64,000 nucleotides of DNA from the NCBI GenBank assembly GCA_003116975.1, contig BGKB01000234.1, positions 1 through 64,000 on the forward strand. The letters run 5' to 3'. A program made the position numbers and the translations under genes. Position 1 is the first letter of the stretch, and the number at the start of each line of letters is the position of its first letter. The notes beneath the pieces were generated by a model. The model worked only from the letters and a program-made list of their open reading frames with translations. It was not told where the DNA came from and made no database searches. Origin of the DNA: Aurantiochytrium sp. KH105. Its lineage: Eukaryota > Sar > Bigyra > Thraustochytrida > Thraustochytriidae. Below, piece after piece: positions 1-64,000 of this stretch.

Positions 1-162
1 CGCCAGTGCCTGCGCAGAGGCAAACCGCAATCGACTCGACAGAATAGAGCCTACCCCCCCCTCGAGTCTAGCCGAGCCAAGCCGAGCAGCGTCGCGCGCC
101 GTCGAGCGAGCGAGCGAGCAAGCAAGCAAGAGCAGCAGCAGCAGCGAGCAGCAGAAGAGACG

Positions 163-1356
163 ATGATGCTGACCCAGGCCAACAAGGCCGCACGGCCGGT
201 GCTGGCCATGCAGGCCCGCGCCCTGAGCGCGAGCGCGCCCTCGGCCAAGCCGGAAAACCCGATGTTCTCCAGCGGCCCGTGCGCCAAGCGCCCCGGCTGG
301 AACGTGTCCGCCCTGCAGACGGACTCCCTGGGACGCTCGCACCGCTCCAAGATCGGCAAGGAGCGCCTTGGCAAGGTCATTGAGGAGTCGAAGCGCATCC
401 TCGGCGTCCCCTCCGACTACCACCTCGGCATTGTCCCCGGCTCCGACACTGGCGCCTTCGAGATGGCCATGTGGAGCATGCTTGGCCCCAAGCCCCTCGA
501 CGCCTTCGCCTTCGAGTCGTTCGGCAGCGGCTGGCTCAAGGACGCCCTCAACGAGCTCAAGCTCGGCGACCAGACCGCCGTCCACGAGGCCGACTACGGT
601 GTCCTCCCCGACATGAGCAAGGCCCGCAAGGATGCCGACGTCATGTTCACCTACAACGGCACCACCAGTGGCGTGCGCGTCCCCAACCTCGACTTTATCG
701 CCGACGATCGCGAGGGTCTCTCCATGGTCGACGCCACCTCGGCCGTCTTCAGCATGAAGATCGACTGGAGCAAGGTCGACGTGCTCACCTACAGCTGGCA
801 AAAGGTTCTCGGTGGCGAGGGTGCCCACGGTGTCCTTGTGCTCTCCCCCCGCGCCGTCGAGCGCCTCGAGTCGCACACGCCGTCCTGGCCCATGCCCAAG
901 GTCTTCCGCCTCACCAAGAAGGGCAAGCTCAACGGTGACATCTTCAAGGGCTCCACCATCAACACCCCGAGCATGCTCTGTGTCGAGGACTGCCTCGACG
1001 CCCTCAAGTGGGCCGACTCCGTTGGCGGCCTTGACGGCATGATCGACCGCTCCGAGAAGAACCTTCAGATCGTCCGCGAGTGGGTTGAGGCCACCCCGTA
1101 CGCCAGCTTCCTCGCCCAGGAGCCCTCCACCGTCTCGTGCACCTCCATCTGCCTCTCTCTCGACGGCATCAGCAAGGACAACATCAAGAAGATGACCTCG
1201 TTCTTGGAAAAGGAGGACGTCGCCTACGACATTGGCTCTTACCGTGACGCTCCCCCCGGTCTCCGCATCTGGGGCGGTGCCACCGTTGAGAACGAGGACA
1301 TGAAGAAGCTCATGCCCTGGATCAGCCACGCCTACGAGAAGTTCAAGGACCAGTAA
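163..1356 (+). CDS. serC: Phosphoserine aminotransferase, probably mitochondrial
   Basis: Class V PLP-dependent aminotransferase of 397 residues that converts 3-phosphohydroxypyruvate plus glutamate to phosphoserine in serine synthesis. The fold-type I core is complete. The motif Y-S-W-Q-K places the likely Schiff-base lysine at K214, followed by a Gly-rich G-G-E-G-A-H-G segment. The sequence resembles the alphaproteobacterial-type SerC branch more than the E. coli type; that is recalled family resemblance. About 30 N-terminal residues rich in Ala, Arg and Ser look like a mitochondrial presequence. The ATG lies just after a leader of GAGC, AAGC and AGC repeats (positions 103-155). The stop is TAA. 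The next gene follows on the same strand after about 820 bases. Function is confident; targeting is inferred. Confidence 0.9.
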
Positions 1357-1944
1357 ACATAAAACACCACTTCCTCCTGGGCCGTGACCTTTCCTTTTTC
1401 TTCTTTCTCGTTCTCTTTTTTTTCTGATCGTAAACTCGAACACACCTAAACCCGAATCTTTTATCGTGCTTGACTCCGTTTCTTTGCTGTCCTCTGCCGC
1501 GAGCGACTTGCCTCCAAGCCTTTGCTCATCTGTTCTGCCTCCCAGCCAGCCGACCAGTGCAGGCAGCTGCGCCAGCCCAGACGAGTCGTCCCATGCTGTG
1601 CTATAAAAACAAAGAGAACATGCATGAAAAAAGAAAACATTTCCCGCCGCCGCGCCTGCCGCGAGCAAGGCTCCGTTCGTCTCAGTCAGTGCACGCGCCG
1701 TGCTGCGCTTCCTGGCAGAGCTGGACTGGTCAGAGTCCACCGCCACAGCCGCTCGCGCCGCGCTCGCGCGGTCCTCCCCGACCCTGAATACCGAAGACTC
1801 CGTGAAGTCGAGGGCGCCGCCGCCGCGTTTTCTTTTTTCGCCTCTCGGCTCCTTCTCTTTTCCCTACTAGTCTCCAACAGCGCGGAACCCGCCACCCAAG
1901 AAAAAGAATCGTTCAATGAATCAGACAATGAATCAGTCAATCAG

Positions 1945-1977
<33 letters not shown>

Positions 1978-2179
1978 GAATCAGTCAATCAATCCGTCGT
2001 CGCTGCAACGAACAGCAAGCAGCCAATGCAAGCAGCAGAGCGATCGAGCGACCCCTGACGCGCAGCTTCGTCTCGCTCCTCGCGGGCGTCGACCTGGTTC
2101 TGGCAGCGGCAGCAGCAAGCAGACGGCCAGGGCCAGGAGGGCAGACACCGTGACCCGGGTCGAGGTGAAGTTGGGCGCC
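1357..2179. other. Intergenic region with TCAA tetranucleotide repeat
   Basis: No supported gene. A pyrimidine-rich stretch follows the aminotransferase stop and probably holds its 3' end. A degenerate TCAA/TGAA repeat spans about 1915-1995. The reading frame of the next gene stays open through this repeat, but the repeat-encoded peptide (N-Q-S-I-N-Q-S) has no family resemblance and I treat it as leader. Confidence 0.6.
1915..1995. repeat. TCAA/TGAA microsatellite
   Basis: Tetranucleotide tract of TCAA units interspersed with TGAA and TCAG variants, lying about 185 bases upstream of the uronate-isomerase-like start codon. Confidence 0.85.
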
Positions 2180-3487
2180 ATGGCGACCGAGGACCGGGTG
2201 GAAGCCTGGGTGCGCGAGGCCGTGAAAGAGGTCGAGGTCGTGGACGTGCATACGCACCTCTTCCCGCCCTCGCACGGACCGCTCATGAGCTGGGGCATCG
2301 ACGCTCTGCTCACGTACCACTACCTTGTCTCCGAGTTCTTTGTCACCGCGGACGAACCGCCGAGCTCGGACAGCTTCTTTGCGCTCGACAAGCGGGAACA
2401 GGCCACGCTGATTTGGGACGAGCTCTTTTGCCGCCGCCTTCCGCTTTCCGAAGCTTGTCAAGGCGTCGTCACCACGCTGCGTGTGCTTGGCCTCGAGGAC
2501 GAACTGCAACGCCGCGACCTCAGCGCCATTCGCGCCTGGTTCGAGGCCCAGGACCCGGACGAGTACGCGGAAAATGTCTTTCGACAAGCCGGCGTGCGCT
2601 ACTGCGTCATGACAAACGTCCCCTTTGAGGACGCAGAGGTCGCGCAGTGGGAGGACGAGTCCCGCGCCAAGGCCTGGAGCAAGCGCTTCAAGGCCGCCGT
2701 GCGCGTCGATCCCTTTCTCAAGGGCGACTGGGACACCATTTCCGCGACGCTTGCGAAACAAAGCTTTCCCACAACCATCGAGGGCGCACGCGCCTTTCTC
2801 CGCTCTTGGGCAACAAAAACTGATGCAATTTACTTTATGGCCTCCACGCCTGACCGTTTTCGCTACGTCGCCCTTCCGGAGGAGAAGCTGGTCGCCGCCA
2901 AAGACGACGACCCGCCTGCTGGGCCTGATCCAGGCTCGGAACTCATTGACCGCGTCCTTGTCCCTGTCGCACGCGAAATGGGTCTTCCCTTTGCCATTAA
3001 AATCGGAGCCTGTCGGGGCCTCAATCCGGACCTCGATCCTTGCGGCGGAGGCGACGGCGTCGAGGTGGCGGACCTCGATTGCCTCAGTGCGCTTTGTCGT
3101 CGCCATCGCGATGTCAAGATTCTCGTCACCGTGCTCAGTAGAGACAATCAACATCAGCTCACCGTGCTTGCCAACAAATTTGGCCGACAGATCCACGTCT
3201 ACGGCTGCTGGTGGTACTGCAACAACCCAAGCATCATTGACGAGGTAACGCGCTTGCGCGTCGAGTTGCTCAGCACCGCTTTTACCGCACAACACTCGGA
3301 CGCCCGTGTCTTGGAGCAACTATTGTACAAATGGACGCACAGCCGTCGCGTCATTGCTGATGTTCTTGTAGCTAAATTCATCGAGCTCCAGCGCGCTGGC
3401 TGGGCTTTTGATCAGGCCCAAGTTCAGGCCGAAGTCGGCCGCCTCTTTGGGGACTCCTTTGAGGCCTTTATGGCGCGTCAGCTCTGA
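2180..3487 (+). CDS. Uronate-isomerase-like metal-dependent hydrolase
   Basis: Protein of 435 residues that resembles the glucuronate isomerase (UxaC) branch of the amidohydrolase superfamily. A metal-binding D-V-H-T-H motif sits at residues 22-26 (H24, H26), followed by a Trp/Tyr-rich segment where UxaC proteins bind the sugar. Further on come the segments I-K-I-G-A-C-R-G, V-T-V-L-S-R-D-N and Y-G-C-W-W-Y-C-N-N, typical of (beta/alpha)8 barrel strand ends. The start at 2180 was chosen because the DVHTH strand follows closely, as is normal for the fold, while the 88 codons before it encode repeat-derived sequence. Whether it isomerises a uronate or hydrolyses something else cannot be read from sequence. 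It is convergent with the kinase gene, with only 190 bases between the stops. Confidence 0.7.
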   Translation: MATEDRVEAWVREAVKEVEVVDVHTHLFPPSHGPLMSWGIDALLTYHYLVSEFFVTADEPPSSDSFFALDKREQATLIWDELFCRRLPLSEACQGVVTTLRVLGLEDELQRRDLSAIRAWFEAQDPDEYAENVFRQAGVRYCVMTNVPFEDAEVAQWEDESRAKAWSKRFKAAVRVDPFLKGDWDTISATLAKQSFPTTIEGARAFLRSWATKTDAIYFMASTPDRFRYVALPEEKLVAAKDDDPPAGPDPGSELIDRVLVPVAREMGLPFAIKIGACRGLNPDLDPCGGGDGVEVADLDCLSALCRRHRDVKILVTVLSRDNQHQLTVLANKFGRQIHVYGCWWYCNNPSIIDEVTRLRVELLSTAFTAQHSDARVLEQLLYKWTHSRRVIADVLVAKFIELQRAGWAFDQAQVQAEVGRLFGDSFEAFMARQL

Positions 3488-3677
3488 TGCTCGAATCCCT
3501 TGTAATTTTCACCACTGTTTCTGTTTCCATCCATCATCCGAAAGTCTGTCTTCCCAGGATAGCAGTCTTGAGATTTCTATTTCACATGGTCTTTCAGAGT
3601 GGAAGAGGGGGTTCCAGGGTGCGCGATTTGGGCAAGATGAAAGGGTGATTGTCCCAAACGAAAGCGAAAGCAGAAGC

Positions 3678-4751
3678 TCATGGTGCACTGTCCAGGTCCC
3701 GCAGAACGGCCTCGTCGACGGACTTGGTCATGGCGAAGAGTCGTTCGAGAATCTGACCAAAGTCCGGTCGCAACAGAGGATCCTCTTCCCAGCATTCCGT
3801 CATGAGCTGCGCATACACGCGAGGACACGCATAGGGGACCTCTGGACGCAAACCCTGCTCGACGGCCATATAAGCCACCTGAACACCGCCCTGACCCTTG
3901 TATGGCTCCTCGCGAGCAAAGAGCTCCCACATGACAATACCAAACGAATAGACGTCCACCTTTTCGTCGTACTGCTCAAGTTTGACAATTTCCGGCGCAG
4001 TCCATGCCGGCGTACCACAGGCCGTCATGCCAGCGTCATCCTCGGTCTTCAAGCGCGAAAGACCAAAGTCTGCCACCTTGGCATTAAAGTGGATATCCAC
4101 GAGCACATTACGGGCCTTGAGGTCGCGCTGGATAATGTTGCACTTCTGATGAATGTAGTTGACCCCGCGCGCAATATCAATGGCAAATCGAATCACTCGA
4201 TGCATCGTCACATGATCCTCTGGATCGCCACTCTCCTTGTGGGAGTACAGGAAATCGTGCAGGCTTCCATACACGCAATACTCGAGCAAGAGGCACATTT
4301 TACTCACGGGCGTGATGCAGGCGCCGAGGAACATGACAATGTTAGGGTGGTGCAGGTTGCTCATGAGCTTAATCTCAAGCATGAACCGCTCGATAAACTC
4401 CTTGTCCTTGGCCATGGTACGCAGCACCGTCTTGATGGCCACGGGGCTTCCCAGCCAGCTGCCCAGCCAAACCTCTCCGAAGTTGCCCTTGGCGAGCTTC
4501 TTTTTGAACTTGATGCTTTTGGCGTCAATCTCCCATGGTTCCTTGCCTGACTTTTTGTTGCGAATGATCTGTTTTTCTTGTCGTTGATTTGGTGCCACGC
4601 GCAGTGTCTGATAGCGTCTTTCTTCACTGTGTTTCCGCAGGTGCGGCATGGCATACAAGACGATCACGCGCACAATCAGCGCAAGCGTCTGGAGACCCGC
4701 CAAGGTCACGACGATAGCATATGCCCCGTCGCTTACACAAATGAGTGCCAT
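3678..4751 (-). CDS. Membrane-anchored TKL-type protein kinase
   Basis: Kinase of 357 residues. An N-terminal hydrophobic helix (about residues 10-34) precedes a basic linker and a complete kinase domain from about residue 80 to 340. Visible elements are the glycine loop K-G-N-F-G-E-V, VAIK lysine K107, catalytic loop Q-R-D-L-K-A-R-N (D210, N215), D-F-G (D228) and G-T-P-A-W-T-A-P-E. The segment from D-V-Y-S-F-G-I to M-W-E-L is typical of the tyrosine-kinase-like (TKL) group. The HRD histidine is replaced by glutamine (Q208); the catalytic Asp remains, so activity is still plausible. With almost no extracellular part, it is probably a cytosolic-facing kinase tethered to a membrane by an uncleaved signal anchor. 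Substrate unknown. Confidence 0.85.
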   Translation of the reverse strand: MALICVSDGAYAIVVTLAGLQTLALIVRVIVLYAMPHLRKHSEERRYQTLRVAPNQRQEKQIIRNKKSGKEPWEIDAKSIKFKKKLAKGNFGEVWLGSWLGSPVAIKTVLRTMAKDKEFIERFMLEIKLMSNLHHPNIVMFLGACITPVSKMCLLLEYCVYGSLHDFLYSHKESGDPEDHVTMHRVIRFAIDIARGVNYIHQKCNIIQRDLKARNVLVDIHFNAKVADFGLSRLKTEDDAGMTACGTPAWTAPEIVKLEQYDEKVDVYSFGIVMWELFAREEPYKGQGGVQVAYMAVEQGLRPEVPYACPRVYAQLMTECWEEDPLLRPDFGQILERLFAMTKSVDEAVLRDLDSAP

Positions 4752-5504
4752 GATGATCCGTCTCGACTCTCACCGCGCCCGCGCGAGACGGGTCTGCGTC
4801 CGCGCGAGACGGGTTTGCCTCGCGCTCCCCGCTCGGTGCGCGCCGATTCACTTCGTCCTCGAGCTTGCGTTGTATTGTACAACACCGTGTTCGCGCTCGT
4901 GCTCGAGCCGCGTCAACAAGAAAAAGAAAATTGCAAGCCTGAGAGCACGCAACGAGAAAAGATGAGGCTTGTTGCGTTGGAAAACAAGCTTTACCTTATT
5001 GTTGCGTTTTCTTCTTTTCTGTTTGTCCTTGTAATCTCTTGTGTTCTATGCATTGATGAACAAGCTTTGTATACCGATTAGTCGATGTGCGCACTTTTCC
5101 CAACCTGCTTTCCCTTGTGTATTAAAATACCGGCTGGCTTTGCCTCCAAGTGGCCGCTGCCAGCTGCTCGCGAGAAAGGCTATCGGTCAACTAACTCTTG
5201 ACGACACAAAAGAGCTTCCACTTTCGACAAGAAAGAGCAAACCTCTGGCGAACCTTGGCGGGCCCAACCCCCCGATCGTGATCACCTCCGAGTTCGAGTC
5301 GGAGTCATGGCACTGCGGTTCTACCTTGGCGCTGTAGTACTTCTACCGTGACTCGCGAAATGGAAACGGATCTCTCTCCCCAAGGGGTGGGCATGCGCTT
5401 GCTCGCGCGCGAGCGAGCGCAGTCCGGATCTGAGCAAAGCTGAGACTCTTCTGCAAACAGCGAAACCTGCCGAGGGAGCGAGCGAGCGAGAGCCCAAGCC
5501 CACC
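4752..5504. other. Divergent promoter region between kinase and UBX gene
   Basis: No gene supported. The region separates two divergently transcribed genes. It carries a duplicated segment near 4780-4815 (CGCGAGACGGGT occurs twice) and a GAGC run at about 5473-5491 immediately before the UBX-protein start codon. Short open frames here show no family resemblance. Confidence 0.5.
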
Positions 5505-7138
5505 ATGGCGGATGCTTCGCGGCGCGACGCGGTGGCGCGGTACCGCGAGGTAACGCAGACCGTCGACGAGGCCGCTGCTGAGCGCGCGCTCGAGAGACAC
5601 GGCTGGAACGTCCAGGTAGGTGACCTTGGTCCACGAGCGTGGACATGACGTGGAAGCGGTGGGCCGAGCGCAGGTGTGACGACGGCGCGTGCACGCGTGC
5701 GCACGCAGGCGCGGCGACCTCGCGTCGTCTCCGAGCATCGTGTAGATGGTGCGCATGCCGGACTGATGAACTGACTGACGGATATGTTGTCCATTGGAAA
5801 TGGTTTTGGCCCATGTTTGCTCACGTGCTTGCTTGCTTGTCATGACAGGCCGCGATCATGAGCGCGCTCGAAGGGCCACCCGCGGAGAGACCCGCAATAC
5901 GGCAGCGCAGACACAGCAACGAGGCAGCGGCCGCAACGACAACACATTCGTCGAGGCCGGCGGCCGCGAACATTGGCGCACGATCTGTCTCAAACTCGCG
6001 ACGAGGCCCTTTTCGTTGGAACCTCTTTGAGCTCCTGGCAACGCTTGTGCTGGCGCCGCTCCGGTTCTTGACAGGGTTCAATGGCAACGTGGATGTGCAG
6101 ACAGCAGTCGATTACTTCCTTGCGGAATTTGCAAAACGTTGCACGGCCAGAGGCGCCGGTGCGTCGGAGCGATCGCCCGTTGCCGAACGACGAGACGCCT
6201 CTGATGAAACAAACGAGGCCGAGGCAGAGCGCGACGCCAGACCCGCTTTTGTAAATCTCTCTTACCGCGATGCTCTGGCCGAGGCGTCGCGCAGTGAAAG
6301 GCTCTTGCTTGTGTACCTGCACTCGCGGCAGCACCCGGACACAGATCGATTCTGCTCGAGAGTCTTGACCGAGCCTCGCGTGGCCGAGCTCATCAACGAG
6401 CGCATGGTGGCCTGGGGTGGCTGTGTAGAGTTTGCCGAAGCATACAGATTGAGCGTCCTCCTCAAGACGGCCACTTTTCCGTACGTGGCCGTCCTGGAGC
6501 CGCCGTCCAATCCGCGCGACACGAATGCTAAACTCGTCGAGCGCATCGAGGGTGCAGCCGAGTTTGGGGTTCTCTACGACAAGCTGAGTAATACGGTGGA
6601 TAAATTCGGCACTGTCGTCGCAAACCGTGTCGCGCAGCGTACCGAGGCCGAGGCTCGTCAGCGGCTCCGTGAAGAACAAGACGAGGCGCTACGCCAATCC
6701 CTCGAGGCGGACCGACGAAGGGAAGAGGAGCGTCGCCAAAAGGAGGAGGAAGAGCGACGCGTCGAGGAGGAGCGACGCCAAAAGGAGGAAGCTGCCGAGC
6801 GCGCCAAGGCTGATTACGAGGAGGCTGTGGCCTCCAAATTGGCGTCGTTGCCGCCCGAGCCGCCCGCGCAGTCGGACGGCTCGACGACGACCATCCGCTT
6901 TCAGCTACCCAACGGTGGTCGCTTCAACCGGCGTTTTACGGCCGACACAAGCATGGAGACCTTGCGCAACTATGTGGATTGCCAACTTCACGAAATGGAC
7001 CCTTCGATTACAAACTATTCTGTTTCGCTCAATTATCCGAGAAAGACTTTTGGGCCCGATGACGATTTGACCGCGACCCTTCAGGAAAATGGTCTCGTGC
7101 CGCAGGCAGTGCTCTACGTACAGAATCTCGATGCCTGA
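5505..7138 (+). CDS. FAF2/UBXD8-like UBA-UAS-UBX protein, two exons
   Basis: Two-exon gene: exon 1 is 5505-5615, the intron 5616-5848 (GTAGGT ... ACAG, phase 0), exon 2 5849-7138. The spliced protein has 466 residues. Exon 1 encodes most of a UBA-like helix bundle (about residues 5-45) that is completed across the junction. A hydrophobic hairpin W-N-L-F-E-L-L at about 94-114 would insert in the ER/lipid-droplet membrane. Next come a thioredoxin-like UAS domain (about 165-260), a charged Glu/Arg coiled coil (about 295-350) and a C-terminal UBX domain (about 383-466). This order is that of FAF2/UBXD8, which recruits p97/Cdc48 in ER-associated degradation. Exon 1 is easy to miss because exon 2 has its own in-frame ATG at 5858; the UBA-like fit and consensus splice sites favour the two-exon model. 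Confidence 0.85.
5616..5848 (+). other. Spliceosomal intron in the UBX-domain gene
   Basis: Begins GTAGGT and ends ACAG, 233 bases, phase 0. Removing it joins a UBA-like first exon in frame to the rest of the protein. It is the only intron I can support in the window. Confidence 0.8.
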
Positions 7139-7401
7139 AGACCGTGTGATTCGTCTTTTGGAGCTTCGTTTTGGTTCGCTCGCATGCGCAAAATAAAATC
7201 GGGCCAGGTCTTGATCTTGGCTGCGTCCCTTTAGGTATATATTCTTTAGAAAAGCTCGGCCCCCAAGCATTCATTCTACACTTCACTCTCTTATCTTTCT
7301 TGACTCTTTCGTTTGATGTTTCCTCCAGTCGTTGTTTGTTCCTGTCCTTTGGACGGACGCTGGCTGATAGTGAAGAAGAAGAAAAAGGAATGAACGAGAA
7401 A

Positions 7402-7665
7402 TTAGTTGCCGCTAGCGGGCTCGAACGTGGACCCGTCCATGCGCTGGCCCCAGAAGATGACGTCGTCGTTTCCGATCTCAAAGCCGCCCAAGGTTCCCTC
7501 GTCTTCGAGCACCGTCTCTTTGTCCTTGCCGTACAGCTTGATGTCGTCTGGCACGAGGCTGAGAATGTCGCCAAGCGCTACCTTGACGGTGCGAAAGGTA
7601 TCACTTGCCTCGGCGCGCAGGAAGACCGTCTGGTCCTGGCGCTTCACGCGCACGTACATGCTCAT
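7402..7665 (-). CDS. Elongin-B-like ubiquitin-fold protein
   Basis: Small protein of 87 residues with a single ubiquitin-like domain. The opening M-Y-V-R-V-K-R-Q-D-Q-T-V-F resembles the elongin B start, where R-R-H-K-T-T-I-F is followed by a helix and a P-P/P-D-x-x-x-L-Y segment. Here P-D-D-I-K-L-Y-G and L-E-D-E-G-T-L-G-G match the ubiquitin-like turn elongin B uses. Elongin B partners elongin C in Cullin-RING ligases and in transcription elongation. It lacks the longer C-terminal tail of animal elongin B and has no Gly-Gly end for conjugation. It is convergent with the UBX gene. A different ubiquitin-like adaptor remains possible. Confidence 0.7.
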   Translation of the reverse strand: MSMYVRVKRQDQTVFLRAEASDTFRTVKVALGDILSLVPDDIKLYGKDKETVLEDEGTLGGFEIGNDDVIFWGQRMDGSTFEPASGN

Positions 7666-8189
7666 CCTTTCTTATCGCTGGCTGCCCGCGCGCGTCCGCG
7701 CTCTGCCGCCCGAGCTGCGCGGCCTCGCCTCTTCTCTCCCCTGGTTTCGTTTTTATCATTGTCTGAAGTGAAGTGCGGTTGACCCAACGTTCGCCCGGCA
7801 AAACCTTGCCGCAAGTTATACCTGCTTGCGAACGACTAGCCTGACGAGCGAAAGGGAGAGCGCAGAGCAATGATATGATCAACCCAACAGAAGCCAGGCA
7901 AAGCGAGACAAATTATCAAATTATCGTGAACGAGACATCTGCACTGCCATGTCCAATTCAATTCTTTTATGCGAACTTTTCGCACGTAAAGATCGTTTGC
8001 AAGCGCTCAGGAGATCCGAGAGCGACATCAACAAGCAGCCGGGATGAGACAAAAAGGACCTATACAATTGTCAACGAGCGCAGAAGCGATGGATAATTGG
8101 TCATCATTATCGTCATCATTCACAAAATCGCCACCTAAATCAGACTTAGAATGCAATCTCAGTTGGCAGCTGTGGCAAAGCTGGCCGTA

Positions 8190-8690
8190 ATCAAAAGGAT
8201 GGTTGGTGATGCTGAGTACAATCAAACGATGGTTTCGTCGATTCCAAGCCCACCGCGAAGAAATACGAGATCGATGAGCAAGTTTCACAAGGTCCGCTTG
8301 CGCGTTGGTTCAGCTTCTTACTTGACCGTGAATCCATTCATTCTGCCAAGGCATCGCCGTCACCATGGTGGCAAGCGATAACAATGATGATCATAATTAG
8401 CATTGCTAGAAACATCGATACCACCGTACTTTGAAAGGTGCTGTTGAGAACAGTCAAATGATCGATTTGTCGATCCCAAGTCCACCGCGAGGAATCATGA
8501 GATTAATGTGCAACTTTCACGAGGTCCGTTTGCGTGTCAGATCATCTCCGGACCTCACCGTGAAGCCATTCATACGGCCAAGGCATTGCCATCACCATGG
8601 TTCCGAGCGATAACAACGACGGGCGTGATCAGCATAGATAGAAGCATCGATACCACCGTATATTTTTGGATGATACCTTCCCCAAGATGA
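8190..8690. repeat. Degenerate tandem repeat, about 232-base unit, two copies
   Basis: Two diverged copies, about 8190-8430 and 8440-8690, share in the same order CCAAGYCCACCGCGA, a TTTCAC-RAGGTCCG block, a TGACCGTGAA-like block, GCCAAGGCAT, CACCATGG and GAGCGATAACAA-like blocks, then ATCGATACCACCGTA. The CCACCGCGA anchor is at 8250 and 8482. A short related fragment (GTGATCAGCAT) reappears near 9100. Confidence 0.75.
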
Positions 8691-10592
8691 TGGGCCGAAT
8701 TGCAAATCTTCAGAATCCGCCTCGCCTCGATTTGTCTTGCTTTTTATTTTCACTGGTAATCCCGGGTTCGGCTTGGGATCCTTTAGTCGTGATCCACTTC
8801 AATTTGCCGCAAGCGGCATTTCTCATTATCATATCCAAGCGCCACGGCAGAGACTGTGTGTGAAAAAGGAGGAGTGTCTACAGCTGGAAATGATTCTTGT
8901 GATCCGTGGGCATGCAGGCCTGCATTTCTAATTTCTGCAGTGGCGCGCGCGACATTGACTCGCCATTAGCTTCAGCACAACACCTTTGCCTGTACTGCTT
9001 GCATTCGGCTCCGGATTCGCGTCATCAGACATCATCATCACCACCGATCACCACCGATCGCTGTCGGTGTCGCAGGCGAGGCCTAGAACAATGGTGGCGC
9101 GTGATCAGCATCGATGAAGCCGGCCACTATCAATCTTGTCATGGCGCAAATTGCCAAAGCGCTTCCTCACTCATTCGAGATTCCGGTCCGTGAGCGGTTC
9201 TGGGAGAACGAGGCATCTTCATGTTGTCTACCACACCCTGCTGCTGGCAGTGGCCGGCGAGCGTGATTGGGAGGGGTCGAAAACTGCTGAAGATGATAGC
9301 TGTATACCTGAAAAGCCAAAGATGGCGGGCCGCTGATCAGTCCATCTTTCTAGCCCGGATCTCCCCGGAAGTTTGAGCCTGGATCTAATCTCTGCTCTGC
9401 TCTAATCTAGAAGAGGAGATTCTTGCTTGGGCTACGTCGCGGCTCCAGGCTGGATCGGATTGATTTTGCGGTAGCGGCGGCAGGCCTGGTTTGCGCGCTG
9501 GAAGAAGGCGGCCCCCAAAGTTGCCACAGTGGATGGTGGACAGGTGAGGCGAGTCACTGGCCAGCAACGCGCTACGCAGCCCGCCCCACCCATCCCGGAG
9601 CCTGGATTCGCAGTGCTCGACTTGCTTCGTAGACAAATCTGCACGCGACAGCGACAACGACACGCAGATGCGAACGCGAACGCGGCTGCCACTGCCTCTG
9701 CCTCTGCCACAGCCACTTGACGTCTGTCTCGCCATCTCGTTTCAGAAGCGATTATCACGCTATTCACTGTCAACCGCTGCTGCTGCCGAAGTGGCTCTTC
9801 CCGCAACAATGCTCTAGCTGCTCGTTCTCGGCGTCAGTCTCGAGACGGCGCGCTCGCTTCCTCTTCACCTTCTTTCTAACCCGCACCCTCTGATATACTA
9901 CATCGAAACTACGTCGCGTGCTTGCACTGACTTGTTATTGCTTTGTATTCATGCCGCGCCTCGAGCAATAACTTCACTCTTGCACGATCTCGCATCGGTT
10001 GAAGACCTCTCGCTTTTCTTTCTTTCTGCGGCGGCTGCGCTCCGTCGCGTCAAGCTCCTGCCGCCCAGCCCCGCCCAGCCAAGCTGCACGGGCGGCGCGG
10101 CCACCACGATTGCGCTGCGCTGCCGCCACGGCGCACGCCGGCGACGACGGCTCTTCGAGTTGCTCCCCTCGAACCAGAAGCAGCTGCAGCGCGCCTGAAC
10201 GGACACGACGCGCGCCGGGCCCGCAACGACGGACCCGGAATACCCGCCACGCCGCGGCTTCGACCGGACCTGGCGCGGAGGCGACCCTGGCTCGGCGCGG
10301 CGGCAGCTGCCTGGCTGCTAGCTAGCTGCAGCTGCAGCGGCAGCAGCGCAACGAGGCGCCCCGGGTTCGGAGCAGGCCGCGGCGTCGCTCCGTCGCCTCC
10401 TCCGGGCTGGCGCAGCGGCCGAGGAGGGAGAGGGCTGCCGCCTCGGGTCGCGAGTCGTCGCCGCGCAGCAGCCAGGCGTCGTCTCGCTGGTGCTCTGCGC
10501 AGGGAGCGCTCGATGGCTTTGTCAGCCAGCTGCAGCTGGGCGTGGTGGTGGGTGACCCAGCCCTGATGGAGTGCGTGAACACGACAAAAACT

Positions 10593-10667
10593 AAGCAAAG
10601 CAAAGCAAAGCAAAGCAAAGCAAAGCAAAGCAAAGCAAAGCAAAGCAAAGCAAAGCAAAGCAAAGCA
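10593..10667. repeat. GCAAA pentanucleotide microsatellite
   Basis: About 15 uninterrupted copies of the unit AAGCA/GCAAA. No gene overlaps it. Confidence 0.95.
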
Positions 10668-11725
10668 CCGCGCCGAGCGTCCGCGTCCGCGCCCGCCCGC
10701 CGCGCCCTGCTCGAAGTCGCCGTGATGCCAGGAGCGAGAGCTCCCGCGTCTTCGCCTCGGCCGCGGCGGAGGGTTCGCGTTCGCGTTCACTTCATCCCGC
10801 ACCGCAAGTGACCAAGCAAGTCTCGTCCCCCCCTCTCTCCCACTAGCTAACAGGGTAACAGGCTCTGCACTGCACGCTGGCCGGTGACTTTTGTGGGGCC
10901 GGCCGGGATCCAGTGGCCGGCCGGCCACCCGAACCAAAGTCGCCGCCGCTGCACGGACTCGAGTCGCCGAGCGGAGGGACGCGCCTCTCCCTCCGCCGCG
11001 CTCCGCCTCGCTTCGCCTCGCTTCGGACGGCGACTGGCCGCGTCCGAGCCCGCTTCTGAAAGCCGAGTTTTTCGCGCGCGGCGGCGGCACGTGCGCACTC
11101 GAATGCGCGGCCCTGCATGCGCTGCTCTGCTATATCAACCAGCAAGTATACGCGCTGCTTTCCGCGTCCCAGTCCTCGACTCGGATGTGGTCGGGATGAA
11201 ATCAATCTCCTCGTCACGGTGCGGCCGCGCGCAAGAGCCGGAGTTTCACGCTTCTCGGGATCTGTTTATCTGTCGGCCGCATCGCGGGCGCGGCGGGCGC
11301 CGTGAGCGAGCGTCTCGTAGCGGCGCTGCAGCTGCCGGCAGCGGACTCGTCACGCCGTCACGACGCGCAGCGCCGAGTTCGTTCGTTCGATCGCTCGCTC
11401 GCTCGCGCGGGGCCGCGTCCAGGCTTGCGGTAGCGGAGCGGCAGCGTGGTGCTGGTGCCACGCGTCTATGTATAGCGATACATTCACTGGTAGTTGGAGT
11501 GCATGCCGCACCTTCCACTTCGAGTCGACCTCGGCCTTGACGGGCTCGCCGACTCCGGGCCGAGCCACTCTGCAAGACAGCCAGCAGATCGATCGATTCG
11601 CCGACTTGACATGCATACATGCAGGGGTAAGAGGAGAAAGCCGAGCCCACCGCGCGGAGCAAACATGAGCAGCCAGCAAAACCGCAACTCGCGAGCGAAC
11701 CCCAAAGAGCTCGGGGAGAAGGAGA

Positions 11726-14449
11726 ATGATGATGATGCGCAAGGCCGAGATGCCCCGCGCGGTCCTCGCGCTCGTGGTGGCGTGCCTGGCCGTCAGCGCC
11801 GGAGCAACCTCCTCGTCGTGCGTCAGCGAGGACGTCAAGTACAAGGGAAACAAGGTCTCGGGCGAGTCGGCGTACACCAAGGACATCAGCGACGAGTCGG
11901 CATGCAACAGCCTCTGTGACTCCATGTCCGGCTGCAAGTACTGGTCGTACTGCGGCTCGAACAAGAAGTGCTACACCTACAAAAAGGTGAAAAAGGAGAC
12001 CAAGCAAAAGAGCAACAAAAAGTGGAGCTCCAAGGACATGTCCTGCACCGAGACCACCACCGACTCCGTCTGCTTCGAGTACGGAAAGTGGAACGGCGCA
12101 GCCGACACCGAGACCTCGGGCGTCGCCACGGCCAATGACTGCAACACAAACTGTCTTGCCGACGACGATTGTGCTGCATGGTCCTTTCACGACGCCGAAA
12201 AGACTGGCAACCGCAACTGCGTCTTTTACAGCGATCCCAACAAGTTCAACTCCATGCCCGAGAGCAGCAAGTGGACCTCGGGTACTCGCGACTGCCCGGC
12301 GGAGGTCGACACCCCGGCGCCTACTTCGGCGCCTACAGATGCGCCCACGGCTGAGACCACCACGGAAGAGGTCGACACCTCCTGCTACGCGTCCGGCAAA
12401 TGGACCGGCGCCGCCGATACCGACACGTCGGGCGTCGCCACGGCAGAGGACTGCCAAGCAAACTGTCTCGAGGATGATGACTGTGTTGCGTGGTCTTTCC
12501 ATGATGCTCAAAAGACCGGAAACCGCAACTGTGTCTTTTATAGCAACCCCGGCAAGTTCAACACCATGCCCACAAGCAGCAAGTGGACCTCTGGATACGA
12601 AGACTGCTCCGACATTCCCACAGATGCTCCCACGGATGCCCCCACGGATGCGCCCACGGCCGAGACCACCACGGAAGAGGTCGACACCTCCTGCTACGCG
12701 TCCGGCAAATGGACCGGCGCCGCCGATACCGACACGTCGGGCGTCGCCACGGCAGAGGACTGCCAAGCAAACTGTCTCGAGGATGATGACTGTGTTGCGT
12801 GGTCTTTCCATGATGCGCAAAAGACCGGAAACCGCAACTGTGTCTTTTACAGCAACCCCGGCAAGTTCAACACCATGCCCACAAGCAGCAAGTGGACCTC
12901 TGGATACGAAGATTGCTCCGACATTCCCACAGATGCTCCCACGGATGCCCCCACGGATGCCGCCACGGATGCCCCCACTCCCGAGTCGAGTGATGACTCG
13001 GTCTGTTTCGCATCCGGCAAGTGGAATGGCGCCGCCGACACCGACACTTCTGGAGTCGCCACCGCTGAGGATTGCAGTGACAACTGCTCCGAGGACGATG
13101 ACTGTGTCGCATGGTCTTTCCATGATGCGCAAAAGACCGGTAACCGCAACTGCGTCTTTTACAGCAATCCCGGCAAGTTCAACACTATGCCCACGAGCAG
13201 CAAGTGGACCTCGGGTACGAAGGACTGCAGTGAGACACCTGAACCGACCCCAAAGCCCACGCCTGAGCCCACCCCGGAGCCGACTCTAGAGCCTACTTTG
13301 GAGCCCACTCCTGAGCCCACACCTGAGCCCACCCCGGAACCTACCCCAGAGCCGACACCTGAGCCTACCCCGGAACCCACTCCAGAGCCTACCCCTGAGC
13401 CCACTCCGGAGCCAACGCCTGAGCCAACCCCAGAGCCGACGCCTGAGCCCACTCCGGAACCCACACCAGAGCCGACGCCTGAGCCCACCCCGGAACCTAC
13501 CCCAGAGCCGACACCTGAGCCTACCCCGGAGCCCAATGTGATTGAAGAACTTACGCCCGCCCCCACTTCGTTGGCCCCGACTGGAGCCCCGACTGGAGCC
13601 CCAATCTATGGTTGCCCGGACCGCAAGCTTGATATTCACTGGGTCATGGACAACAGCAATTCCATCGCTGAAGAAGGAGCTGCAGTTCTCCAGGAGCTTC
13701 TTGAACGGCTGACCGATGCTTATACACTTTCGCAAGACGCGACGCGATTTGCCGGACTGCGTTACAACACCAAGATCCAGGGTGTCAGCCCGACTGCCAG
13801 TCTCACGCGCAACAAACCCTTGGGTAATAACCCTTACCAAGGAAGTTCGGACAGCACACCCTTCAACTTCAACGAGGACCAGTCGACCAACGCGAACGAC
13901 GAGTGGTACTCTTTTGCCGACACCATGGACAACGGTGGAAACACGAACACTCCGTTGGCCCTCCAGGGTGCCTTGTACACCATGGGGCTTGCTGCTCCGG
14001 AGGGCCCACGCGACGCAAGCGAGGGTGTGATTCGCATCGTCATTCTCATGACAGACGGCAACCCGAATCAGCGCTGGGGCACGGATTGTGGAGACATCAA
14101 CTACCGGTCGTACTCGAATCGCGACAAAAACTATAAGGAGGACCCGGAGGACCATGCTTGCACGGAATGGCAAGTGGCCAAGCTTGTCAACAACACGCAG
14201 TCGTACATCATTAATGTCCAAATCGGGGACAGCTTCGACACGAACTTTCTCAAGTACTGTCTTACGCAGGAGACGCCGACGGGTGGTCAGCCGCTTTCCA
14301 TCCAAATGGTTCCGGCCACCTTTCAGAACCTTACTGATGCCGTCGACGACATCATTGAGGCCAGCTGCATTGATGAAAAGTATCTCACCCCTCTTGAGGT
14401 TTCCTACTATGAGAACAGCCCCCAGGCGTGTGCGAACGATAATATCTAG
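11726..14449 (+). CDS. Secreted Apple/PAN-like repeat protein with VWA domain
   Basis: Protein of 907 residues. It starts M-M-M-M-R-K and has a hydrophobic signal peptide (to about residue 27). A Cys/Lys-rich first module (about 30-108) is followed by four Cys-rich modules of about 80 residues (starting near 116, 216, 319 and 428), each with paired cysteines, D-D-D-C-x-A-W-S-F-H-D and N-R-N-C-V-F-Y, in the manner of PAN/Apple domains. Thr/Pro-rich linkers join them. A P-E-P-T repeat stalk spans about residues 505-603. A von Willebrand A domain (about 630-895) has D642-x-S644-x-S646 and M-T-D-G (D777) as metal-ion adhesion site residues. Modules 3 and 4 are nearly identical at DNA level with a 309-base offset, so the copy is recent. 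There is no C-terminal anchor. Likely an extracellular adhesin or wall protein; ligand unknown. Confidence 0.85.
12368..12985 (+). repeat. Recent in-frame duplication of a 309-base module
   Basis: Two almost identical copies of a 103-codon module within the Apple-like/VWA gene. The anchor GAGGTCGACACC occurs at 12368 and 12677. Only a few synonymous differences are visible, such as GATGCTCAA versus GATGCGCAA. Confidence 0.9.
13240..13535 (+). repeat. Coding repeat for Pro-Glu-Pro-Thr stalk
   Basis: About 24 copies of a 12-base unit encoding P-T-P-E, with synonymous drift between copies. It encodes the rigid stalk between the Apple-like modules and the VWA domain. Confidence 0.9.
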
Positions 14450-15170
14450 GCGAAAGACACCATAAGAACAGAATTTTGCAGTATCAATATTATCATCGAC
14501 CACCATCACCACAGCAACAACAAAAGCAGTACTTGTGGCGAATGTCTTGCTTGAAGTTGCGCTCAGACTCTCCTTTTACAAAGAGGTTTCCCGCCCTTCT
14601 TGCATGTAGAGAAAGAGAGATTTTGTCCTGCGAATTGTGTGAGTGCGACATGAACATCGAATGAGAAGTAGGCCTAGCCTCGAGCCACTTGAAAGCTTCT
14701 TTTAGTATTTGAAAACTTGGTAGGGTAGAAAGGGGAGGTGGGGTTGGCTGGAGAGCGGGTTTTTCGGCGAACAGATCAGCGTTTTCGTGTCGGTAACTCG
14801 AACGAACGAGAATAGATTCGCTGTTTCTCGGCGGTATTTCGAACGAAGACAGTTTTTCATTGCACGCAACTTGGCTCCCACCCTGAAGGCTTGCTGTCGC
14901 GGTGCTTTTCAGTTGCAGCATTTGAATCTGATGAGAAGGACAGTTTCTGCCATCATCAACGAGAAAAGGACCCCGCCCGTGTCTCGTTTTTCGCCTTTTC
15001 GTACTCCATGAAATGTAGCAGCGCGTCTGCACATCCGCCCCGCGTCTTTATCTGCACATCCGTTCCCGCGTAAAGGCGTTTTCTTCTCCGGGAAGCGACC
15101 TGCCCCGCCCCGCCTCGCCCCGCCCCACCACGAGTCTTCCCGAGGATGTTTTGCAACGGGTCAGGGCAAG

Positions 15171-15211
15171 CAGCTCAGCTCAGCTCAGCTCAGCTCAGCT
15201 CAGCTCAGCTC
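15171..15211. repeat. CAGCT pentanucleotide microsatellite
   Basis: Eight perfect tandem copies of CAGCT. Confidence 0.95.
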
Positions 15212-15686
15212 ATCGTAGAAGCTCAGCTCTTCGAGCAAGTTGTCCGCGCAATTTCTTTCCCTAGGGGACATTCACGTCTAACCCAATCGCTCCCCCAGTA
15301 CCGATCACGCATACGGAAAGCAAGGCTTGTTTGGTCGACGGATCATCTTTTTGAATCATGGTCAGCGCTGTGACCCACCCGGGGTGGGGCGACGGGCGCA
15401 CGTGTGGTTGGGTCCACGCACGTCTTTCCTTTTCTTTTTTTGCAAGGGACGGAGGGTGGGTAGAAAGTCGACGGGTGGGTGAATAGCAGCAGGCAGGCAG
15501 GGTAGGTTGTCCCACTTTTTTCCCCAGTCCCTTCGAGTCATGCGGCATGATCTTCTTTTTAGCTAGCCTAGTAGCTGCACTGCTTGGCTGCTGGCTCACT
15601 CACTCACATCAATCTATCTACGCCCTTCCACGATGGCCGACCCTCCCCAGCCAGCCAACCATGGCAAGTCAAGCTAAGCTAAGCTC

Positions 15687-15687
<1 letters not shown>

Positions 15688-15734
<47 letters not shown>

Positions 15735-15735
15735 A
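15688..15735. repeat. GTT trinucleotide microsatellite
   Basis: About 16 perfect GTT copies, running into GTA and GAA/AAC-rich sequence. Confidence 0.95.
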
Positions 15736-16742
15736 GTAGAAGAAGAACAAGAACAAGAACAAGAAGAAAAAATCGTCCCTCCTGGCAAGAGAGCCCCTTT
15801 CGAGTCCCGCGCACGCGGAGCGCCGCCGCCGGCGGCGGGGACTCTTCTTCTCGGCGCCTGGCCGCGCGCACGCTCGCTCGCACGCACGCTCGCGGCCGCG
15901 GCTTCCCCTCCCCTGCGCCCCGCCCCGCCCCGCCCCGCCCCGCCCGGGGCCCGCGCTCGGGCTCGGGCTCGGCGCGGCGGGCGCTGGGGGCCCCAGCCGC
16001 GTCCCCGCGCGTGCAGAAACCGAGCCTCGCTGGCCAGAGTGGAAAAAAAAAAAAAAAAAAGGAAAACGAACGATCGCGCTAAAGAGAACGCGGACCGCGG
16101 GAGAGAACAAACGGCGAGAGAACGGCCGGCGGGAACGCGGGGAGCGCGGCAGTTTTTGCCGCCCCAGCGCCGCCGCGAGGCGCCGCAAAACTCCTTCGAG
16201 CCCGACTCCGCGCCGCCCCGACGCGCCCAGAGCGAGCGCGAGGCGTGCCGGCGCGAGCCGAGCGAGAGCGGAGCGAGAGCGAGCGAGCGGAGGGCGAGCG
16301 AGCGGCCGAGGACGGCCGGAGACGCTGCGCGCGGCGCCGGGCGGGGCCTGGGAAGGCGGCGAGTCCCGAGGCGCGGGCCTGATCAAGGAGGGAGGGAGTA
16401 ACCACTGCCCCAGCCCGACGGGGAGAAAAGCAAGCAGAGCGGGCTCGCAAGAAGCCCAGGGCGCGAGCGAGCGAGCGAGCGAGCGGGCTTGGACGCGACG
16501 CAGCGCGCGAGGAGGAGAGGAGAGAAGAGGCTCGTCGACGAGCGATCGGGCAAGGCCTGTCTCGCGAAGTGGAGGCTCGCTTTGTCGAGAGAGGTGAGGG
16601 CCTGGCGAGGCGGTGCACGCACCCGGCGAGTGTCCCAGCCTGCACAGGACTGCACAGCAGAAGACAAACAGGCTTGCTTGGCCCTGGCGTGCACGCGTGC
16701 GCACGTGCAGCGAGCGGCAGGCGTTGTGCAGGTTTAGGGCCC

Positions 16743-17402
16743 ATGGGCGAGCTCATGATGTTGAGCGCGGCGCAAGGCTGCGGGCCAGACGTCGGCGCCG
16801 GACCTCACGGACACGGACACTCGTATACCGACCAGCAGCAGCAGCTGCAGCTGCAGCAACTTGCAGTGAAGCGGCAGAGGTCGCAGCTTGGTGACATGCT
16901 GCTGCAGCCGTGGCAGTTCTCAGCAAAACGCTTCCGCAGAGAAGCCATCGCCGACATGCAGCAGCTGCTTGCCCAGCACCACCATCAGATGCACTTTCGG
17001 ACCCCCATTCCGATGTCCATGCCGCAAGTCGGAACCAGGAGGTGCCAACAAATAGAACAGGCAGCAAGGCAAACACAGCATCGGCAATTTTCTCTGTCGC
17101 CGCCAAATCAAAATATGCAGTACTGCCAGCGCAGTGGCCCACATGAGCCGCATCAGTCGCATCAGCACCAACATCAACACCAATCCTACTGCCAAGGTCA
17201 GCCCGCTCGGGACGCGGGTCGCCACAGTACGGATGATTCTATGCCTAAACCCAAGCGTGTACAAGAATTATTGCGCGAGCGTATTTCTCCCACGGAGCGC
17301 TTTGCGCGGCCACGTAACCATCAGCGTCAGCATACCAACGCAAGCGCTTCATCACACTCGCAGCTGCGACGACAAATTGTCAACCCTTTTGCCATGAGCT
17401 AG
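16743..17402 (+). CDS. Gln/His-rich hypothetical protein
   Basis: Predicted protein of 219 residues starting M-G-E-L-M-M-L. It is rich in Gln and His, with Q-Q-Q-Q-L-Q-L-Q-Q near residue 33 and H-Q-H-Q-H-Q-H-Q near the middle. A short basic segment, V-K-R-Q-R, could be a nuclear signal. The C-terminal part K-P-K-R-V-Q-E-L-L-R-E-R-I-S-P-T-E-R-F is less biased and may be a short helical motif. I recognise no family. The upstream in-frame extension is leader-like, so the first good ATG was taken. The composition fits a transcription-related or RNA-binding disordered protein, but that is only inference. Confidence 0.55.
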   Translation: MGELMMLSAAQGCGPDVGAGPHGHGHSYTDQQQQLQLQQLAVKRQRSQLGDMLLQPWQFSAKRFRREAIADMQQLLAQHHHQMHFRTPIPMSMPQVGTRRCQQIEQAARQTQHRQFSLSPPNQNMQYCQRSGPHEPHQSHQHQHQHQSYCQGQPARDAGRHSTDDSMPKPKRVQELLRERISPTERFARPRNHQRQHTNASASSHSQLRRQIVNPFAMS

Positions 17403-18148
17403 TCGCAACTACCTGCTTTTTATTTTCTGTAATGTATAACACAATGTATACGGGCAATCGAGGTGGAGTGTCTTTCCTTGCGCCTCTGTCGCGCCATGAT
17501 GAACTATCAGTTGCATCTTCTCGTCATGCTCTTGCGGCAATCGGTCGCCTTGCTTGCGTTTGAGCGGAGAAGTAGAAGAAAAAGTACAAAGAAAGAAAGA
17601 AAGAAAGAGCGAACGAACGAAGGAAAGAAGTACGGCCTAGGCCTTCGTCTGCTGCAGCAATAGCCAGCTGCAGCTGCAGCTGCAGCTGACTGTGGTCATG
17701 GTGGCTGTAGCTAATCTTGTTTCCCGACTGGTGCGTGGCGACCGCTGACATTTCCACTTTTTACTGACAGTGGCAGACTGTAGGTATAGCACAGGCCACA
17801 ATACCAAGAACAGAAGGCAGGTGAGAACTCTAGTCTCGGAGACCGATCGGGCTTCCCGAGCCGAGTGGAGCACGCGCATGAAAGCAGACAAGGAAAGCGC
17901 CCGGAACGCGCCACCGTTGCATACGCCGCCGCCGCGTGCCGTCGGCCATCGAGCCACAGGGCCTGTGCCCTGCTTGTCAGTCGCCGCGGCACGAGACTGG
18001 TGAGCAAATTCGCATCGTCGACAAGTCCAAGTCGAGACAAGACAACCGGGTGGCGGAGAAGAGCAGCCTGCCTCGAAGCGGACGCGGGCGACCCGACGCA
18101 AACAACAGCCCCCCGAGGTCTGGCCTGCATGTGCACGCGGGAGGGGAA
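17403..18148. other. Intergenic region before the MFS gene
   Basis: No gene supported. It holds a GAAA/GAAC-rich run near 17580-17630 and a GCAGCT palindromic repeat near 17660-17690. The MFS reading frame is open without an ATG from about 17936, but that part is hydrophilic and non-conserved. Confidence 0.5.
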
Positions 18149-19534
18149 ATGCGCAAGATGTTGTCGAGGTTCGTGCTCGTGACGCTGCTCGAAAAGCTCC
18201 TCGTGTACACGTCGGTGCGCGTGGTCTACCCCTTGGTCAACTATCTCGGTGACGATTGGGGGCTCACCCGCGAGGAGATGGGTTATGTGCTCGCGGCGGG
18301 AGAGGTGGCGGCCATTCCTGCCGGTCTGATCGCCGCAATGGGCGACCGCGTCGGCAACCGCGTCGTGGCAATCTCCGCTTGGTATGTCTTCCTTGCCGGG
18401 AGCCTCATGATCCTTGCTCCGTCGTCCCTGGCCCTCATTGTCTGCGCTCGCGTCCTCGTGAGTCTCTTTGGCACGCTCTTCCTCACCGTGTCGCAGTCAT
18501 CGCTCGTCGAGCAGACCGATGACTCGGCAATCGGTTTTGTCACCGGTATTACCGAGATGGGGTGGGGATTTTCCATTCTCGTCCTCGTGCCCATTCTCAC
18601 GGTTGTGTACGAGCACACAGGCTGGCGACCCATGTTTGGCATTCTCAGCGCACTTATTGCGCCCCTTTGCATCGAGGTTTACCGCAAGTACCCCAAGGAC
18701 GCGCGCTTTGCTCACACCGTGCGCACTGAACATAACGCTCCTGCTGCCGCTGCGTCCCCCCTTCACGGTGATGATGACCAAACGAAGGGCACGTCGCGCG
18801 GGTCTATCTTTCGCGGTATCTCTTCGCTGCGCAAGTCTACGTACTGGACCTGCCTCTTCATGACAGGACCTCTGCTCTTCAACCTGTCCAGCCTTATCTT
18901 CAACACGGGTCACAATGTCATGTTTCTCGCCTTTGCAGACTGGGCGTACGAATATTATGATGTTGAGGCGGAGAAAATGGGCGCCGCCAGCTTTGCAATT
19001 GGCGCGACCGAAATGATTGGCGACCTTCTTGTCATCTTCATTGGTGATCGCGTCGGTCTCATGCGGCTCACCAAAATTGCCAGCGTCCTCTTTGCTTTTT
19101 TTGTGGGTATGTTCATCCTTGCCGCCGACCATTCGCTGGCTGCAGGCATTGCCCTCGCCGCGCTCCTTTTTCTGCCTGGTGAGACTTTTATTGTGGCGCA
19201 GATTGCCCTCGCGGAAAAGTTTGTTCCTCAGCATCTGCGAACGACCATGCTGGGCATCAACTTTCAATGCCATTTCCTCGGCCGGGCGATTGGCGCTTTT
19301 ATTGCCGAGAGTCTGTGGAAAAATGGTGAAATCCTTTCCACAAGTCTTCTCGGCATCGGGGCGGCTGTAGTTTCCCTCATTCTCGTCTGTGCCGCGCATC
19401 CGTACCTTCCGCAAACAAATAGTAGCAATAGCAATGACGTCGAGAACGACGATGCGAACGAAGACCAGAGCAACGATGGTGGTTCGCCGCAAGAAACGGC
19501 TGACATTGAGGAAAAGTCCCTTGTAGCAACATAG
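18149..19534 (+). CDS. Major facilitator superfamily transporter
   Basis: Integral membrane protein of 461 residues with about 12 hydrophobic segments in two halves. A hydrophilic loop with D-D-D-Q-T-K-G lies between them at about residues 205-230. The loop G-D-R-V-G-N-R-V after segment 2 and the related G-D-R-V-G-L-M-R-L in the second half are the MFS motif A positions. The tail is acidic and Asn-rich (N-S-S-N-S-N-D). The start M-R-K-M-L is the first ATG in frame; the open sequence before it lacks an ATG. The substrate cannot be read from sequence; it is closest to general MFS_1 drug/metabolite transporters. It is convergent with the TTL-like gene. Confidence 0.8.
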   Translation: MRKMLSRFVLVTLLEKLLVYTSVRVVYPLVNYLGDDWGLTREEMGYVLAAGEVAAIPAGLIAAMGDRVGNRVVAISAWYVFLAGSLMILAPSSLALIVCARVLVSLFGTLFLTVSQSSLVEQTDDSAIGFVTGITEMGWGFSILVLVPILTVVYEHTGWRPMFGILSALIAPLCIEVYRKYPKDARFAHTVRTEHNAPAAAASPLHGDDDQTKGTSRGSIFRGISSLRKSTYWTCLFMTGPLLFNLSSLIFNTGHNVMFLAFADWAYEYYDVEAEKMGAASFAIGATEMIGDLLVIFIGDRVGLMRLTKIASVLFAFFVGMFILAADHSLAAGIALAALLFLPGETFIVAQIALAEKFVPQHLRTTMLGINFQCHFLGRAIGAFIAESLWKNGEILSTSLLGIGAAVVSLILVCAAHPYLPQTNSSNSNDVENDDANEDQSNDGGSPQETADIEEKSLVAT

Positions 19535-19910
19535 ATAGTGAGGCAAATCAAAACGAATGTCTGCTAGGATCAACGATTCAGCTCGCACGTAAAGCAATTG
19601 CAATGGAATAGCCATCGATGCAGGACACGAATGTCTGAGCGTATTTACACCGAAGCGCGACGTTCACGCGTGCATCAAAGACGTCAAAGTTATCTTTTCA
19701 ATGTCATCTCTTCTTCTTCACATCAGTCACTTTCGGGGTTTGAAATCATCGGAAAATGCTTTGTTACATATCTGAAAGATCCAATGCTTGCATGAATGAG
19801 AGGTAGAGCGAGAAAAAGAAATGCTCGCATTGCACACGCATTTCTTTTTTCTTTTTACCACGTTTTGATCATTCGCAGGGTACGTTTCGAAATTGTCATT
19901 GTTTTGAGAA
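19535..19910. other. Convergent 3' spacer, no gene seen
   Basis: AT-richer 376-base spacer between the MFS and TTL-like stops. It presumably holds both 3' ends. No other structure noted. Confidence 0.5.
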
Positions 19911-21110
19911 CTACTTGTCACTCTCACAAACCTGTGCGACTGGCTGGAAACCATCTTCCCGCACCTCCACAGGCTCATCATCCAAAGATGCAGCGCCAAA
20001 GCGCAAGAGTTCGCCGGCAAGCTCACACATGTGGGCCTGAAACGCTGCCGAACCCGTTCCTTCAGGTGCACACCCAGGACTTCGTGCGTTGACTTCGAGA
20101 ATCCAAGGACGGCCCGTATCGTCGATCATAAGGTCCAGAGCACCAATCGCAAAGCGTCCCCCAAAACGGGCCTTTCGCTCGGGTGGACGGTGTGCGTGAT
20201 TAAAGACAGCGTCGCGGAATCCTGGGTCAGCCAAAAGCTCGTCCACAAAGCTATCGAGGCGATCTTGCATCGCCGCCAGCTCGGGAAGCTCACGCACGAG
20301 CACGCGCTGAATGCGATCCCCGCCAGCTCCGTTGGTAATATGCGATGCGCGATCGTTGCAGTCCGTAGCGTTATATGCCATTTCGGCAACACGTGCTTCC
20401 ATGGTGGCATATCGAAAGAGGGTTTGTTTAGCATCGTCCGCAAGCACATAAGCACGCAAGTGAAACTTGCGGTCCCCTTGCAAAAGCATGCTTCGAATAT
20501 GTGCTTGCAGGACCCATCCCGGCAACCGGCCCTTGCGCTGCAAAAGGTGCTCCAGGAAACCGCGCTCTGCACGCGCTCGTTTAGCGTCTTCGCTTATAAT
20601 GGCCAGGATGCGCTCTTGCGTCTCGCGTGCCTTGCTAGGCCCCGTTTCAAAAAAGACAATGCCCTCACCGTGGCATCCAAGAGGTGGCTTGAGGACGACG
20701 AGATCATCGGCTGTCGCTGGCAAAAGGACTTGATCAACTTTGTCCACATCCCATACGAGCACGCTGGTCTCAGGCACGAAGCGTTCGAGACCGAGCCTTT
20801 CGAGCACCATCCAGAGCATGTCCTTGTCCCCGAGACTGTCAAAGCATCCGGCTCCAAACCACGTCACGCTCGGGGTCTTCCGCTCCTCGGCACTTTGGCA
20901 GTTTTCATCATCGACAGCCTCGATGCGTAGCAACGCGTTGCCCTGGCTGCGATCGTACGAGGGCAGCGCCGTGAGCTTGTCCACCTTTTCCCACGCGCGC
21001 CACGCGACTTCGGCGTTGTTTTCAGAGCCGCCCACATTCTCATCACCGCCGTCGGCGGCCGCCCGGAACGCCCACTCCCAGCTCGGCGAGCACGTCCACA
21101 GCACCGGCAT
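19911..21110 (-). CDS. Tubulin-tyrosine-ligase-like ATP-grasp protein
   Basis: Predicted protein of 399 residues from M-P-V-L-W-T-C-S. It has the ATP-grasp elements of the TTL family: V-V-L-K-P-P-L-G-C-H-G-E-G-I (nucleotide-binding Lys and Gly loop), K-F-H-L-R-A-Y-V-L (the K-F-D-L-R-x-Y segment of TTLs), and D-L-M-I-D-D-T-G-R-P-W-I-L-E-V-N-A (metal-binding E-x-N). TTL family members add Tyr, Glu or Gly to tubulin or other proteins. The match is to the core only, so the specific reaction is unknown. The reading frame is open 46 codons further upstream but without an ATG, so an upstream exon or a later true start is possible. Confidence 0.75.
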   Translation of the reverse strand: MPVLWTCSPSWEWAFRAAADGGDENVGGSENNAEVAWRAWEKVDKLTALPSYDRSQGNALLRIEAVDDENCQSAEERKTPSVTWFGAGCFDSLGDKDMLWMVLERLGLERFVPETSVLVWDVDKVDQVLLPATADDLVVLKPPLGCHGEGIVFFETGPSKARETQERILAIISEDAKRARAERGFLEHLLQRKGRLPGWVLQAHIRSMLLQGDRKFHLRAYVLADDAKQTLFRYATMEARVAEMAYNATDCNDRASHITNGAGGDRIQRVLVRELPELAAMQDRLDSFVDELLADPGFRDAVFNHAHRPPERKARFGGRFAIGALDLMIDDTGRPWILEVNARSPGCAPEGTGSAAFQAHMCELAGELLRFGAASLDDEPVEVREDGFQPVAQVCESDK

Positions 21111-22530
21111 GTCTCTCAGCTGGCGCGCCGCTCGCTCGTCTCCTTGAGTAGTCGCAGTCGGGCCGCTTCCCTCGCTCTCCGACCTTGCGCGTTTGCTGAC
21201 GATTGGCGCACGCGCCACGGACCCCGTGCTCGCAGTGACCTCCTTCACTCGTCATCTTCACTTCATCGGGTGCACACCTCTCGGTTCTCAGGTGAATGCC
21301 GGACTAGGCCCCAGAATGGGGCCAAATTATGTGCAGCCGCGGAAAGGAGAGAAAAGAGAAAAGAAGGGGAAAGGATCGGGTAGATCTAAGCGACTGATGA
21401 ATCCCCCCTCTGAGCAACTTTTAACTTTGAAACTTTTTACATTTTTCAGGGTTTTTGCTATGATTAATATGGAGGGCCATCAAAATTTCGGAATTTCGTG
21501 CTCAGTAGAACAACATAGCACGAAATTAGGGACACATTCAATGTGTCTTTTCAGTGGACCTCACAGCTTGTCTGCATTTTCTCCCACAGACCTCGNNNNN
21601 NNNNNNNNNNNNNNNNNNNNNNNNNNNNNNNNNNNNNNNNNNNNNNNNNNNNNNNNNNNNNNNNNNNNNNNNNNNNNNNNNNNNNNNNNNNNNNNNNNNN
21701 NNNNNNNNNNNNNNNNNNNNNNNNNNNNNNNNNNNNNNNNNNNNNNNNNNNNNNNNNNNNNNNNNNNNNNNNNNNNNNNNNNNNNNNNNNNNNNNNNNNN
21801 NNNNNNNNNNNNNNNNNNNNNNNNNNNNNNNNNNNNNNNNNNNNNNNNNNNNNNNNNNNNNNNNNNNNNNNNNNNNNNNNNNNNNNNNNNNNNNNNNNNN
21901 NNNNNNNNNNNNNNNNNNNNNNNNNNNNNNNNNNNNNNNNNNNNNNNNNNNNNNNNNNNNNNNNNNNNNNNNNNNNNNNNNNNNNNNNNNNNNNNNNNNN
22001 NNNNNNNNNNNNNNNNNNNNNNNNNNNNNNNNNATAAACGGGTCTTCAACGGATAAATTTTCAAAGTTAACTGCACAAAAATTTACCGCAATGTCACGGC
22101 CTATCTCTTGCACGTGGCGCTGCGACCGCAATTTGATAGGAAGTTCTAGGCGTTAGATAGACTAAACCCATCAAGTGTCCAAATGAAATGGTCTAAACGA
22201 GTGAGACGCCCACCGTTCTCAGAGCTTTCCATCGACATGGGAACGTCAGACTTCGAGCTTCTCCCAAAACTATGGCCGTAGACGGTCGTCCGTGGCGTCA
22301 AAAAGCATAGGTACTGGCTGTCGCGTCGACGTGACGAGGGCTTCTTTTCTCCTTGACAGTACGCGTTCGACCGTCGATAAGCAAGCGAGCGAGCGAGCGA
22401 CCAGTGAGTTGGAGAAGAATCGCGAAAGCCGGATGAAAGACATCGGCAAAAAACAGGGACAACGACTCGAGTCACAGTCATCAACAATTCCGCAACGCTC
22501 AGCCGGACATACAACCATCTCGTGGACGCA
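21111..22530. other. Intergenic region with assembly gap and inverted repeats
   Basis: No gene supported. Just left of the gap is AT-rich sequence with a perfect 11-base inverted repeat (AATTTCGTGCT at 21492-21502, complement at 21517-21527) and an 8-base palindrome (GACACATT/AATGTGTC, 21531-21547). A GAGC run at about 22382-22402 precedes the selenoprotein gene. Confidence 0.55.
21596..22033. other. Assembly gap (438 N)
   Basis: Unsequenced run of N. The flanking inverted repeats suggest a repeat that was hard to assemble. Nothing can be said about its content. Confidence 1.
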
Positions 22531-22914
22531 ATGGTAGAAGAAGCAGCATCGCCATCGCCGCGCGAGGAGGCCCTCGTGCACGTATACTGGCCGTGCAAAT
22601 GATGCGGCGCTGGTGTCACGTACCACGATTTTGCGGACGCGCGCGACGAGCTCGTCGAGGAATCCGCAAGGAAGCTTGCGTGGCCTAACGTTCGTGTGCG
22701 AGGCAAAAAGCAAGAGGCTGGCATGGAAGCAAGTGGGGGCTACGCCTTTGATGTATATGTAATGGAAGCCGACGGCGTCACCAAGGGACTTCGGTTGTGG
22801 TCTCTCGCGACGCAAGGTCGCTTGCCGCAACCGGGCGAGCTCGCTCAAGTCTTTGACGCCTATCTCATGTCCAAGCAAGAGTCAGCCATGACTAGTGCCA
22901 AGGACCGACAGTAG
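22531..22914 (+). CDS. Rdx-fold selenoprotein (SelH/SelW-like), in-frame UGA
   Basis: An ATG in good context (GCAATGG) opens a 127-codon frame ending at TAG, with a single in-frame TGA at 22600-22602 (residue 24). Read as selenocysteine, the motif is C22-K23-U24-C25-G. The rest fits the thioredoxin-like Rdx fold of SelW/SelH/MIEN1. Beta strand A-L-V-H-V-Y-W comes before the motif. T-Y at residues 30-31 is spaced from C25 as in MIEN1 C-x-x-C-G-x-x-x-T-Y. A helix follows, then strand V-R-V-R-G, then A-F-D-V-Y-V (the family F-E-V strand), L-R-L-W-S-L, and a final P-x-P-x-E helix that resembles SelH. A SECIS element with all expected parts lies 20 bases after the stop. The Sec sits one residue before the usual CxxU position, which here is Cys. 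Likely a thiol oxidoreductase. An ordinary premature stop is the alternative, made unlikely by the SECIS. Confidence 0.85.
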
Positions 22915-22933
22915 ATCTCTTTGGAAAAAGTTT

Positions 22934-23009
22934 CGTTTCGTACATGACGCGCGCGATCGTAAACATGAACTGGTGGTTTGTGGGGATTGCGCGTCGACCC
23001 GCCGAGACG
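22934..23009 (+). promoter_or_regulatory. SECIS element, form II
   Basis: 3' UTR stem-loop for selenocysteine insertion, folded by hand. Helix 1 is 22934-22940 with 23003-23009 (7 pairs). A 4x4 internal loop follows. The non-canonical quartet is UGAC (22945-22948, preceded by A) against CGAC (22995-22998). Helix 2 is 22949-22960 with 22983-22994 (11 of 12 paired, counting G-U). The unpaired AAA is at 22961-22963, 13 bases after the quartet UGA. A 7-pair mini-helix 22964-22970/22976-22982 has a 5-base loop. This is the standard eukaryotic SECIS geometry with an extra apical helix (form II). Confidence 0.88.
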
Positions 23010-23160
23010 TGACAAGGGGTAAATTGGTTGAGAAGAGAGGTAAAAGTATAAAGTCTCATCTCTGTATGTATGTTGAAATGTATGTATGTTTGTTAGATTG
23101 ATTGTGATGATTATGTTATCCTTGGATGGTCTCTCCCTGTTTCCCACTGCAAATCGACGC

Positions 23161-24672
23161 TTACTGCACACAGCATTGCGGGTCGTCAGCCGGGCGTTGT
23201 TGTTGCTGTTGCTGCTGCGCCTGGCTCAAACGATCAGCAAAGCCTGCTTTGGCAGAATCGGGCGAGGCAGCTCTTGCCACAGGCTCTGTTTCCTTCTCTT
23301 TGGTCTCAGCAGGCGTGACAGGCGCCTTTGTTGTTTCTTGCTCTTGCGTCTCTGGCGCCTTGGAGGGCTGAAAGTGCCGGAGAATCTTGCGACGCTTCAT
23401 CACCGTGTCAACGCCCATTTGCTGGAGATCCGCTTCGGTGAGAATTGCGCAGTCTTCGGCGCTTCGGACTTCGTTGTCGAAAAAGGACACAACGACCTCG
23501 CGCGGCATTTTGAGCTCGTCCAGCAAGAGAGATGTCACGTCTGATTTTGACACAAACGTAAGAAACTCAACCGCGTCAGCTCTGTGCTCTTCCTGAGCAA
23601 TCTTCAAAGCACTCTGCGTTGAAGACTTGGTCGATGTTGGCTCATTGACGTCGACAGCCGTCGGCAGAGGTTCCTCGTCACCCACTGTCTCAGCCGTGCC
23701 TGAAACCTCTTCATCGCGCGGCTCGCTGGCCTTGTCGCTGTCAGGTGCGTCAACAGCAGCAGGAGTGTCTTCTGCGACGCTGTTCTGTGCGCGGAGCCGA
23801 CGCGAGCTCCCACCAATGAGTTCAGGAACGTCATCATCGTCGTCATCACTGATATCTTCCGCGCCAGGGCCACGACCTGCGTCGATGGCGCTTTCCTCGA
23901 CCGTCGTCGTGGACGTTTCAGCCTCTGCGACCTCGTTCGCTTTGCTCGACGGGCTCTCAAGACTAGCGCCTGCGGCCCAGCACGCCTTGACAGCAGCGAG
24001 AAGTCCTTGGCACGTATGGGCGGTCGACGTCGGCTTGCGGCAAGCATGCATGAGTGCTGTAACGCCGTCCTGGTCCTCGATATCGACCTTGGCGCCACGC
24101 TCCAGGAGCATGCGCACCGTCTCGGGCTGATCATGGCGAGCGGCGAACATGAGCGCGGTCCAGCCTTGCTTTTGCTGGGTATCGAGCAGAGCCCCACGGC
24201 GAATGATATCTTGCGCGACCTTGGGCTGTGCAAGCTCGCACGCGAACATGAGCGCGGTCCATCCCTGGTTGTTTTGCACGTCGAGCTTGGCGCCGCGCTG
24301 CACGAGCAGAGTCGCGATCTCCGTCTCTCCCTCGCTGCAGGCGATCATGAGCGCGGTCCAGCCGTCGCATTTTTGCAAATCAAGCTTGGCCCCGCGCTCG
24401 ACCAGCATTTTGGCAATCTCGGGCTGTGAATATCTGCACGCGAGCATGAGCGGCGTCCACCCATCGCTCTGCTGCGCGTCAACATTGGCACCGCGCTCGA
24501 TGAGCACCCGCGCGATCTCCGGATGCATGCCGCTGTTCGGGTTCAACGCCCACGTCAGAGGCGTGTCATTCGCCTGCGTGAGCACCTTGTCCAGCTTCTC
24601 CGGCTTCGCCGTCACCGCCTCCACCACGGCCTCCACGTCGCCGCGCTGCACGCTCTCATAGAGGAGCCTCAT
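23161..24672 (-). CDS. Ankyrin-repeat protein with SAM-like domain and CaaX end
   Basis: Protein of 503 residues. N-terminal ankyrin repeats (about residues 1-235, roughly six) show the G-W-T-A-L-M-x-A-C and V-E-R-G-A-K-L-D consensus. An acidic, Ser/Thr-rich linker with D-D-D-D-D-D follows. A helical domain at about 385-440 (L-L-L-D-E-L-K-M and L-T-E-A-D-L-Q-Q-M-G-V) ends in K-R-R-K-I-L-R-H-F and resembles a SAM domain. A poly-Gln stretch precedes the terminus C-C-V-Q, a CaaX box that predicts farnesylation (X is Gln), with a neighbouring Cys for a second lipid. The start was set at the ATG just before the first repeat because the open upstream frame is Arg/Pro/Gly-rich, like its noncoding strand. 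Probably a membrane-tethered scaffold. Confidence 0.8.
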   Translation of the reverse strand: MRLLYESVQRGDVEAVVEAVTAKPEKLDKVLTQANDTPLTWALNPNSGMHPEIARVLIERGANVDAQQSDGWTPLMLACRYSQPEIAKMLVERGAKLDLQKCDGWTALMIACSEGETEIATLLVQRGAKLDVQNNQGWTALMFACELAQPKVAQDIIRRGALLDTQQKQGWTALMFAARHDQPETVRMLLERGAKVDIEDQDGVTALMHACRKPTSTAHTCQGLLAAVKACWAAGASLESPSSKANEVAEAETSTTTVEESAIDAGRGPGAEDISDDDDDDVPELIGGSSRRLRAQNSVAEDTPAAVDAPDSDKASEPRDEEVSGTAETVGDEEPLPTAVDVNEPTSTKSSTQSALKIAQEEHRADAVEFLTFVSKSDVTSLLLDELKMPREVVVSFFDNEVRSAEDCAILTEADLQQMGVDTVMKRRKILRHFQPSKAPETQEQETTKAPVTPAETKEKETEPVARAASPDSAKAGFADRLSQAQQQQQQQRPADDPQCCVQ

Positions 24673-25338
24673 CTCGCGCGCGCGTCCGTGACGCGAAGCC
24701 AGCCGGCGTCCGTCCGTGGAGATCCCGCGATTCCGGCCTGCTCGCGCCGCTCCTCGTCGCGGCGGCGGACTCCGCCCCCTCCGGCCCGGCCCTGCCCGGC
24801 TCTGCCCTCCGCGCGGGCGCCTCGGCCTCGCTCCGCGTGAGGGCCTCGGGCGCGTGCTGCTCGGCCTCGATGCGGTTCTGCTCGTAGCAGCTCGCCATGC
24901 CGAGCGCCATGCCGAGCGCCATGCCGCGCGCAAGCCCGCTTGCGCGCGCCCCCCGGCGCCGCGGGCGACGGGTGATCGCGCGCCGCGCCGCGGCGGTCCC
25001 GGCGGCGCGCGCGGGGCCGCGATTGGCGCCGGATCCGCCGCGCGCGGAGGCGGAGAAGGCGCGGGATGCGGCAGATGGCGCGCCATATTTCATGGCGGCA
25101 GGCCCTGGCGGGCGGACTCGCAGACCCGCATCGAGCGCCGCGCCCTCCCGCCGAGGCTGCCCTGACTGCGCGGGCCTGCGAGCGGCGCGCACGCGGCGCT
25201 GGGGCCAGCCGCGCGGAGGAACGGCCAGCGCCGAGAGGCAGGCTCTCTGGCGCCATAGGCCGGGCCGGAAAGCGCGAGATTGCCAGCGATTTTGCTCAGT
25301 AAAGCGCGACGCAAGGCGACAGTGCTAAAGAGGAGAAG
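24673..25338. other. Divergent promoter region, GC-rich
   Basis: GC-rich 666 bases between divergently transcribed ankyrin and P450 genes. A repeated GCCGAGCGCCAT unit occurs near 24897-24925. The open frames here are composition artefacts. Confidence 0.5.
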
Positions 25339-26823
25339 ATGGACGCGCCTCTGGACTTTGAGGAGATCCCCACGGCGGAGATCGGCCTCGAGCCCACGTA
25401 CAAACCGCAAGTTGCGGACCCTTTTATGCGGCTGGATAGCCTGCGCATGCTCATGGGCAATCCGAGCATTTTCAGAGTCATTTCAGAGGCCGCGGACGGC
25501 AAGGTCGACTCCGTGTACGTACACGACGCAGAGGCCTTGCATCAAGTGCTCGAGGGCGAAGACGGACTCTGGCTCAAAGGTCCGCAGACGATTGAACCCT
25601 TTCGCTCGGTAGTCCCGCTGCACCTGATTGCACTCGATGGCCAAGAGCACACCAAACTTCGCCGCGCTGCACAGCGATCCATGAATGATCAGGTGCAGAG
25701 CCGAGTGACAAGGGTGGCATACAAGCATGCTCTGCGTCTGCGAGCATTCTGGGCGCGTCGCATTCGCGAGTCTGCACGCCCCGACAGATCGCATGAAACA
25801 ATTGCTCTCGATCGGGCCGTGCGCGCAACCACGACTGATATTATCACTGAGCTTGTGTTGGGCGAGCCGTGGGGCTCGTTGACTGGTCTCGATCGCAGAA
25901 AGATCGATCCGCGCGTATCCGCGCTTCGGCAGCTCATGATTGTGCTTCACTGGCGCATCGTCGACATGACAAACCGTGACTGGCGCACGCAGCCGTCCGG
26001 TACAGGCGCGGCCACCGGTCCGCTTAATGTCTTAAAACCCCTCCTTCGAGAGGCGATTGAGCAGGCTCGAGCGGCTGCACCGCTCAAAAGTGAGCAAGAT
26101 CGGGACGAAGCGCCTTGGGTCAAGCTTTTTGTCGATGATCCTGCAGGCCTTTCCGATGAGGAGGTCGAGAACCTTTGCCTCACTTTCCTCACGATGGGTC
26201 ATGAAAACATTTCAACGTCCATCTCGTGGTGTCTCATTCACCTTGCCGAAAACCCCGACGTCCAAGATCGGGTTCGCAGCGAAGTCCTTCAATCTGGGCT
26301 CTTTGCGACGGGCTCTCGCGGTCCAACCAAGACAGATTGGGATGCGATCGAGAAGAGGCAAGACATTCCAGCTTGGACGGCTCTTCAGCGGCTCAAGTCC
26401 CTTGAGGCTGCCTTTTTGGAAAGTGCGCGGCTTATGCCAAGTGTAGCCGTGGTGACACGACGGCCTGCGCGTGACACAGTGCTGCTGGGTCATCGCATTC
26501 CCAAAGACCAAGAGGTCATTTTTAGTATCTACGGCTACCATCGCGACACGTCTCTCTTCGGGGAAAAGGCTGGTTCGTTTCAGTGTCCGCGAGCTCACTT
26601 GCGTGACGATGCGCCACCAAGACCATTTGGAGGCGGCGCACGCATTTGCATTGGACGCCCGCTATCCAGTGTCGAATCAAAGGCAATCGTCGCAGCATTA
26701 TTGGCAGAGTTCTCGCTTTCGAGTACGTCGCCCGAAGACGTGCGTCCGTATAACTTTGTCTCGCTGCGACCGGGCGCCCATCGCATTGTATTTCGCGCGC
26801 TCTCGGCAGCCCCCAGCCTTTGA
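25339..26823 (+). CDS. Cytochrome P450, no membrane anchor
   Basis: Heme-thiolate monooxygenase of 494 residues. The I-helix segment F-L-T-M-G-H-E-N-I-S-T-S (283-294) replaces the usual A/G-G-x-D/E-T. The K-helix E-x-x-R is E361-S-A-R364. The heme loop F-G-G-G-A-R-I-C-I-G has the axial cysteine at C437. A PERF-like F-Q-C-P-R-A-H precedes it. There is no N-terminal transmembrane helix or obvious targeting peptide, unlike most eukaryotic microsomal P450s, so it may be soluble or attached peripherally. The start is a clear ATG shortly after the promoter. Substrate unknown. It is convergent with the choline transporter-like gene and divergent from the ankyrin gene. Confidence 0.88.
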   Translation: MDAPLDFEEIPTAEIGLEPTYKPQVADPFMRLDSLRMLMGNPSIFRVISEAADGKVDSVYVHDAEALHQVLEGEDGLWLKGPQTIEPFRSVVPLHLIALDGQEHTKLRRAAQRSMNDQVQSRVTRVAYKHALRLRAFWARRIRESARPDRSHETIALDRAVRATTTDIITELVLGEPWGSLTGLDRRKIDPRVSALRQLMIVLHWRIVDMTNRDWRTQPSGTGAATGPLNVLKPLLREAIEQARAAAPLKSEQDRDEAPWVKLFVDDPAGLSDEEVENLCLTFLTMGHENISTSISWCLIHLAENPDVQDRVRSEVLQSGLFATGSRGPTKTDWDAIEKRQDIPAWTALQRLKSLEAAFLESARLMPSVAVVTRRPARDTVLLGHRIPKDQEVIFSIYGYHRDTSLFGEKAGSFQCPRAHLRDDAPPRPFGGGARICIGRPLSSVESKAIVAALLAEFSLSSTSPEDVRPYNFVSLRPGAHRIVFRALSAAPSL

Positions 26824-26842
26824 CAGCAAGTGCTTGTCTACC

Positions 26843-26884
26843 GTTCGTCCGTCCGTCCGTCCGTCCGTCCGTCCGTCCGTCCGT
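26843..26884. repeat. GTCC tetranucleotide microsatellite
   Basis: About ten copies of GTCC directly after the P450 stop, within its 3' untranslated region. Confidence 0.9.
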
Positions 26885-27054
26885 CTATCTAAAACGATGG
26901 CAAGTGCAGCTTTCTTTGACAAGCAGGCCAAGAAAGCAGTCTCTTTCTTCTTCTTCTTCTTCTTCTTGCTTTTTGGTTCCTGTCGTCAAAAGATCTGTTC
27001 ACACAATTTTGTTTTGGGTTTACAGTATCAAGTTATTTTCTGTTGTTTTCTACA

Positions 27055-29670
27055 TCACAGCATAGGCGCCTTACTGGGGGACTTGGGCTGGAGCGTGGGC
27101 TCACTCGCCTTCTTCTCAACCTTGTTGTCATCTTCCTCGTCCTCGTCCTCGTCATTGTTGCTGCGCGCCGTGCGCCTGACGGACTGCTCCTTGTCGTGGA
27201 TTTTGTTGCTCTTGCGTGCGATGCGACGAAGCGAGGCAGACATGTAGTACGGCTTATTCGGACTGCCGTCGTTGCGGCGCTCATCCTCGCAAAAGCACAC
27301 CATGATCGTGTCCACAGCAAGAGCGTAGACGGACAGAACCGAGGAGGCCACGTACCAGCCAAGAACAGCGGCAACCAGGACCGGGACGATGGCGCTCGAA
27401 GGTTGATCTTCGTCCGTCAGCAAATTCGTCACATAGAGCCAACACACAACACCCGAGCCAGCGGTAATGACCAACTTGGCCACGAGCAGCATGAGGTTGT
27501 TGATTGCCGTGGCAACGCCAATCTTTGCGAGATTCGTGAGCAGAATCACAAAGCCGTCGCGCGTCGCTGTGCAAAAGCTCGAGCCCTTAAGCGCGATCAT
27601 AATGTAGGCATGCTTGGTGATAAACTTGAGGATTTTCTCAAAGCACCAGAGGCAGCACTGGACAGCCTTCATGACGTACTTGACAACCTTGTTGCTTTTC
27701 TGAAGCGATTGCGTCTGCTTGTCCAGGTACGCTAGCGCGGCTCGAATGAGCTGAACTACAGCAATGACAAAGGCACCAAAGGCGAGCGAGCCCAAATGAA
27801 AACGAAAGGTGCGATGCAGCGCAGCGAGGACGGGCCGCTTGGGCATTTTCTTGCGCTTCTCCTTTTCGAACTCGGACGCCCAGTACCATGAGCTCACTGC
27901 GCCTGCGATTGTGGTGGCTCCTACTGCAGCGATGAACTGATTGGTCCAAAGGAAGCCAAAAAAGTTGTACACGAAAAGCCACGTATTCAGGTTGCTCGAA
28001 GCGAACTCAGACACAATGGCATCGCCAATCTCCACGGCTACTGTTGAGTTTGCGAGCCGTCGCGATGAGGCGTCCGTGTTTGTGACATTCATCTGGAAAC
28101 CAGCAACGGTGATCTGCGTGATCTCTCCCGAAGAGAGAATGAGCATGGAAACGTAAATGGCGTAGATGCACACCGTAAGGGAGGCCGCAATGGTCGTCAC
28201 GGGAAAGAAAAGGATCGAAGGCATTGCCGCGACCACCTTGGTAGCCTCCTTGAGAACGCCAATGGCAAGACGGATCTTGCGGAGCATGGTCAAAATGAGC
28301 AAAAGGAAGAAGATCGTGATGCCAAGCATAATGTAGCCAAGAATACGGTACATTTTCTCCTGACTCTCCTCCTGATCTGCAAACACTTGCAGCGTCCCGA
28401 CAATGTCCTCTGCTGCAACGGCAGTCGTGGCGTTGACAGCGCCGTTCGTGACATCTGTGATTGATGCGAGCACGTCAGAGATGGCCGTGACACTAATGAC
28501 GTTGCCCTGAATGAGAAATTGCACAGTCAAGAACGCAAAGCTCAAAAGAAGCGCCCAAATGGAGATCCACACGAAGGCGCCTGCAAAGAAGCGGAGCAGC
28601 ACAAGCCATACACAGCCCAGTCCAATGGCGACGGCGCCGCCAGACACCAGAATGGGCGTCATGCAGAGCGTGATGTCGCCCATCCAACGCGTAAAGATCG
28701 AGGTCCAGGTGTTGATTTGCTCATAAATCGGGTTCGGGGTCTCCTCCATGGTCTGTGACGTCCCGAGCGTGCGCTTGGCTTTGCACAAATCGCTCGACGG
28801 GTCCATTGGCGCGCCGGAGTCGTCAAGCTCGGGGTCAAGGCAGGTGCCGCAGTACTCGTTCGAGACAGGGCGCGCAACGACCTCACCACTTGAAAGCGTC
28901 ATGGTGTTGACAGGAATGCCGTGGTACTCCAGGTACGCCGATTCTGCACAGGTGGAATTGGTTTCCGTTTCGGGGATGCAGCGGAAAAAGAGAGACTCTT
29001 GCTGGACGTACATTTTGTAGCAGCTCGTCATAAAGGTTTGGCATTGGACATTGTTATGAATGGTGCCGTCCGAGCCTTCGACGTTGTCCTCATCATCAGA
29101 CACTGCGGTTTCCCCCCAAGGATAAGAACCTGTCCTTGATTTGCATTCCTCGAGAATGGCACGTCCTGCAGCGCGAGGAGTGTCCACGACGGGGTTCTCC
29201 GGGTCATACAGCGTATTGAGAAGGTGCATGGCTTCGTAATCACACACCCAATCGTGCACATCGGCGTCGAGATGAGCCGTAGAGATGCCTGTAGGGCACG
29301 AGGAAACGCAGTAGCCCGTGTATGGAACCGCAAGAAGCGCGGTTGGATCGGAAAGGAGGTTGCTGTTGGTCTCGAGGGCGGCCATCAAATCTTTCTCGAT
29401 GCGAGGGTAGACAATGTATTTTCCGCACGTAGAGTTGCCGACGCATTGGCTGTCGGTACCTCCACATTGATTTCCGTGTGCGTCGGTAGCATACAAGAGA
29501 CGTGCTGCATCTCCGTTGTTCAGACCCATGATAGCAACGACGACCATGCCGGCCCAGTATGCAATGAAAAGAATGAGCCAGAAGATGTCGCGGCATTTGC
29601 GTTCGCTGCTCGGCACCATGACAGGCTTGGCCTTGTCACCATCGGTAACCTTGGATGCGACGCACCCCAT
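27055..29670 (-). CDS. Choline transporter-like protein (SLC44/CTL family)
   Basis: Membrane protein of 871 residues. The N-terminus M-G-C-V-A-S-K is an N-myristoylation/palmitoylation signal, comparable to the M-G-C-C start of animal CTL1. R-K-C-R-D-I-F-W-L-I-L-F is the family signature at the first membrane helix. Next is a large Cys-rich extracellular loop (about residues 55-300) with N-x-S/T sites. About nine further hydrophobic segments follow, with the family core around residues 580-790. The C-terminal tail is acidic and basic, with D-E-D-E-E-D-D. SLC44 proteins move choline or ethanolamine across plasma or mitochondrial membranes. It is convergent with the P450. Upstream is a GAGC/GAAC-rich leader. 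Confidence 0.88.
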   Translation of the reverse strand: MGCVASKVTDGDKAKPVMVPSSERKCRDIFWLILFIAYWAGMVVVAIMGLNNGDAARLLYATDAHGNQCGGTDSQCVGNSTCGKYIVYPRIEKDLMAALETNSNLLSDPTALLAVPYTGYCVSSCPTGISTAHLDADVHDWVCDYEAMHLLNTLYDPENPVVDTPRAAGRAILEECKSRTGSYPWGETAVSDDEDNVEGSDGTIHNNVQCQTFMTSCYKMYVQQESLFFRCIPETETNSTCAESAYLEYHGIPVNTMTLSSGEVVARPVSNEYCGTCLDPELDDSGAPMDPSSDLCKAKRTLGTSQTMEETPNPIYEQINTWTSIFTRWMGDITLCMTPILVSGGAVAIGLGCVWLVLLRFFAGAFVWISIWALLLSFAFLTVQFLIQGNVISVTAISDVLASITDVTNGAVNATTAVAAEDIVGTLQVFADQEESQEKMYRILGYIMLGITIFFLLLILTMLRKIRLAIGVLKEATKVVAAMPSILFFPVTTIAASLTVCIYAIYVSMLILSSGEITQITVAGFQMNVTNTDASSRRLANSTVAVEIGDAIVSEFASSNLNTWLFVYNFFGFLWTNQFIAAVGATTIAGAVSSWYWASEFEKEKRKKMPKRPVLAALHRTFRFHLGSLAFGAFVIAVVQLIRAALAYLDKQTQSLQKSNKVVKYVMKAVQCCLWCFEKILKFITKHAYIMIALKGSSFCTATRDGFVILLTNLAKIGVATAINNLMLLVAKLVITAGSGVVCWLYVTNLLTDEDQPSSAIVPVLVAAVLGWYVASSVLSVYALAVDTIMVCFCEDERRNDGSPNKPYYMSASLRRIARKSNKIHDKEQSVRRTARSNNDEDEDEEDDNKVEKKASEPTLQPKSPSKAPML

Positions 29671-30351
29671 GATGCCGTTCTCTCGTCTTTTCTAGACAGA
29701 CGTCCTGGCAAGAATGGTATTTCGTCAAGGTTTTGGCGTCTTCACGCTCGCGCTCCTTCGCTCGTTCGTTCTTTCGCTCACGCACTCACCCAATTACTTG
29801 AGCCTTTGAGCGTGTAATTTGGCTTGCCTGCCCGAGCGCCTTTGATGCAGCGCGTCCGCGGACGCCCGCACAGGTGCGTACGAAAAAGGAAAATCGTATT
29901 TGCTATTGAGGCAAGAGCGCTCACGTATGTGCTTGCTCAGGTCTCCTCCGCTGGCACGGGGTGGACAAGACGACTGAGCGAAAACGACTATAACATTGTG
30001 CGTGAGCAAGCTCAAGTCACCGTTTCGCGTTGACACACGACTCTGCATTTCTTCCACTCTCGCAGGCCTTTCGTCGCTGATGAGCCCCGTCCAAATTCGA
30101 GTAGTTCAAGTTTTTGTTGTTGATTTTTTCTTTCTCCAACGGATACTTTTCGGTTCGCTTTTGAAAAAGCGTGTCGTTGAAGCTAGTTGGCCAACCGACC
30201 AACCAATCAACAAGGTGACCCGTCGAGGCGTTACGAAGAAAATAGATAAGGTGGCGGGTCGAAGCCCGAGCCTGATGAGTGATGAGTCTGTCAGTCGGTA
30301 TACATACGTACTAACAAGAACAATAAGAAGCGTACTCGTGTAGTATCTCTC
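29671..30351. other. Intergenic region upstream of SLC44 gene
   Basis: It contains the GAGC/GAAC sense-strand leader of the transporter gene (about 29745-29795) and the 3' side of the prenyltransferase gene. No further gene supported. Confidence 0.5.
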
Positions 30352-31773
30352 TTATTGCTGGAGTCTCTCGCGAAGAGATGCAGAGAGCCTGGCGAGGCCG
30401 TGGAGAAAGACGTCGAGGCCTTCAGCAAGCAGAGGGGCGCTGGAAGGATTAAAGGTCTTTGCAAAATAGATCTCCTTGTCGACAACGTCGAGTGTGGCCT
30501 CAGCAAGACGGTATTTGCTTGCGAGCTTGAGCAGCATGTGCCGCTCCGAGGGCGTCATGAGAGCCTTGGCTGCAAAGATCTGTAAAACGCTGTCCCATTC
30601 ATCAGGCGTGGCTTTTTGCCGAAGAACAAAGAGAGGAACCGAGAGCCTACCTTCCTGAAAATCCTGAAGACGGTCTTTGCCAGAATCTTGCGGATCGAGT
30701 ACGAGATCCATCGCATCATCAAGTGCCTGAAAGGCCGCACCGGCGTGCTCGGCCCAGTGAAGGCAGCACTCTTCGAGATCATCGAGAGACGTGGCCGGAT
30801 GAACCTGCGCTCCAAGCCGAAGACCACCAACAAGAGGCGCGGCAAAGCTGTGAGACGAGGCCTTGTCCATGATCTGACGCAGCATCAGCGAGACTTCGGC
30901 ATCGACGACGGCATTATCATTGTCTGCGTCTAGCGAAGCAAGCGAAAGCGTGCGCTCGATTCCGGGCCAGCCCAGAATATCGTCAAACTGAGCGGCACCC
31001 GCTCGCAAGGCGCCTGCAAAGACGATCTCAGCGGCGCTCGGGAGCGCCGTCCCGCCCTTGGATGACATGGATCGCTCACCAGAGGCGAGCAGCGCGGCGG
31101 ATTTGGCCTGCAACACGTCGCCTACAAGCGTCGTGAGGTATTGTACGGAGCTCGGATCCAGAGGGCTCGGTCGCAATGATGAAGCCGAAGACGAGGATCG
31201 CGATGTCTGCTCATTGCTGTCGCGACCGCTCTTGGCCACCGCCACGTGCACCGTATCGTGACCGCGTCGCGTACGAGCATTGTCCATCATATCATCATGC
31301 ACGAACATAAAGAGGTGTTGGAGCTCAACTCCAGCGGCGAATGCCGTCAGGCCTTCTGGAAGTTCGCGCGCAAAGTCCCAGGTTTCTTGGCCGCTGCCAG
31401 CGGCGAATCCGAGGAGCACAAGTTGCGGGCGAAAGAGATGTTTGCGCTTTGAGATCGCAATCTTCTCCACGGCTTCCATGGCCTTAACCCAGGTAGGCAC
31501 ATTCGTGCGCAGCTCTTTGATTTCGCGCAGCGCTTCGTCCACCTGGGCCGTGACGAGATGGAGCGCAGGCTCGAGTCTCTTTTCCCACTTGCGCAGCCGA
31601 TCGTCGCCGGTCGAGTCCGAGACCGTCACGCGCTGCACGGTCGATCCTCCTTCGTCGTCCTTGTCGCGGCCGTCCACGGTCGTGCTGCTCGCGCGCCGCA
31701 CGAAGATGGGACGCGTCGTCCCCTGGGCCCGCTGCGTCCCAAGTCTCGCGATTCTTGTCGCTGCCCCACGCAT
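30352..31773 (-). CDS. Trans-polyprenyl diphosphate synthase, mitochondrial
   Basis: Protein of 473 residues. The first 30 residues (M-R-G-A-A-T-R-I-A-R-L-G) form an Arg-rich amphipathic presequence. The isoprenyl synthase domain has K-R-K-H-L-F-R-P-Q upstream. The first aspartate-rich motif is D160-D-M-M-D164, followed by the T-R-R-G-H-type loop. The second is Q-A-L-D-D-A-M-D near residue 335. The Ser-rich insertion after the first motif (S-S-S-S-A-S-S) is unusual. It would condense IPP onto allylic diphosphates, possibly for ubiquinone side chains or prenyl chains; chain length cannot be read. The start is the first true ATG; the frame is open 14 codons further but without ATG. A GAGC run precedes it on the sense strand. 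Confidence 0.82.
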   Translation of the reverse strand: MRGAATRIARLGTQRAQGTTRPIFVRRASSTTVDGRDKDDEGGSTVQRVTVSDSTGDDRLRKWEKRLEPALHLVTAQVDEALREIKELRTNVPTWVKAMEAVEKIAISKRKHLFRPQLVLLGFAAGSGQETWDFARELPEGLTAFAAGVELQHLFMFVHDDMMDNARTRRGHDTVHVAVAKSGRDSNEQTSRSSSSASSLRPSPLDPSSVQYLTTLVGDVLQAKSAALLASGERSMSSKGGTALPSAAEIVFAGALRAGAAQFDDILGWPGIERTLSLASLDADNDNAVVDAEVSLMLRQIMDKASSHSFAAPLVGGLRLGAQVHPATSLDDLEECCLHWAEHAGAAFQALDDAMDLVLDPQDSGKDRLQDFQEGRLSVPLFVLRQKATPDEWDSVLQIFAAKALMTPSERHMLLKLASKYRLAEATLDVVDKEIYFAKTFNPSSAPLLAEGLDVFLHGLARLSASLRERLQQ

Positions 31774-33312
31774 CTTTCTTACCTTCTCCTGCCTGCCGAG
31801 AAAACTCTTTGCCAACGTTGAAGGCTGCCACTTATCTCGCTCGCTCGCGCGCGCGCGCGTGCCGCTCTGCGCGCGCTGTCGCGAAAGTCACCGGGCTAGA
31901 CTTGCGCTTTTGGTTCGAGCGTTGGTTGCGATGCGGAATTGATTGACCTGTGTCTTCCCTTGCAAGTTTCCTTGTGTTGGGAAAGCACGAACGGCCGAAG
32001 TGGAAGTCGCCACCACTGCTCTCGCCTCGGGCGCCGCGGACTGGGCCACGCTCGCGCGCGCTCTCACCGGGCGTCTCTGCGGCGAGGCCTCGGCGCCGCG
32101 CAGTCTCGCGAGCTGTTTCTCTTTCGGGCTTTGCGATCTGCAACAGGGCTTGCGCGAGCTGGCGCGTCCGGCGAATGGTAGTTCTAAATGAAGTGGATGG
32201 GTCGCTTTTCCGATTGGTAAACCCGTTTTGCGAATGCCATGCGCTCTGCATCCATCGGTAGCAGTGGTTCAATGGGGCGATCCTCTTACGCATGAGGGCT
32301 ACTCACGACATAATGAATGTAGAGATAAACACGCACTCGCGATTGCGTGACCCCTATCAATTATCGTGGTGGAGCCTGGCAAGAAATGCGTTCTTTCATG
32401 CATTGTCATAATGCAAAAAGGATGTAAGCCTTTTTGCTTGGGAGAGCCCATTTGTTTGGAAATGATCTTTGTCCGTGACTTTCTTTCCTCAATTGATGGT
32501 TGATAAAAAAAAATTCGACAACCATCGTTCTACAAAACTCTTTTCTTTTCTTTTCTTTTCGAAAAGAGCACAAGATGCAGGGCTCATAAAGACATCACCT
32601 TCTCCCCTTTTATTTATCCGGCCTCGCACAACAAGAGCACTCGTCAAGGCCTACAACTTGACCAAGATCTCGCGCTTTCCAGATCTCAAGCCCCGCTTCA
32701 TTCTTTCATCTTCCGACGCGCGAGGCTCTCTTCGGCGATACGCTTGAAGATTCCTCTGCCAGCAAGCCCAACCTCCATTCTTCCGCTCCACCTCATCATC
32801 TCGGATCCCTCCGCATCCTCGCCCCGCTTCTCCCGCGCCCGCCGGGGCTCTTGGCCTCTCGCTGCTGCGGCTTCGCCTTCGGCCCGCCTAGCGGGGTCGT
32901 AGCCCCTACCTAGGCGCCTTCTGCTCGTCTCTCTCTCTGCGGGAAAAAGGAGGGCATGGAAAAAGCGGCCGCGGCAAGCAAGCAGACCGATCTGGAGCGA
33001 CCGGACGCCGCGCGCACGCGGTCGCCCGGCGGGTGGCTGCGACCTGGCTGCGCGCGCGCTCGCCCGCCCGCGCCCTTCCCCGCCCGCCCGCCCGCCTGCG
33101 CGGCGGAAGCCGGCGGCGCGCGCCCCGGCGGCACGCGCAGCTCGCAGGGAGAGGCGCCTGGGCCCCGCCATTTCATCTGCCGCGGCGCCGCTACAGCCGC
33201 GCCAGCCGCTCGGCCGCGGGCGGGGCTGGCAGACGCGGGTGCGCGGGGAGCGGGAGCAGGGGCCAGGAGACGACCGGAGCCTCCCGCGCGAGATCGCGGC
33301 GGCGAGGACAAG
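31774..33312. other. Divergent region between prenyl synthase and PAN3
   Basis: No gene supported. The left part carries GAGC/CG runs of the prenyl synthase leader (about 31834-31860). The middle (32290-32700) is AT-rich and shows nothing recognisable. The right part (32956-33312) stays open in frame with PAN3 and begins with an ATG at 32956, so a longer N-terminus is possible; it is Pro/Arg/Ala-rich and non-conserved. Confidence 0.5.
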
Positions 33313-33519
33313 ATGGACGAAATGCCCGGGGCGCTCAAATCTTCGGCGGCGTCCTTCGTGCCCAGGTCGACCTCGGCGCCCTTTGTGCCAAAGAGCGACT
33401 CGCCTTCGTTCGTGCCGCTCTCCGGGTCGACGTCCCTGTCGGCGACCTCGTCGCTGCCGTCCACGGATGACCAGGATGGCATGAATCAAGTGCACCATCA
33501 TCATCAACAACAACAGCAA

Positions 33520-33576
<57 letters not shown>

Positions 33577-35157
33577 CAACGCGAACAGCAAGAGCACGAG
33601 ATGGAGATGCAGCAAAGCCAGTACATGATTGAATCAGAGAGGCTTCAGTGCAAGGCGTGCGAACCGTTGCCGCCGCGAAGGACGTTTGGTACAACGCAAA
33701 TGAGTCCCGATCTGCGTTCGTATTTTGCACACAGCCTCAAGCTGACGATGAAGCGACTGCCCCTCTCGGACGCACGTAACAAGGAGGTTCCCAAGTGGTT
33801 CAACCTGGTGAACCCGCTCGACGATCCGGGCAAGACGCGCGGTGCCGCGGGTTCGTGCGGATATCCAACAAGCGTCTTCAAGGTAGTCAACCGTCGCGAC
33901 GGACACGTGTACGCGCTGCGGCGCATCGACAACATGCGCAACGTGCAGGCATTAGAGCAGTGCTGCGAGCTGGCGGTGGGTCTCTGGAAGCGTGTACGGC
34001 ACGCCAATGTGGTTCCTCTGCGCCAAGCGTTTGTGCACCAGCGCGCCGTCTTCTTGGTGCATGACTATTGGCCAGGCGCGCAAACCCTGCACGACTATGT
34101 CAACGCACGAAGCATGTCGAATGCGCTGCCAGAAAACATTTTGTGGTCCTTGGCTGTGCAGCTATTGTCTGCGCTGCGCGCAACGCACGAGCAAAAGGTC
34201 TCTTTCCGAGGTGGCATTTCCCCGCACACAGTACTTCTCACCGGGCGGAACCGGGTCCGGGTGGCGTGCTCGGGACTCATGCATGTTGTAGAGGGCCCCT
34301 TCTCCGACACCGAGGAAAAACACGTGCTAGAGGATGTTCAAGCCGTCTCCAAGCTCATGCTTATGCTGGCCTGCATGTCGACGCAAGTCAAGGACAGCTG
34401 GCAGGATGCCGTCGACTTTGTCTCGTCGCGGTACTCGAAGGAGTTCACCACCATGGTGGCGCTCCCGCTCCACAAGTCCTGCACGGTGTACGACATGTTG
34501 GGTCTGTGCTCGCGCGGGCTGCTTTCGGAGCTAGACGAAATGTATAGCCACTCGGACGCCTTGGAGGAGCAGCTGTGCAAGCAGCTCGAAACGAGCCGGC
34601 TGAATCGACTTTTGTTCAAGATCAACCTCGTCACGGAGCGGCCCGAGTACGGCAAGTCTGAGTCTGCGTCATGGGCCGAGACGGGCGACCGCTACATTAT
34701 CAAGCTCTTCCGCGACTACGTCTTTCACCAAACCACAGACGACGGCAAACCGTGGCTGGATATCGGTCACATTGTCACTTGTCTGCAAAAGCTAGACGTT
34801 GGTTCCATGGAAAAGATCTTGCTCAACAGCCGGGACGGCCGCTCCATTCTCATGGTCACCTATGCAGACGTCCGCAAGTGCATCGACGAGGCCTTTGTGG
34901 AGTTGCACGAGGCGCACCGCTCCTCGCAGTATTTTCAGCTCAAGATGGCCGGTGGGCCGCCCAAGCCGGCACAGGGCTTTGCGGCAGCGCAGGCTGCAGC
35001 CGTGGGCGGCATGCCTGGCCGACGCGGCCCCATGATGCATCCTGGCCACATGACCTACGCTCACCAGGCTGGTGCTGGCAGCGGCAATCCGTATGCCGCT
35101 GCTGCCGCTGCGGGTCACGCCGCCGCAAATCCCTACGCGCATCATCAAATGTACTGA
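33313..35157 (+). CDS. PAN3: PAN3 deadenylation complex subunit
   Basis: Pseudokinase subunit of 614 residues of the PAN2-PAN3 poly(A) nuclease, acting on cytoplasmic mRNA. Residues 8-17 (L-K-S-S-A-A-S-F-V-P) are a PAM2 motif for binding the poly(A)-binding protein, followed by two shorter F-V-P repeats. A His/Gln-rich stretch (about 60-95) includes a CAG-coded polyglutamine run. The pseudokinase domain (about 165-440) has lost the HRD and DFG motifs (I-S-P-H-T and C-S-G-L stand there). The family C-terminal knob follows: G-D-R-Y-I-I-K-L-F-R-D-Y-V-F-H, P-W-L-D, L-L-N-S-R-D. A Gly/Ala/His tail ends it. The start was chosen at the ATG nearest the PAM2 motif; an ATG at 32956 would add 119 biased residues. 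Confidence 0.88.
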
Positions 35158-35643
35158 CGTGAGATAAGCCTGATTTTTTTTTCACCCTTCGAACTGATCG
35201 CTCCCTGGTCAAGACGTTTCCTTTTATGTAAAGAACAAGCAAGCCACATTCAACGTTTGGATGCAAGAAAAAAACATACCTCTTTACTATCAAGTGGTGG
35301 CATGCCCCCATTTTATCCTCTTCTTCTTCTTCTTCTTCTTCTTCTTCTTCTGCTTTACTTGTGTCCCGTCATCAAATGTGTTCATTGCGTACTACTCTCA
35401 TCACTCAGCAGCGTGGCGTGGTGTGGTCAAACGAAACCTCTCAGCTTGGTTGGCCTCATCCTGTAAGACTCGGTGAGGTGGTTCAACGAGCGCGTTCAAC
35501 AAGCACAGCACATCTCTTTTCGTCGAAAAACTTTCGAAAAGGGAGATGCATCGCGACTGTGCATATGGTCTGGCCAGGCAAGCAGCGCCAGCTCCTTTGT
35601 TGCCGAGTGGCCGCAGCATGTTGCGGTCGATCAATCGAGCAAA
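35158..35643. other. Convergent 3' spacer with CTT repeat
   Basis: A CTT array of about 11 copies lies at 35318-35351. No gene supported. Confidence 0.6.
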
Positions 35644-36021
35644 TCAGTTTGAGCTCGGCTTGTCCTTGCTCGAGCTAATAATGCCAGACCTGTCTCCACG
35701 CTGCTGCTCCTCGAGCTCTGCGGGGTCGATGGGCTGGAATTCTCCGCTGCCGAGATCGACGGGCTTGACATCCTGCATTTCGTAGTTCCCGCGCTCGTTC
35801 AGGCGAGCCTGGACGAGACCGTGGAGCATCATATCTTCGGCCTCGCCAATGTCCTTGATCATGTCATTGATGCGGTTCGCATCCGCCTCGTGGCGATTCA
35901 CCTCGAAAGCGGCTCGCAGCGCGACCTGCGACTCCCGCAACGCGCGCGAGTCTCCGTTAAAGAGCTTGCCGCGCGCGCGCAGCAGCCGCCGGTAGCCCTG
36001 CACGACCGCGGCCTTTTGCAT
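35644..36021 (-). CDS. LYR-family complex III assembly factor (MZM1/LYRM7-like)
   Basis: Small protein of 125 residues that resembles MZM1/LYRM7, the mitochondrial chaperone that holds the Rieske iron-sulfur protein before insertion into complex III. The N-terminal V-V-Q-G-Y-R-R-L-L-R carries the Y-R of the LYR motif at residues 10-11. F-N-G-D-S-R-A-L follows, like F-x-N-D-x-R-A-L in LYRM7. Further on, the segments F-E-V-N-R and M-L-H-G-L-V-Q-A keep the family's helix pattern. The C-terminal 40 residues are acidic and diverged. The ATG lies downstream of GAGC runs on the sense strand (36127-36160). It is divergent from the AAA gene, 216 bases away. Confidence 0.72.
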   Translation of the reverse strand: MQKAAVVQGYRRLLRARGKLFNGDSRALRESQVALRAAFEVNRHEADANRINDMIKDIGEAEDMMLHGLVQARLNERGNYEMQDVKPVDLGSGEFQPIDPAELEEQQRGDRSGIISSSKDKPSSN

Positions 36022-36237
36022 CTTGCCCAAGCCCGAGAGCTCTCTCGATCTCCTCCTCGCCGGCCCCGGCGCCGCGCCGAGACACGGGCGCGCGAAGCCT
36101 CTTCGCTGCTCTGCGCGCTGCGCCCTCGCTCGCTCGCTCGCTCCTTTGCTCGCTCGCTCCGCGCGACGAGGTCGGGCACGACGTCGTGGTCGTAGATCCA
36201 GAACTGCAGCACAGCCGCGTGGGTGGTCCGCGGCGCC

Positions 36238-38514
36238 ATGGAGGCCGCTCGCGCGCGGCTCCGGCTCGAGCGCTGGGCGAACGGCGGCCGTGCACCCGCG
36301 CAGCTCTTGCACGTCGCGCGGGTGCATCCCGAGACGGCACGCAGGCTGCTCGACGAAGACCACGCGGCGCGACGTGAGCTCTGCGACACAAGCGGGGACG
36401 ACGGCGGGAACGACCTGGAGGACAAGGAAGACCTCGTCGACGAAGACCTCGCCGTCAAGGGCCTTGACAAGGGCCTCGAAGCGCCGTCGGGGGCTGTGCT
36501 TCTCTTCAAGACGACCGAGAAAACACTGCTAGAAAACGAAAACCCGCCGGCCACGGCATGTAGCCTCGTGCTTGACGAAAATGTGCCAGAGAGGACGATC
36601 GTGGTCGATGAGGCCCTTGCGGCTGCGACAGGTCTGGAGAATGACCTCGGTGAAGTCCATGTGCGATGGCAGAAACGGGCAAAGCCATCGCTGGCGACAG
36701 CGAGAGCAGAACCGCTAGGACTTGTTCGTTTTGCTCTGAGCGGGCCACGCGGGAGACCGATACCACCTCGCACAGGACTCGAACACGTCAACGTAGCTGC
36801 AGCCGTGCGGAGACGTCTTTGCGGGCTATACATCGCCCCAAATGCTGTATATCTTGTGCGCGTGCTTGGCGTGCTGATCGTTTTGCGAGTGACATCAACA
36901 ACGGCCGGTTTCTTGCGTTTCAACTCCGATATTCAAGTCGAGGAAGAGGCAGCTGCGATGCACCTTGACTTGGATGATCTCGTCTTTGGAAAGGCCATGA
37001 AATCTTTACTTTCGGACCTGGAAGAGCTTGTCGCTCTTGGTGTGAGCAAGCATGCCATGGCGCCGTGTGGAGCTCTGCTGAGCGGACCACTTGGGTCTGG
37101 AAAGTCTTTTTGTCTCGAGCAACTTCGGGTACGCTTGAGGTCAAAGTATGCCACACAGGAAAGAAGCATTGACGTCACCGGAGTGAACTGCGCCTCCTTG
37201 TTGCTTGAAGCTGGACGATCGCCACTTCCGCGTCGAGTGGGACCTCGTGCAGCAGACTTGCACGTAATTTTGGTGGATGATTTGGACGCGATCGTGTCTC
37301 TGCGTGACGACGAGGCTCGAGAAGCCCGAACACGGGTTGTAGACTGGCTTTGCACGCTTTTGCAGCGCGACGACGCAGCAGGTGGCCGCGTTTTCGTCGT
37401 TGGCACGTGTGCCGATTCAGGGGTGAGCAGACTTCCGCCACGACTGGTTGCGTCAAGCAGTGCGACGGCCTTTCCACTTCGTCTCTTGCTCGACGTTCCA
37501 TCACGGGGAGAGCGGGTTCTTCTTGCGCGGGGTTTCTTGCACGATGACTCGAACGAGGAGACAATCGATTCTCTTGCGGAATGCACGGCTGGATTCGTGG
37601 CCGGTGACTTTGCCCTCTTGGCGCGAAGCTGGGACCCACAGCGCGAGTCAGTAGAGACCATGCTTGTGCGTGCAGCCTCAACAAGACCTCGCGCGCTGGC
37701 AAGTGCAGGGGATATTCAAGAAGCGCAGCGCGCGGCAAATGCGCTCCCAGAGCTGGCGGGGTACAAGGAGGTTCGAGAGCGGCTGCGCCAGCTAATTCAG
37801 TGGCAATGGCTTCAGCCAGACTCGAGTCGGCGTCTCGGAGCTCAGTCTCCGACCGGCATCTTGCTGCATGGTCCATCGGGATGCGGCAAGACGCTCTTGG
37901 CGCACAAGCTTGGCCAAATGGCGGCGTGTAACTTTGTCAGTGTCAAGTCGTCCGAGTTGGTCTCCAAGTACGTGGGCGAGAGTGAGCGTCTCATTCGCGA
38001 TCTTTTTGCACGCGCGCGGCGCGCAGCGCCTTGCATTCTCTTTTTTGACGAGCTTGACAGCATTGCGACGCGCCGAGACCTGGGCACTGGTGGTTTGCAG
38101 CAGACGAGCGCAGCTAGCAATCGCGTTTTGGGCACGTTCTTGAATGAACTCGATGGCATTGACACGCAGCAAGGTTTGCTTGTGCTTGGTGCCTGTAGTC
38201 GAGCGGACGCTCTGGACGCTGCACTTTTACGGCCAGGTCGCCTCGGCACAGCTGTACACGTGCCGCTTCCGAATGAGGAAGATCGGCGCGCTATTTTCCA
38301 TACCATGCGCACGCCATGGGCACCTGGTGTGGATCTCGATTTGCTCGCGCAGGAGCTCGAAGGTTATTCGTGTGCAGAGGTTCGTGCTGTGAATACAGAG
38401 GCTGTGCTTGCGGCAATGCGAGCTTCGTCGAACCCAGGAGATCCTTTGGCGCTCGAAGTGACTCGAGAACACATCGAGTTTGCCCTTGAGCGCGTTCAGG
38501 CCTTGCGGGCCTAA
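36238..38514 (+). CDS. Double AAA ATPase (Cdc48/AFG2-like)
   Basis: Type II AAA+ ATPase of 758 residues. The N-terminal domain (about 1-240) is poorly conserved. D1 has Walker A G-P-L-G-S-G-K289-S and Walker B I-L-V-D-D-L-D, with Asp in place of the usual catalytic Glu. D2 is the better conserved ring: Walker A G-P-S-G-C-G-K551-T, the pore-side K-Y-V-G-E-S-E, Walker B F-F-D-E-L-D-S, and the second region of homology with R-P-G-R. The D2 sequence is close to the Cdc48/AFG2 (SPATA5, SPATA5L1) and NVL group, which unfold or extract proteins and help ribosome maturation. PEX1/PEX6 is another possibility given the weak D1. The first true ATG in frame was used. Confidence 0.8.
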   Translation: MEAARARLRLERWANGGRAPAQLLHVARVHPETARRLLDEDHAARRELCDTSGDDGGNDLEDKEDLVDEDLAVKGLDKGLEAPSGAVLLFKTTEKTLLENENPPATACSLVLDENVPERTIVVDEALAAATGLENDLGEVHVRWQKRAKPSLATARAEPLGLVRFALSGPRGRPIPPRTGLEHVNVAAAVRRRLCGLYIAPNAVYLVRVLGVLIVLRVTSTTAGFLRFNSDIQVEEEAAAMHLDLDDLVFGKAMKSLLSDLEELVALGVSKHAMAPCGALLSGPLGSGKSFCLEQLRVRLRSKYATQERSIDVTGVNCASLLLEAGRSPLPRRVGPRAADLHVILVDDLDAIVSLRDDEAREARTRVVDWLCTLLQRDDAAGGRVFVVGTCADSGVSRLPPRLVASSSATAFPLRLLLDVPSRGERVLLARGFLHDDSNEETIDSLAECTAGFVAGDFALLARSWDPQRESVETMLVRAASTRPRALASAGDIQEAQRAANALPELAGYKEVRERLRQLIQWQWLQPDSSRRLGAQSPTGILLHGPSGCGKTLLAHKLGQMAACNFVSVKSSELVSKYVGESERLIRDLFARARRAAPCILFFDELDSIATRRDLGTGGLQQTSAASNRVLGTFLNELDGIDTQQGLLVLGACSRADALDAALLRPGRLGTAVHVPLPNEEDRRAIFHTMRTPWAPGVDLDLLAQELEGYSCAEVRAVNTEAVLAAMRASSNPGDPLALEVTREHIEFALERVQALRA

Positions 38515-39055
38515 CTTTCTTTCGTTCAAGGTAGTCCGAGGTTATATATTTTCAGGAAGGATACGCCCCTCGCATGCATGGCGAGAGACCTGAAAACACG
38601 AATTGGGGGGAAATCAATCCCTTCCGGTACTTTTACCGTGTGCAAGACGCGCATATGATTAAAATGACAGAAATCAACAACTCGCATTGATTGTCTGTCA
38701 GAAGAAACTGCATTTGTAATCTGATGAAATAGAGAACGCGTCGACAATCAGAGAGAGAGAGAGAGAGAGGGCGAGGGTGAAATCGAGAACCTGAAGAAAA
38801 CAAAAGAAAACAAAAGAAAACAAAAGAAAAGAAAACAAAGCAAAACAAACGAAGAATGTGTGTACTTAAAAACAGCTTTTGTGTTACCGCGCAAGCGTTT
38901 TCCTATGTTCTTGGGAATGGGAGTCGTTTCCCCCCTCGATAGCGCACAAGTTGCTTGTTAACCGTGCAGATCAAATAAGGGTTGGAAAGGAAAAGAAAAG
39001 GGAAAAGAAGAAAGTGCCTGCGGACGAAGGACAGAAATCATAAGAGTACGGATGT
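38515..39055. other. Convergent 3' spacer with short repeats
   Basis: GA dinucleotide run near 38749-38769 and an AAAAC/AAAAG array near 38797-38845. No gene supported. Confidence 0.6.
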
Positions 39056-40048
39056 CTAGAGCGTGACACGAGGAGGATCCGGGTGTTCCGTGAGCTGTGT
39101 TTCCGGAGAAAGGCCGAGATCGCTGTCGTCGAGCGAGAAGCTGGACCTGTCATCTTCCTCATCATAGTCGTCATCATTGGTCTCGTCATCTTCGAGAGCA
39201 TCGTCCTGGAGTCCAGTCTGGTATTCATCAACAAAATCGGAGCTGACCTGTGCAGCCTTGGCGTCCGCAGTAGCACCGCTGTTGATGGTGCTGCGTGCGG
39301 CCTGAATGTTACTCTTTGCGCGCTCGCGCGTTTCCGTGAGCCCGACGGTGAATTTGTTCCATTCGTCGTTGAGGTCCTGCGCGTCCTCCTTTTCTGATCC
39401 CTGGATGATTTTCTGCGCATTAAGGAAGAATTGAAACTGAGAAAGCTTGAACGCGCTGAGCTCGGGGGAAATGAGACGGCAGTGGCCGTGCGCGTCGGCC
39501 TCGCCGACGACAAAGCGAATGGACTCGAGGAGTTCTGCGTAGTGCTCATCATAGCGAAGTTTGGCGGCTTCTTCGGCTTGGCGAAGTCCCTCCTTGGTCT
39601 CCTCGTCAATGTCACGGCCGTCGACGGCCTTGGACCTGCGCATGTGGTAGTTGCGCAGGTGGCGCAGTGCAGCAAGGGTAGAGCGGTGCGAGATGAGTTC
39701 GTCCAGCATGGCGATTTTCTTGCTGATGGCGGCCAGGGTCGACGGGTTATCGAGCTCTTGATCCATGTCGGTGGAGAGCTGGAAAAACGCCTCGCGTTCC
39801 GTCTCGACGGCCTGCGCGAGGAAACGCGCCGACTTGGAGAGAGACTTGCTGCTGGCGAGCCACATTTTCACGCCCTTTTCCACGGTGCGCAGCTGGCCGC
39901 GCAGGCGCACGAGCTTGTTAAAGGCTTCAAGAAACTCCTCCGACTCGTTGCTCGCGCGACCGCGAAGCATGCGCTCCTTCATCACGGTCACGCGCTCGCT
40001 CACGGTCAGCTGCACGGGCGTCCAGGGCGCCCTTGCGGAGCCCTCCAT
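39056..40048 (-). CDS. BAR-like helical protein
   Basis: Protein of 330 residues, almost wholly helical from about 10 to 265 with heptad-like patterns. Segments such as F-L-E-A-F-N-K-L-V-R-L-R-G-Q-L-R and F-Q-F-F-L-N-A-Q-K-I resemble the long coiled helices of BAR domains (amphiphysin type), which bind curved membranes. The C-terminal 60 residues are acidic (D-D-D-Y-D-E-E-D-D) and disordered. No enzymatic motif is seen. The assignment rests on helix pattern and length, not on an invariant motif, so another coiled-coil protein is possible. The sense-strand leader has a GAGC run 21-42 bases before the ATG. Confidence 0.55.
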   Translation of the reverse strand: MEGSARAPWTPVQLTVSERVTVMKERMLRGRASNESEEFLEAFNKLVRLRGQLRTVEKGVKMWLASSKSLSKSARFLAQAVETEREAFFQLSTDMDQELDNPSTLAAISKKIAMLDELISHRSTLAALRHLRNYHMRRSKAVDGRDIDEETKEGLRQAEEAAKLRYDEHYAELLESIRFVVGEADAHGHCRLISPELSAFKLSQFQFFLNAQKIIQGSEKEDAQDLNDEWNKFTVGLTETRERAKSNIQAARSTINSGATADAKAAQVSSDFVDEYQTGLQDDALEDDETNDDDYDEEDDRSSFSLDDSDLGLSPETQLTEHPDPPRVTL

Positions 40049-40696
40049 CTTGCGCGTCGCCTTGCTTCCGTTCGCTCGCTCGCTCGCTCCCTAAAGAGGT
40101 GATCGACGGGGCTGGGCTCTCTCCCTTTCCGCGCCTGCACGTGCGAACGCGCCCGCGTGCAGGCAGACGTGCGTGCGTCCTCTCCACCTCTCCCTTGCGC
40201 ACGCGCGGGCGAGCGGGCGACCGAGCGAGCAAGCTGATCGCGCTATGCCAAGTAAGCTTGCCCTGTTGCGTAGTAGTACTTGTAGTAGTAGAAGTAGAAG
40301 TAGAAGTAGATGGTCTTGCTTGCACGTGCCGCTGGAAACAAGCACGCGCTGCGCCTAGGGCCCAGTCACCGCAAACCCTAGGGGAGGACGTGTGCGCGTC
40401 GAGCCTAATTTCTGCCTTTCTGTCTGCTTGCTGTCACGGTCCGCCGACAGTGCGTGCGAGGCGTGCTGCCCATCCCTAACGGAAGCGCGCGGTGCGGCGC
40501 GACGCACGCAGCCTCGCTCGCGCGGGATCGCCTACCGCGCCGTGCGAGGCTGCGCGAGCGAGGGTCCGAGCCGGCCGGGCACAGCTCACCGGTGGACGAA
40601 GAAAAGGGAGGCGAGAAAGTAGTACCTATGTCTAAAAGAACTTGAAAACGCGGGTGTGCGCTGTTCTTGTTGTTGTTGTTCTTGATGATGACGACC

Positions 40697-40728
<32 letters not shown>

Positions 40729-41327
40729 CAGAGTGAGGTTGTTTGAGGGATCCATCGAATGGAAAAGCTTTTTCGAGACCTCGACAGGTTCTTTCTGAAA
40801 GAAAGGTCATTCGCACTTGATGCAGGATGCTTTTCTTCTTCATCACGAGCTCGACGTCTTTCCTTACTTAGCGATAGAAAGAGTCAAGCATCGACCCGAC
40901 TCATGTCAGCAGAGCAGATAGATATTTGGCTGTTGCATGGCGCATCATCATCATCTTCTTCTATCGCTCCCTGAGTGTTTCCCACCTAGAACCATGGCTC
41001 CTGCTCCAATATCTCTCTTCAAGCTGCTGCCACCCCAACACATTTGCCCGGAAAAAGCAAATCGCAATGGTGGACTCGGCGATGCCCCGCGCCAGCGTCG
41101 TTCGCTGCGTGGTCGACGCCAGCCTCCCGTCGGCCTGACCATGAATGACTGGGTGGGCCTTTTGGCTTTTGCAAAGAGATCATCGTCGAATCATCGTCAT
41201 CCATAACGTCCTCGAGCCGAGCCGAGCCGAGCCGAGCCTAGCTAATTGCAAGAAAGGCAAACCCCGAGGTCTGCTGGCTCGACCGCGCGACCTCTTCGCG
41301 GCGCGCGCGGCCAGGCGAACGAGGGCG
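40049..41327. other. Divergent promoter region with microsatellites
   Basis: No gene supported. Contains GAGC leader repeats of the BAR-like gene (40069-40090), a GTAGTA/GTAGAA-rich tract (about 40270-40312), a GAT array (about 40694-40730) and a CCGAG array (about 41213-41240) upstream of the UPF0489 gene. Confidence 0.55.
40694..40730. repeat. GAT trinucleotide microsatellite
   Basis: About 11 copies of GAT/ATG in intergenic sequence. Confidence 0.9.
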
Positions 41328-43043
41328 ATGAACTCCTCCGGCGCGGAGAAGCGGACGCCGGCGTCGCAGGGCGCGCTGCGGAATCGCGGCGCTTTCGGCG
41401 AGGTCGACGAGGTCGGCAACACCGGCGCGGGCCGAAGGACGCCGCGCACGACCTCGAAGGGGCCTGGGAGCGCTCGCGGGTGGCGCGAGCGCGCCGTCAA
41501 GGCATGGCGGAGAGCTCGTGAAAGCAGACCCCGCGCCGTGGCCGCGGCGCTCGTCTTGCTGGTTCTGAGCGCAGTCTTGCTTTGGAGGCAGGGCGGCTCC
41601 AAGACCAGCAAGGCGATGGTCCGGCCGGAGCGCATGCCGGTCTTTGTCGTGGAGCAGCACGGCAATGTGCTTGACTTTTGGATCGAGAAGCTGCAAGGGC
41701 GTAGAGGCGTATCAATCGTACACATTGACTCCCACAGCGACATGATGGACGTGGACGACGAGGTCGATGGTCGCGGTGCGGACAGGCCTTGGCTCACCCC
41801 CGAGGCTGCCGCACGCATGCACCGCAACATCCTCAAGGACGCAGGGATTGGCGATTTCATCACTCGCGCCATTATTGCTGGCATCGTCGATATGGTCCAC
41901 TGGGTTCGCTCAGATTTTACCATGGGCATGTACAATGGTCCGAACGTTGGTCGCTATTTGGCAAAGGCAGGAATCGATAGGGACGAGAAGCTCGGCTGTT
42001 TTGCCGCCGTGAACCCCTTGCCAGACGTAGACCCACAAGGCAGCATCGACAAGGGCAAGATCTTCACTAGCGCGTCGAAATTTGGACACGGTCGAGAGCC
42101 TGCAAATGGGGCGACTGAGAATCTTGCAACTTGCGAAGAAGACTCGCTCATGCCCGATTACACGATTCCCTTGGAGATAGTGGTTTCGACATTGGATATT
42201 CCTATCGATCATCCGCGTCGAACAGGCTCGCCATGGATCTTGGATCTTGATTTCGACTTTCTCGCCACCAACGACCCATGCGTCGAGCTCTTCGAGATTC
42301 ACGGGTTTTCTCTTGAATGGGTCCAAGAGCATCTGCAGGGCGCGGTGTTTTGCCCATCGGAGGACGAAGAGGCGGAAATGTTGAGCTTGCGCAAGCTCTT
42401 TCTCTTGCTCGTGGAGCCGAATGCGCCCACGAACGCCGCGGCCGTGGAAGAGACCTTGGCCGCGGACTCGACATGCAAGGTTTCGCAGCGCGCCAAATTG
42501 GAGCTGTTGCTCAGGGCGCTGAAAGAATTCACGCCGGGTGAGCGCAAGGCTTGGAAAGCTATCTTTTCACGGGACATGCTCGAATGGTCTGCAGACTTTA
42601 TGGTGTCCATGTTCGATGAAATGCCACACCTTGGTCCTGTGGGCCGTCCGACCAAGTCCGCTGTTCGCGCACAAGCTGCGCGTCTAGAAGCCTGGATCCA
42701 GCGCGAGGTGGCGGTTCGCGGTCCTCCTGTCTGCGTCACGCTGTCCAAGTCGCACAAGTTCGACCACTACCTGCCGACGTCGCTCGCAAATTTGATCGAG
42801 TATCTCGTTATCGGCATGGTGCGTCGCCTCTTTCGGGGTGCCCAATTCACGTTTCATAGCGACTTTGATGGCGCTGCCTATGATCACCGCGGCTTTCGCG
42901 ATGGATCTTCGACCTCGACCCCCGTCACGACTCTCGCCGTGGCCCCCGTTGATCGCTCGGCAGAGGTGCTTCCGCGTGCCGATACAGACCTCTTGCGCGG
43001 CTCGCTTCTGAGTCTTCCCGTTGGCGACGAACACGAGGCCTAG
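41328..43043 (+). CDS. Membrane-anchored UPF0489 family protein
   Basis: Protein of 571 residues. A basic N-terminus is followed by a hydrophobic helix (about 70-87, A-A-L-V-L-L-V-L-S-A-V-L-L) that would act as a type II signal anchor. The rest has the UPF0489 (C5orf22) signatures: P-V-F-V-V-E-Q-H-G-N-V-L, then I-V-H-I-D-S-H-S-D-M, W-I-L-D-L-D-F-D-F-L, and near the end V-T-L-S-K-S-H. Conserved Asp and His at strand ends (D-x-H-x-D and D-L-D-F-D) recall metal sites of the arginase/deacetylase fold, so a metal-dependent hydrolase is a fair guess. No function is established for the family as far as I know. The ATG at 41328 was taken; in-frame sequence upstream is biased. Confidence 0.78.
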   Translation: MNSSGAEKRTPASQGALRNRGAFGEVDEVGNTGAGRRTPRTTSKGPGSARGWRERAVKAWRRARESRPRAVAAALVLLVLSAVLLWRQGGSKTSKAMVRPERMPVFVVEQHGNVLDFWIEKLQGRRGVSIVHIDSHSDMMDVDDEVDGRGADRPWLTPEAAARMHRNILKDAGIGDFITRAIIAGIVDMVHWVRSDFTMGMYNGPNVGRYLAKAGIDRDEKLGCFAAVNPLPDVDPQGSIDKGKIFTSASKFGHGREPANGATENLATCEEDSLMPDYTIPLEIVVSTLDIPIDHPRRTGSPWILDLDFDFLATNDPCVELFEIHGFSLEWVQEHLQGAVFCPSEDEEAEMLSLRKLFLLLVEPNAPTNAAAVEETLAADSTCKVSQRAKLELLLRALKEFTPGERKAWKAIFSRDMLEWSADFMVSMFDEMPHLGPVGRPTKSAVRAQAARLEAWIQREVAVRGPPVCVTLSKSHKFDHYLPTSLANLIEYLVIGMVRRLFRGAQFTFHSDFDGAAYDHRGFRDGSSTSTPVTTLAVAPVDRSAEVLPRADTDLLRGSLLSLPVGDEHEA

Positions 43044-43879
43044 TCTTCTCGGGGCTAGCTAGGCCGAGGCCTCGCGATCAACTTGACAAAAGACGATCCA
43101 AACGAGGAAGCCAACTTGATAAAGAGCAGCCTGACTATGAGGCCTAGAGACCAACTCAAAGAAGCCCAACCTGACAAAGATGAGCCATCAGCGAGCCAGT
43201 CGCGTAATAGAAAAACATCGCTCCGACGCTGCCACCGCGGACGACGCGCAAGGCTCCGTCCCCCATCAAGATGGTCCAGCCACCATTCATCCATCCGTCC
43301 AGTCTCCAGCCTCGTGCGTGCGTCTGTCTTCGAGGCGGCTTCTGTGGGGAATAATACCGCAGGTGCCGCCCATTGTGGTTTGCACGAAAGGAAGCGCAGG
43401 GGCCGCCATGAGAAGCTATAGCTGCCACTGCGGGATTAGAGCAAGTGACGGCGAGGGAGGGCAAGGAGGGAGGGCTCGACGCTGGCCGGTGTCGGCTGTG
43501 GCCCTGCGGCGCCTGCGGCCGGGCCGGCCGACCCGTTGGCCTACCAGCCAGCTGCCCAACCACACCAGGTACCCACGCGGTGTCTCGGCCTGATTGTGAG
43601 ATGATGATGCTCTGAACAGCCAGCAGAAGCGCCTAACTTGTCAGCAGTGGCAGATGCAGACAGTCCAACTCGCACGCACGCACGCACGTACGCAAAGACT
43701 CAATTAGGCCGATCTAGATGTTGCTGTGCTGCTGGCTGCTGGCTGTGGCTGGCATTGGCCGATCCTTTGCCATTGCTGGCTGATCATTGGAGATGAATTC
43801 GATGATGAAACGGCGTCCGCAACTCATCGTTTCGCGCAAGCGAGCCTGGACCTGGCAGCGAATCTAAGGCCAAGAACGA

Positions 43880-43962
43880 GACGAACGAACGAACGAAAGA
43901 ACGAACGAGCGAGCGAGAGAGAGAGCGAACGAACGGACGAACGAACGAACGAAGGAAGAAAG
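43880..43962. repeat. GAAC/GAGC tetranucleotide tract
   Basis: Imperfect runs of GAAC with GAGC, GAGA and GAAG variants. Confidence 0.85.
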
Positions 43963-44173
43963 AAATGAATGAACGACTCAAACACATGATCTATGACAGC
44001 CAGATTGATGACTCCTGAAGTAAATTGACAACCATGACATGATCTATTCATTAGACCCAGTCAGCCGCACCTCCACACGCGCCTGACGATCGAGTTGCTG
44101 TCCAGCTGCCACGCCCGCCCCACCAAGCAGCCACCACTGGCTCATCACACGGACTCCTCGAGCGGCCGGTCCT

Positions 44174-44174
44174 A

Positions 44175-44225
<51 letters not shown>
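44174..44225. repeat. TGGC tetranucleotide microsatellite
   Basis: About 12 perfect copies of CTGG/TGGC, continuing imperfectly to about 44250. Confidence 0.95.
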
Positions 44226-44729
44226 AGCTGGTTGGCTGGTTGGCTGTCCCGCGGCAGTGGCGGCTACGGCCAGCCTCCGAGGAAGGTGGGAGTTGCCATG
44301 CACACACGCGCGGCCGCCGCGGACTCGTCAGCCAGACTTCCAAGGCGCAACAAACTTGCCTTGGCCCTGGTCGTTGCTGGTCCCGCCGCCGCTGCGCAGC
44401 TGCCCCTGCTGCACGTCCCAGCGGCAGCAGTGGCAGGCGTTTAGTATACCACTATACCATACGTATGTACTCGTTCTCCCGCCCTTCGGCCCCACCGAAG
44501 AAGTGATGGCCCACACTTGGTGCACTTTTCGTGCGTCGAGAACGCCACTTCACGCGCCGCGCCTGCACGCGCGGCGGCGCCGTCACGGGCGCCGCACGCG
44601 ACAGCGACGCGCGGCGAGAGCAGACCCCGCTCCCCGCCCCGCGAGACGCGCCTCCGCGAGACGCGCGCCCGGAGACACCGACCGCCCGCGCGCGGCGGCC
44701 GGCAGCAGACCTCGAGCACGCGCGGGACG

Positions 44730-47700
44730 ATGCGGACGACGATGATGATGGAGATGGCGGCGCCGCCGCCGTCCGCATCGCGCAAGAGGACGCGGCCGCG
44801 CCGCGCGCGCAGGGCGACGGCGGCGGCGACCGCGGCGGCCCTCGCGGCGGTGGCGGTCCTGGCGGGGGCTGGCGGCGCGATGGTGCCGGCGGCAGCGGCA
44901 GCGGCGGCGGCGACAACGACGGGCGCTTCGTGGGCCCTCCTCGCCTGGGGCTGGGCCGACGGCGGACACGACGACCTGGACGGCCGCGACGTCGTCTTCG
45001 TGGACCCGGACGTGGCAAGCCACGCCGCGATAATGCCCGAGCTCAAGGCGCAGAATAAGACCGTCATTTGCTACATGTCTGTAGGGACCGTCGAGCCCTT
45101 TCGCGCAGATGTCTTGGCCAATGCCTCGGCATGGAAGGCAGTGGCTCTCAACAATATGACCACGTGGGACGAGGCTTGGATCGACATTAGCATGCTAGAC
45201 CAACTCAAGGAGCTCATGAGCCCGCGATTTGAAAACGCAGCTCTGGCTGGCTGTGATGGCATCGAGCCAGACAACTCCGATTGTTATGCCAACCCCACCT
45301 GTTACATGAACATCACCGCCGCAGCAGGAAGCGCCTACCAGGCCATGCAGCTTCAAATCGAGTACAATACTTGGCAAGTGACCAAGGCTCGGGAACAAGG
45401 TCTGCTCATTGGCTTGAAAAACTCACTCCAGCTCGTTTCGTCCATGGCCTCGCTGTACGACTTTGCCGTCAATGAGGAGTGCGTCGTGAACGGTGAGTGC
45501 GGCCTCTTGAAACCCTTTACAACGCAAGGCAAGGCCATTTTCAACGTCGAATACGAGCTCTCCAACTCCACCTGTAGCGAAGCCACTACTAGGAGTCTCA
45601 GCTCCAAAATGTGCGTAGGCGCTGATGGCATATGCAAGAATGGCACCTGGATCGACTGTGGGGATAGTACATTGCTTAGCACTCCAGCGCCCACGCCTTA
45701 TCCCACGGCAGTTCCGCCCACAACGCCATCGCCCACAACGCCATCGCCTACAACGCCATCGCCTACAACAGCATCGCCTACAACAGCATCGCCCACTACG
45801 CCATCTCCTACCACACCATCACCCACCACGGCATCACCCACCACGGCATCACTGACAACGGCATCACCTACAACGGCAGCGCCTACGAGTGCGTCGAGCG
45901 AAGTCCTCGTGAGCAATGCTACCCTCACCGTCATGCCGCCCAACACTACGTTTGCAAATCTTGCGTGGGGATGGGCCATGGGCGGCCAAGACTCGACGCG
46001 TAATATGGATGCCATCATGGTGGATCTCGACACCATGGACGAGGCGAGAATTGCGAAGTGGCGAGAAGGTGGTAAACAGGTGGTGTGCTACTTTAGTGCC
46101 GGCACGCGGGAGCTGCACCGCACTGATGTGCTGGCAGACCCCGCAGTATGGCAAGCCGCCGTCCTCAATGCGACCGAGGATACGACAAACGCATGGCTGG
46201 ACATCGGCAATCTGACGCAGCTGCAAGCACTGATGATTCCGCGGCTCGATCGCGCCGTGGCACGCGGATGTTCAGCCATTGAGCCTGACTTTATGGACTG
46301 TGCGCTTCAGTCTTCGTGCACCTCGTACCTTGCAGATCCCTCGCGCGCACGTGCAGATCAGCTCGTGTACAATCGCTGGCTTTCCGGCGCGGCGCACGCG
46401 CGTGGCCTGCTTGTCGCATTAAAGAACGCCTTGGGACTCATTGACGACCTCGTCGACGATTTTGATTGGGCCATCAATGAGCAGTGTCTTTACTATGATG
46501 AGTGTGGCCTGTACGCCCCTTTTCACGCGCAGAACAAGTCAATCTGGGTGCATCACTACAGTCTCGAGAACGAGACGCAAGTATGCCTCGACGCGCAAGA
46601 GCTTAGCATCCAGCTCAAGTATTGCGACGGTGGCAATCATTCGGTGAACGACATTTGCGAAACCGGGCAGTGGATGAACTGCTTCAATTTAAGTGCCGAA
46701 GTGAAGACGTCGCCTCCTGCTGATTATGTGGCGCCGAGTCCCGTTCCTTGGGCGGATCTAGCCATTTCGTTTTCTGGTAATTCATCCGAGCTGACTGCGC
46801 TTCGTCCATCCAGCCGCGTTCAGTCGAAAACTACCACAACATACGAAGAGCGCACCGACAATGTAACGGGCGTCAAGATTGTTCTTGTGGACCTCCATAA
46901 CAACGCGACCGGCGCGGTCAATGCAGAACTGGTGCAGGAGCTCGTCAACGCAGACACAGACCGGCGTGTGGTATGCACGTTTAGCGCTGGCCTTCGCGAG
47001 TCGTGGCGGCCCGACGACATGGCGAACCCCGAAACGTGGGCGGCGCTGACCTCGACGCAGAAGAGTCGCAACTGGCTCGACATTCGCACCACGGCGCTGC
47101 GCACCCTCATGGGCGAGCGCATCGCTGCGGCCTCTGCGATCGGTTGCGATGGCGTTCTGCCGCTTCATGTGTATTGCCACATGTTTTCCTCGTGCCGACG
47201 TGCCTTTTCGCTCTCACGCGAGGAGGCCGACGCGTCGCAGTACGCTTACAACGACTGGCTCGCCTCGCGCGCGGCATCCTTTGGTCTCATTGTAGGCCTG
47301 CACGCGGACGCAAAACTGTCTGACGCCTTGGCCTCGAAATTCAACTTTGCACTTGCGGAGGGCTGCATCTCTCGGGGCAACTGCTGGCACTACATGTCCT
47401 TTTTGGAGAGCGGCATGCCCGTCTTCAACCGCGAGTACGACGTCAATGCGAAATTTTGCACAGCGTCCGAGGCGTGGGGCGTTTCGACAAAGATGTGCAC
47501 TGGAGATTCGCGAGCCCAGCGCTGCGACGCGAACTCAACGCAAACGAACTGCTTCGAGCTCGAGGCCACCACTGAAAGCGCAGACTCGCCGGCGTCTACC
47601 CAGGGTGACCACGCGCTCGCTCTCACGCCGTTCATCGCCGGAATGCTCGGCGCGGCTATTGCCTGCGTCGCGATCCTGGTTTACCGTCGTCATCGCCGCA

Positions 47701-47825
47701 AGTCGGCGGCTGCGGCTGCCAAGCGGCACGCTCAGCACGGGAGCGTCAGCAAGCGGCAAGACCACCTCGTATCTGTCGAAGCTGCTGTCCCTGCGAAGCG
47801 CGCCCGGCCTGGAGCTGCCGTCTAA
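44730..47825 (+). CDS. Triple-GH114-domain membrane-anchored surface protein
   Basis: Type I membrane protein of 1031 residues. The signal sequence is Ala-rich (A-T-A-A-A-T-A-A-A-L). Three GH114-like domains follow at about 66-310, 395-660 and 680-940. GH114 enzymes are endo-alpha-1,4-polygalactosaminidases that cut amino-sugar exopolysaccharide. Domain 1 has I-C-Y-M-S-V-G-T-V-E, W-I-D-I and E179-P-D-N182-S-D-C. Domain 2 keeps E518-P-D520. Domain 3 has L810-P-L812 in that place, so it has lost the acidic residues and is probably a non-catalytic binding or structural domain. A Thr/Pro/Ser linker with T-T-P-S-P repeats separates domains 1 and 2. Near residue 965-990 a membrane helix (G-M-L-G-A-A-I-A-C-V-A-I-L) precedes a short basic tail. 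A paralog lies next to it on the same strand. Confidence 0.85.
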   Translation: MRTTMMMEMAAPPPSASRKRTRPRRARRATAAATAAALAAVAVLAGAGGAMVPAAAAAAAATTTGASWALLAWGWADGGHDDLDGRDVVFVDPDVASHAAIMPELKAQNKTVICYMSVGTVEPFRADVLANASAWKAVALNNMTTWDEAWIDISMLDQLKELMSPRFENAALAGCDGIEPDNSDCYANPTCYMNITAAAGSAYQAMQLQIEYNTWQVTKAREQGLLIGLKNSLQLVSSMASLYDFAVNEECVVNGECGLLKPFTTQGKAIFNVEYELSNSTCSEATTRSLSSKMCVGADGICKNGTWIDCGDSTLLSTPAPTPYPTAVPPTTPSPTTPSPTTPSPTTASPTTASPTTPSPTTPSPTTASPTTASLTTASPTTAAPTSASSEVLVSNATLTVMPPNTTFANLAWGWAMGGQDSTRNMDAIMVDLDTMDEARIAKWREGGKQVVCYFSAGTRELHRTDVLADPAVWQAAVLNATEDTTNAWLDIGNLTQLQALMIPRLDRAVARGCSAIEPDFMDCALQSSCTSYLADPSRARADQLVYNRWLSGAAHARGLLVALKNALGLIDDLVDDFDWAINEQCLYYDECGLYAPFHAQNKSIWVHHYSLENETQVCLDAQELSIQLKYCDGGNHSVNDICETGQWMNCFNLSAEVKTSPPADYVAPSPVPWADLAISFSGNSSELTALRPSSRVQSKTTTTYEERTDNVTGVKIVLVDLHNNATGAVNAELVQELVNADTDRRVVCTFSAGLRESWRPDDMANPETWAALTSTQKSRNWLDIRTTALRTLMGERIAAASAIGCDGVLPLHVYCHMFSSCRRAFSLSREEADASQYAYNDWLASRAASFGLIVGLHADAKLSDALASKFNFALAEGCISRGNCWHYMSFLESGMPVFNREYDVNAKFCTASEAWGVSTKMCTGDSRAQRCDANSTQTNCFELEATTESADSPASTQGDHALALTPFIAGMLGAAIACVAILVYRRHRRKSAAAAAKRHAQHGSVSKRQDHLVSVEAAVPAKRARPGAAV

Positions 47826-48596
47826 AAAATGGTAAAATAACTGTAACACAACTCTCATTTCTTCCTTTCTTTCTCCCCCTTTCGCAGCCGGCAGCGGCCG
47901 CAGCCGGGAGTCTGCGGCCACCACTGAATTGTGCTCGCTCGCCCTTTTTCTGTTGTGCTTGTTGATGTGGCCGCTCTTATCGACAATAACAAGCACGATG
48001 TCCTTGGCGCTCCTGCATCTTTTACGGCCCGGCCTACAGGCAGAAGGTATCGATCGCGACCTTCCTGGGCCGCCCTTGTGTCCTGCCTTCCCCATCCTCG
48101 CTCCCTCGCTCGCGCTCGTACCCTATACCTACCTACCCGCACGAGCCGCGCCTTCTCGCAGCTCGCTCTCCTGCGGCCGGCCGAGCGCGTGCACGCCGCG
48201 CCCCGGCCGCGATGCGGTGCGGCTTGGAACGCGGGAAGAAGGTTTCCCCGCGCTCCGCTCCGACCGTGCTCTTGTCGTCCTCGCGTGCACGCGCTGTGCA
48301 CCCGGCTGCGGCGCGTGCACACCCCGGTTACCGCTAACCAGCCACACAAAGCCAAGCCGCGGTTCGGAGACAGACGCGCCACGGCGAGGCACGCGCTGCG
48401 GCGTTCGCATCTGCATCACCGCCGCGCCACGAGCTGTCGCGGCGCGGCCTGCGCGGGAAAGCCTTCGCGTGCGCGGGAAAGCCTCCGCGCGGTTTCTGAA
48501 AGCCTTCGCGAGCGCGGGCCGCCGCGACCAAACCCGGGAGCGAGCGCGCGGGAGCGGGTGTTTGCGGGCCTGGCTCGGAGGCCGCGAGGCAAGAGC
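47826..48596. other. Spacer between the GH114 paralogs
   Basis: The reading frame of the second GH114 gene is open back to 47931 without an in-frame ATG. That extension is Arg/Pro/Ala-rich and I read it as leader. A GAGC-like repeat near 48536-48550 lies about 50 bases before the start. Confidence 0.5.
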
Positions 48597-50963
48597 ATGC
48601 GGACGGGGTCCGGAGGCCCCGCGGGGCTCCTCGCGGCGGCGGCGCTCGCGGCGCTCGTCGGCGTGGCGCAGGGCGTCGTGCAGGTAGAGACCGGGATTGC
48701 GTGGTCGCTGCTGGCGTGGGGCTGGAACAGCGGCGGCAAGGACTCCACGGACGGGAGCGCGCTCGTCATCGTCGACCTCGACGACCACAAGGACGCAATC
48801 GCGGGCTACAAGGCCGCCGGCTTGAAGGTGATCTGCTACATCTCGACGGGGACGCTTGAACCCTGGCGCGAAGACTGCAAAGACGATGAAGAGGCCTGGA
48901 TGGCCGCCGCCGTCGGTGAGATGGACTCATGGAACGAAGAGTGGCTCGACATTACCAAGGTCGACGCCCTGGCCGAGCTCATGCTGCCTCGGTTTGAGCG
49001 CGCAAAAGCCTATGGCTGCGACGGTATCGAACCTGACAACACCGACTGCTACGACAACTCGGACTGCTATGGTAAGATCAGCTCGCTTTCGACGGTGGCC
49101 CAGGCCAAAGCCGCCCAGTACACGTACAACCTCTGGCAAGTGAATGCGGCTCACAACCTCGGGCTCGCCATCGGCTTGAAAAATTCTCTTGCTCTCGTCA
49201 ACGACATGGCCGATGTCTACGACTTTGCCGTCAATGAGCAGTGCCAGCAATACAACGAGTGTGGACAGCTTGCCCCTTTCGCCGCGCAAAACAAGGGGAT
49301 TCTTAATGTCGAATACAAGACAGCCTCGGACACCTGCACGGAAGCCTCGTCGTACTCGATGAGCACGAAATACTGTTCGGGAAGCGGAGGCGTCTGCACG
49401 AGCGGATCGTGGAAAAACTGCTTTGACGAAGTCGACGTGACGCCATCACCCGGCGCATCGCCAACTCCCTCGGGGTCAACGCCCACCGTTGCGAGCTCAC
49501 CGACGCCTCGGCCGTCGCCCATACCTACTGCCGCGCCAACATTTTATCAAGTCTGGTTCCCAGAGGCTCCTGCGGCATGGGCAAACCTCGCCTTTGGGTT
49601 CTCGGATATGGACGATCGCATCGTCGAGGCAGCAGAAATGGCGGCTTCGGAAAACGGCGTGACGTCGCGTCGCCGTGCTTTGGCGACGGCGGCTGTCAAT
49701 GCCTCTACGCCGACGTACGAGAACATTACAGGCGCGCAAGTCGTGCTCATGAGCTTGCACGACACAAGCGGGCCCAATCGCGCCGAGGTCGACTATCTCA
49801 TTGCGCGAGGCCACCACGCCATCTGCACTTTTAGCGCGGGCGCACTCGAAACGTGGAGGCCCGACTACCAGGCGAATCCGTCTGCTTGGGAAGCGGTTCT
49901 CGCAGAAAACGATGCGACGAACCGTCGCGGCGACCTTTGGCTGAACATGACCGACCCGGCGTTGCGCCCACTCATTGCTGCGCGCATTGATACAGCTGCC
50001 GAAATCGGCTGCCACGGCGTCTTGCCACTCGATACGGACTGCTTGGAGCATAGTTCGTGCCGATCAAACTTGGGCGTCGACAGCATCACCAATCGTGCAT
50101 CTGCAGAAGACTTTCAAATCGACTTGAACACCTACATTGCCGAGTACGCTTCGTCCAAGGAGCTCCTCGTCGGTCTTTACTCGGCGCACTCTATCGCCAA
50201 AGACCTGGAACCGGTCTTTGACTTTGGTTTTGCAGAAGCTTGTGTGAGTCGCGGATTGTGCAGCAAATATGATGTTTTTCTCGACAATGGCAAGTCGGTC
50301 ATGTCTCAAGAGTACCAGCTCAGCACGTCTGAATGCGATACGTACATGTCGTCTTCGATTGCGGTCAAGTCGTGCGAGGGGTCGGTAAGCAAGCGACTTT
50401 GCGACAATGCGAGCAACTATTCGAACTGCTTTGCAGCCGTGACCGTGACGCCGTGGCCGACGGCCTCCCCGGCTGACGCAGATGAAGATTCCGTCGATGT
50501 TCTCATGCTCGCCGCCTTTCTTTGCGTGGCCATGGTGACGCTATCAGGCATGGCTGCGGTGGCCTTTGTCGTTTGGCGTCGACGTCGCGCTTCGCAAGGT
50601 TCGGGAAGTAAGCAGGCATCTCAGTTTGCGCCGCAGGCCTCTGCGGCAAATCAAGGTCTGCGCCCTGGCGAGGTCGTTGTCGATGTTCCCGTGCGTCGTT
50701 CTTGGTTTCGATCTTCGACGTCGCGTGCTCCCGAGATGGCAATGGCGCCTGCAGCAGCAGCAGTATCTCCAGGCGTGGGTGGCCCAGGAGGAAGCGGTTC
50801 GTACTCTCGATGGCTTCGCGAGACTGCGCAAGGTGCATATTCGGGCTCAGGAAATGGCGGCCCGGAACAAACGCAGTATCAGGCGTGGTCACCGTGGGGC
50901 GGACCACCGCCGTCCCAGCAACAGCGTATGTCAGGCAATCCGCTTGGGCCGCGTGGGACATGA
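48597..50963 (+). CDS. Double-GH114-domain membrane-anchored surface protein
   Basis: Type I membrane protein of 788 residues, paralog of the gene before it. A signal peptide (about 1-25, L-L-A-A-A-A-L-A-A-L-V-G-V) leads into a complete GH114 domain (about 30-270) with I-C-Y-I-S-T-G-T-L-E, W-L-D-I, and E145-P-D-N148-T-D-C. A Pro/Ser/Thr linker follows. The second GH114-like domain (about 320-590) keeps the family layout but has L476-P-L-D479 where E-P-D-N stands in the first, so it is probably inactive. A membrane helix (about 640-665, L-M-L-A-A-F-L-C-V-A-M-V) and a long Gln/Gly/Ser-rich cytosolic tail finish the protein. It likely acts on cell-surface or environmental polysaccharide. Confidence 0.85.
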   Translation: MRTGSGGPAGLLAAAALAALVGVAQGVVQVETGIAWSLLAWGWNSGGKDSTDGSALVIVDLDDHKDAIAGYKAAGLKVICYISTGTLEPWREDCKDDEEAWMAAAVGEMDSWNEEWLDITKVDALAELMLPRFERAKAYGCDGIEPDNTDCYDNSDCYGKISSLSTVAQAKAAQYTYNLWQVNAAHNLGLAIGLKNSLALVNDMADVYDFAVNEQCQQYNECGQLAPFAAQNKGILNVEYKTASDTCTEASSYSMSTKYCSGSGGVCTSGSWKNCFDEVDVTPSPGASPTPSGSTPTVASSPTPRPSPIPTAAPTFYQVWFPEAPAAWANLAFGFSDMDDRIVEAAEMAASENGVTSRRRALATAAVNASTPTYENITGAQVVLMSLHDTSGPNRAEVDYLIARGHHAICTFSAGALETWRPDYQANPSAWEAVLAENDATNRRGDLWLNMTDPALRPLIAARIDTAAEIGCHGVLPLDTDCLEHSSCRSNLGVDSITNRASAEDFQIDLNTYIAEYASSKELLVGLYSAHSIAKDLEPVFDFGFAEACVSRGLCSKYDVFLDNGKSVMSQEYQLSTSECDTYMSSSIAVKSCEGSVSKRLCDNASNYSNCFAAVTVTPWPTASPADADEDSVDVLMLAAFLCVAMVTLSGMAAVAFVVWRRRRASQGSGSKQASQFAPQASAANQGLRPGEVVVDVPVRRSWFRSSTSRAPEMAMAPAAAAVSPGVGGPGGSGSYSRWLRETAQGAYSGSGNGGPEQTQYQAWSPWGGPPPSQQQRMSGNPLGPRGT

Positions 50964-51162
50964 ATTCGAAGGAAGGAAGATGTGGAACGTGAAGAGAGAA
51001 GACGAGAGAAGGTGTCCTGCTTTCCCATGGGATCATAAATGTTGACCATACAATGCAAAGACTCGGAATAAATTGAAAGGAAAAAGGATGCAATGAAGCA
51101 TGTGCTTCTGACAAATAAAGAAAAAATGATTGACCTTATTATTATTGGGTGCCGTGCAAGGC

Positions 51163-53058
51163 TTAAAGACGCGCGCGTTGTCCGATGATGCGCGCGTAGT
51201 CCTCCTCGGTCAAGAGAACATACTCCTTCTTTTCGTCATGGAGCCAGTACATGGGGTCCTTGATGACGTGAATGTCCATGCCTTCCTTGCGAAGCTGCAC
51301 CTTTTGGTGCTTCATCGTGGCAGTCACAGGCATGACCGGCTGTACGCGAATGAACATCGGAATCGAGTAGCTCGGAAGGTTCTTCTTGGCGTGCTCGTAA
51401 AATCCTTTGAGATCAACGTTGGAAAGGTCGCTGTCCTTGGGCGTAAGAGCAGCACAGGGAAAGCGGCCATCTTCGTTGTTGGGGATCTGAACACCATAGA
51501 TGTTGAGCTCCTCGATGCCCGGAAAGGTAGAAAGGACTTCGGCAACCTCGCTGGTGGAAACGTTTTCGCCCTTGCAGCGAAAGGTATCGCCGATGCGGTC
51601 GCGAAAGTAGATGCGGCCGCGGGCATCACGACTGAGCAAGTCGCCGGTGCGAAAGTACTTGTCGCCCTTGGCAAAGGCGTCCGTGATGATCTTCTTTGCT
51701 GTGGCCTTGGGGTCGTTGTAGCCGGCAAAGGCGGAGCTGGGGTCGTTGTCGCGAATAGGAAAAAGGAGCTCGCCAGGCTCGTCGACGTCGCATTCGATGC
51801 AAAAGCCGTCAGCGCCGCGCACCGGGGCCTCCTCGAGGACATCGAAGCGAGCAAACTTGACGCCCGTGACGCGCATGAGCAGCGAACCCATGCGCCCGAC
51901 GGCGCCGCGGTCTTCGGGCTTGGTGCAGTGCTGTACGAGGGCGCCATTGCCCTCGGTGGCGCCATAGAACTCGCCAACTTGTGGAATCTGGAAGCGCTCC
52001 TGAAACTCGGCCCAGATCTCGGGCCGCAGGCCGTTGCCGATGGCAATGCGGACCTTGTGCTGGGTCTCCTCGGGGCGCGGCTCGGCCATGACGAGGTACC
52101 GGCAGAGCTCACCAATGTACTGCACGACAGTGCACTTGTACTTGACGCAATCGCTCCAAAAGTCCGTGACGCTGAATTTGCGCTTGATGACCACGGTGGC
52201 TCCGGTGTAGAGCATGATGCCGATACCGAGACCGCCGCCCGCGCTGTGGAAGAGCGGAAGGCAGGTGTAGACAATGTCGTCCTGAGTGCACTGGAAGGCG
52301 TTGGTCATGAGGGCGCCAAAGCTAAACATTTTTTGGTGAAGAATGACAGCAGCCTTGGGTAGACCCGTGGTGCCCGAGGTGTAAATGAAGCCAAAGACGT
52401 CCTGCATTCCGATGCCTTCGCGAAGCTTGGGCGAGGTCGCGGTCTTGGGCGAGGCGTCGATTTCCGGGTTGACGACCTCGATCCAGTCGGGCGAGGCTTC
52501 ACGCGCGCCCTCGGCGGCTAGCTCGATGCCGAGGTCGGCGAGCTCGTCCTTGATGTCGCGGATGGGCTCCGCGAGCTCGCTTCCAAAGAGAACGATTTTG
52601 CACCCCGAGATTTTCAGGCAATGCAAGAGCGGTTTCTGTTTGATGCTCGTGTTGATGAGCGCGACCTTGACGCCGATCTTGGTCATGCCGAGCCACGAGA
52701 TGACGAACTCGGGACGGTTCTCCATGAGAAGGGCCACGGTGTCGCCGCGCTTGAGCCCCTTGCTCAGGAGCCAGTTGGCCACCTGGTTCGAGCGGTCCTC
52801 CATGTCCTGGTACGTGACGACCTCGTCGAGGTAGAGGAGCGCCGGCTTTTTCGGGTTCTTGGCGTACGCCTCGTACCACATGTTGGTCACATTAAAGACG
52901 CGTTTCGTGTTGCGCTCGTTGATCTCTTTCTTGAGCTTGAGCAGGCGCCGCGCCAGCTCCAGGTCGTTGCTGATGCCGTGCTTCTCGTCGAGATACTTCC
53001 ATCCCAGGTACGCCGCGCCCGCGGCGGCGCCCGCCTTGATGACCTTTTCTGCGTCCAT
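51163..53058 (-). CDS. Very-long-chain acyl-CoA synthetase / FATP (SLC27-like)
   Basis: Adenylate-forming enzyme of 631 residues that activates long or very long fatty acids to CoA esters. An N-terminal hydrophobic segment (A-G-A-A-A-G-A-A-Y-L-G-W) suits membrane attachment. The AMP-binding motif is I-Y-T-S-G-T-T-G-L-P-K. The FATP/VLACS signature appears as F-R-D-R-I-G-D-T-F-R-C-K-G-E-N-V-S-T. The Y-F-R-T-G-D motif binds the adenylate ribose. The upstream 10 codons lack an ATG, so the start was placed at M-D-A-E-K-V-I. It is convergent with the second GH114 gene. In an organism presumably rich in very long polyunsaturated lipids the role is plausible, but that is inference. Confidence 0.9.
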   Translation of the reverse strand: MDAEKVIKAGAAAGAAYLGWKYLDEKHGISNDLELARRLLKLKKEINERNTKRVFNVTNMWYEAYAKNPKKPALLYLDEVVTYQDMEDRSNQVANWLLSKGLKRGDTVALLMENRPEFVISWLGMTKIGVKVALINTSIKQKPLLHCLKISGCKIVLFGSELAEPIRDIKDELADLGIELAAEGAREASPDWIEVVNPEIDASPKTATSPKLREGIGMQDVFGFIYTSGTTGLPKAAVILHQKMFSFGALMTNAFQCTQDDIVYTCLPLFHSAGGGLGIGIMLYTGATVVIKRKFSVTDFWSDCVKYKCTVVQYIGELCRYLVMAEPRPEETQHKVRIAIGNGLRPEIWAEFQERFQIPQVGEFYGATEGNGALVQHCTKPEDRGAVGRMGSLLMRVTGVKFARFDVLEEAPVRGADGFCIECDVDEPGELLFPIRDNDPSSAFAGYNDPKATAKKIITDAFAKGDKYFRTGDLLSRDARGRIYFRDRIGDTFRCKGENVSTSEVAEVLSTFPGIEELNIYGVQIPNNEDGRFPCAALTPKDSDLSNVDLKGFYEHAKKNLPSYSIPMFIRVQPVMPVTATMKHQKVQLRKEGMDIHVIKDPMYWLHDEKKEYVLLTEEDYARIIGQRARL

Positions 53059-54924
53059 GTCGCGAACCGCCGCCGCCGACGACAACAACGCTCCTTCTCC
53101 TTCTCCTTCCCAGCTAGCTCTCTCCGCGCCGACGGACCCACGTCTGCTCCTCCTCCTCCTCCTCCTCCCCGCCGGTCACGCTCTCGCGGCGGACGATGCT
53201 GTCTCTGCTCGCGCGCGTTGCCGGACTGCGCGTCCTCTTCGCCCAGTTCCGCTGCCTTCCTTCACTATTCGCCAGCACCAGCCGCAACTGCAATCTTGCG
53301 CAATGCCTGCGAGCTGGCTGCCGCTGCTGCCGTTCGCGCCCACGTCCAGGTCGCCAAGCTCGTCGCGCTCGTCGTCGCCTTTATCGTTCTTTTCCTGCTG
53401 CCCGAGCGTAATACTATACGCCACCTCCACCATCGCGTACTATTCCTTCAGTGTGGGCGCTGTTCCAATCCGAGACAGTACCACCCGGCCAGTGGTACTG
53501 TCCCAGGCCGTGCGCGCGCGAACGCAATCCTGCGCATCGAAGCGCGCCGCACGCTCTGCGGTCTCGCGATCTTGCGCTCCCCGCCGCCGTCGCCGCCGAG
53601 GAATCAAGCAGTCCCTCGGGAGCGATCGAGCGACTTGCGAGTTGCGAGCGACCGCCTTGCGCGCTCCGAACAGCAGCAGCAGCAGCAGCAGCAGCGCGCA
53701 GGGACACGGTAGGGGAGGAGAGGAGACGCGCGCGACGCAGGCGACTCGGCGCGGGAGAGAGCGCTGGGCAGCCAGGTCACCGCGCCAGCCTCGGCGTGCG
53801 CACTGGCCGGTCACTCGGGCTCGCGGTCAGTCGATGAAGGCAATGCATGCATCGCGCGCGTGAATCCATCCACTTGGGTGGGATGCCGGTGTGCGATGGC
53901 GGACTCTTAATCAGAGGAATCCGCGAGGGAATCCGGCCTCGAGCGGAGGGGTTTGTGCTCTCCAGACGCGGCAGCTAGCGACGGTTCTGTAGTGCGTCGG
54001 GCTGGGACATTGCTGGATGATGCGACGCGCGGGGCCGGGAGCGACGGGTTACTTTCGAGCGCCAGCTCGAGACATGATTGGTAGATTGAGTGTCTCTTGT
54101 TGATGGAGGAAGAGTCCTTTCCCGAAGCTTTTCGACGAGACTGTTGTGCCGAAGAGTCGCTCTGCAGCTCTGTAGAGCGCGTCTCTCTGTATATGAATGA
54201 CCTCGACAAGGTCTCTTGATCACAATAACGCATCGAACAACTCTTGTCATCGCCGCCCGATCAAGAAAAGAAAGTAGAAAAAGAAAAAGCAATGGGAAGA
54301 GAAGTAAAACTAAGAGAGAAAGATGCAAGAGAGCGACACGCAATCCTTACGTGCCACAAGTGATTCTCGCAGAAAGAACACGGTCGGTGATGCTCATCTC
54401 TTCTTTTCAAGACAAATTCGACAAGAAGAGTCACGCATTCTCTCTGTTCTTATTCTTTGCCCAAGGCCAACTTTGAGTGACTGGATCGACCAACTTTGAG
54501 AGAACTGCCAGTCGCTAGACGTTCTCGACTTCAAACTCTTTGCGCTTTCTCCAACATCCAACGCTACCGATGCGTCACCGCATCTGTGGATCAGGCCTAC
54601 GGCCACATGATGCGATTTTCTTTTGAGCCCGAGCCATGAGAACCTGCAGTGACTCTTACTTTCAATCTTCGGCTCATCCGTTGACCCATCTCGACTCGAC
54701 ACGCCTCGTCCGCCTTCGCCGGCCCGCGTCCACGTCGTCCAGCCAGAGCAAGCCATCCTCCCCGGCATTACCGGATATACTGGACGCGTCATAAAGGCGC
54801 CCATCTGTTCGCGCGCTCGTCCAAAATGCCAAAATGTGGGCGCAAGAGCGGTCAAACATGCATCGGCTTCAGCTTCGACGCCGTCTCTCGTGTTTGTGGC
54901 AGGCAGTGATGCAACCCGGCAAAG
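53059..54924. other. Divergent region between FATP and sulfatase genes
   Basis: No gene supported. A TCC/CTC-rich tract lies near 53145-53175. An inverted repeat spans 53475-53501 (ACAGTACCAC, 7-base spacer, GTGGTACTGT). A short CAG array lies near 53671-53697. Open frames on both strands are composition artefacts. Confidence 0.5.
53475..53501. promoter_or_regulatory. 10-base inverted repeat in divergent promoter region
   Basis: Perfect arms ACAGTACCAC and GTGGTACTGT separated by 7 bases. It could be a hairpin or a dimeric factor site; no function shown. Confidence 0.35.
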
Positions 54925-57900
54925 ATGGCGGCTCAGCACAGGAAGAGATGGTCGATCTTGGCCGCTCTCGTGGCGGCCCTGAGCTCTTGCGGGTCGGCTG
55001 CTGGCAAGGGGATCTGCCTGGTCCAAGTGCGGGAGTTCACTCGCGGAGACTGGGAGGCCTTGCCCTCGGACCTGCGCAAAGACCTGGAGGACGACGTGCC
55101 CGTGGACTTTGCTTCGTTTCGGTCGTCCAGCCCGGATCTGGTTCCCGCTGAAGCTGCCGTCGTGACGGGCGAATTTCCAGCGCTGCTTGGAATTCACAAT
55201 GACGACGACACGAAACCAGCGCTTGGGCCGCGTCTTCACCAAAGCTTCTTCGAAGCAGGCTACAAAGTCGGCCACTTCGGACGCTGGGCATTTGCCGATG
55301 AAGCTCTCGAGACGTACACCTCTTCTGTCCTGCAAAGTGACGGCTTTACGGATGTCATCGATGCCGCCAAGGCCTTCGTCAAAGAGAGAGTCGCCGACGG
55401 AGAGGACTTTTTGGCGGTCGTCATGCTGCCCCGCCTCGATGCCGCTTTTGGATACGGCCTTGACGATGTGACGGCCGACGATTGGAACGCAGACATCGAA
55501 GGTCCTTCCGAGGAGCGCTGGTCCACGTGTCCAGACGTTTCGCGTGCCAAGGTTTACGAACCACGATACGCAACATGCCCCCGTCAGGTATATCAGGCGA
55601 ATCGCGTGCACGAGATGCGACAAGTCGCCAAATTGATGAGCCTGGTCTCCAAAGCCTTTGGGTCCGACGCCCTTCGCATCGTGTATTCTTCCACAGGCGG
55701 CGAAGCCGAGCAGGTAGATGCTCATGCACGAGGCCGCTTCGGGCACCGCGGCGAACGTCGATCTCTGTACGATGGCGGTCTGCGTGGTATTTTGAGGTTT
55801 TCTGCTCCGCAAGGTTCGAAGCGTGCGCTAGTTCGCAAGTCGCAGAAGGCCGACGTGGCGGGCGTCGATCTCTTGCCAACGCTGGCTGGCTGGGCAAATG
55901 TCAAAGTCAAGCAAGCCTCTCAGGTGGCTGGCGTCGATCTCTCCAGCGTGTGTCTCGTCAAGGGCTGCTCGCGGGTGACGCGAGAACAGCCACTTGTGTG
56001 GGAATGGCGCTTTGGCGTTCCTGGGCATTGCATGAATGAGTCGCCGCGATTTGCGATTCTCAAGGGCTCATTCAAGCTCTTTTATGAACCTGTCTCGGAA
56101 AGCGACGGCGTTGAGGCACGCTATGAACTGTATGATCTTTCACGCGGAGAATTTGAATTAACGAATCTGTGGGGAGCAACGCCGAAAGCCTCGGCGTCGC
56201 AAAAACGACTCGCACAAATTTCTGAAGAGATGGAGCAAGACTTGCTTGCATGGGTCGCGCGCGTTCCGTCGTCGCCGACGGCCCTTGCGCACACGGGATG
56301 CGCGGGCGGCCCCGCCAGCGTGACATCAAGTCCGGACGCCTCCCCAACAGCTGCATCATGGCCGCAGAGCAGTCTGCGCTCTGCGCTGCGGGGCATCGTC
56401 TTTATTCTCGCAGATGACATGGGATTTGGAGACGTTTCTGCGAATCATGACGCGCGACGCGCGGAAACAGGCAGCTTTGCATACACGCCCAGTACTCCGG
56501 ACTTTGACCGTCTCATGTCCGAGGGCGTACAATTCACGCAATTTTATGCAAACTCTTGCGTGTGTTCCCCGAGCCGCGCAGCGATGCTTTCAGGGCGTTT
56601 GCCCTCGCATGCCGATGTGCGAATGCACAACATTGTGGACAAGAAGCCCCTCAACAACAAACGGCGCGGCGTGCCCGCGTACCTTGGCGAGGGTGTTTCG
56701 CCGTCAAAGTTCAGTCTGATGCCGCGCTTTTTTCACGACCAAGGCTTTGTGACGGCTCACTTTGGCAAGTGGCACCTTGGCTACACGGCAACCGACGACT
56801 GGGGTGCAGACGGTGCGCTGTATGGCCTCGACGAGTACCAGCTGTACGGACACAACAAGGCATTGAACAAGACGCAGCACGTGTTCCCAACAGCCTCGAG
56901 CCCGCACGACACCTATTTTGATAATCGGGACCCCCTTTTCTCGTCTTATGCGCAGCAACTCATGGTGAACCGCACTCTTGCTTTTCTTTCGGATCGAGCA
57001 GCGGACGAGCGCAAATTTTACGTGCAGCTATGTCTTCAGAACCCGCACGCGCCATTAGTGCTTGCCACCTCGTATGACCAAGCTGCAGCGAACGGATTTG
57101 CAAGTGCTTCGAGCAATCCGTGGCCGCACCGTGGGGACCGATCGGTGCCGTTTGACTTCGTTGATCCCTATGTACCGCACCAAATCTATCAGACGCTCTT
57201 GAGAGAGCACGAGCGCGCCGTGATGGATCTAGTCGATGGATTGGCCGACCTTGGGCTCGACGACAAGACGCTCGTCATTCATACAGCGGACAACGGGCCG
57301 GAGGAGCGTGCTGTGTACTTTACGCTTGCTGGCGACGTGGCGCCCTTTCGTGGCGCGAAGAGGTCCTTATACGAGGGTGGCATCCACGTTCCGATGCTCA
57401 TGCGTTGGCCGGGCCACATTCCCGCAGGGTCAGTCTTTGGCGAGGTGGCGTCTGGCGTCGACCTCTTTCCAACGCTGGCGGGCTTGGCCGGGTATGCGAA
57501 TGCCTTTGCGTCACTTCCCGATGCGTCTCGCATGCAAGGCCGAGACATTTCCTGTGGTCTTTTACGGACGTGTGCGCCTGCCGAGGCCGCGCCGGCGGAG
57601 CCGCTCTTTTTTGAGTTCCGCAATGAGTTCATGGGCGATTGCCTTGGCATTTCACCGCGATTTGCCGTGCGTAACGGAACCTATAAGCTACTTTGGGAAC
57701 CCCAAAAGGTGACCGATTGGTATCCGAACTTTCGGACGAAAACGATGCGTATGGAATTGTACGATCTCACGTCGGACCCTTTCGAGTCGACCAATTTGCT
57801 GTGGACCCAGGCAGGTAACGCCGCGGTTCAGGCAGTGGCTGACCGAATGTTAGATGCTCTCATTGAATACACGAGCTCAACGCAATACGACCACAGTCTG

Positions 57901-58065
57901 CGACCGAGCACCAGCTGGGCCAAGGCTCAGGCCCGCGCAGATATGACTGCCTCTTCTTTTTATCTCGACGAGTCTTGCGTGCCAAGCAAAAAGACATGGT
58001 GGAAGTTGCGTCCGCCCAGTGACGTCTCGCTGACGTCGAATCAAGTGTCTCAGGTCTTGGCTTGA
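54925..58065 (+). CDS. Tandem sulfatase: inactive plus active domain
   Basis: Secreted or lumenal protein of 1046 residues. A short basic N-terminus and hydrophobic segment (about 9-26) form a signal peptide. Domain 1 (about 28-455) is a degenerate sulfatase. It still aligns through F-G-R-W, S-L-Y-D-G-G, G-V-D-L-L-P-T-L-A-G and the closing Y-E-L-Y-D-L, but L72-V-P-A-E stands where the C-x-P-S-R site belongs. Domain 2 (about 485-1000) is complete: I-L-A-D-D-M-G-F-G-D metal ligands, C547-S-P-S-R for formylglycine formation, F-G-K-W-H-L-G, H-T-A-D-N-G and L-Y-D-L-T-S-D-P-F-E. It resembles arylsulfatase / N-acetylgalactosamine-6-sulfatase. Domain 2 needs a formylglycine-generating enzyme elsewhere. 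Likely acts on sulfated polysaccharide. Confidence 0.88.
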   Translation: MAAQHRKRWSILAALVAALSSCGSAAGKGICLVQVREFTRGDWEALPSDLRKDLEDDVPVDFASFRSSSPDLVPAEAAVVTGEFPALLGIHNDDDTKPALGPRLHQSFFEAGYKVGHFGRWAFADEALETYTSSVLQSDGFTDVIDAAKAFVKERVADGEDFLAVVMLPRLDAAFGYGLDDVTADDWNADIEGPSEERWSTCPDVSRAKVYEPRYATCPRQVYQANRVHEMRQVAKLMSLVSKAFGSDALRIVYSSTGGEAEQVDAHARGRFGHRGERRSLYDGGLRGILRFSAPQGSKRALVRKSQKADVAGVDLLPTLAGWANVKVKQASQVAGVDLSSVCLVKGCSRVTREQPLVWEWRFGVPGHCMNESPRFAILKGSFKLFYEPVSESDGVEARYELYDLSRGEFELTNLWGATPKASASQKRLAQISEEMEQDLLAWVARVPSSPTALAHTGCAGGPASVTSSPDASPTAASWPQSSLRSALRGIVFILADDMGFGDVSANHDARRAETGSFAYTPSTPDFDRLMSEGVQFTQFYANSCVCSPSRAAMLSGRLPSHADVRMHNIVDKKPLNNKRRGVPAYLGEGVSPSKFSLMPRFFHDQGFVTAHFGKWHLGYTATDDWGADGALYGLDEYQLYGHNKALNKTQHVFPTASSPHDTYFDNRDPLFSSYAQQLMVNRTLAFLSDRAADERKFYVQLCLQNPHAPLVLATSYDQAAANGFASASSNPWPHRGDRSVPFDFVDPYVPHQIYQTLLREHERAVMDLVDGLADLGLDDKTLVIHTADNGPEERAVYFTLAGDVAPFRGAKRSLYEGGIHVPMLMRWPGHIPAGSVFGEVASGVDLFPTLAGLAGYANAFASLPDASRMQGRDISCGLLRTCAPAEAAPAEPLFFEFRNEFMGDCLGISPRFAVRNGTYKLLWEPQKVTDWYPNFRTKTMRMELYDLTSDPFESTNLLWTQAGNAAVQAVADRMLDALIEYTSSTQYDHSLRPSTSWAKAQARADMTASSFYLDESCVPSKKTWWKLRPPSDVSLTSNQVSQVLA

Positions 58066-59180
58066 CCAGCTGATTAGAGATGTGTATCAACTTTCGCTGT
58101 TTCAGGTTTCTGATTCGAGGTGTTTGCAAAGAGTGTTGGTGTGGAAGGTGACGAAGTTACGCGAATTATTTTTTTTCTGTCATGCTAGTCCTCCCGGGTT
58201 TGCTTTCTTATTTCGCAGATGCGATGCAGCCGACTGCGAGCGCGCGGCAGGCGATTCATTCTGGTCCTGGCGTATCCTCTCTCTTACCGACGCGCACCCG
58301 CGTCTCGGCGGCAAATTTCTCGCCTGACCCCATCTGAGGCTCCAAGCTGACAGGTGTGCATTGCGCCTTATAACCAAAACACTAATCTCTTTCTAGTTTC
58401 TTTTACCGAAGCAGCCGCAGCCGCAGCTAAAGTCAAAGAATAGCTTGTCGCGAGTTGAGAGAAGGGAAGCCGTGTGAAAGGGAGAGTGGGTAGGGTGGGG
58501 GGGGGGGAGGAAGGGATGACGACGGAGAAGGACTCGGCTTCTAAGCGCAAGGGAAAGATGAGGGGCTTTGAGAGATTGGAACTTGAATGGCATGCGCACG
58601 CACGATGATGGTGCCCAGTGATCCACGGGCGCGACAAGGCCAAAAAGGAATTCGGTTCTTCATGACAAGAAGAGCGTACGATGGATGGTAGATAAAGCAC
58701 AGGGAAAGCGATCTAGTAGAAAAAGAAGGAAAAATAGCCAATTTTGCTTTTTGCTTTTTTTTTTTTCTCTCGACTCAAGAGTGTGGCGAGTCAACTTGTC
58801 ACAATCGTGAGCAATACTAGGCCTATCCGGCATGAATCACGCGAGCAAAGGGGAACAAAATATTGCTAAAATGCTTTCGTAATGAAGCCATTACTTTCGT
58901 TCTTATTGCTTCCCTTTTTTTTAAAGGGGGGTGGGCAAATCAAACTTTCACAATGGGGTGAACAGGATTAGGTCTGGGCCTAGACTTACTCTGCACGATG
59001 CACGCGAGCAAATCGGAAACAGAATGTTCTGACATGCTTTCGTAATCGAGCCACTGATTTATGTTCGTTGCCTCGATTTTCTTCGCGTCCCCACTTTGTT
59101 GTCGCGTCCAACAAGAATGAGGCGTCTTTCTGTCAATGCCAGTTCTATTTTTATTTGGTATAATTTTTTGTAATAGGTAA
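58066..59180. other. Convergent spacer with diverged direct duplication
   Basis: 1.1 kb between the sulfatase and uL15m stops. Contains a G-run (58494-58507), a T-run (58757-58768) and the direct duplication listed separately. No gene supported. Confidence 0.6.
58795..59075. repeat. Diverged direct duplication, 163-base offset
   Basis: Two copies (about 58795-58912 and 58945-59075) share TCACAAT, CACGCGAGCAAA (58838 and 59001), ATGCTTTCGTAAT (58871 and 59034) and GAGCCA/AAGCCA blocks in the same order. Origin unknown, possibly remnants of a repeat family. Confidence 0.7.
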
Positions 59181-60251
59181 CTATGCTGATGAAGGCGCTT
59201 TGGTCGCCAAAGGGTTCTCAAATGGGCTCTCGATGGGCGCAGGACGCGGGACGTGCGGGAGAGCACGGGACTGAGCGAGCTGCGTGGTATAGGTTTCGTA
59301 GTCTTCCACGGATGCAAAGGGGTACGGAATGTGGAGAAAGTTGAGGCCAAGCTCGCGGAGCTTGAACTGCATTTCAGGGGAAAGATAACCCCGGTTCTCG
59401 TAGTCGAGGTAGTAGGCCATTTCCTTTGCGTCAATGGGACGCGCACGGCGCGGCACGAGATTGGGGTGAAACTGGTGCGGCTTGAGAAGGACCTTGAGGT
59501 TGGAACGGTTGTACCACGCAGTGACAAGAAGACCTCCGGCTTCCTCGACAGCCTTGATGGCGTTCTTGGATGCACGCGTGACCTCGATGACGATGGGCTG
59601 GGAAAGCTTGCCGTCACCGACGAGCTTGACACCATCCTTGACCTTGCCGCAGATACCAGCGTCGTGCAGCTGCTTCATGGTGATGACCTTGCTAACATCG
59701 AGACGGCCCTGGTCAATGTAGCTCTGGAGAACGGAAATGTTGACTGGCTTGATGTCCTTCTTGTTGCGCGCGTTTGTGAAACCCCACTTGGGCAGGATGC
59801 GATGGAGCGGGGTCTGGCCGCCCTCGAAGCCAGCGCGAAGACCCTTGTTTCCGGCGCGAGCCTTTTGACCTTTGATACCTTTGCCGGCTGTCTTGCCGAG
59901 GCCAGAGCCAGAGCCGCGGCCGACGCGTTTCCGGTTCTTGCGGGCGCCCGGATTGTCGGCCAGGTTGTTAAGCGCAAGGTACGCCATGCCTCGGGCACCG
60001 GGCAGGGCCGCCGTCGCGAGCGCGGCCGGCGCCATGGCCATCGCGGTACGGGTGGCGCTGGCGGGAGCTCCCATCGCTCCGGCCTTGCGCGTCGCCAGCG
60101 GTGCCGTCCGCGCCAGCGTCGTCGTCGTCGTCGTCAAGCCGCGCTTCGCGCTCGCAGTCGTCCTCTGGCTCGCCGCCGCCATCATCTGCGGCCGCCGCGG
60201 GGCCTCTGCCCGCGCCAGCGCCGCGGCCGCGCCGCGCAGTGCCGCGCGCAT
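59181..60251 (-). CDS. Mitochondrial ribosomal protein uL15m
   Basis: Protein of 356 residues. An Ala/Arg-rich N-terminal stretch of about 85 residues (M-R-A-A-L-R-G-A-A-A-A-L-A-R) is a mitochondrial presequence. The uL15 domain follows: N-P-G-A-R-K-N-R-K-R-V-G-R-G-x-G-S-G-x-G-K-T, G-x-K-G-Q-K-A-R, F-E-G-G-Q-T-P-L-H-R, then the C-terminal fold with G-V-K-L-V-G-D-G-K-L. The extra C-terminal 130 residues, including W-Y-N-R-S-N-L-K, H-P-N-L-V-P-R-R-A-R-P and Y-L-D-Y-E-N-R-G-Y, match mitochondrial rather than bacterial L15 length. The sense-strand leader has GAGC runs (60262-60290). Confidence 0.9.
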   Translation of the reverse strand: MRAALRGAAAALARAEAPRRPQMMAAASQRTTASAKRGLTTTTTTLARTAPLATRKAGAMGAPASATRTAMAMAPAALATAALPGARGMAYLALNNLADNPGARKNRKRVGRGSGSGLGKTAGKGIKGQKARAGNKGLRAGFEGGQTPLHRILPKWGFTNARNKKDIKPVNISVLQSYIDQGRLDVSKVITMKQLHDAGICGKVKDGVKLVGDGKLSQPIVIEVTRASKNAIKAVEEAGGLLVTAWYNRSNLKVLLKPHQFHPNLVPRRARPIDAKEMAYYLDYENRGYLSPEMQFKLRELGLNFLHIPYPFASVEDYETYTTQLAQSRALPHVPRPAPIESPFENPLATKAPSSA

Positions 60252-60694
60252 CTTTCCGGCCCTCGCTCGCTCGCTCCGCTCGCAGCCGCCGCTCCGCTCG
60301 CCCGCCGCTGCCTCGCTGCGTCTCTGCTGCGCTCGCTTCTGCTGCTTTCGTGGCCCCGGCAAAGCCGCAGGCCTGCCGCCCTTGCGCGCCTTTGCTCCAC
60401 TTGCGCAGCCGCATTGTCCACTTCGGCCGACGCGCATTGTGGAGTGGCGAGGTCGGGGCCCACTGGCGGAAGGGCAAGGGGCAGGCAAACGAGCAATAGC
60501 GTCGCTTGCAAACAAACCCGGAATGCTGGGAAGAGCAGAACGGCATGAGCAAGTGAGAGCACATGAATGAGAGCAAATGAGAGAGTGGTGCTGCAAGCGA
60601 GCAAGAACATGAGAGCTAGCGTAGACGTACAGACTGCTGGAGTGAGATCGGGAAAGTTTTGCAACTCGTTTCGATGAGCTTGCAATAGCTGAGA

Positions 60695-61018
60695 AGATCG
60701 TCGTGTTATGAATTGGTGAACATGATCTAATTGTGTTTACCAGAAGTGCGCCTAGTCTTTGTGCACAGCGGCTTGTGATTCGCCTGAATTGCGGTCTTGT
60801 AGATCGCCGTGTTGTGAGCCGACGAACATGATCTATTTGTATTTGCAGACACCAAAAATAGGCCTAGTCTTCGTGCACAGCGGCATGTGATTCGCCTGAG
60901 TTGCAGTCTTCTAGATCGCCGTGTTGTGAGCCGATGGTTGTCTAAATGCACATGATCTCCGCGTGTTTCCAAGAAGTGACGCTTGATGCACGGCAGCTTG
61001 TGATTCGCTTGCGTTTTG
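60695..61018. repeat. Tandem repeat, three copies of about 105-112 bases
   Basis: Copies start at 60695, 60801 and 60913 with AGATCG(T/C)CGTGTT. Shared blocks are GTGAACATGATCT or variant, GCCTAGTCTT, TGCACAGCGGC and TGTGATTCGCCTG. The third copy is the most diverged and abuts the MITE-like element. Confidence 0.85.
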
Positions 61019-61030
61019 GGGAGGACATAA

Positions 61031-61857
61031 CCCTGGCTAAATTTCGTCCCGTTTTTCGGGACGAAATCATCGGCGAAATAGTTTTGCCGAAACGGGGTGT
61101 AGTCTCGGCCCGAAAAACGGGACGAAATATCTAAAAATCAGAAAAGTCATTGAAAGAAATACCCCAGATCAAATTTAAATCTCGCGCGTTGGCATGGTTA
61201 TTCCCACGATACCCCTCCGTCGCCATGCAAGTTTTCGGGGAGATTCATCCGGTAGACATGATCAAACATGATCTGCAAAGTGGGTACTTGTTGGCATTGT
61301 AGCGGGAGCCTAACCACCACTCTTCGTTGATAGCTGCGACGGCTGCATAGCCTTACCTTGGCGTCGCGTTGCGACGCGCAACGACGAGATCACCCAGCAG
61401 ACGTGCCGCAGCTGTTCTCGCATCATCCTTCTTCGCGCTGTGGTCGGCAGCGCAAGTTCGTCCACGCCATGACGCACGCCTTTGAGGATGGTGACGTGCG
61501 AGCGCCGCAGCAATAAATTCTCCGAGCGCAACGCAATTCTTAAATTTACTACACGAAACTCCAGTAAGAGGGTCTTAGTCATATTAGCCTTAATTAATTT
61601 CGTCCCGTTTTTCGGGACGAGACCTATTCTGACCAAATAGACCACTTTATACTCGCAGCCGCCAAGTCAGTCTTTCATCTAAATCTCAATCAGAAACACT
61701 TTTCAGAATCTCAAACTTTAGTATAGTAATCTAGACATGGAAACCTAGCTTTGCGCTCAATTTCATAACACGCGGTGTAGATCTGATCATGCCCAGACGG
61801 ATAACGTGAGCAGAGATTTCGTCCCAATTTCGTCCCGTTTTATGTGGCTAGCCAGGG
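61031..61857. mobile_element. MITE-like nonautonomous DNA element
   Basis: Bounded by 9-base terminal inverted repeats (CCCTGGCTA at 61031-61039, TAGCCAGGG at 61849-61857) and flanked by ATAA on both sides (61027-61030, 61858-61861), a candidate 4-base target duplication. The subterminal motif ATTTCGTCCCG and its complement recur at both ends. At 61041-61067 they form a palindrome. A further 27-base inverted repeat pair lies inside (61102-61128 and 61597-61623, one mismatch). Length is 827 bases with no transposase. Superfamily is uncertain. Insertion family would be confirmed only by finding other copies in the genome. Confidence 0.7.
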
Positions 61858-64000
61858 ATAATTGCCATATAATATTGACAATGCTGGAGCTTCCCTCGTC
61901 TGCATTGCAAACTGACAGGGAAACGTAGAGGCTTTGTAAATTGCCATAGCAGCCTCGCCGTCTTTGCAATCTTCAGAGACAGCGAGGATCCCAAGGATAA
62001 ATCTTGGAAAGATGCAGACTTGTTCTTTTGGAATTACCTCCACCACGTTTGCGGCAAACGTTTGTAGATAGCACGAAGCAGAAGAGTCCACCTTGGCATT
62101 GGCATCGAAGGCAAGGAAAACGCAAAGTTCTTCGCGAAAAAAGAACGTGCTGACGCAGATTGCACCACCGCGCGCCAGACCTTACCACGCCATCGATCAA
62201 TTGGACTTATTACCCATCGGAGTCTCGCCGCCTCGAATTTATTGCCCTCTTATGTCTTGTTCTTGTCTTGTCTTGCGTTTTCGTCCGCCTTGACGTTCAG
62301 ACCTGCAGACGCCGCGCGCGCGACTCCACAGCATCCCTCACTGTCCACCTACTCCACTGCGATTCAGCATGAACCTGAGCCTTATATAGATGCAATACAA
62401 TCCGCGCGTGCTCGACGTATGCGGGGCGCACATTGGCGTATCCCTACCGCAGCTGCCTCATGGGTGGGGCCTGAGATCTCTCCGTTCCCCTCTCGATCGA
62501 GTCCGCTGCGGGCATACGAAACGTCTCGCACTAACTGTGTAAAGTACAGCTGCGGGCGCCTTCCGCCCTGTGCACCCACCCACCGCAGCACACACCTTTT
62601 CTGCACACATGCACACACGCGCGCGCACACCTTCACTCACTCTCGCCCGCACACACGCATAAACGCACGCACGTGCTCGGCCGTCCTCGGTCCTCGCCGC
62701 CTCGTCGGCTTCTCGCTCCTTCGCAGCCTGCCGCTCGAGGCTTGCCGAGCTTTCCGGGCGCCCGCCACGGAGCCGCTCCGCTCCGGGCGCCCGTCCCCCG
62801 GTCTTGACTTTTCGCTCGACCCGTCTGCCTGATGAATGAATGTCAAAGTCAATACCAAAAAACCTCCGCACGAGCACTGCGAGCGCCACCTTTTTATTGT
62901 TTTCTTTCAAGTTTGTTTTCGTGAAACTTTTTACTTTTTCTTTTCCCCACACCCTTGTTCCTGTCCGTTCTTCACCGCAGCTCTATATGGCGGAAATCTC
63001 CTCTGCCGACGAGGGAATCTTAAAAAAATGGACACGCGGCTGCGGATCCCAATCTGCCGTCGCGCCATGCTAATTAGTATGCCGCGGATTCCTTCTAAGG
63101 AGGTGAGTGAGGACGCAGTACGTACTTTGGGTCCGCAGGCAAGCGCAGCTTCCCCTTTTCGGATTCACGCCGCAATGGACCCAAAGCGGGCCGCAACTGG
63201 TTTATGCGTGAGCACGCGGAGGCAGGTGCGCGCGAAAGAACTCTGCCTGCGATCACAGCTACAAGTTTCGCCTGGGCCCAGTAGGCCCTCCTGAGCGAAG
63301 CCACTCTTTTCCTCGCCATCATCACCTCTGGCCGCTCCTGCGCCTCCACCTGGCCTCATAAAAAAATGCCTGCACCAGCAGTAGCAGCAACAGTAGCAGC
63401 AGCAGCTCGCGTGCATCGTCCCTCCCGCGGCCGACTTTCGCGCGCGCGCGCGCGAGCCGAGGCGAGCCGAAGCGTGCCAGGCACCGTGAGCTTGCTCATA
63501 CATTCATTCATTCATTCCATCTGTCTCCCAGAAAGAATGAAAAATAAAAGAAAGAAATAAAAAAAGAAAAAGGAAAAAGAAAGAAAGAAACCTCTACGTG
63601 TGCGCTCCCGCGTTTTTACTTGTGTTGCTTTGCCTTGCTTTGCAATGCGTGCGTGCGTGCGTGCCTTTTGCTTGTGCAGCGCGTGGCCGCGAGCGAGCGC
63701 GTGCACGAGTTGCCGGCCGAAAGAAATCCACAGTTCGCTCGCTCGCTCGCTCGCGTGGTGGTTTTTTCGTTCTCGCCTGCCGGGACGTGCTGGCTTGGCT
63801 GGCGACTGGCAGCGACTTCTGCGCAGGCGGTTTCGTGGCCCGCTTCGAGGTCTCGAGGAGCTCGCTAGCTGCGTTCATGTGTGGAAATGGAGTGGAATGG
63901 AGTGGAGTGGGATGGAGAGTCACATCATCATCATCATCATCCTTTCAACACCATCACCGAGCAGGCCTCGCCAGTGGACGTATGACACGAGCCAGATGAA

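Follow-up and report, generated by a model that had tools for sequence, protein, structure and literature searches.

Thioredoxin-fold selenoproteins have been described with the redox motifs CxxU, UxxU, UxxC and CxU, going by the portions accessible of PMC7539508, PMC9304195, PMC2375036, PMC3316567 and PMC4561486. The accessible part of PMC7539508 gives the SELENOW motif as CxxU with UxxU variants, the latter in amphioxus and Ostreococcus lucimarinus, and also lists CxU in SELENOF, UxxC in AhpC_b and three new algal families, while C-x-U-C was not seen in that part. A literature search limited to open-access papers, and thus weak as evidence of absence, returned neither a CxUC selenoprotein nor such a protein from a thraustochytrid or labyrinthulid. 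Selenocysteine (Sec) placed between two cysteines in a small redox protein therefore appears to be an arrangement without a description in the open-access literature searched, and within that scope we agree with the earlier sequence-only reading of this DNA, which knew of no described family.

The window, i.e. the complete 64-kb stretch of Aurantiochytrium DNA that was analysed, contains a forward frame running from the ATG at 22531 to the TAG at 22912–22914, which encodes a small protein of 127 residues (about 14 kDa) and is interrupted, as the sequence-only reading had stated, by a single in-frame TGA (22600–22602, codon 24) with coding sequence on both sides, as in eukaryotic selenoprotein genes. 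Upstream of the ATG there is an in-frame stop, with no further in-frame ATG between the two. With TGA read as U, the translation is MVEEAASPSPREEALVHVYWPCKUCGAGVTYHDF...AKDRQ, which bears out the motif proposed from the letters alone (C22-K23-U24-C25, in the context VYWPC-K-U-C-GAG). No signal peptide or membrane segment was noted in the protein by eye. The features of the locus are:

22531–22914, + strand: putative selenoprotein coding sequence, 127 residues and TAG; the second haplotype copy (L002) differs at 5 of 384 bases, 3 of the changes being synonymous.
22573–22590, + strand: predicted beta-1 strand, residues 15–20 (LVHVYW), leading into the redox loop, from two low-confidence AlphaFold2 models.
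22594–22605, + strand: TGC-AAA-TGA-TGC, the C22-K23-U24-C25 motif, identical in the second haplotype.
22600–22602, + strand: in-frame TGA, read as selenocysteine 24 on the basis of the frame, the second haplotype and the Sec machinery in the genome.
22729–22848, + strand: Rdx-like C-terminal part, residues 67–106 (ASGGYAFDVYV...LWSLATQGRLPQPGELAQ), with a local match to bacterial Rdx proteins and to Pfam Rdx (residues 65–106, E 0.19).
22934–23009, + strand: type-II SECIS-like element in the 3′ UTR, with helix I, ATGA/GA core, helix II, AAA apical bulge and mini-stem.

Of the described families, SELENOH (SelH) is similar in being a small Rdx-like protein with a C-K-x-U/C-G redox loop after beta-1, and the protein shows 25% identity (alignment A3) to the SelH-like protein of the same genome; the latter has CKSU and a long lysine-rich N-terminal part, whereas here Sec takes the third motif position with Cys as the next residue, and the protein begins with a short, acidic segment. 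Bacterial Rdx/SelW-like proteins (PDB 2ojl, 2obk and 2p0g, found with one of the genome's own Rdx proteins) have in common with it a C-terminal GG-x-F-E-V...LWS...GRFPExKE stretch, but the 80 compared (best of at least 542) carry CxxC directly after beta-1, while our protein places one further residue ahead of the motif and is extended by long insertions near residues 50–60 and 79–86 (alignment A3). SELENOF (Sep15) shares the C-x-U spacing, but its Cys-rich N-terminal domain is missing here, and its model (Sep15_SelM, PF08806) gave no match to the protein up to E 10. SELENOF is not known to have a Cys right after Sec. The UxxU form of SELENOW, in the accessible part of PMC7539508, provides a precedent for altered Sec/Cys placement in an Rdx motif, but there the first Cys is replaced by Sec with the spacing kept, whereas here Sec lies between two cysteines.

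Judged by its gene content, the organism uses selenocysteine. The survey of trans-acting factors covered tRNA-Sec, eEFSec, SepSecS and selenophosphate synthetase (SelD/SPS), and all four were found: tRNA-Sec with a TCA anticodon (tRNA-Sec(UCA)) in two haplotypes, SepSecS (E 7.7e-121), SelD/SPS (E 8.9e-81), and eEFSec (E 6.3e-133 to 5izk) with both eukaryotic C-terminal (third and fourth) domains. Four ordinary genes have an in-frame UGA where one is expected, namely SelT-like (CTSU), SelW-like (CGGU), SelH-like (CKSU) and GPx, the names being assigned here by family matches and motif; the three Rdx motifs are consistent with the earlier statement that ordinary Rdx selenoproteins use CxxU. With this machinery and these four genes, UGA is very probably decoded in this genome. 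The tRNA-Sec and selenophosphate synthetase genes share contigs G000:C170 and G000:C78, about 63 and 66 kb apart. In the SelW-like gene (L008/L009), CGGU ends exon 1 and GYSKYF is in the next exon, with the intron seemingly located at the Sec codon or one base after it.

A hairpin starts 19 bases past the stop codon of the 127-residue frame, with its core 29 bases past it. In the minimum-energy fold of 22931–23016, helix I pairs 22934–22940 with 23003–23009 (7 bp), ending exactly at the end coordinate that the sequence-only reading gave for the gene (23009); the ATGA at 22944–22947 and the GA at 22996–22997 are predicted to be unpaired in an internal loop, helix II pairs 22949–22958 with 22985–22994 (10 bp), and the apex has five unpaired bases including AAA (22961–22963), followed by a mini-stem of 8 bp. 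The ATGA/GA core, two helices, apical AA and 3′ UTR location are those of a SECIS element. Our strict scanner, defined by a TGA...GA core, helix II, an apical AA or CC and helix I, gave two matches on both strands of the window (2 x 64 kb), scoring 15.5 for 22934–23009 and 12.0 for the other, and 35 matches with a top score of 14.0 in a control of 1.28 Mb of random first-order Markov sequence (one strand); the second haplotype's version of the hairpin reaches 14.0 as well, equal to the top random-sequence score. With a laxer setting there were five matches in the window (15.5 for 22934–23009, followed by 14.5, 12.5, 12.0 and 11.0), and the hairpin thus ranks highest with both settings. This supports the claim of a SECIS just past the stop, in the form of a SECIS-like element that is the top strict match in the window. 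The second-best lax match (14.5, at 25685 on the + strand) lies within a forward frame at 25339–26823.

The hairpin alone is not proof, since its folding energy is undistinctive (z -1.38, with 19 of 200 shuffles folding at least as well) and a second one-TGA frame also has a strict match. Among the frames of 90 or more codons in the window, 177 contain a single TGA (overlapping frames counted apart). Two of these 177 have a strict match within 1 kb, and the second of the two has a match of 12.0 and lacks a Cys within 3 residues of its TGA. The SECIS-like match of 12.0 at 54434 on the - strand, after a 140-codon one-TGA frame (55291–54869, LRE*TPA), is probably due to chance. SECIS prediction, suggested as a check by the sequence-only reading, was divided: 15.5 from our own scanner, and no match of Rfam SECIS_1 at the hairpin or in the window, nor at E <= 10 in the whole genome. 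The hairpins of the other UGA genes escape this model as well, so that its negative result at 22934–23009 carries little weight; the SECIS elements of this genome seem to lie beyond the reach of the standard Rfam model. In the fetched loci except L001 and L002 (172,472 bases, both strands), the strict scanner found the SelT-like gene only, in both haplotypes, each of which is represented by two locus ids, and missed the SelH-like and SelW-like genes, while the laxer setting, which was the only one used for GPx, found the GPx-like and SelH-like hairpins as well; the fetched 3′ sequence of the SelW-like gene gave no SECIS with either setting. The hairpins of the GPx (L123/L124), SelH-like (L027/L028, lax setting only) and SelT-like (L006/L007) genes and 22934–23009 have a common layout, consisting of [A/G]TGAC, a helix II of 10–12 pairs, an A-rich bulge 13–14 bases on, and GA. 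A covariance model from the GPx, SelH and SelT SECIS elements was dropped, as MAFFT misaligned the cores.

The second haplotype copy of the gene (G000:C232, 98% protein identity) retains the frame, the TGA, both cysteines and the hairpin. The two amino acid changes are R47K and K48Q, and the proportion of changed bases is lower in the coding sequence than in the non-coding flanks (24/459; upstream 17/312, downstream 7/147; Fisher p 0.0012), both before the TGA (0/69, p 0.03) and after it (5/312, p 0.006), with the limits of the regions chosen after the differences had been seen. The neighbouring gene on the opposite strand has 29 differences in 1251 bases. Between the haplotypes pS is 0.035 and pN 0.007, with pN/pS alone not significant (p 0.08), and the single difference in the hairpin (1/79, p 0.09, likewise not significant alone) turns a C-G into a U-G pair in helix II. 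A 5-base deletion of one GTTTC repeat copy in the second haplotype leaves helix I with 6 pairs. Since both haplotypes carry the TGA, the comparison indicates constraint on both sides of it, but taken alone cannot tell Sec from stop. A search of viral contigs and genome contigs gave no relatives outside this genome, so that Sec at residue 24 is seen in one species only, and the sole homologue available for Sec/Cys pairing at the UGA, the second haplotype, also has TGA. The frame, the hairpin and the Sec machinery support the earlier proposal of a Sec-coding UGA, and we consider it highly likely from these genomic data that UGA 24 specifies selenocysteine, giving C22-K23-U24-C25.

The product is best explained as a small selenoprotein of thioredoxin-like type that most likely diverged within the Rdx (SelW/SelT/SelH) group or is a sister to it, an explanation to which, as a whole, we assign a probability of roughly 0.7. 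The bacterial comparison set consisted of 80 Rdx loci, the best 80 of at least 542 confirmed with one of the genome's own Rdx proteins as query. The best local score to these 80 was 60 (BLOSUM62), reached by none of 400 shuffles (top shuffle 56), 18 of 400 shuffles equalled or passed the median, the reversed protein scored 45, and 63 of the 80 alignments were at the collinear place; the pairwise test had used two bacterial proteins picked by eye for their similarity, and was redone on all 80 with the maximum as statistic. The resemblance lies in the C-terminal GG-x-F-D-V ... LWS ... QGRLPxPxEL stretch, and a C-terminal strand-strand-helix with a G[RG][FL]P stretch was recognised by sequence match and predicted element order. 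Using hhalign, scores were 23.9 with the profile of the genome's own Rdx proteins (0/150 shuffles as good), 23.8 with a mixed profile (1/150) and 17.7 with the bacterial profile (2/150), the last being below the reversed sequence at 19.6; the controls are close overall, with the reversed protein at 18.4–19.6 versus 17.7–23.9 for the real one, and one shuffle reaching 31.2 with the mixed profile. For residues 1–50, shuffles as good numbered 0/100 (own), 2/100 (mixed) and 27/100 (bacterial), and for residues 50–127 they numbered 36/100, 0/100 and 1/100, respectively. Pairwise local shuffle p-values to the genome's own Rdx proteins were 0.014 (SelW), 0.016 (SelT), 0.028 (SelH), 0.076 (L025) and 0.58 (L004). 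The last two are Rdx proteins without Sec: L025 (G000:C145) has CGGC preceded by a hydrophobic stretch and is probably intron-split, and L004 (G000:C25) is of bacterial type with CCKC, being 54–63% identical to the best 80 bacterial matches of at least 542. The element order in the two AlphaFold2 models fits Rdx, at low confidence (pLDDT 47 and 56, beta-1 strands at 15–18 and 14–19). For the Rdx-aligned model the three best Foldseek matches in PDB were Rdx chains (E 0.25–0.91), a result that is circular and of low confidence. Kinship with Rdx proteins is likely, not certain.

The placement of Sec within the Rdx motif depends on the register chosen. Both MAFFT and hhalign match C22 to the Rdx C and C25 to the Rdx U/C by treating P21 as a one-residue insertion, although Sec is read as Cys by both programs, which biases them towards the Cys columns. 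Where Rdx proteins have CxxU or CxxC directly after beta-1, this protein has C22-x-x-C25, its second x being Sec and an additional residue standing before it. When counted without gaps from the aromatic end of beta-1, U24 is four residues on and falls in the Sec column, as in the genome's own SelW and SelT. On sequence grounds we prefer, by two to one, a Sec shifted one codon upstream with Cys25 in the old Sec place; the earlier assertion that the canonical U position is Cys25 thus holds in the alignments with P21 inserted, and fails in the ungapped register. The same selenoprotein could have Sec24 in the canonical Sec column, with the first Cys moved to give CxU and with C25 as an extra residue. 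Replacing C-x-x-U by P21-C22-K23-U24 needs no gap between beta-1 and Sec, the aromatic W20 aligns with SelW (QY-CGGU), SelT (EF-CTSU) and L025 (QW-CGGC) of the same genome, and CxU is a working redox motif in SELENOF according to the accessible part of PMC9304195; the preference of both alignment programs stands against it, as does the SelH motif C-K-S-U-G, which resembles C-K-U-C-G at C, K, Cys/Sec and G, yet has no aromatic residue ahead, leaving this a possible but rather doubtful alternative. Our tentative proposal, which we hold at slightly less than even odds, is that of a new selenoprotein family defined by a one-codon shift of Sec within the Rdx motif. Cys would then occupy the old Sec position and Sec the one next to it, and the resulting C-x-U-C centre could be bridged as CxU, as vicinal U-C or as CxxC.

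Membership in some other selenoprotein family of thioredoxin-like fold, whether SELENOF/M, glutaredoxin-like or undescribed, would be compatible with the results of the curated Rdx models, which stay below their cut-offs. Pfam Rdx (PF10262) matches residues 65–106 only (12.4 bits, cut-off 22.6), NCBIfam gave no Rdx match for the 127-residue protein, and 22531–22914 is absent from both the 7 matches of PF10262 and the 13 matches of TIGR02174 in the genome; the SelH-like protein of the genome is also below the Pfam Rdx cut-off, at 21.8 bits. The model made without Rdx sequences matches many folds in Foldseek, some of which carry thioredoxin-like titles (peroxiredoxin, ERp29, PDI-like, calsequestrin); none has an E below 0.15, and there is no Rdx chain among the matches listed. 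The collinear resemblance of the C-terminal part to bacterial Rdx proteins argues against another family, and the search of the genome with Sep15_SelM gave three other places, making this alternative unlikely. The Rdx assignment of the sequence-only reading stands on the shuffle and hhalign comparisons, and did not extend to the curated models. Two further sets of matches were judged to be chance, namely 51 chains from phmmer against PDB, nearly all tyrosine kinases (best E 0.045), and matches to PGM_PMM_III and GlmM (E 0.0097–0.047, under cut-offs).

It is very improbable that UGA 24 acts as an ordinary stop, or that splicing removes it, and that the hairpin arose by chance, leaving a truncated or motif-less product or a decaying gene: the ordinary folding energy, the strict match after another one-TGA frame, and 23 in-frame GT-AG pairs that could excise the TGA (donor 22531–22599, acceptor up to 22850, at least 45 nt) are in its favour, but all 23 pairs lose the C22 codon, 21 of them also cut beta-1, none of the 23 has an acceptor in CAG or TAG form, the genome is equipped to decode UGA as Sec, and the 69 bases before the TGA are unchanged between haplotypes; within the bounds enumerated, splicing-out of the TGA is judged unlikely from the sequence.

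For the preferred C-x-U-C centre, the type-II SECIS just past the stop would direct eEFSec and tRNA-Sec(UCA) to insert Sec at UGA codon 24, and the active-site loop after beta-1 would then hold three chalcogens, Cys22, Sec24 and Cys25. Based on motif chemistry, Sec24 may act as the nucleophile on an oxidised substrate, and Cys22, with one residue between them, may resolve the mixed bond in the manner of the SELENOF CxU motif, while Cys25 could serve as a second resolving thiol that moves the bond to a Cys22-Cys25 disulfide, which would then be reduced by glutathione or thioredoxin. The loop would thus have three possible bonds: C22-U24 (CxU), U24-C25 and C22-C25. For the thioredoxin-like domain of SELENOF, a value of -256 mV has been measured (PMC9304195, accessible part). 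A genuine C-x-U-C centre would imply that Sec can relocate within an active site, and would offer a natural protein for comparing the three possible selenylsulfide or disulfide bridges.

The sequence upstream of the selenoprotein gene contains a run of 438 N (21596–22033), and closer to the gene a 34-codon frame on the + strand (22433–22537), with an ATG at 22433 and a TAG at 22535–22537 (read by eye), whose overlap with the start codon reads ATGGTAG. Six bases within this upstream frame are deleted in the other haplotype, and the frame could tune translation.
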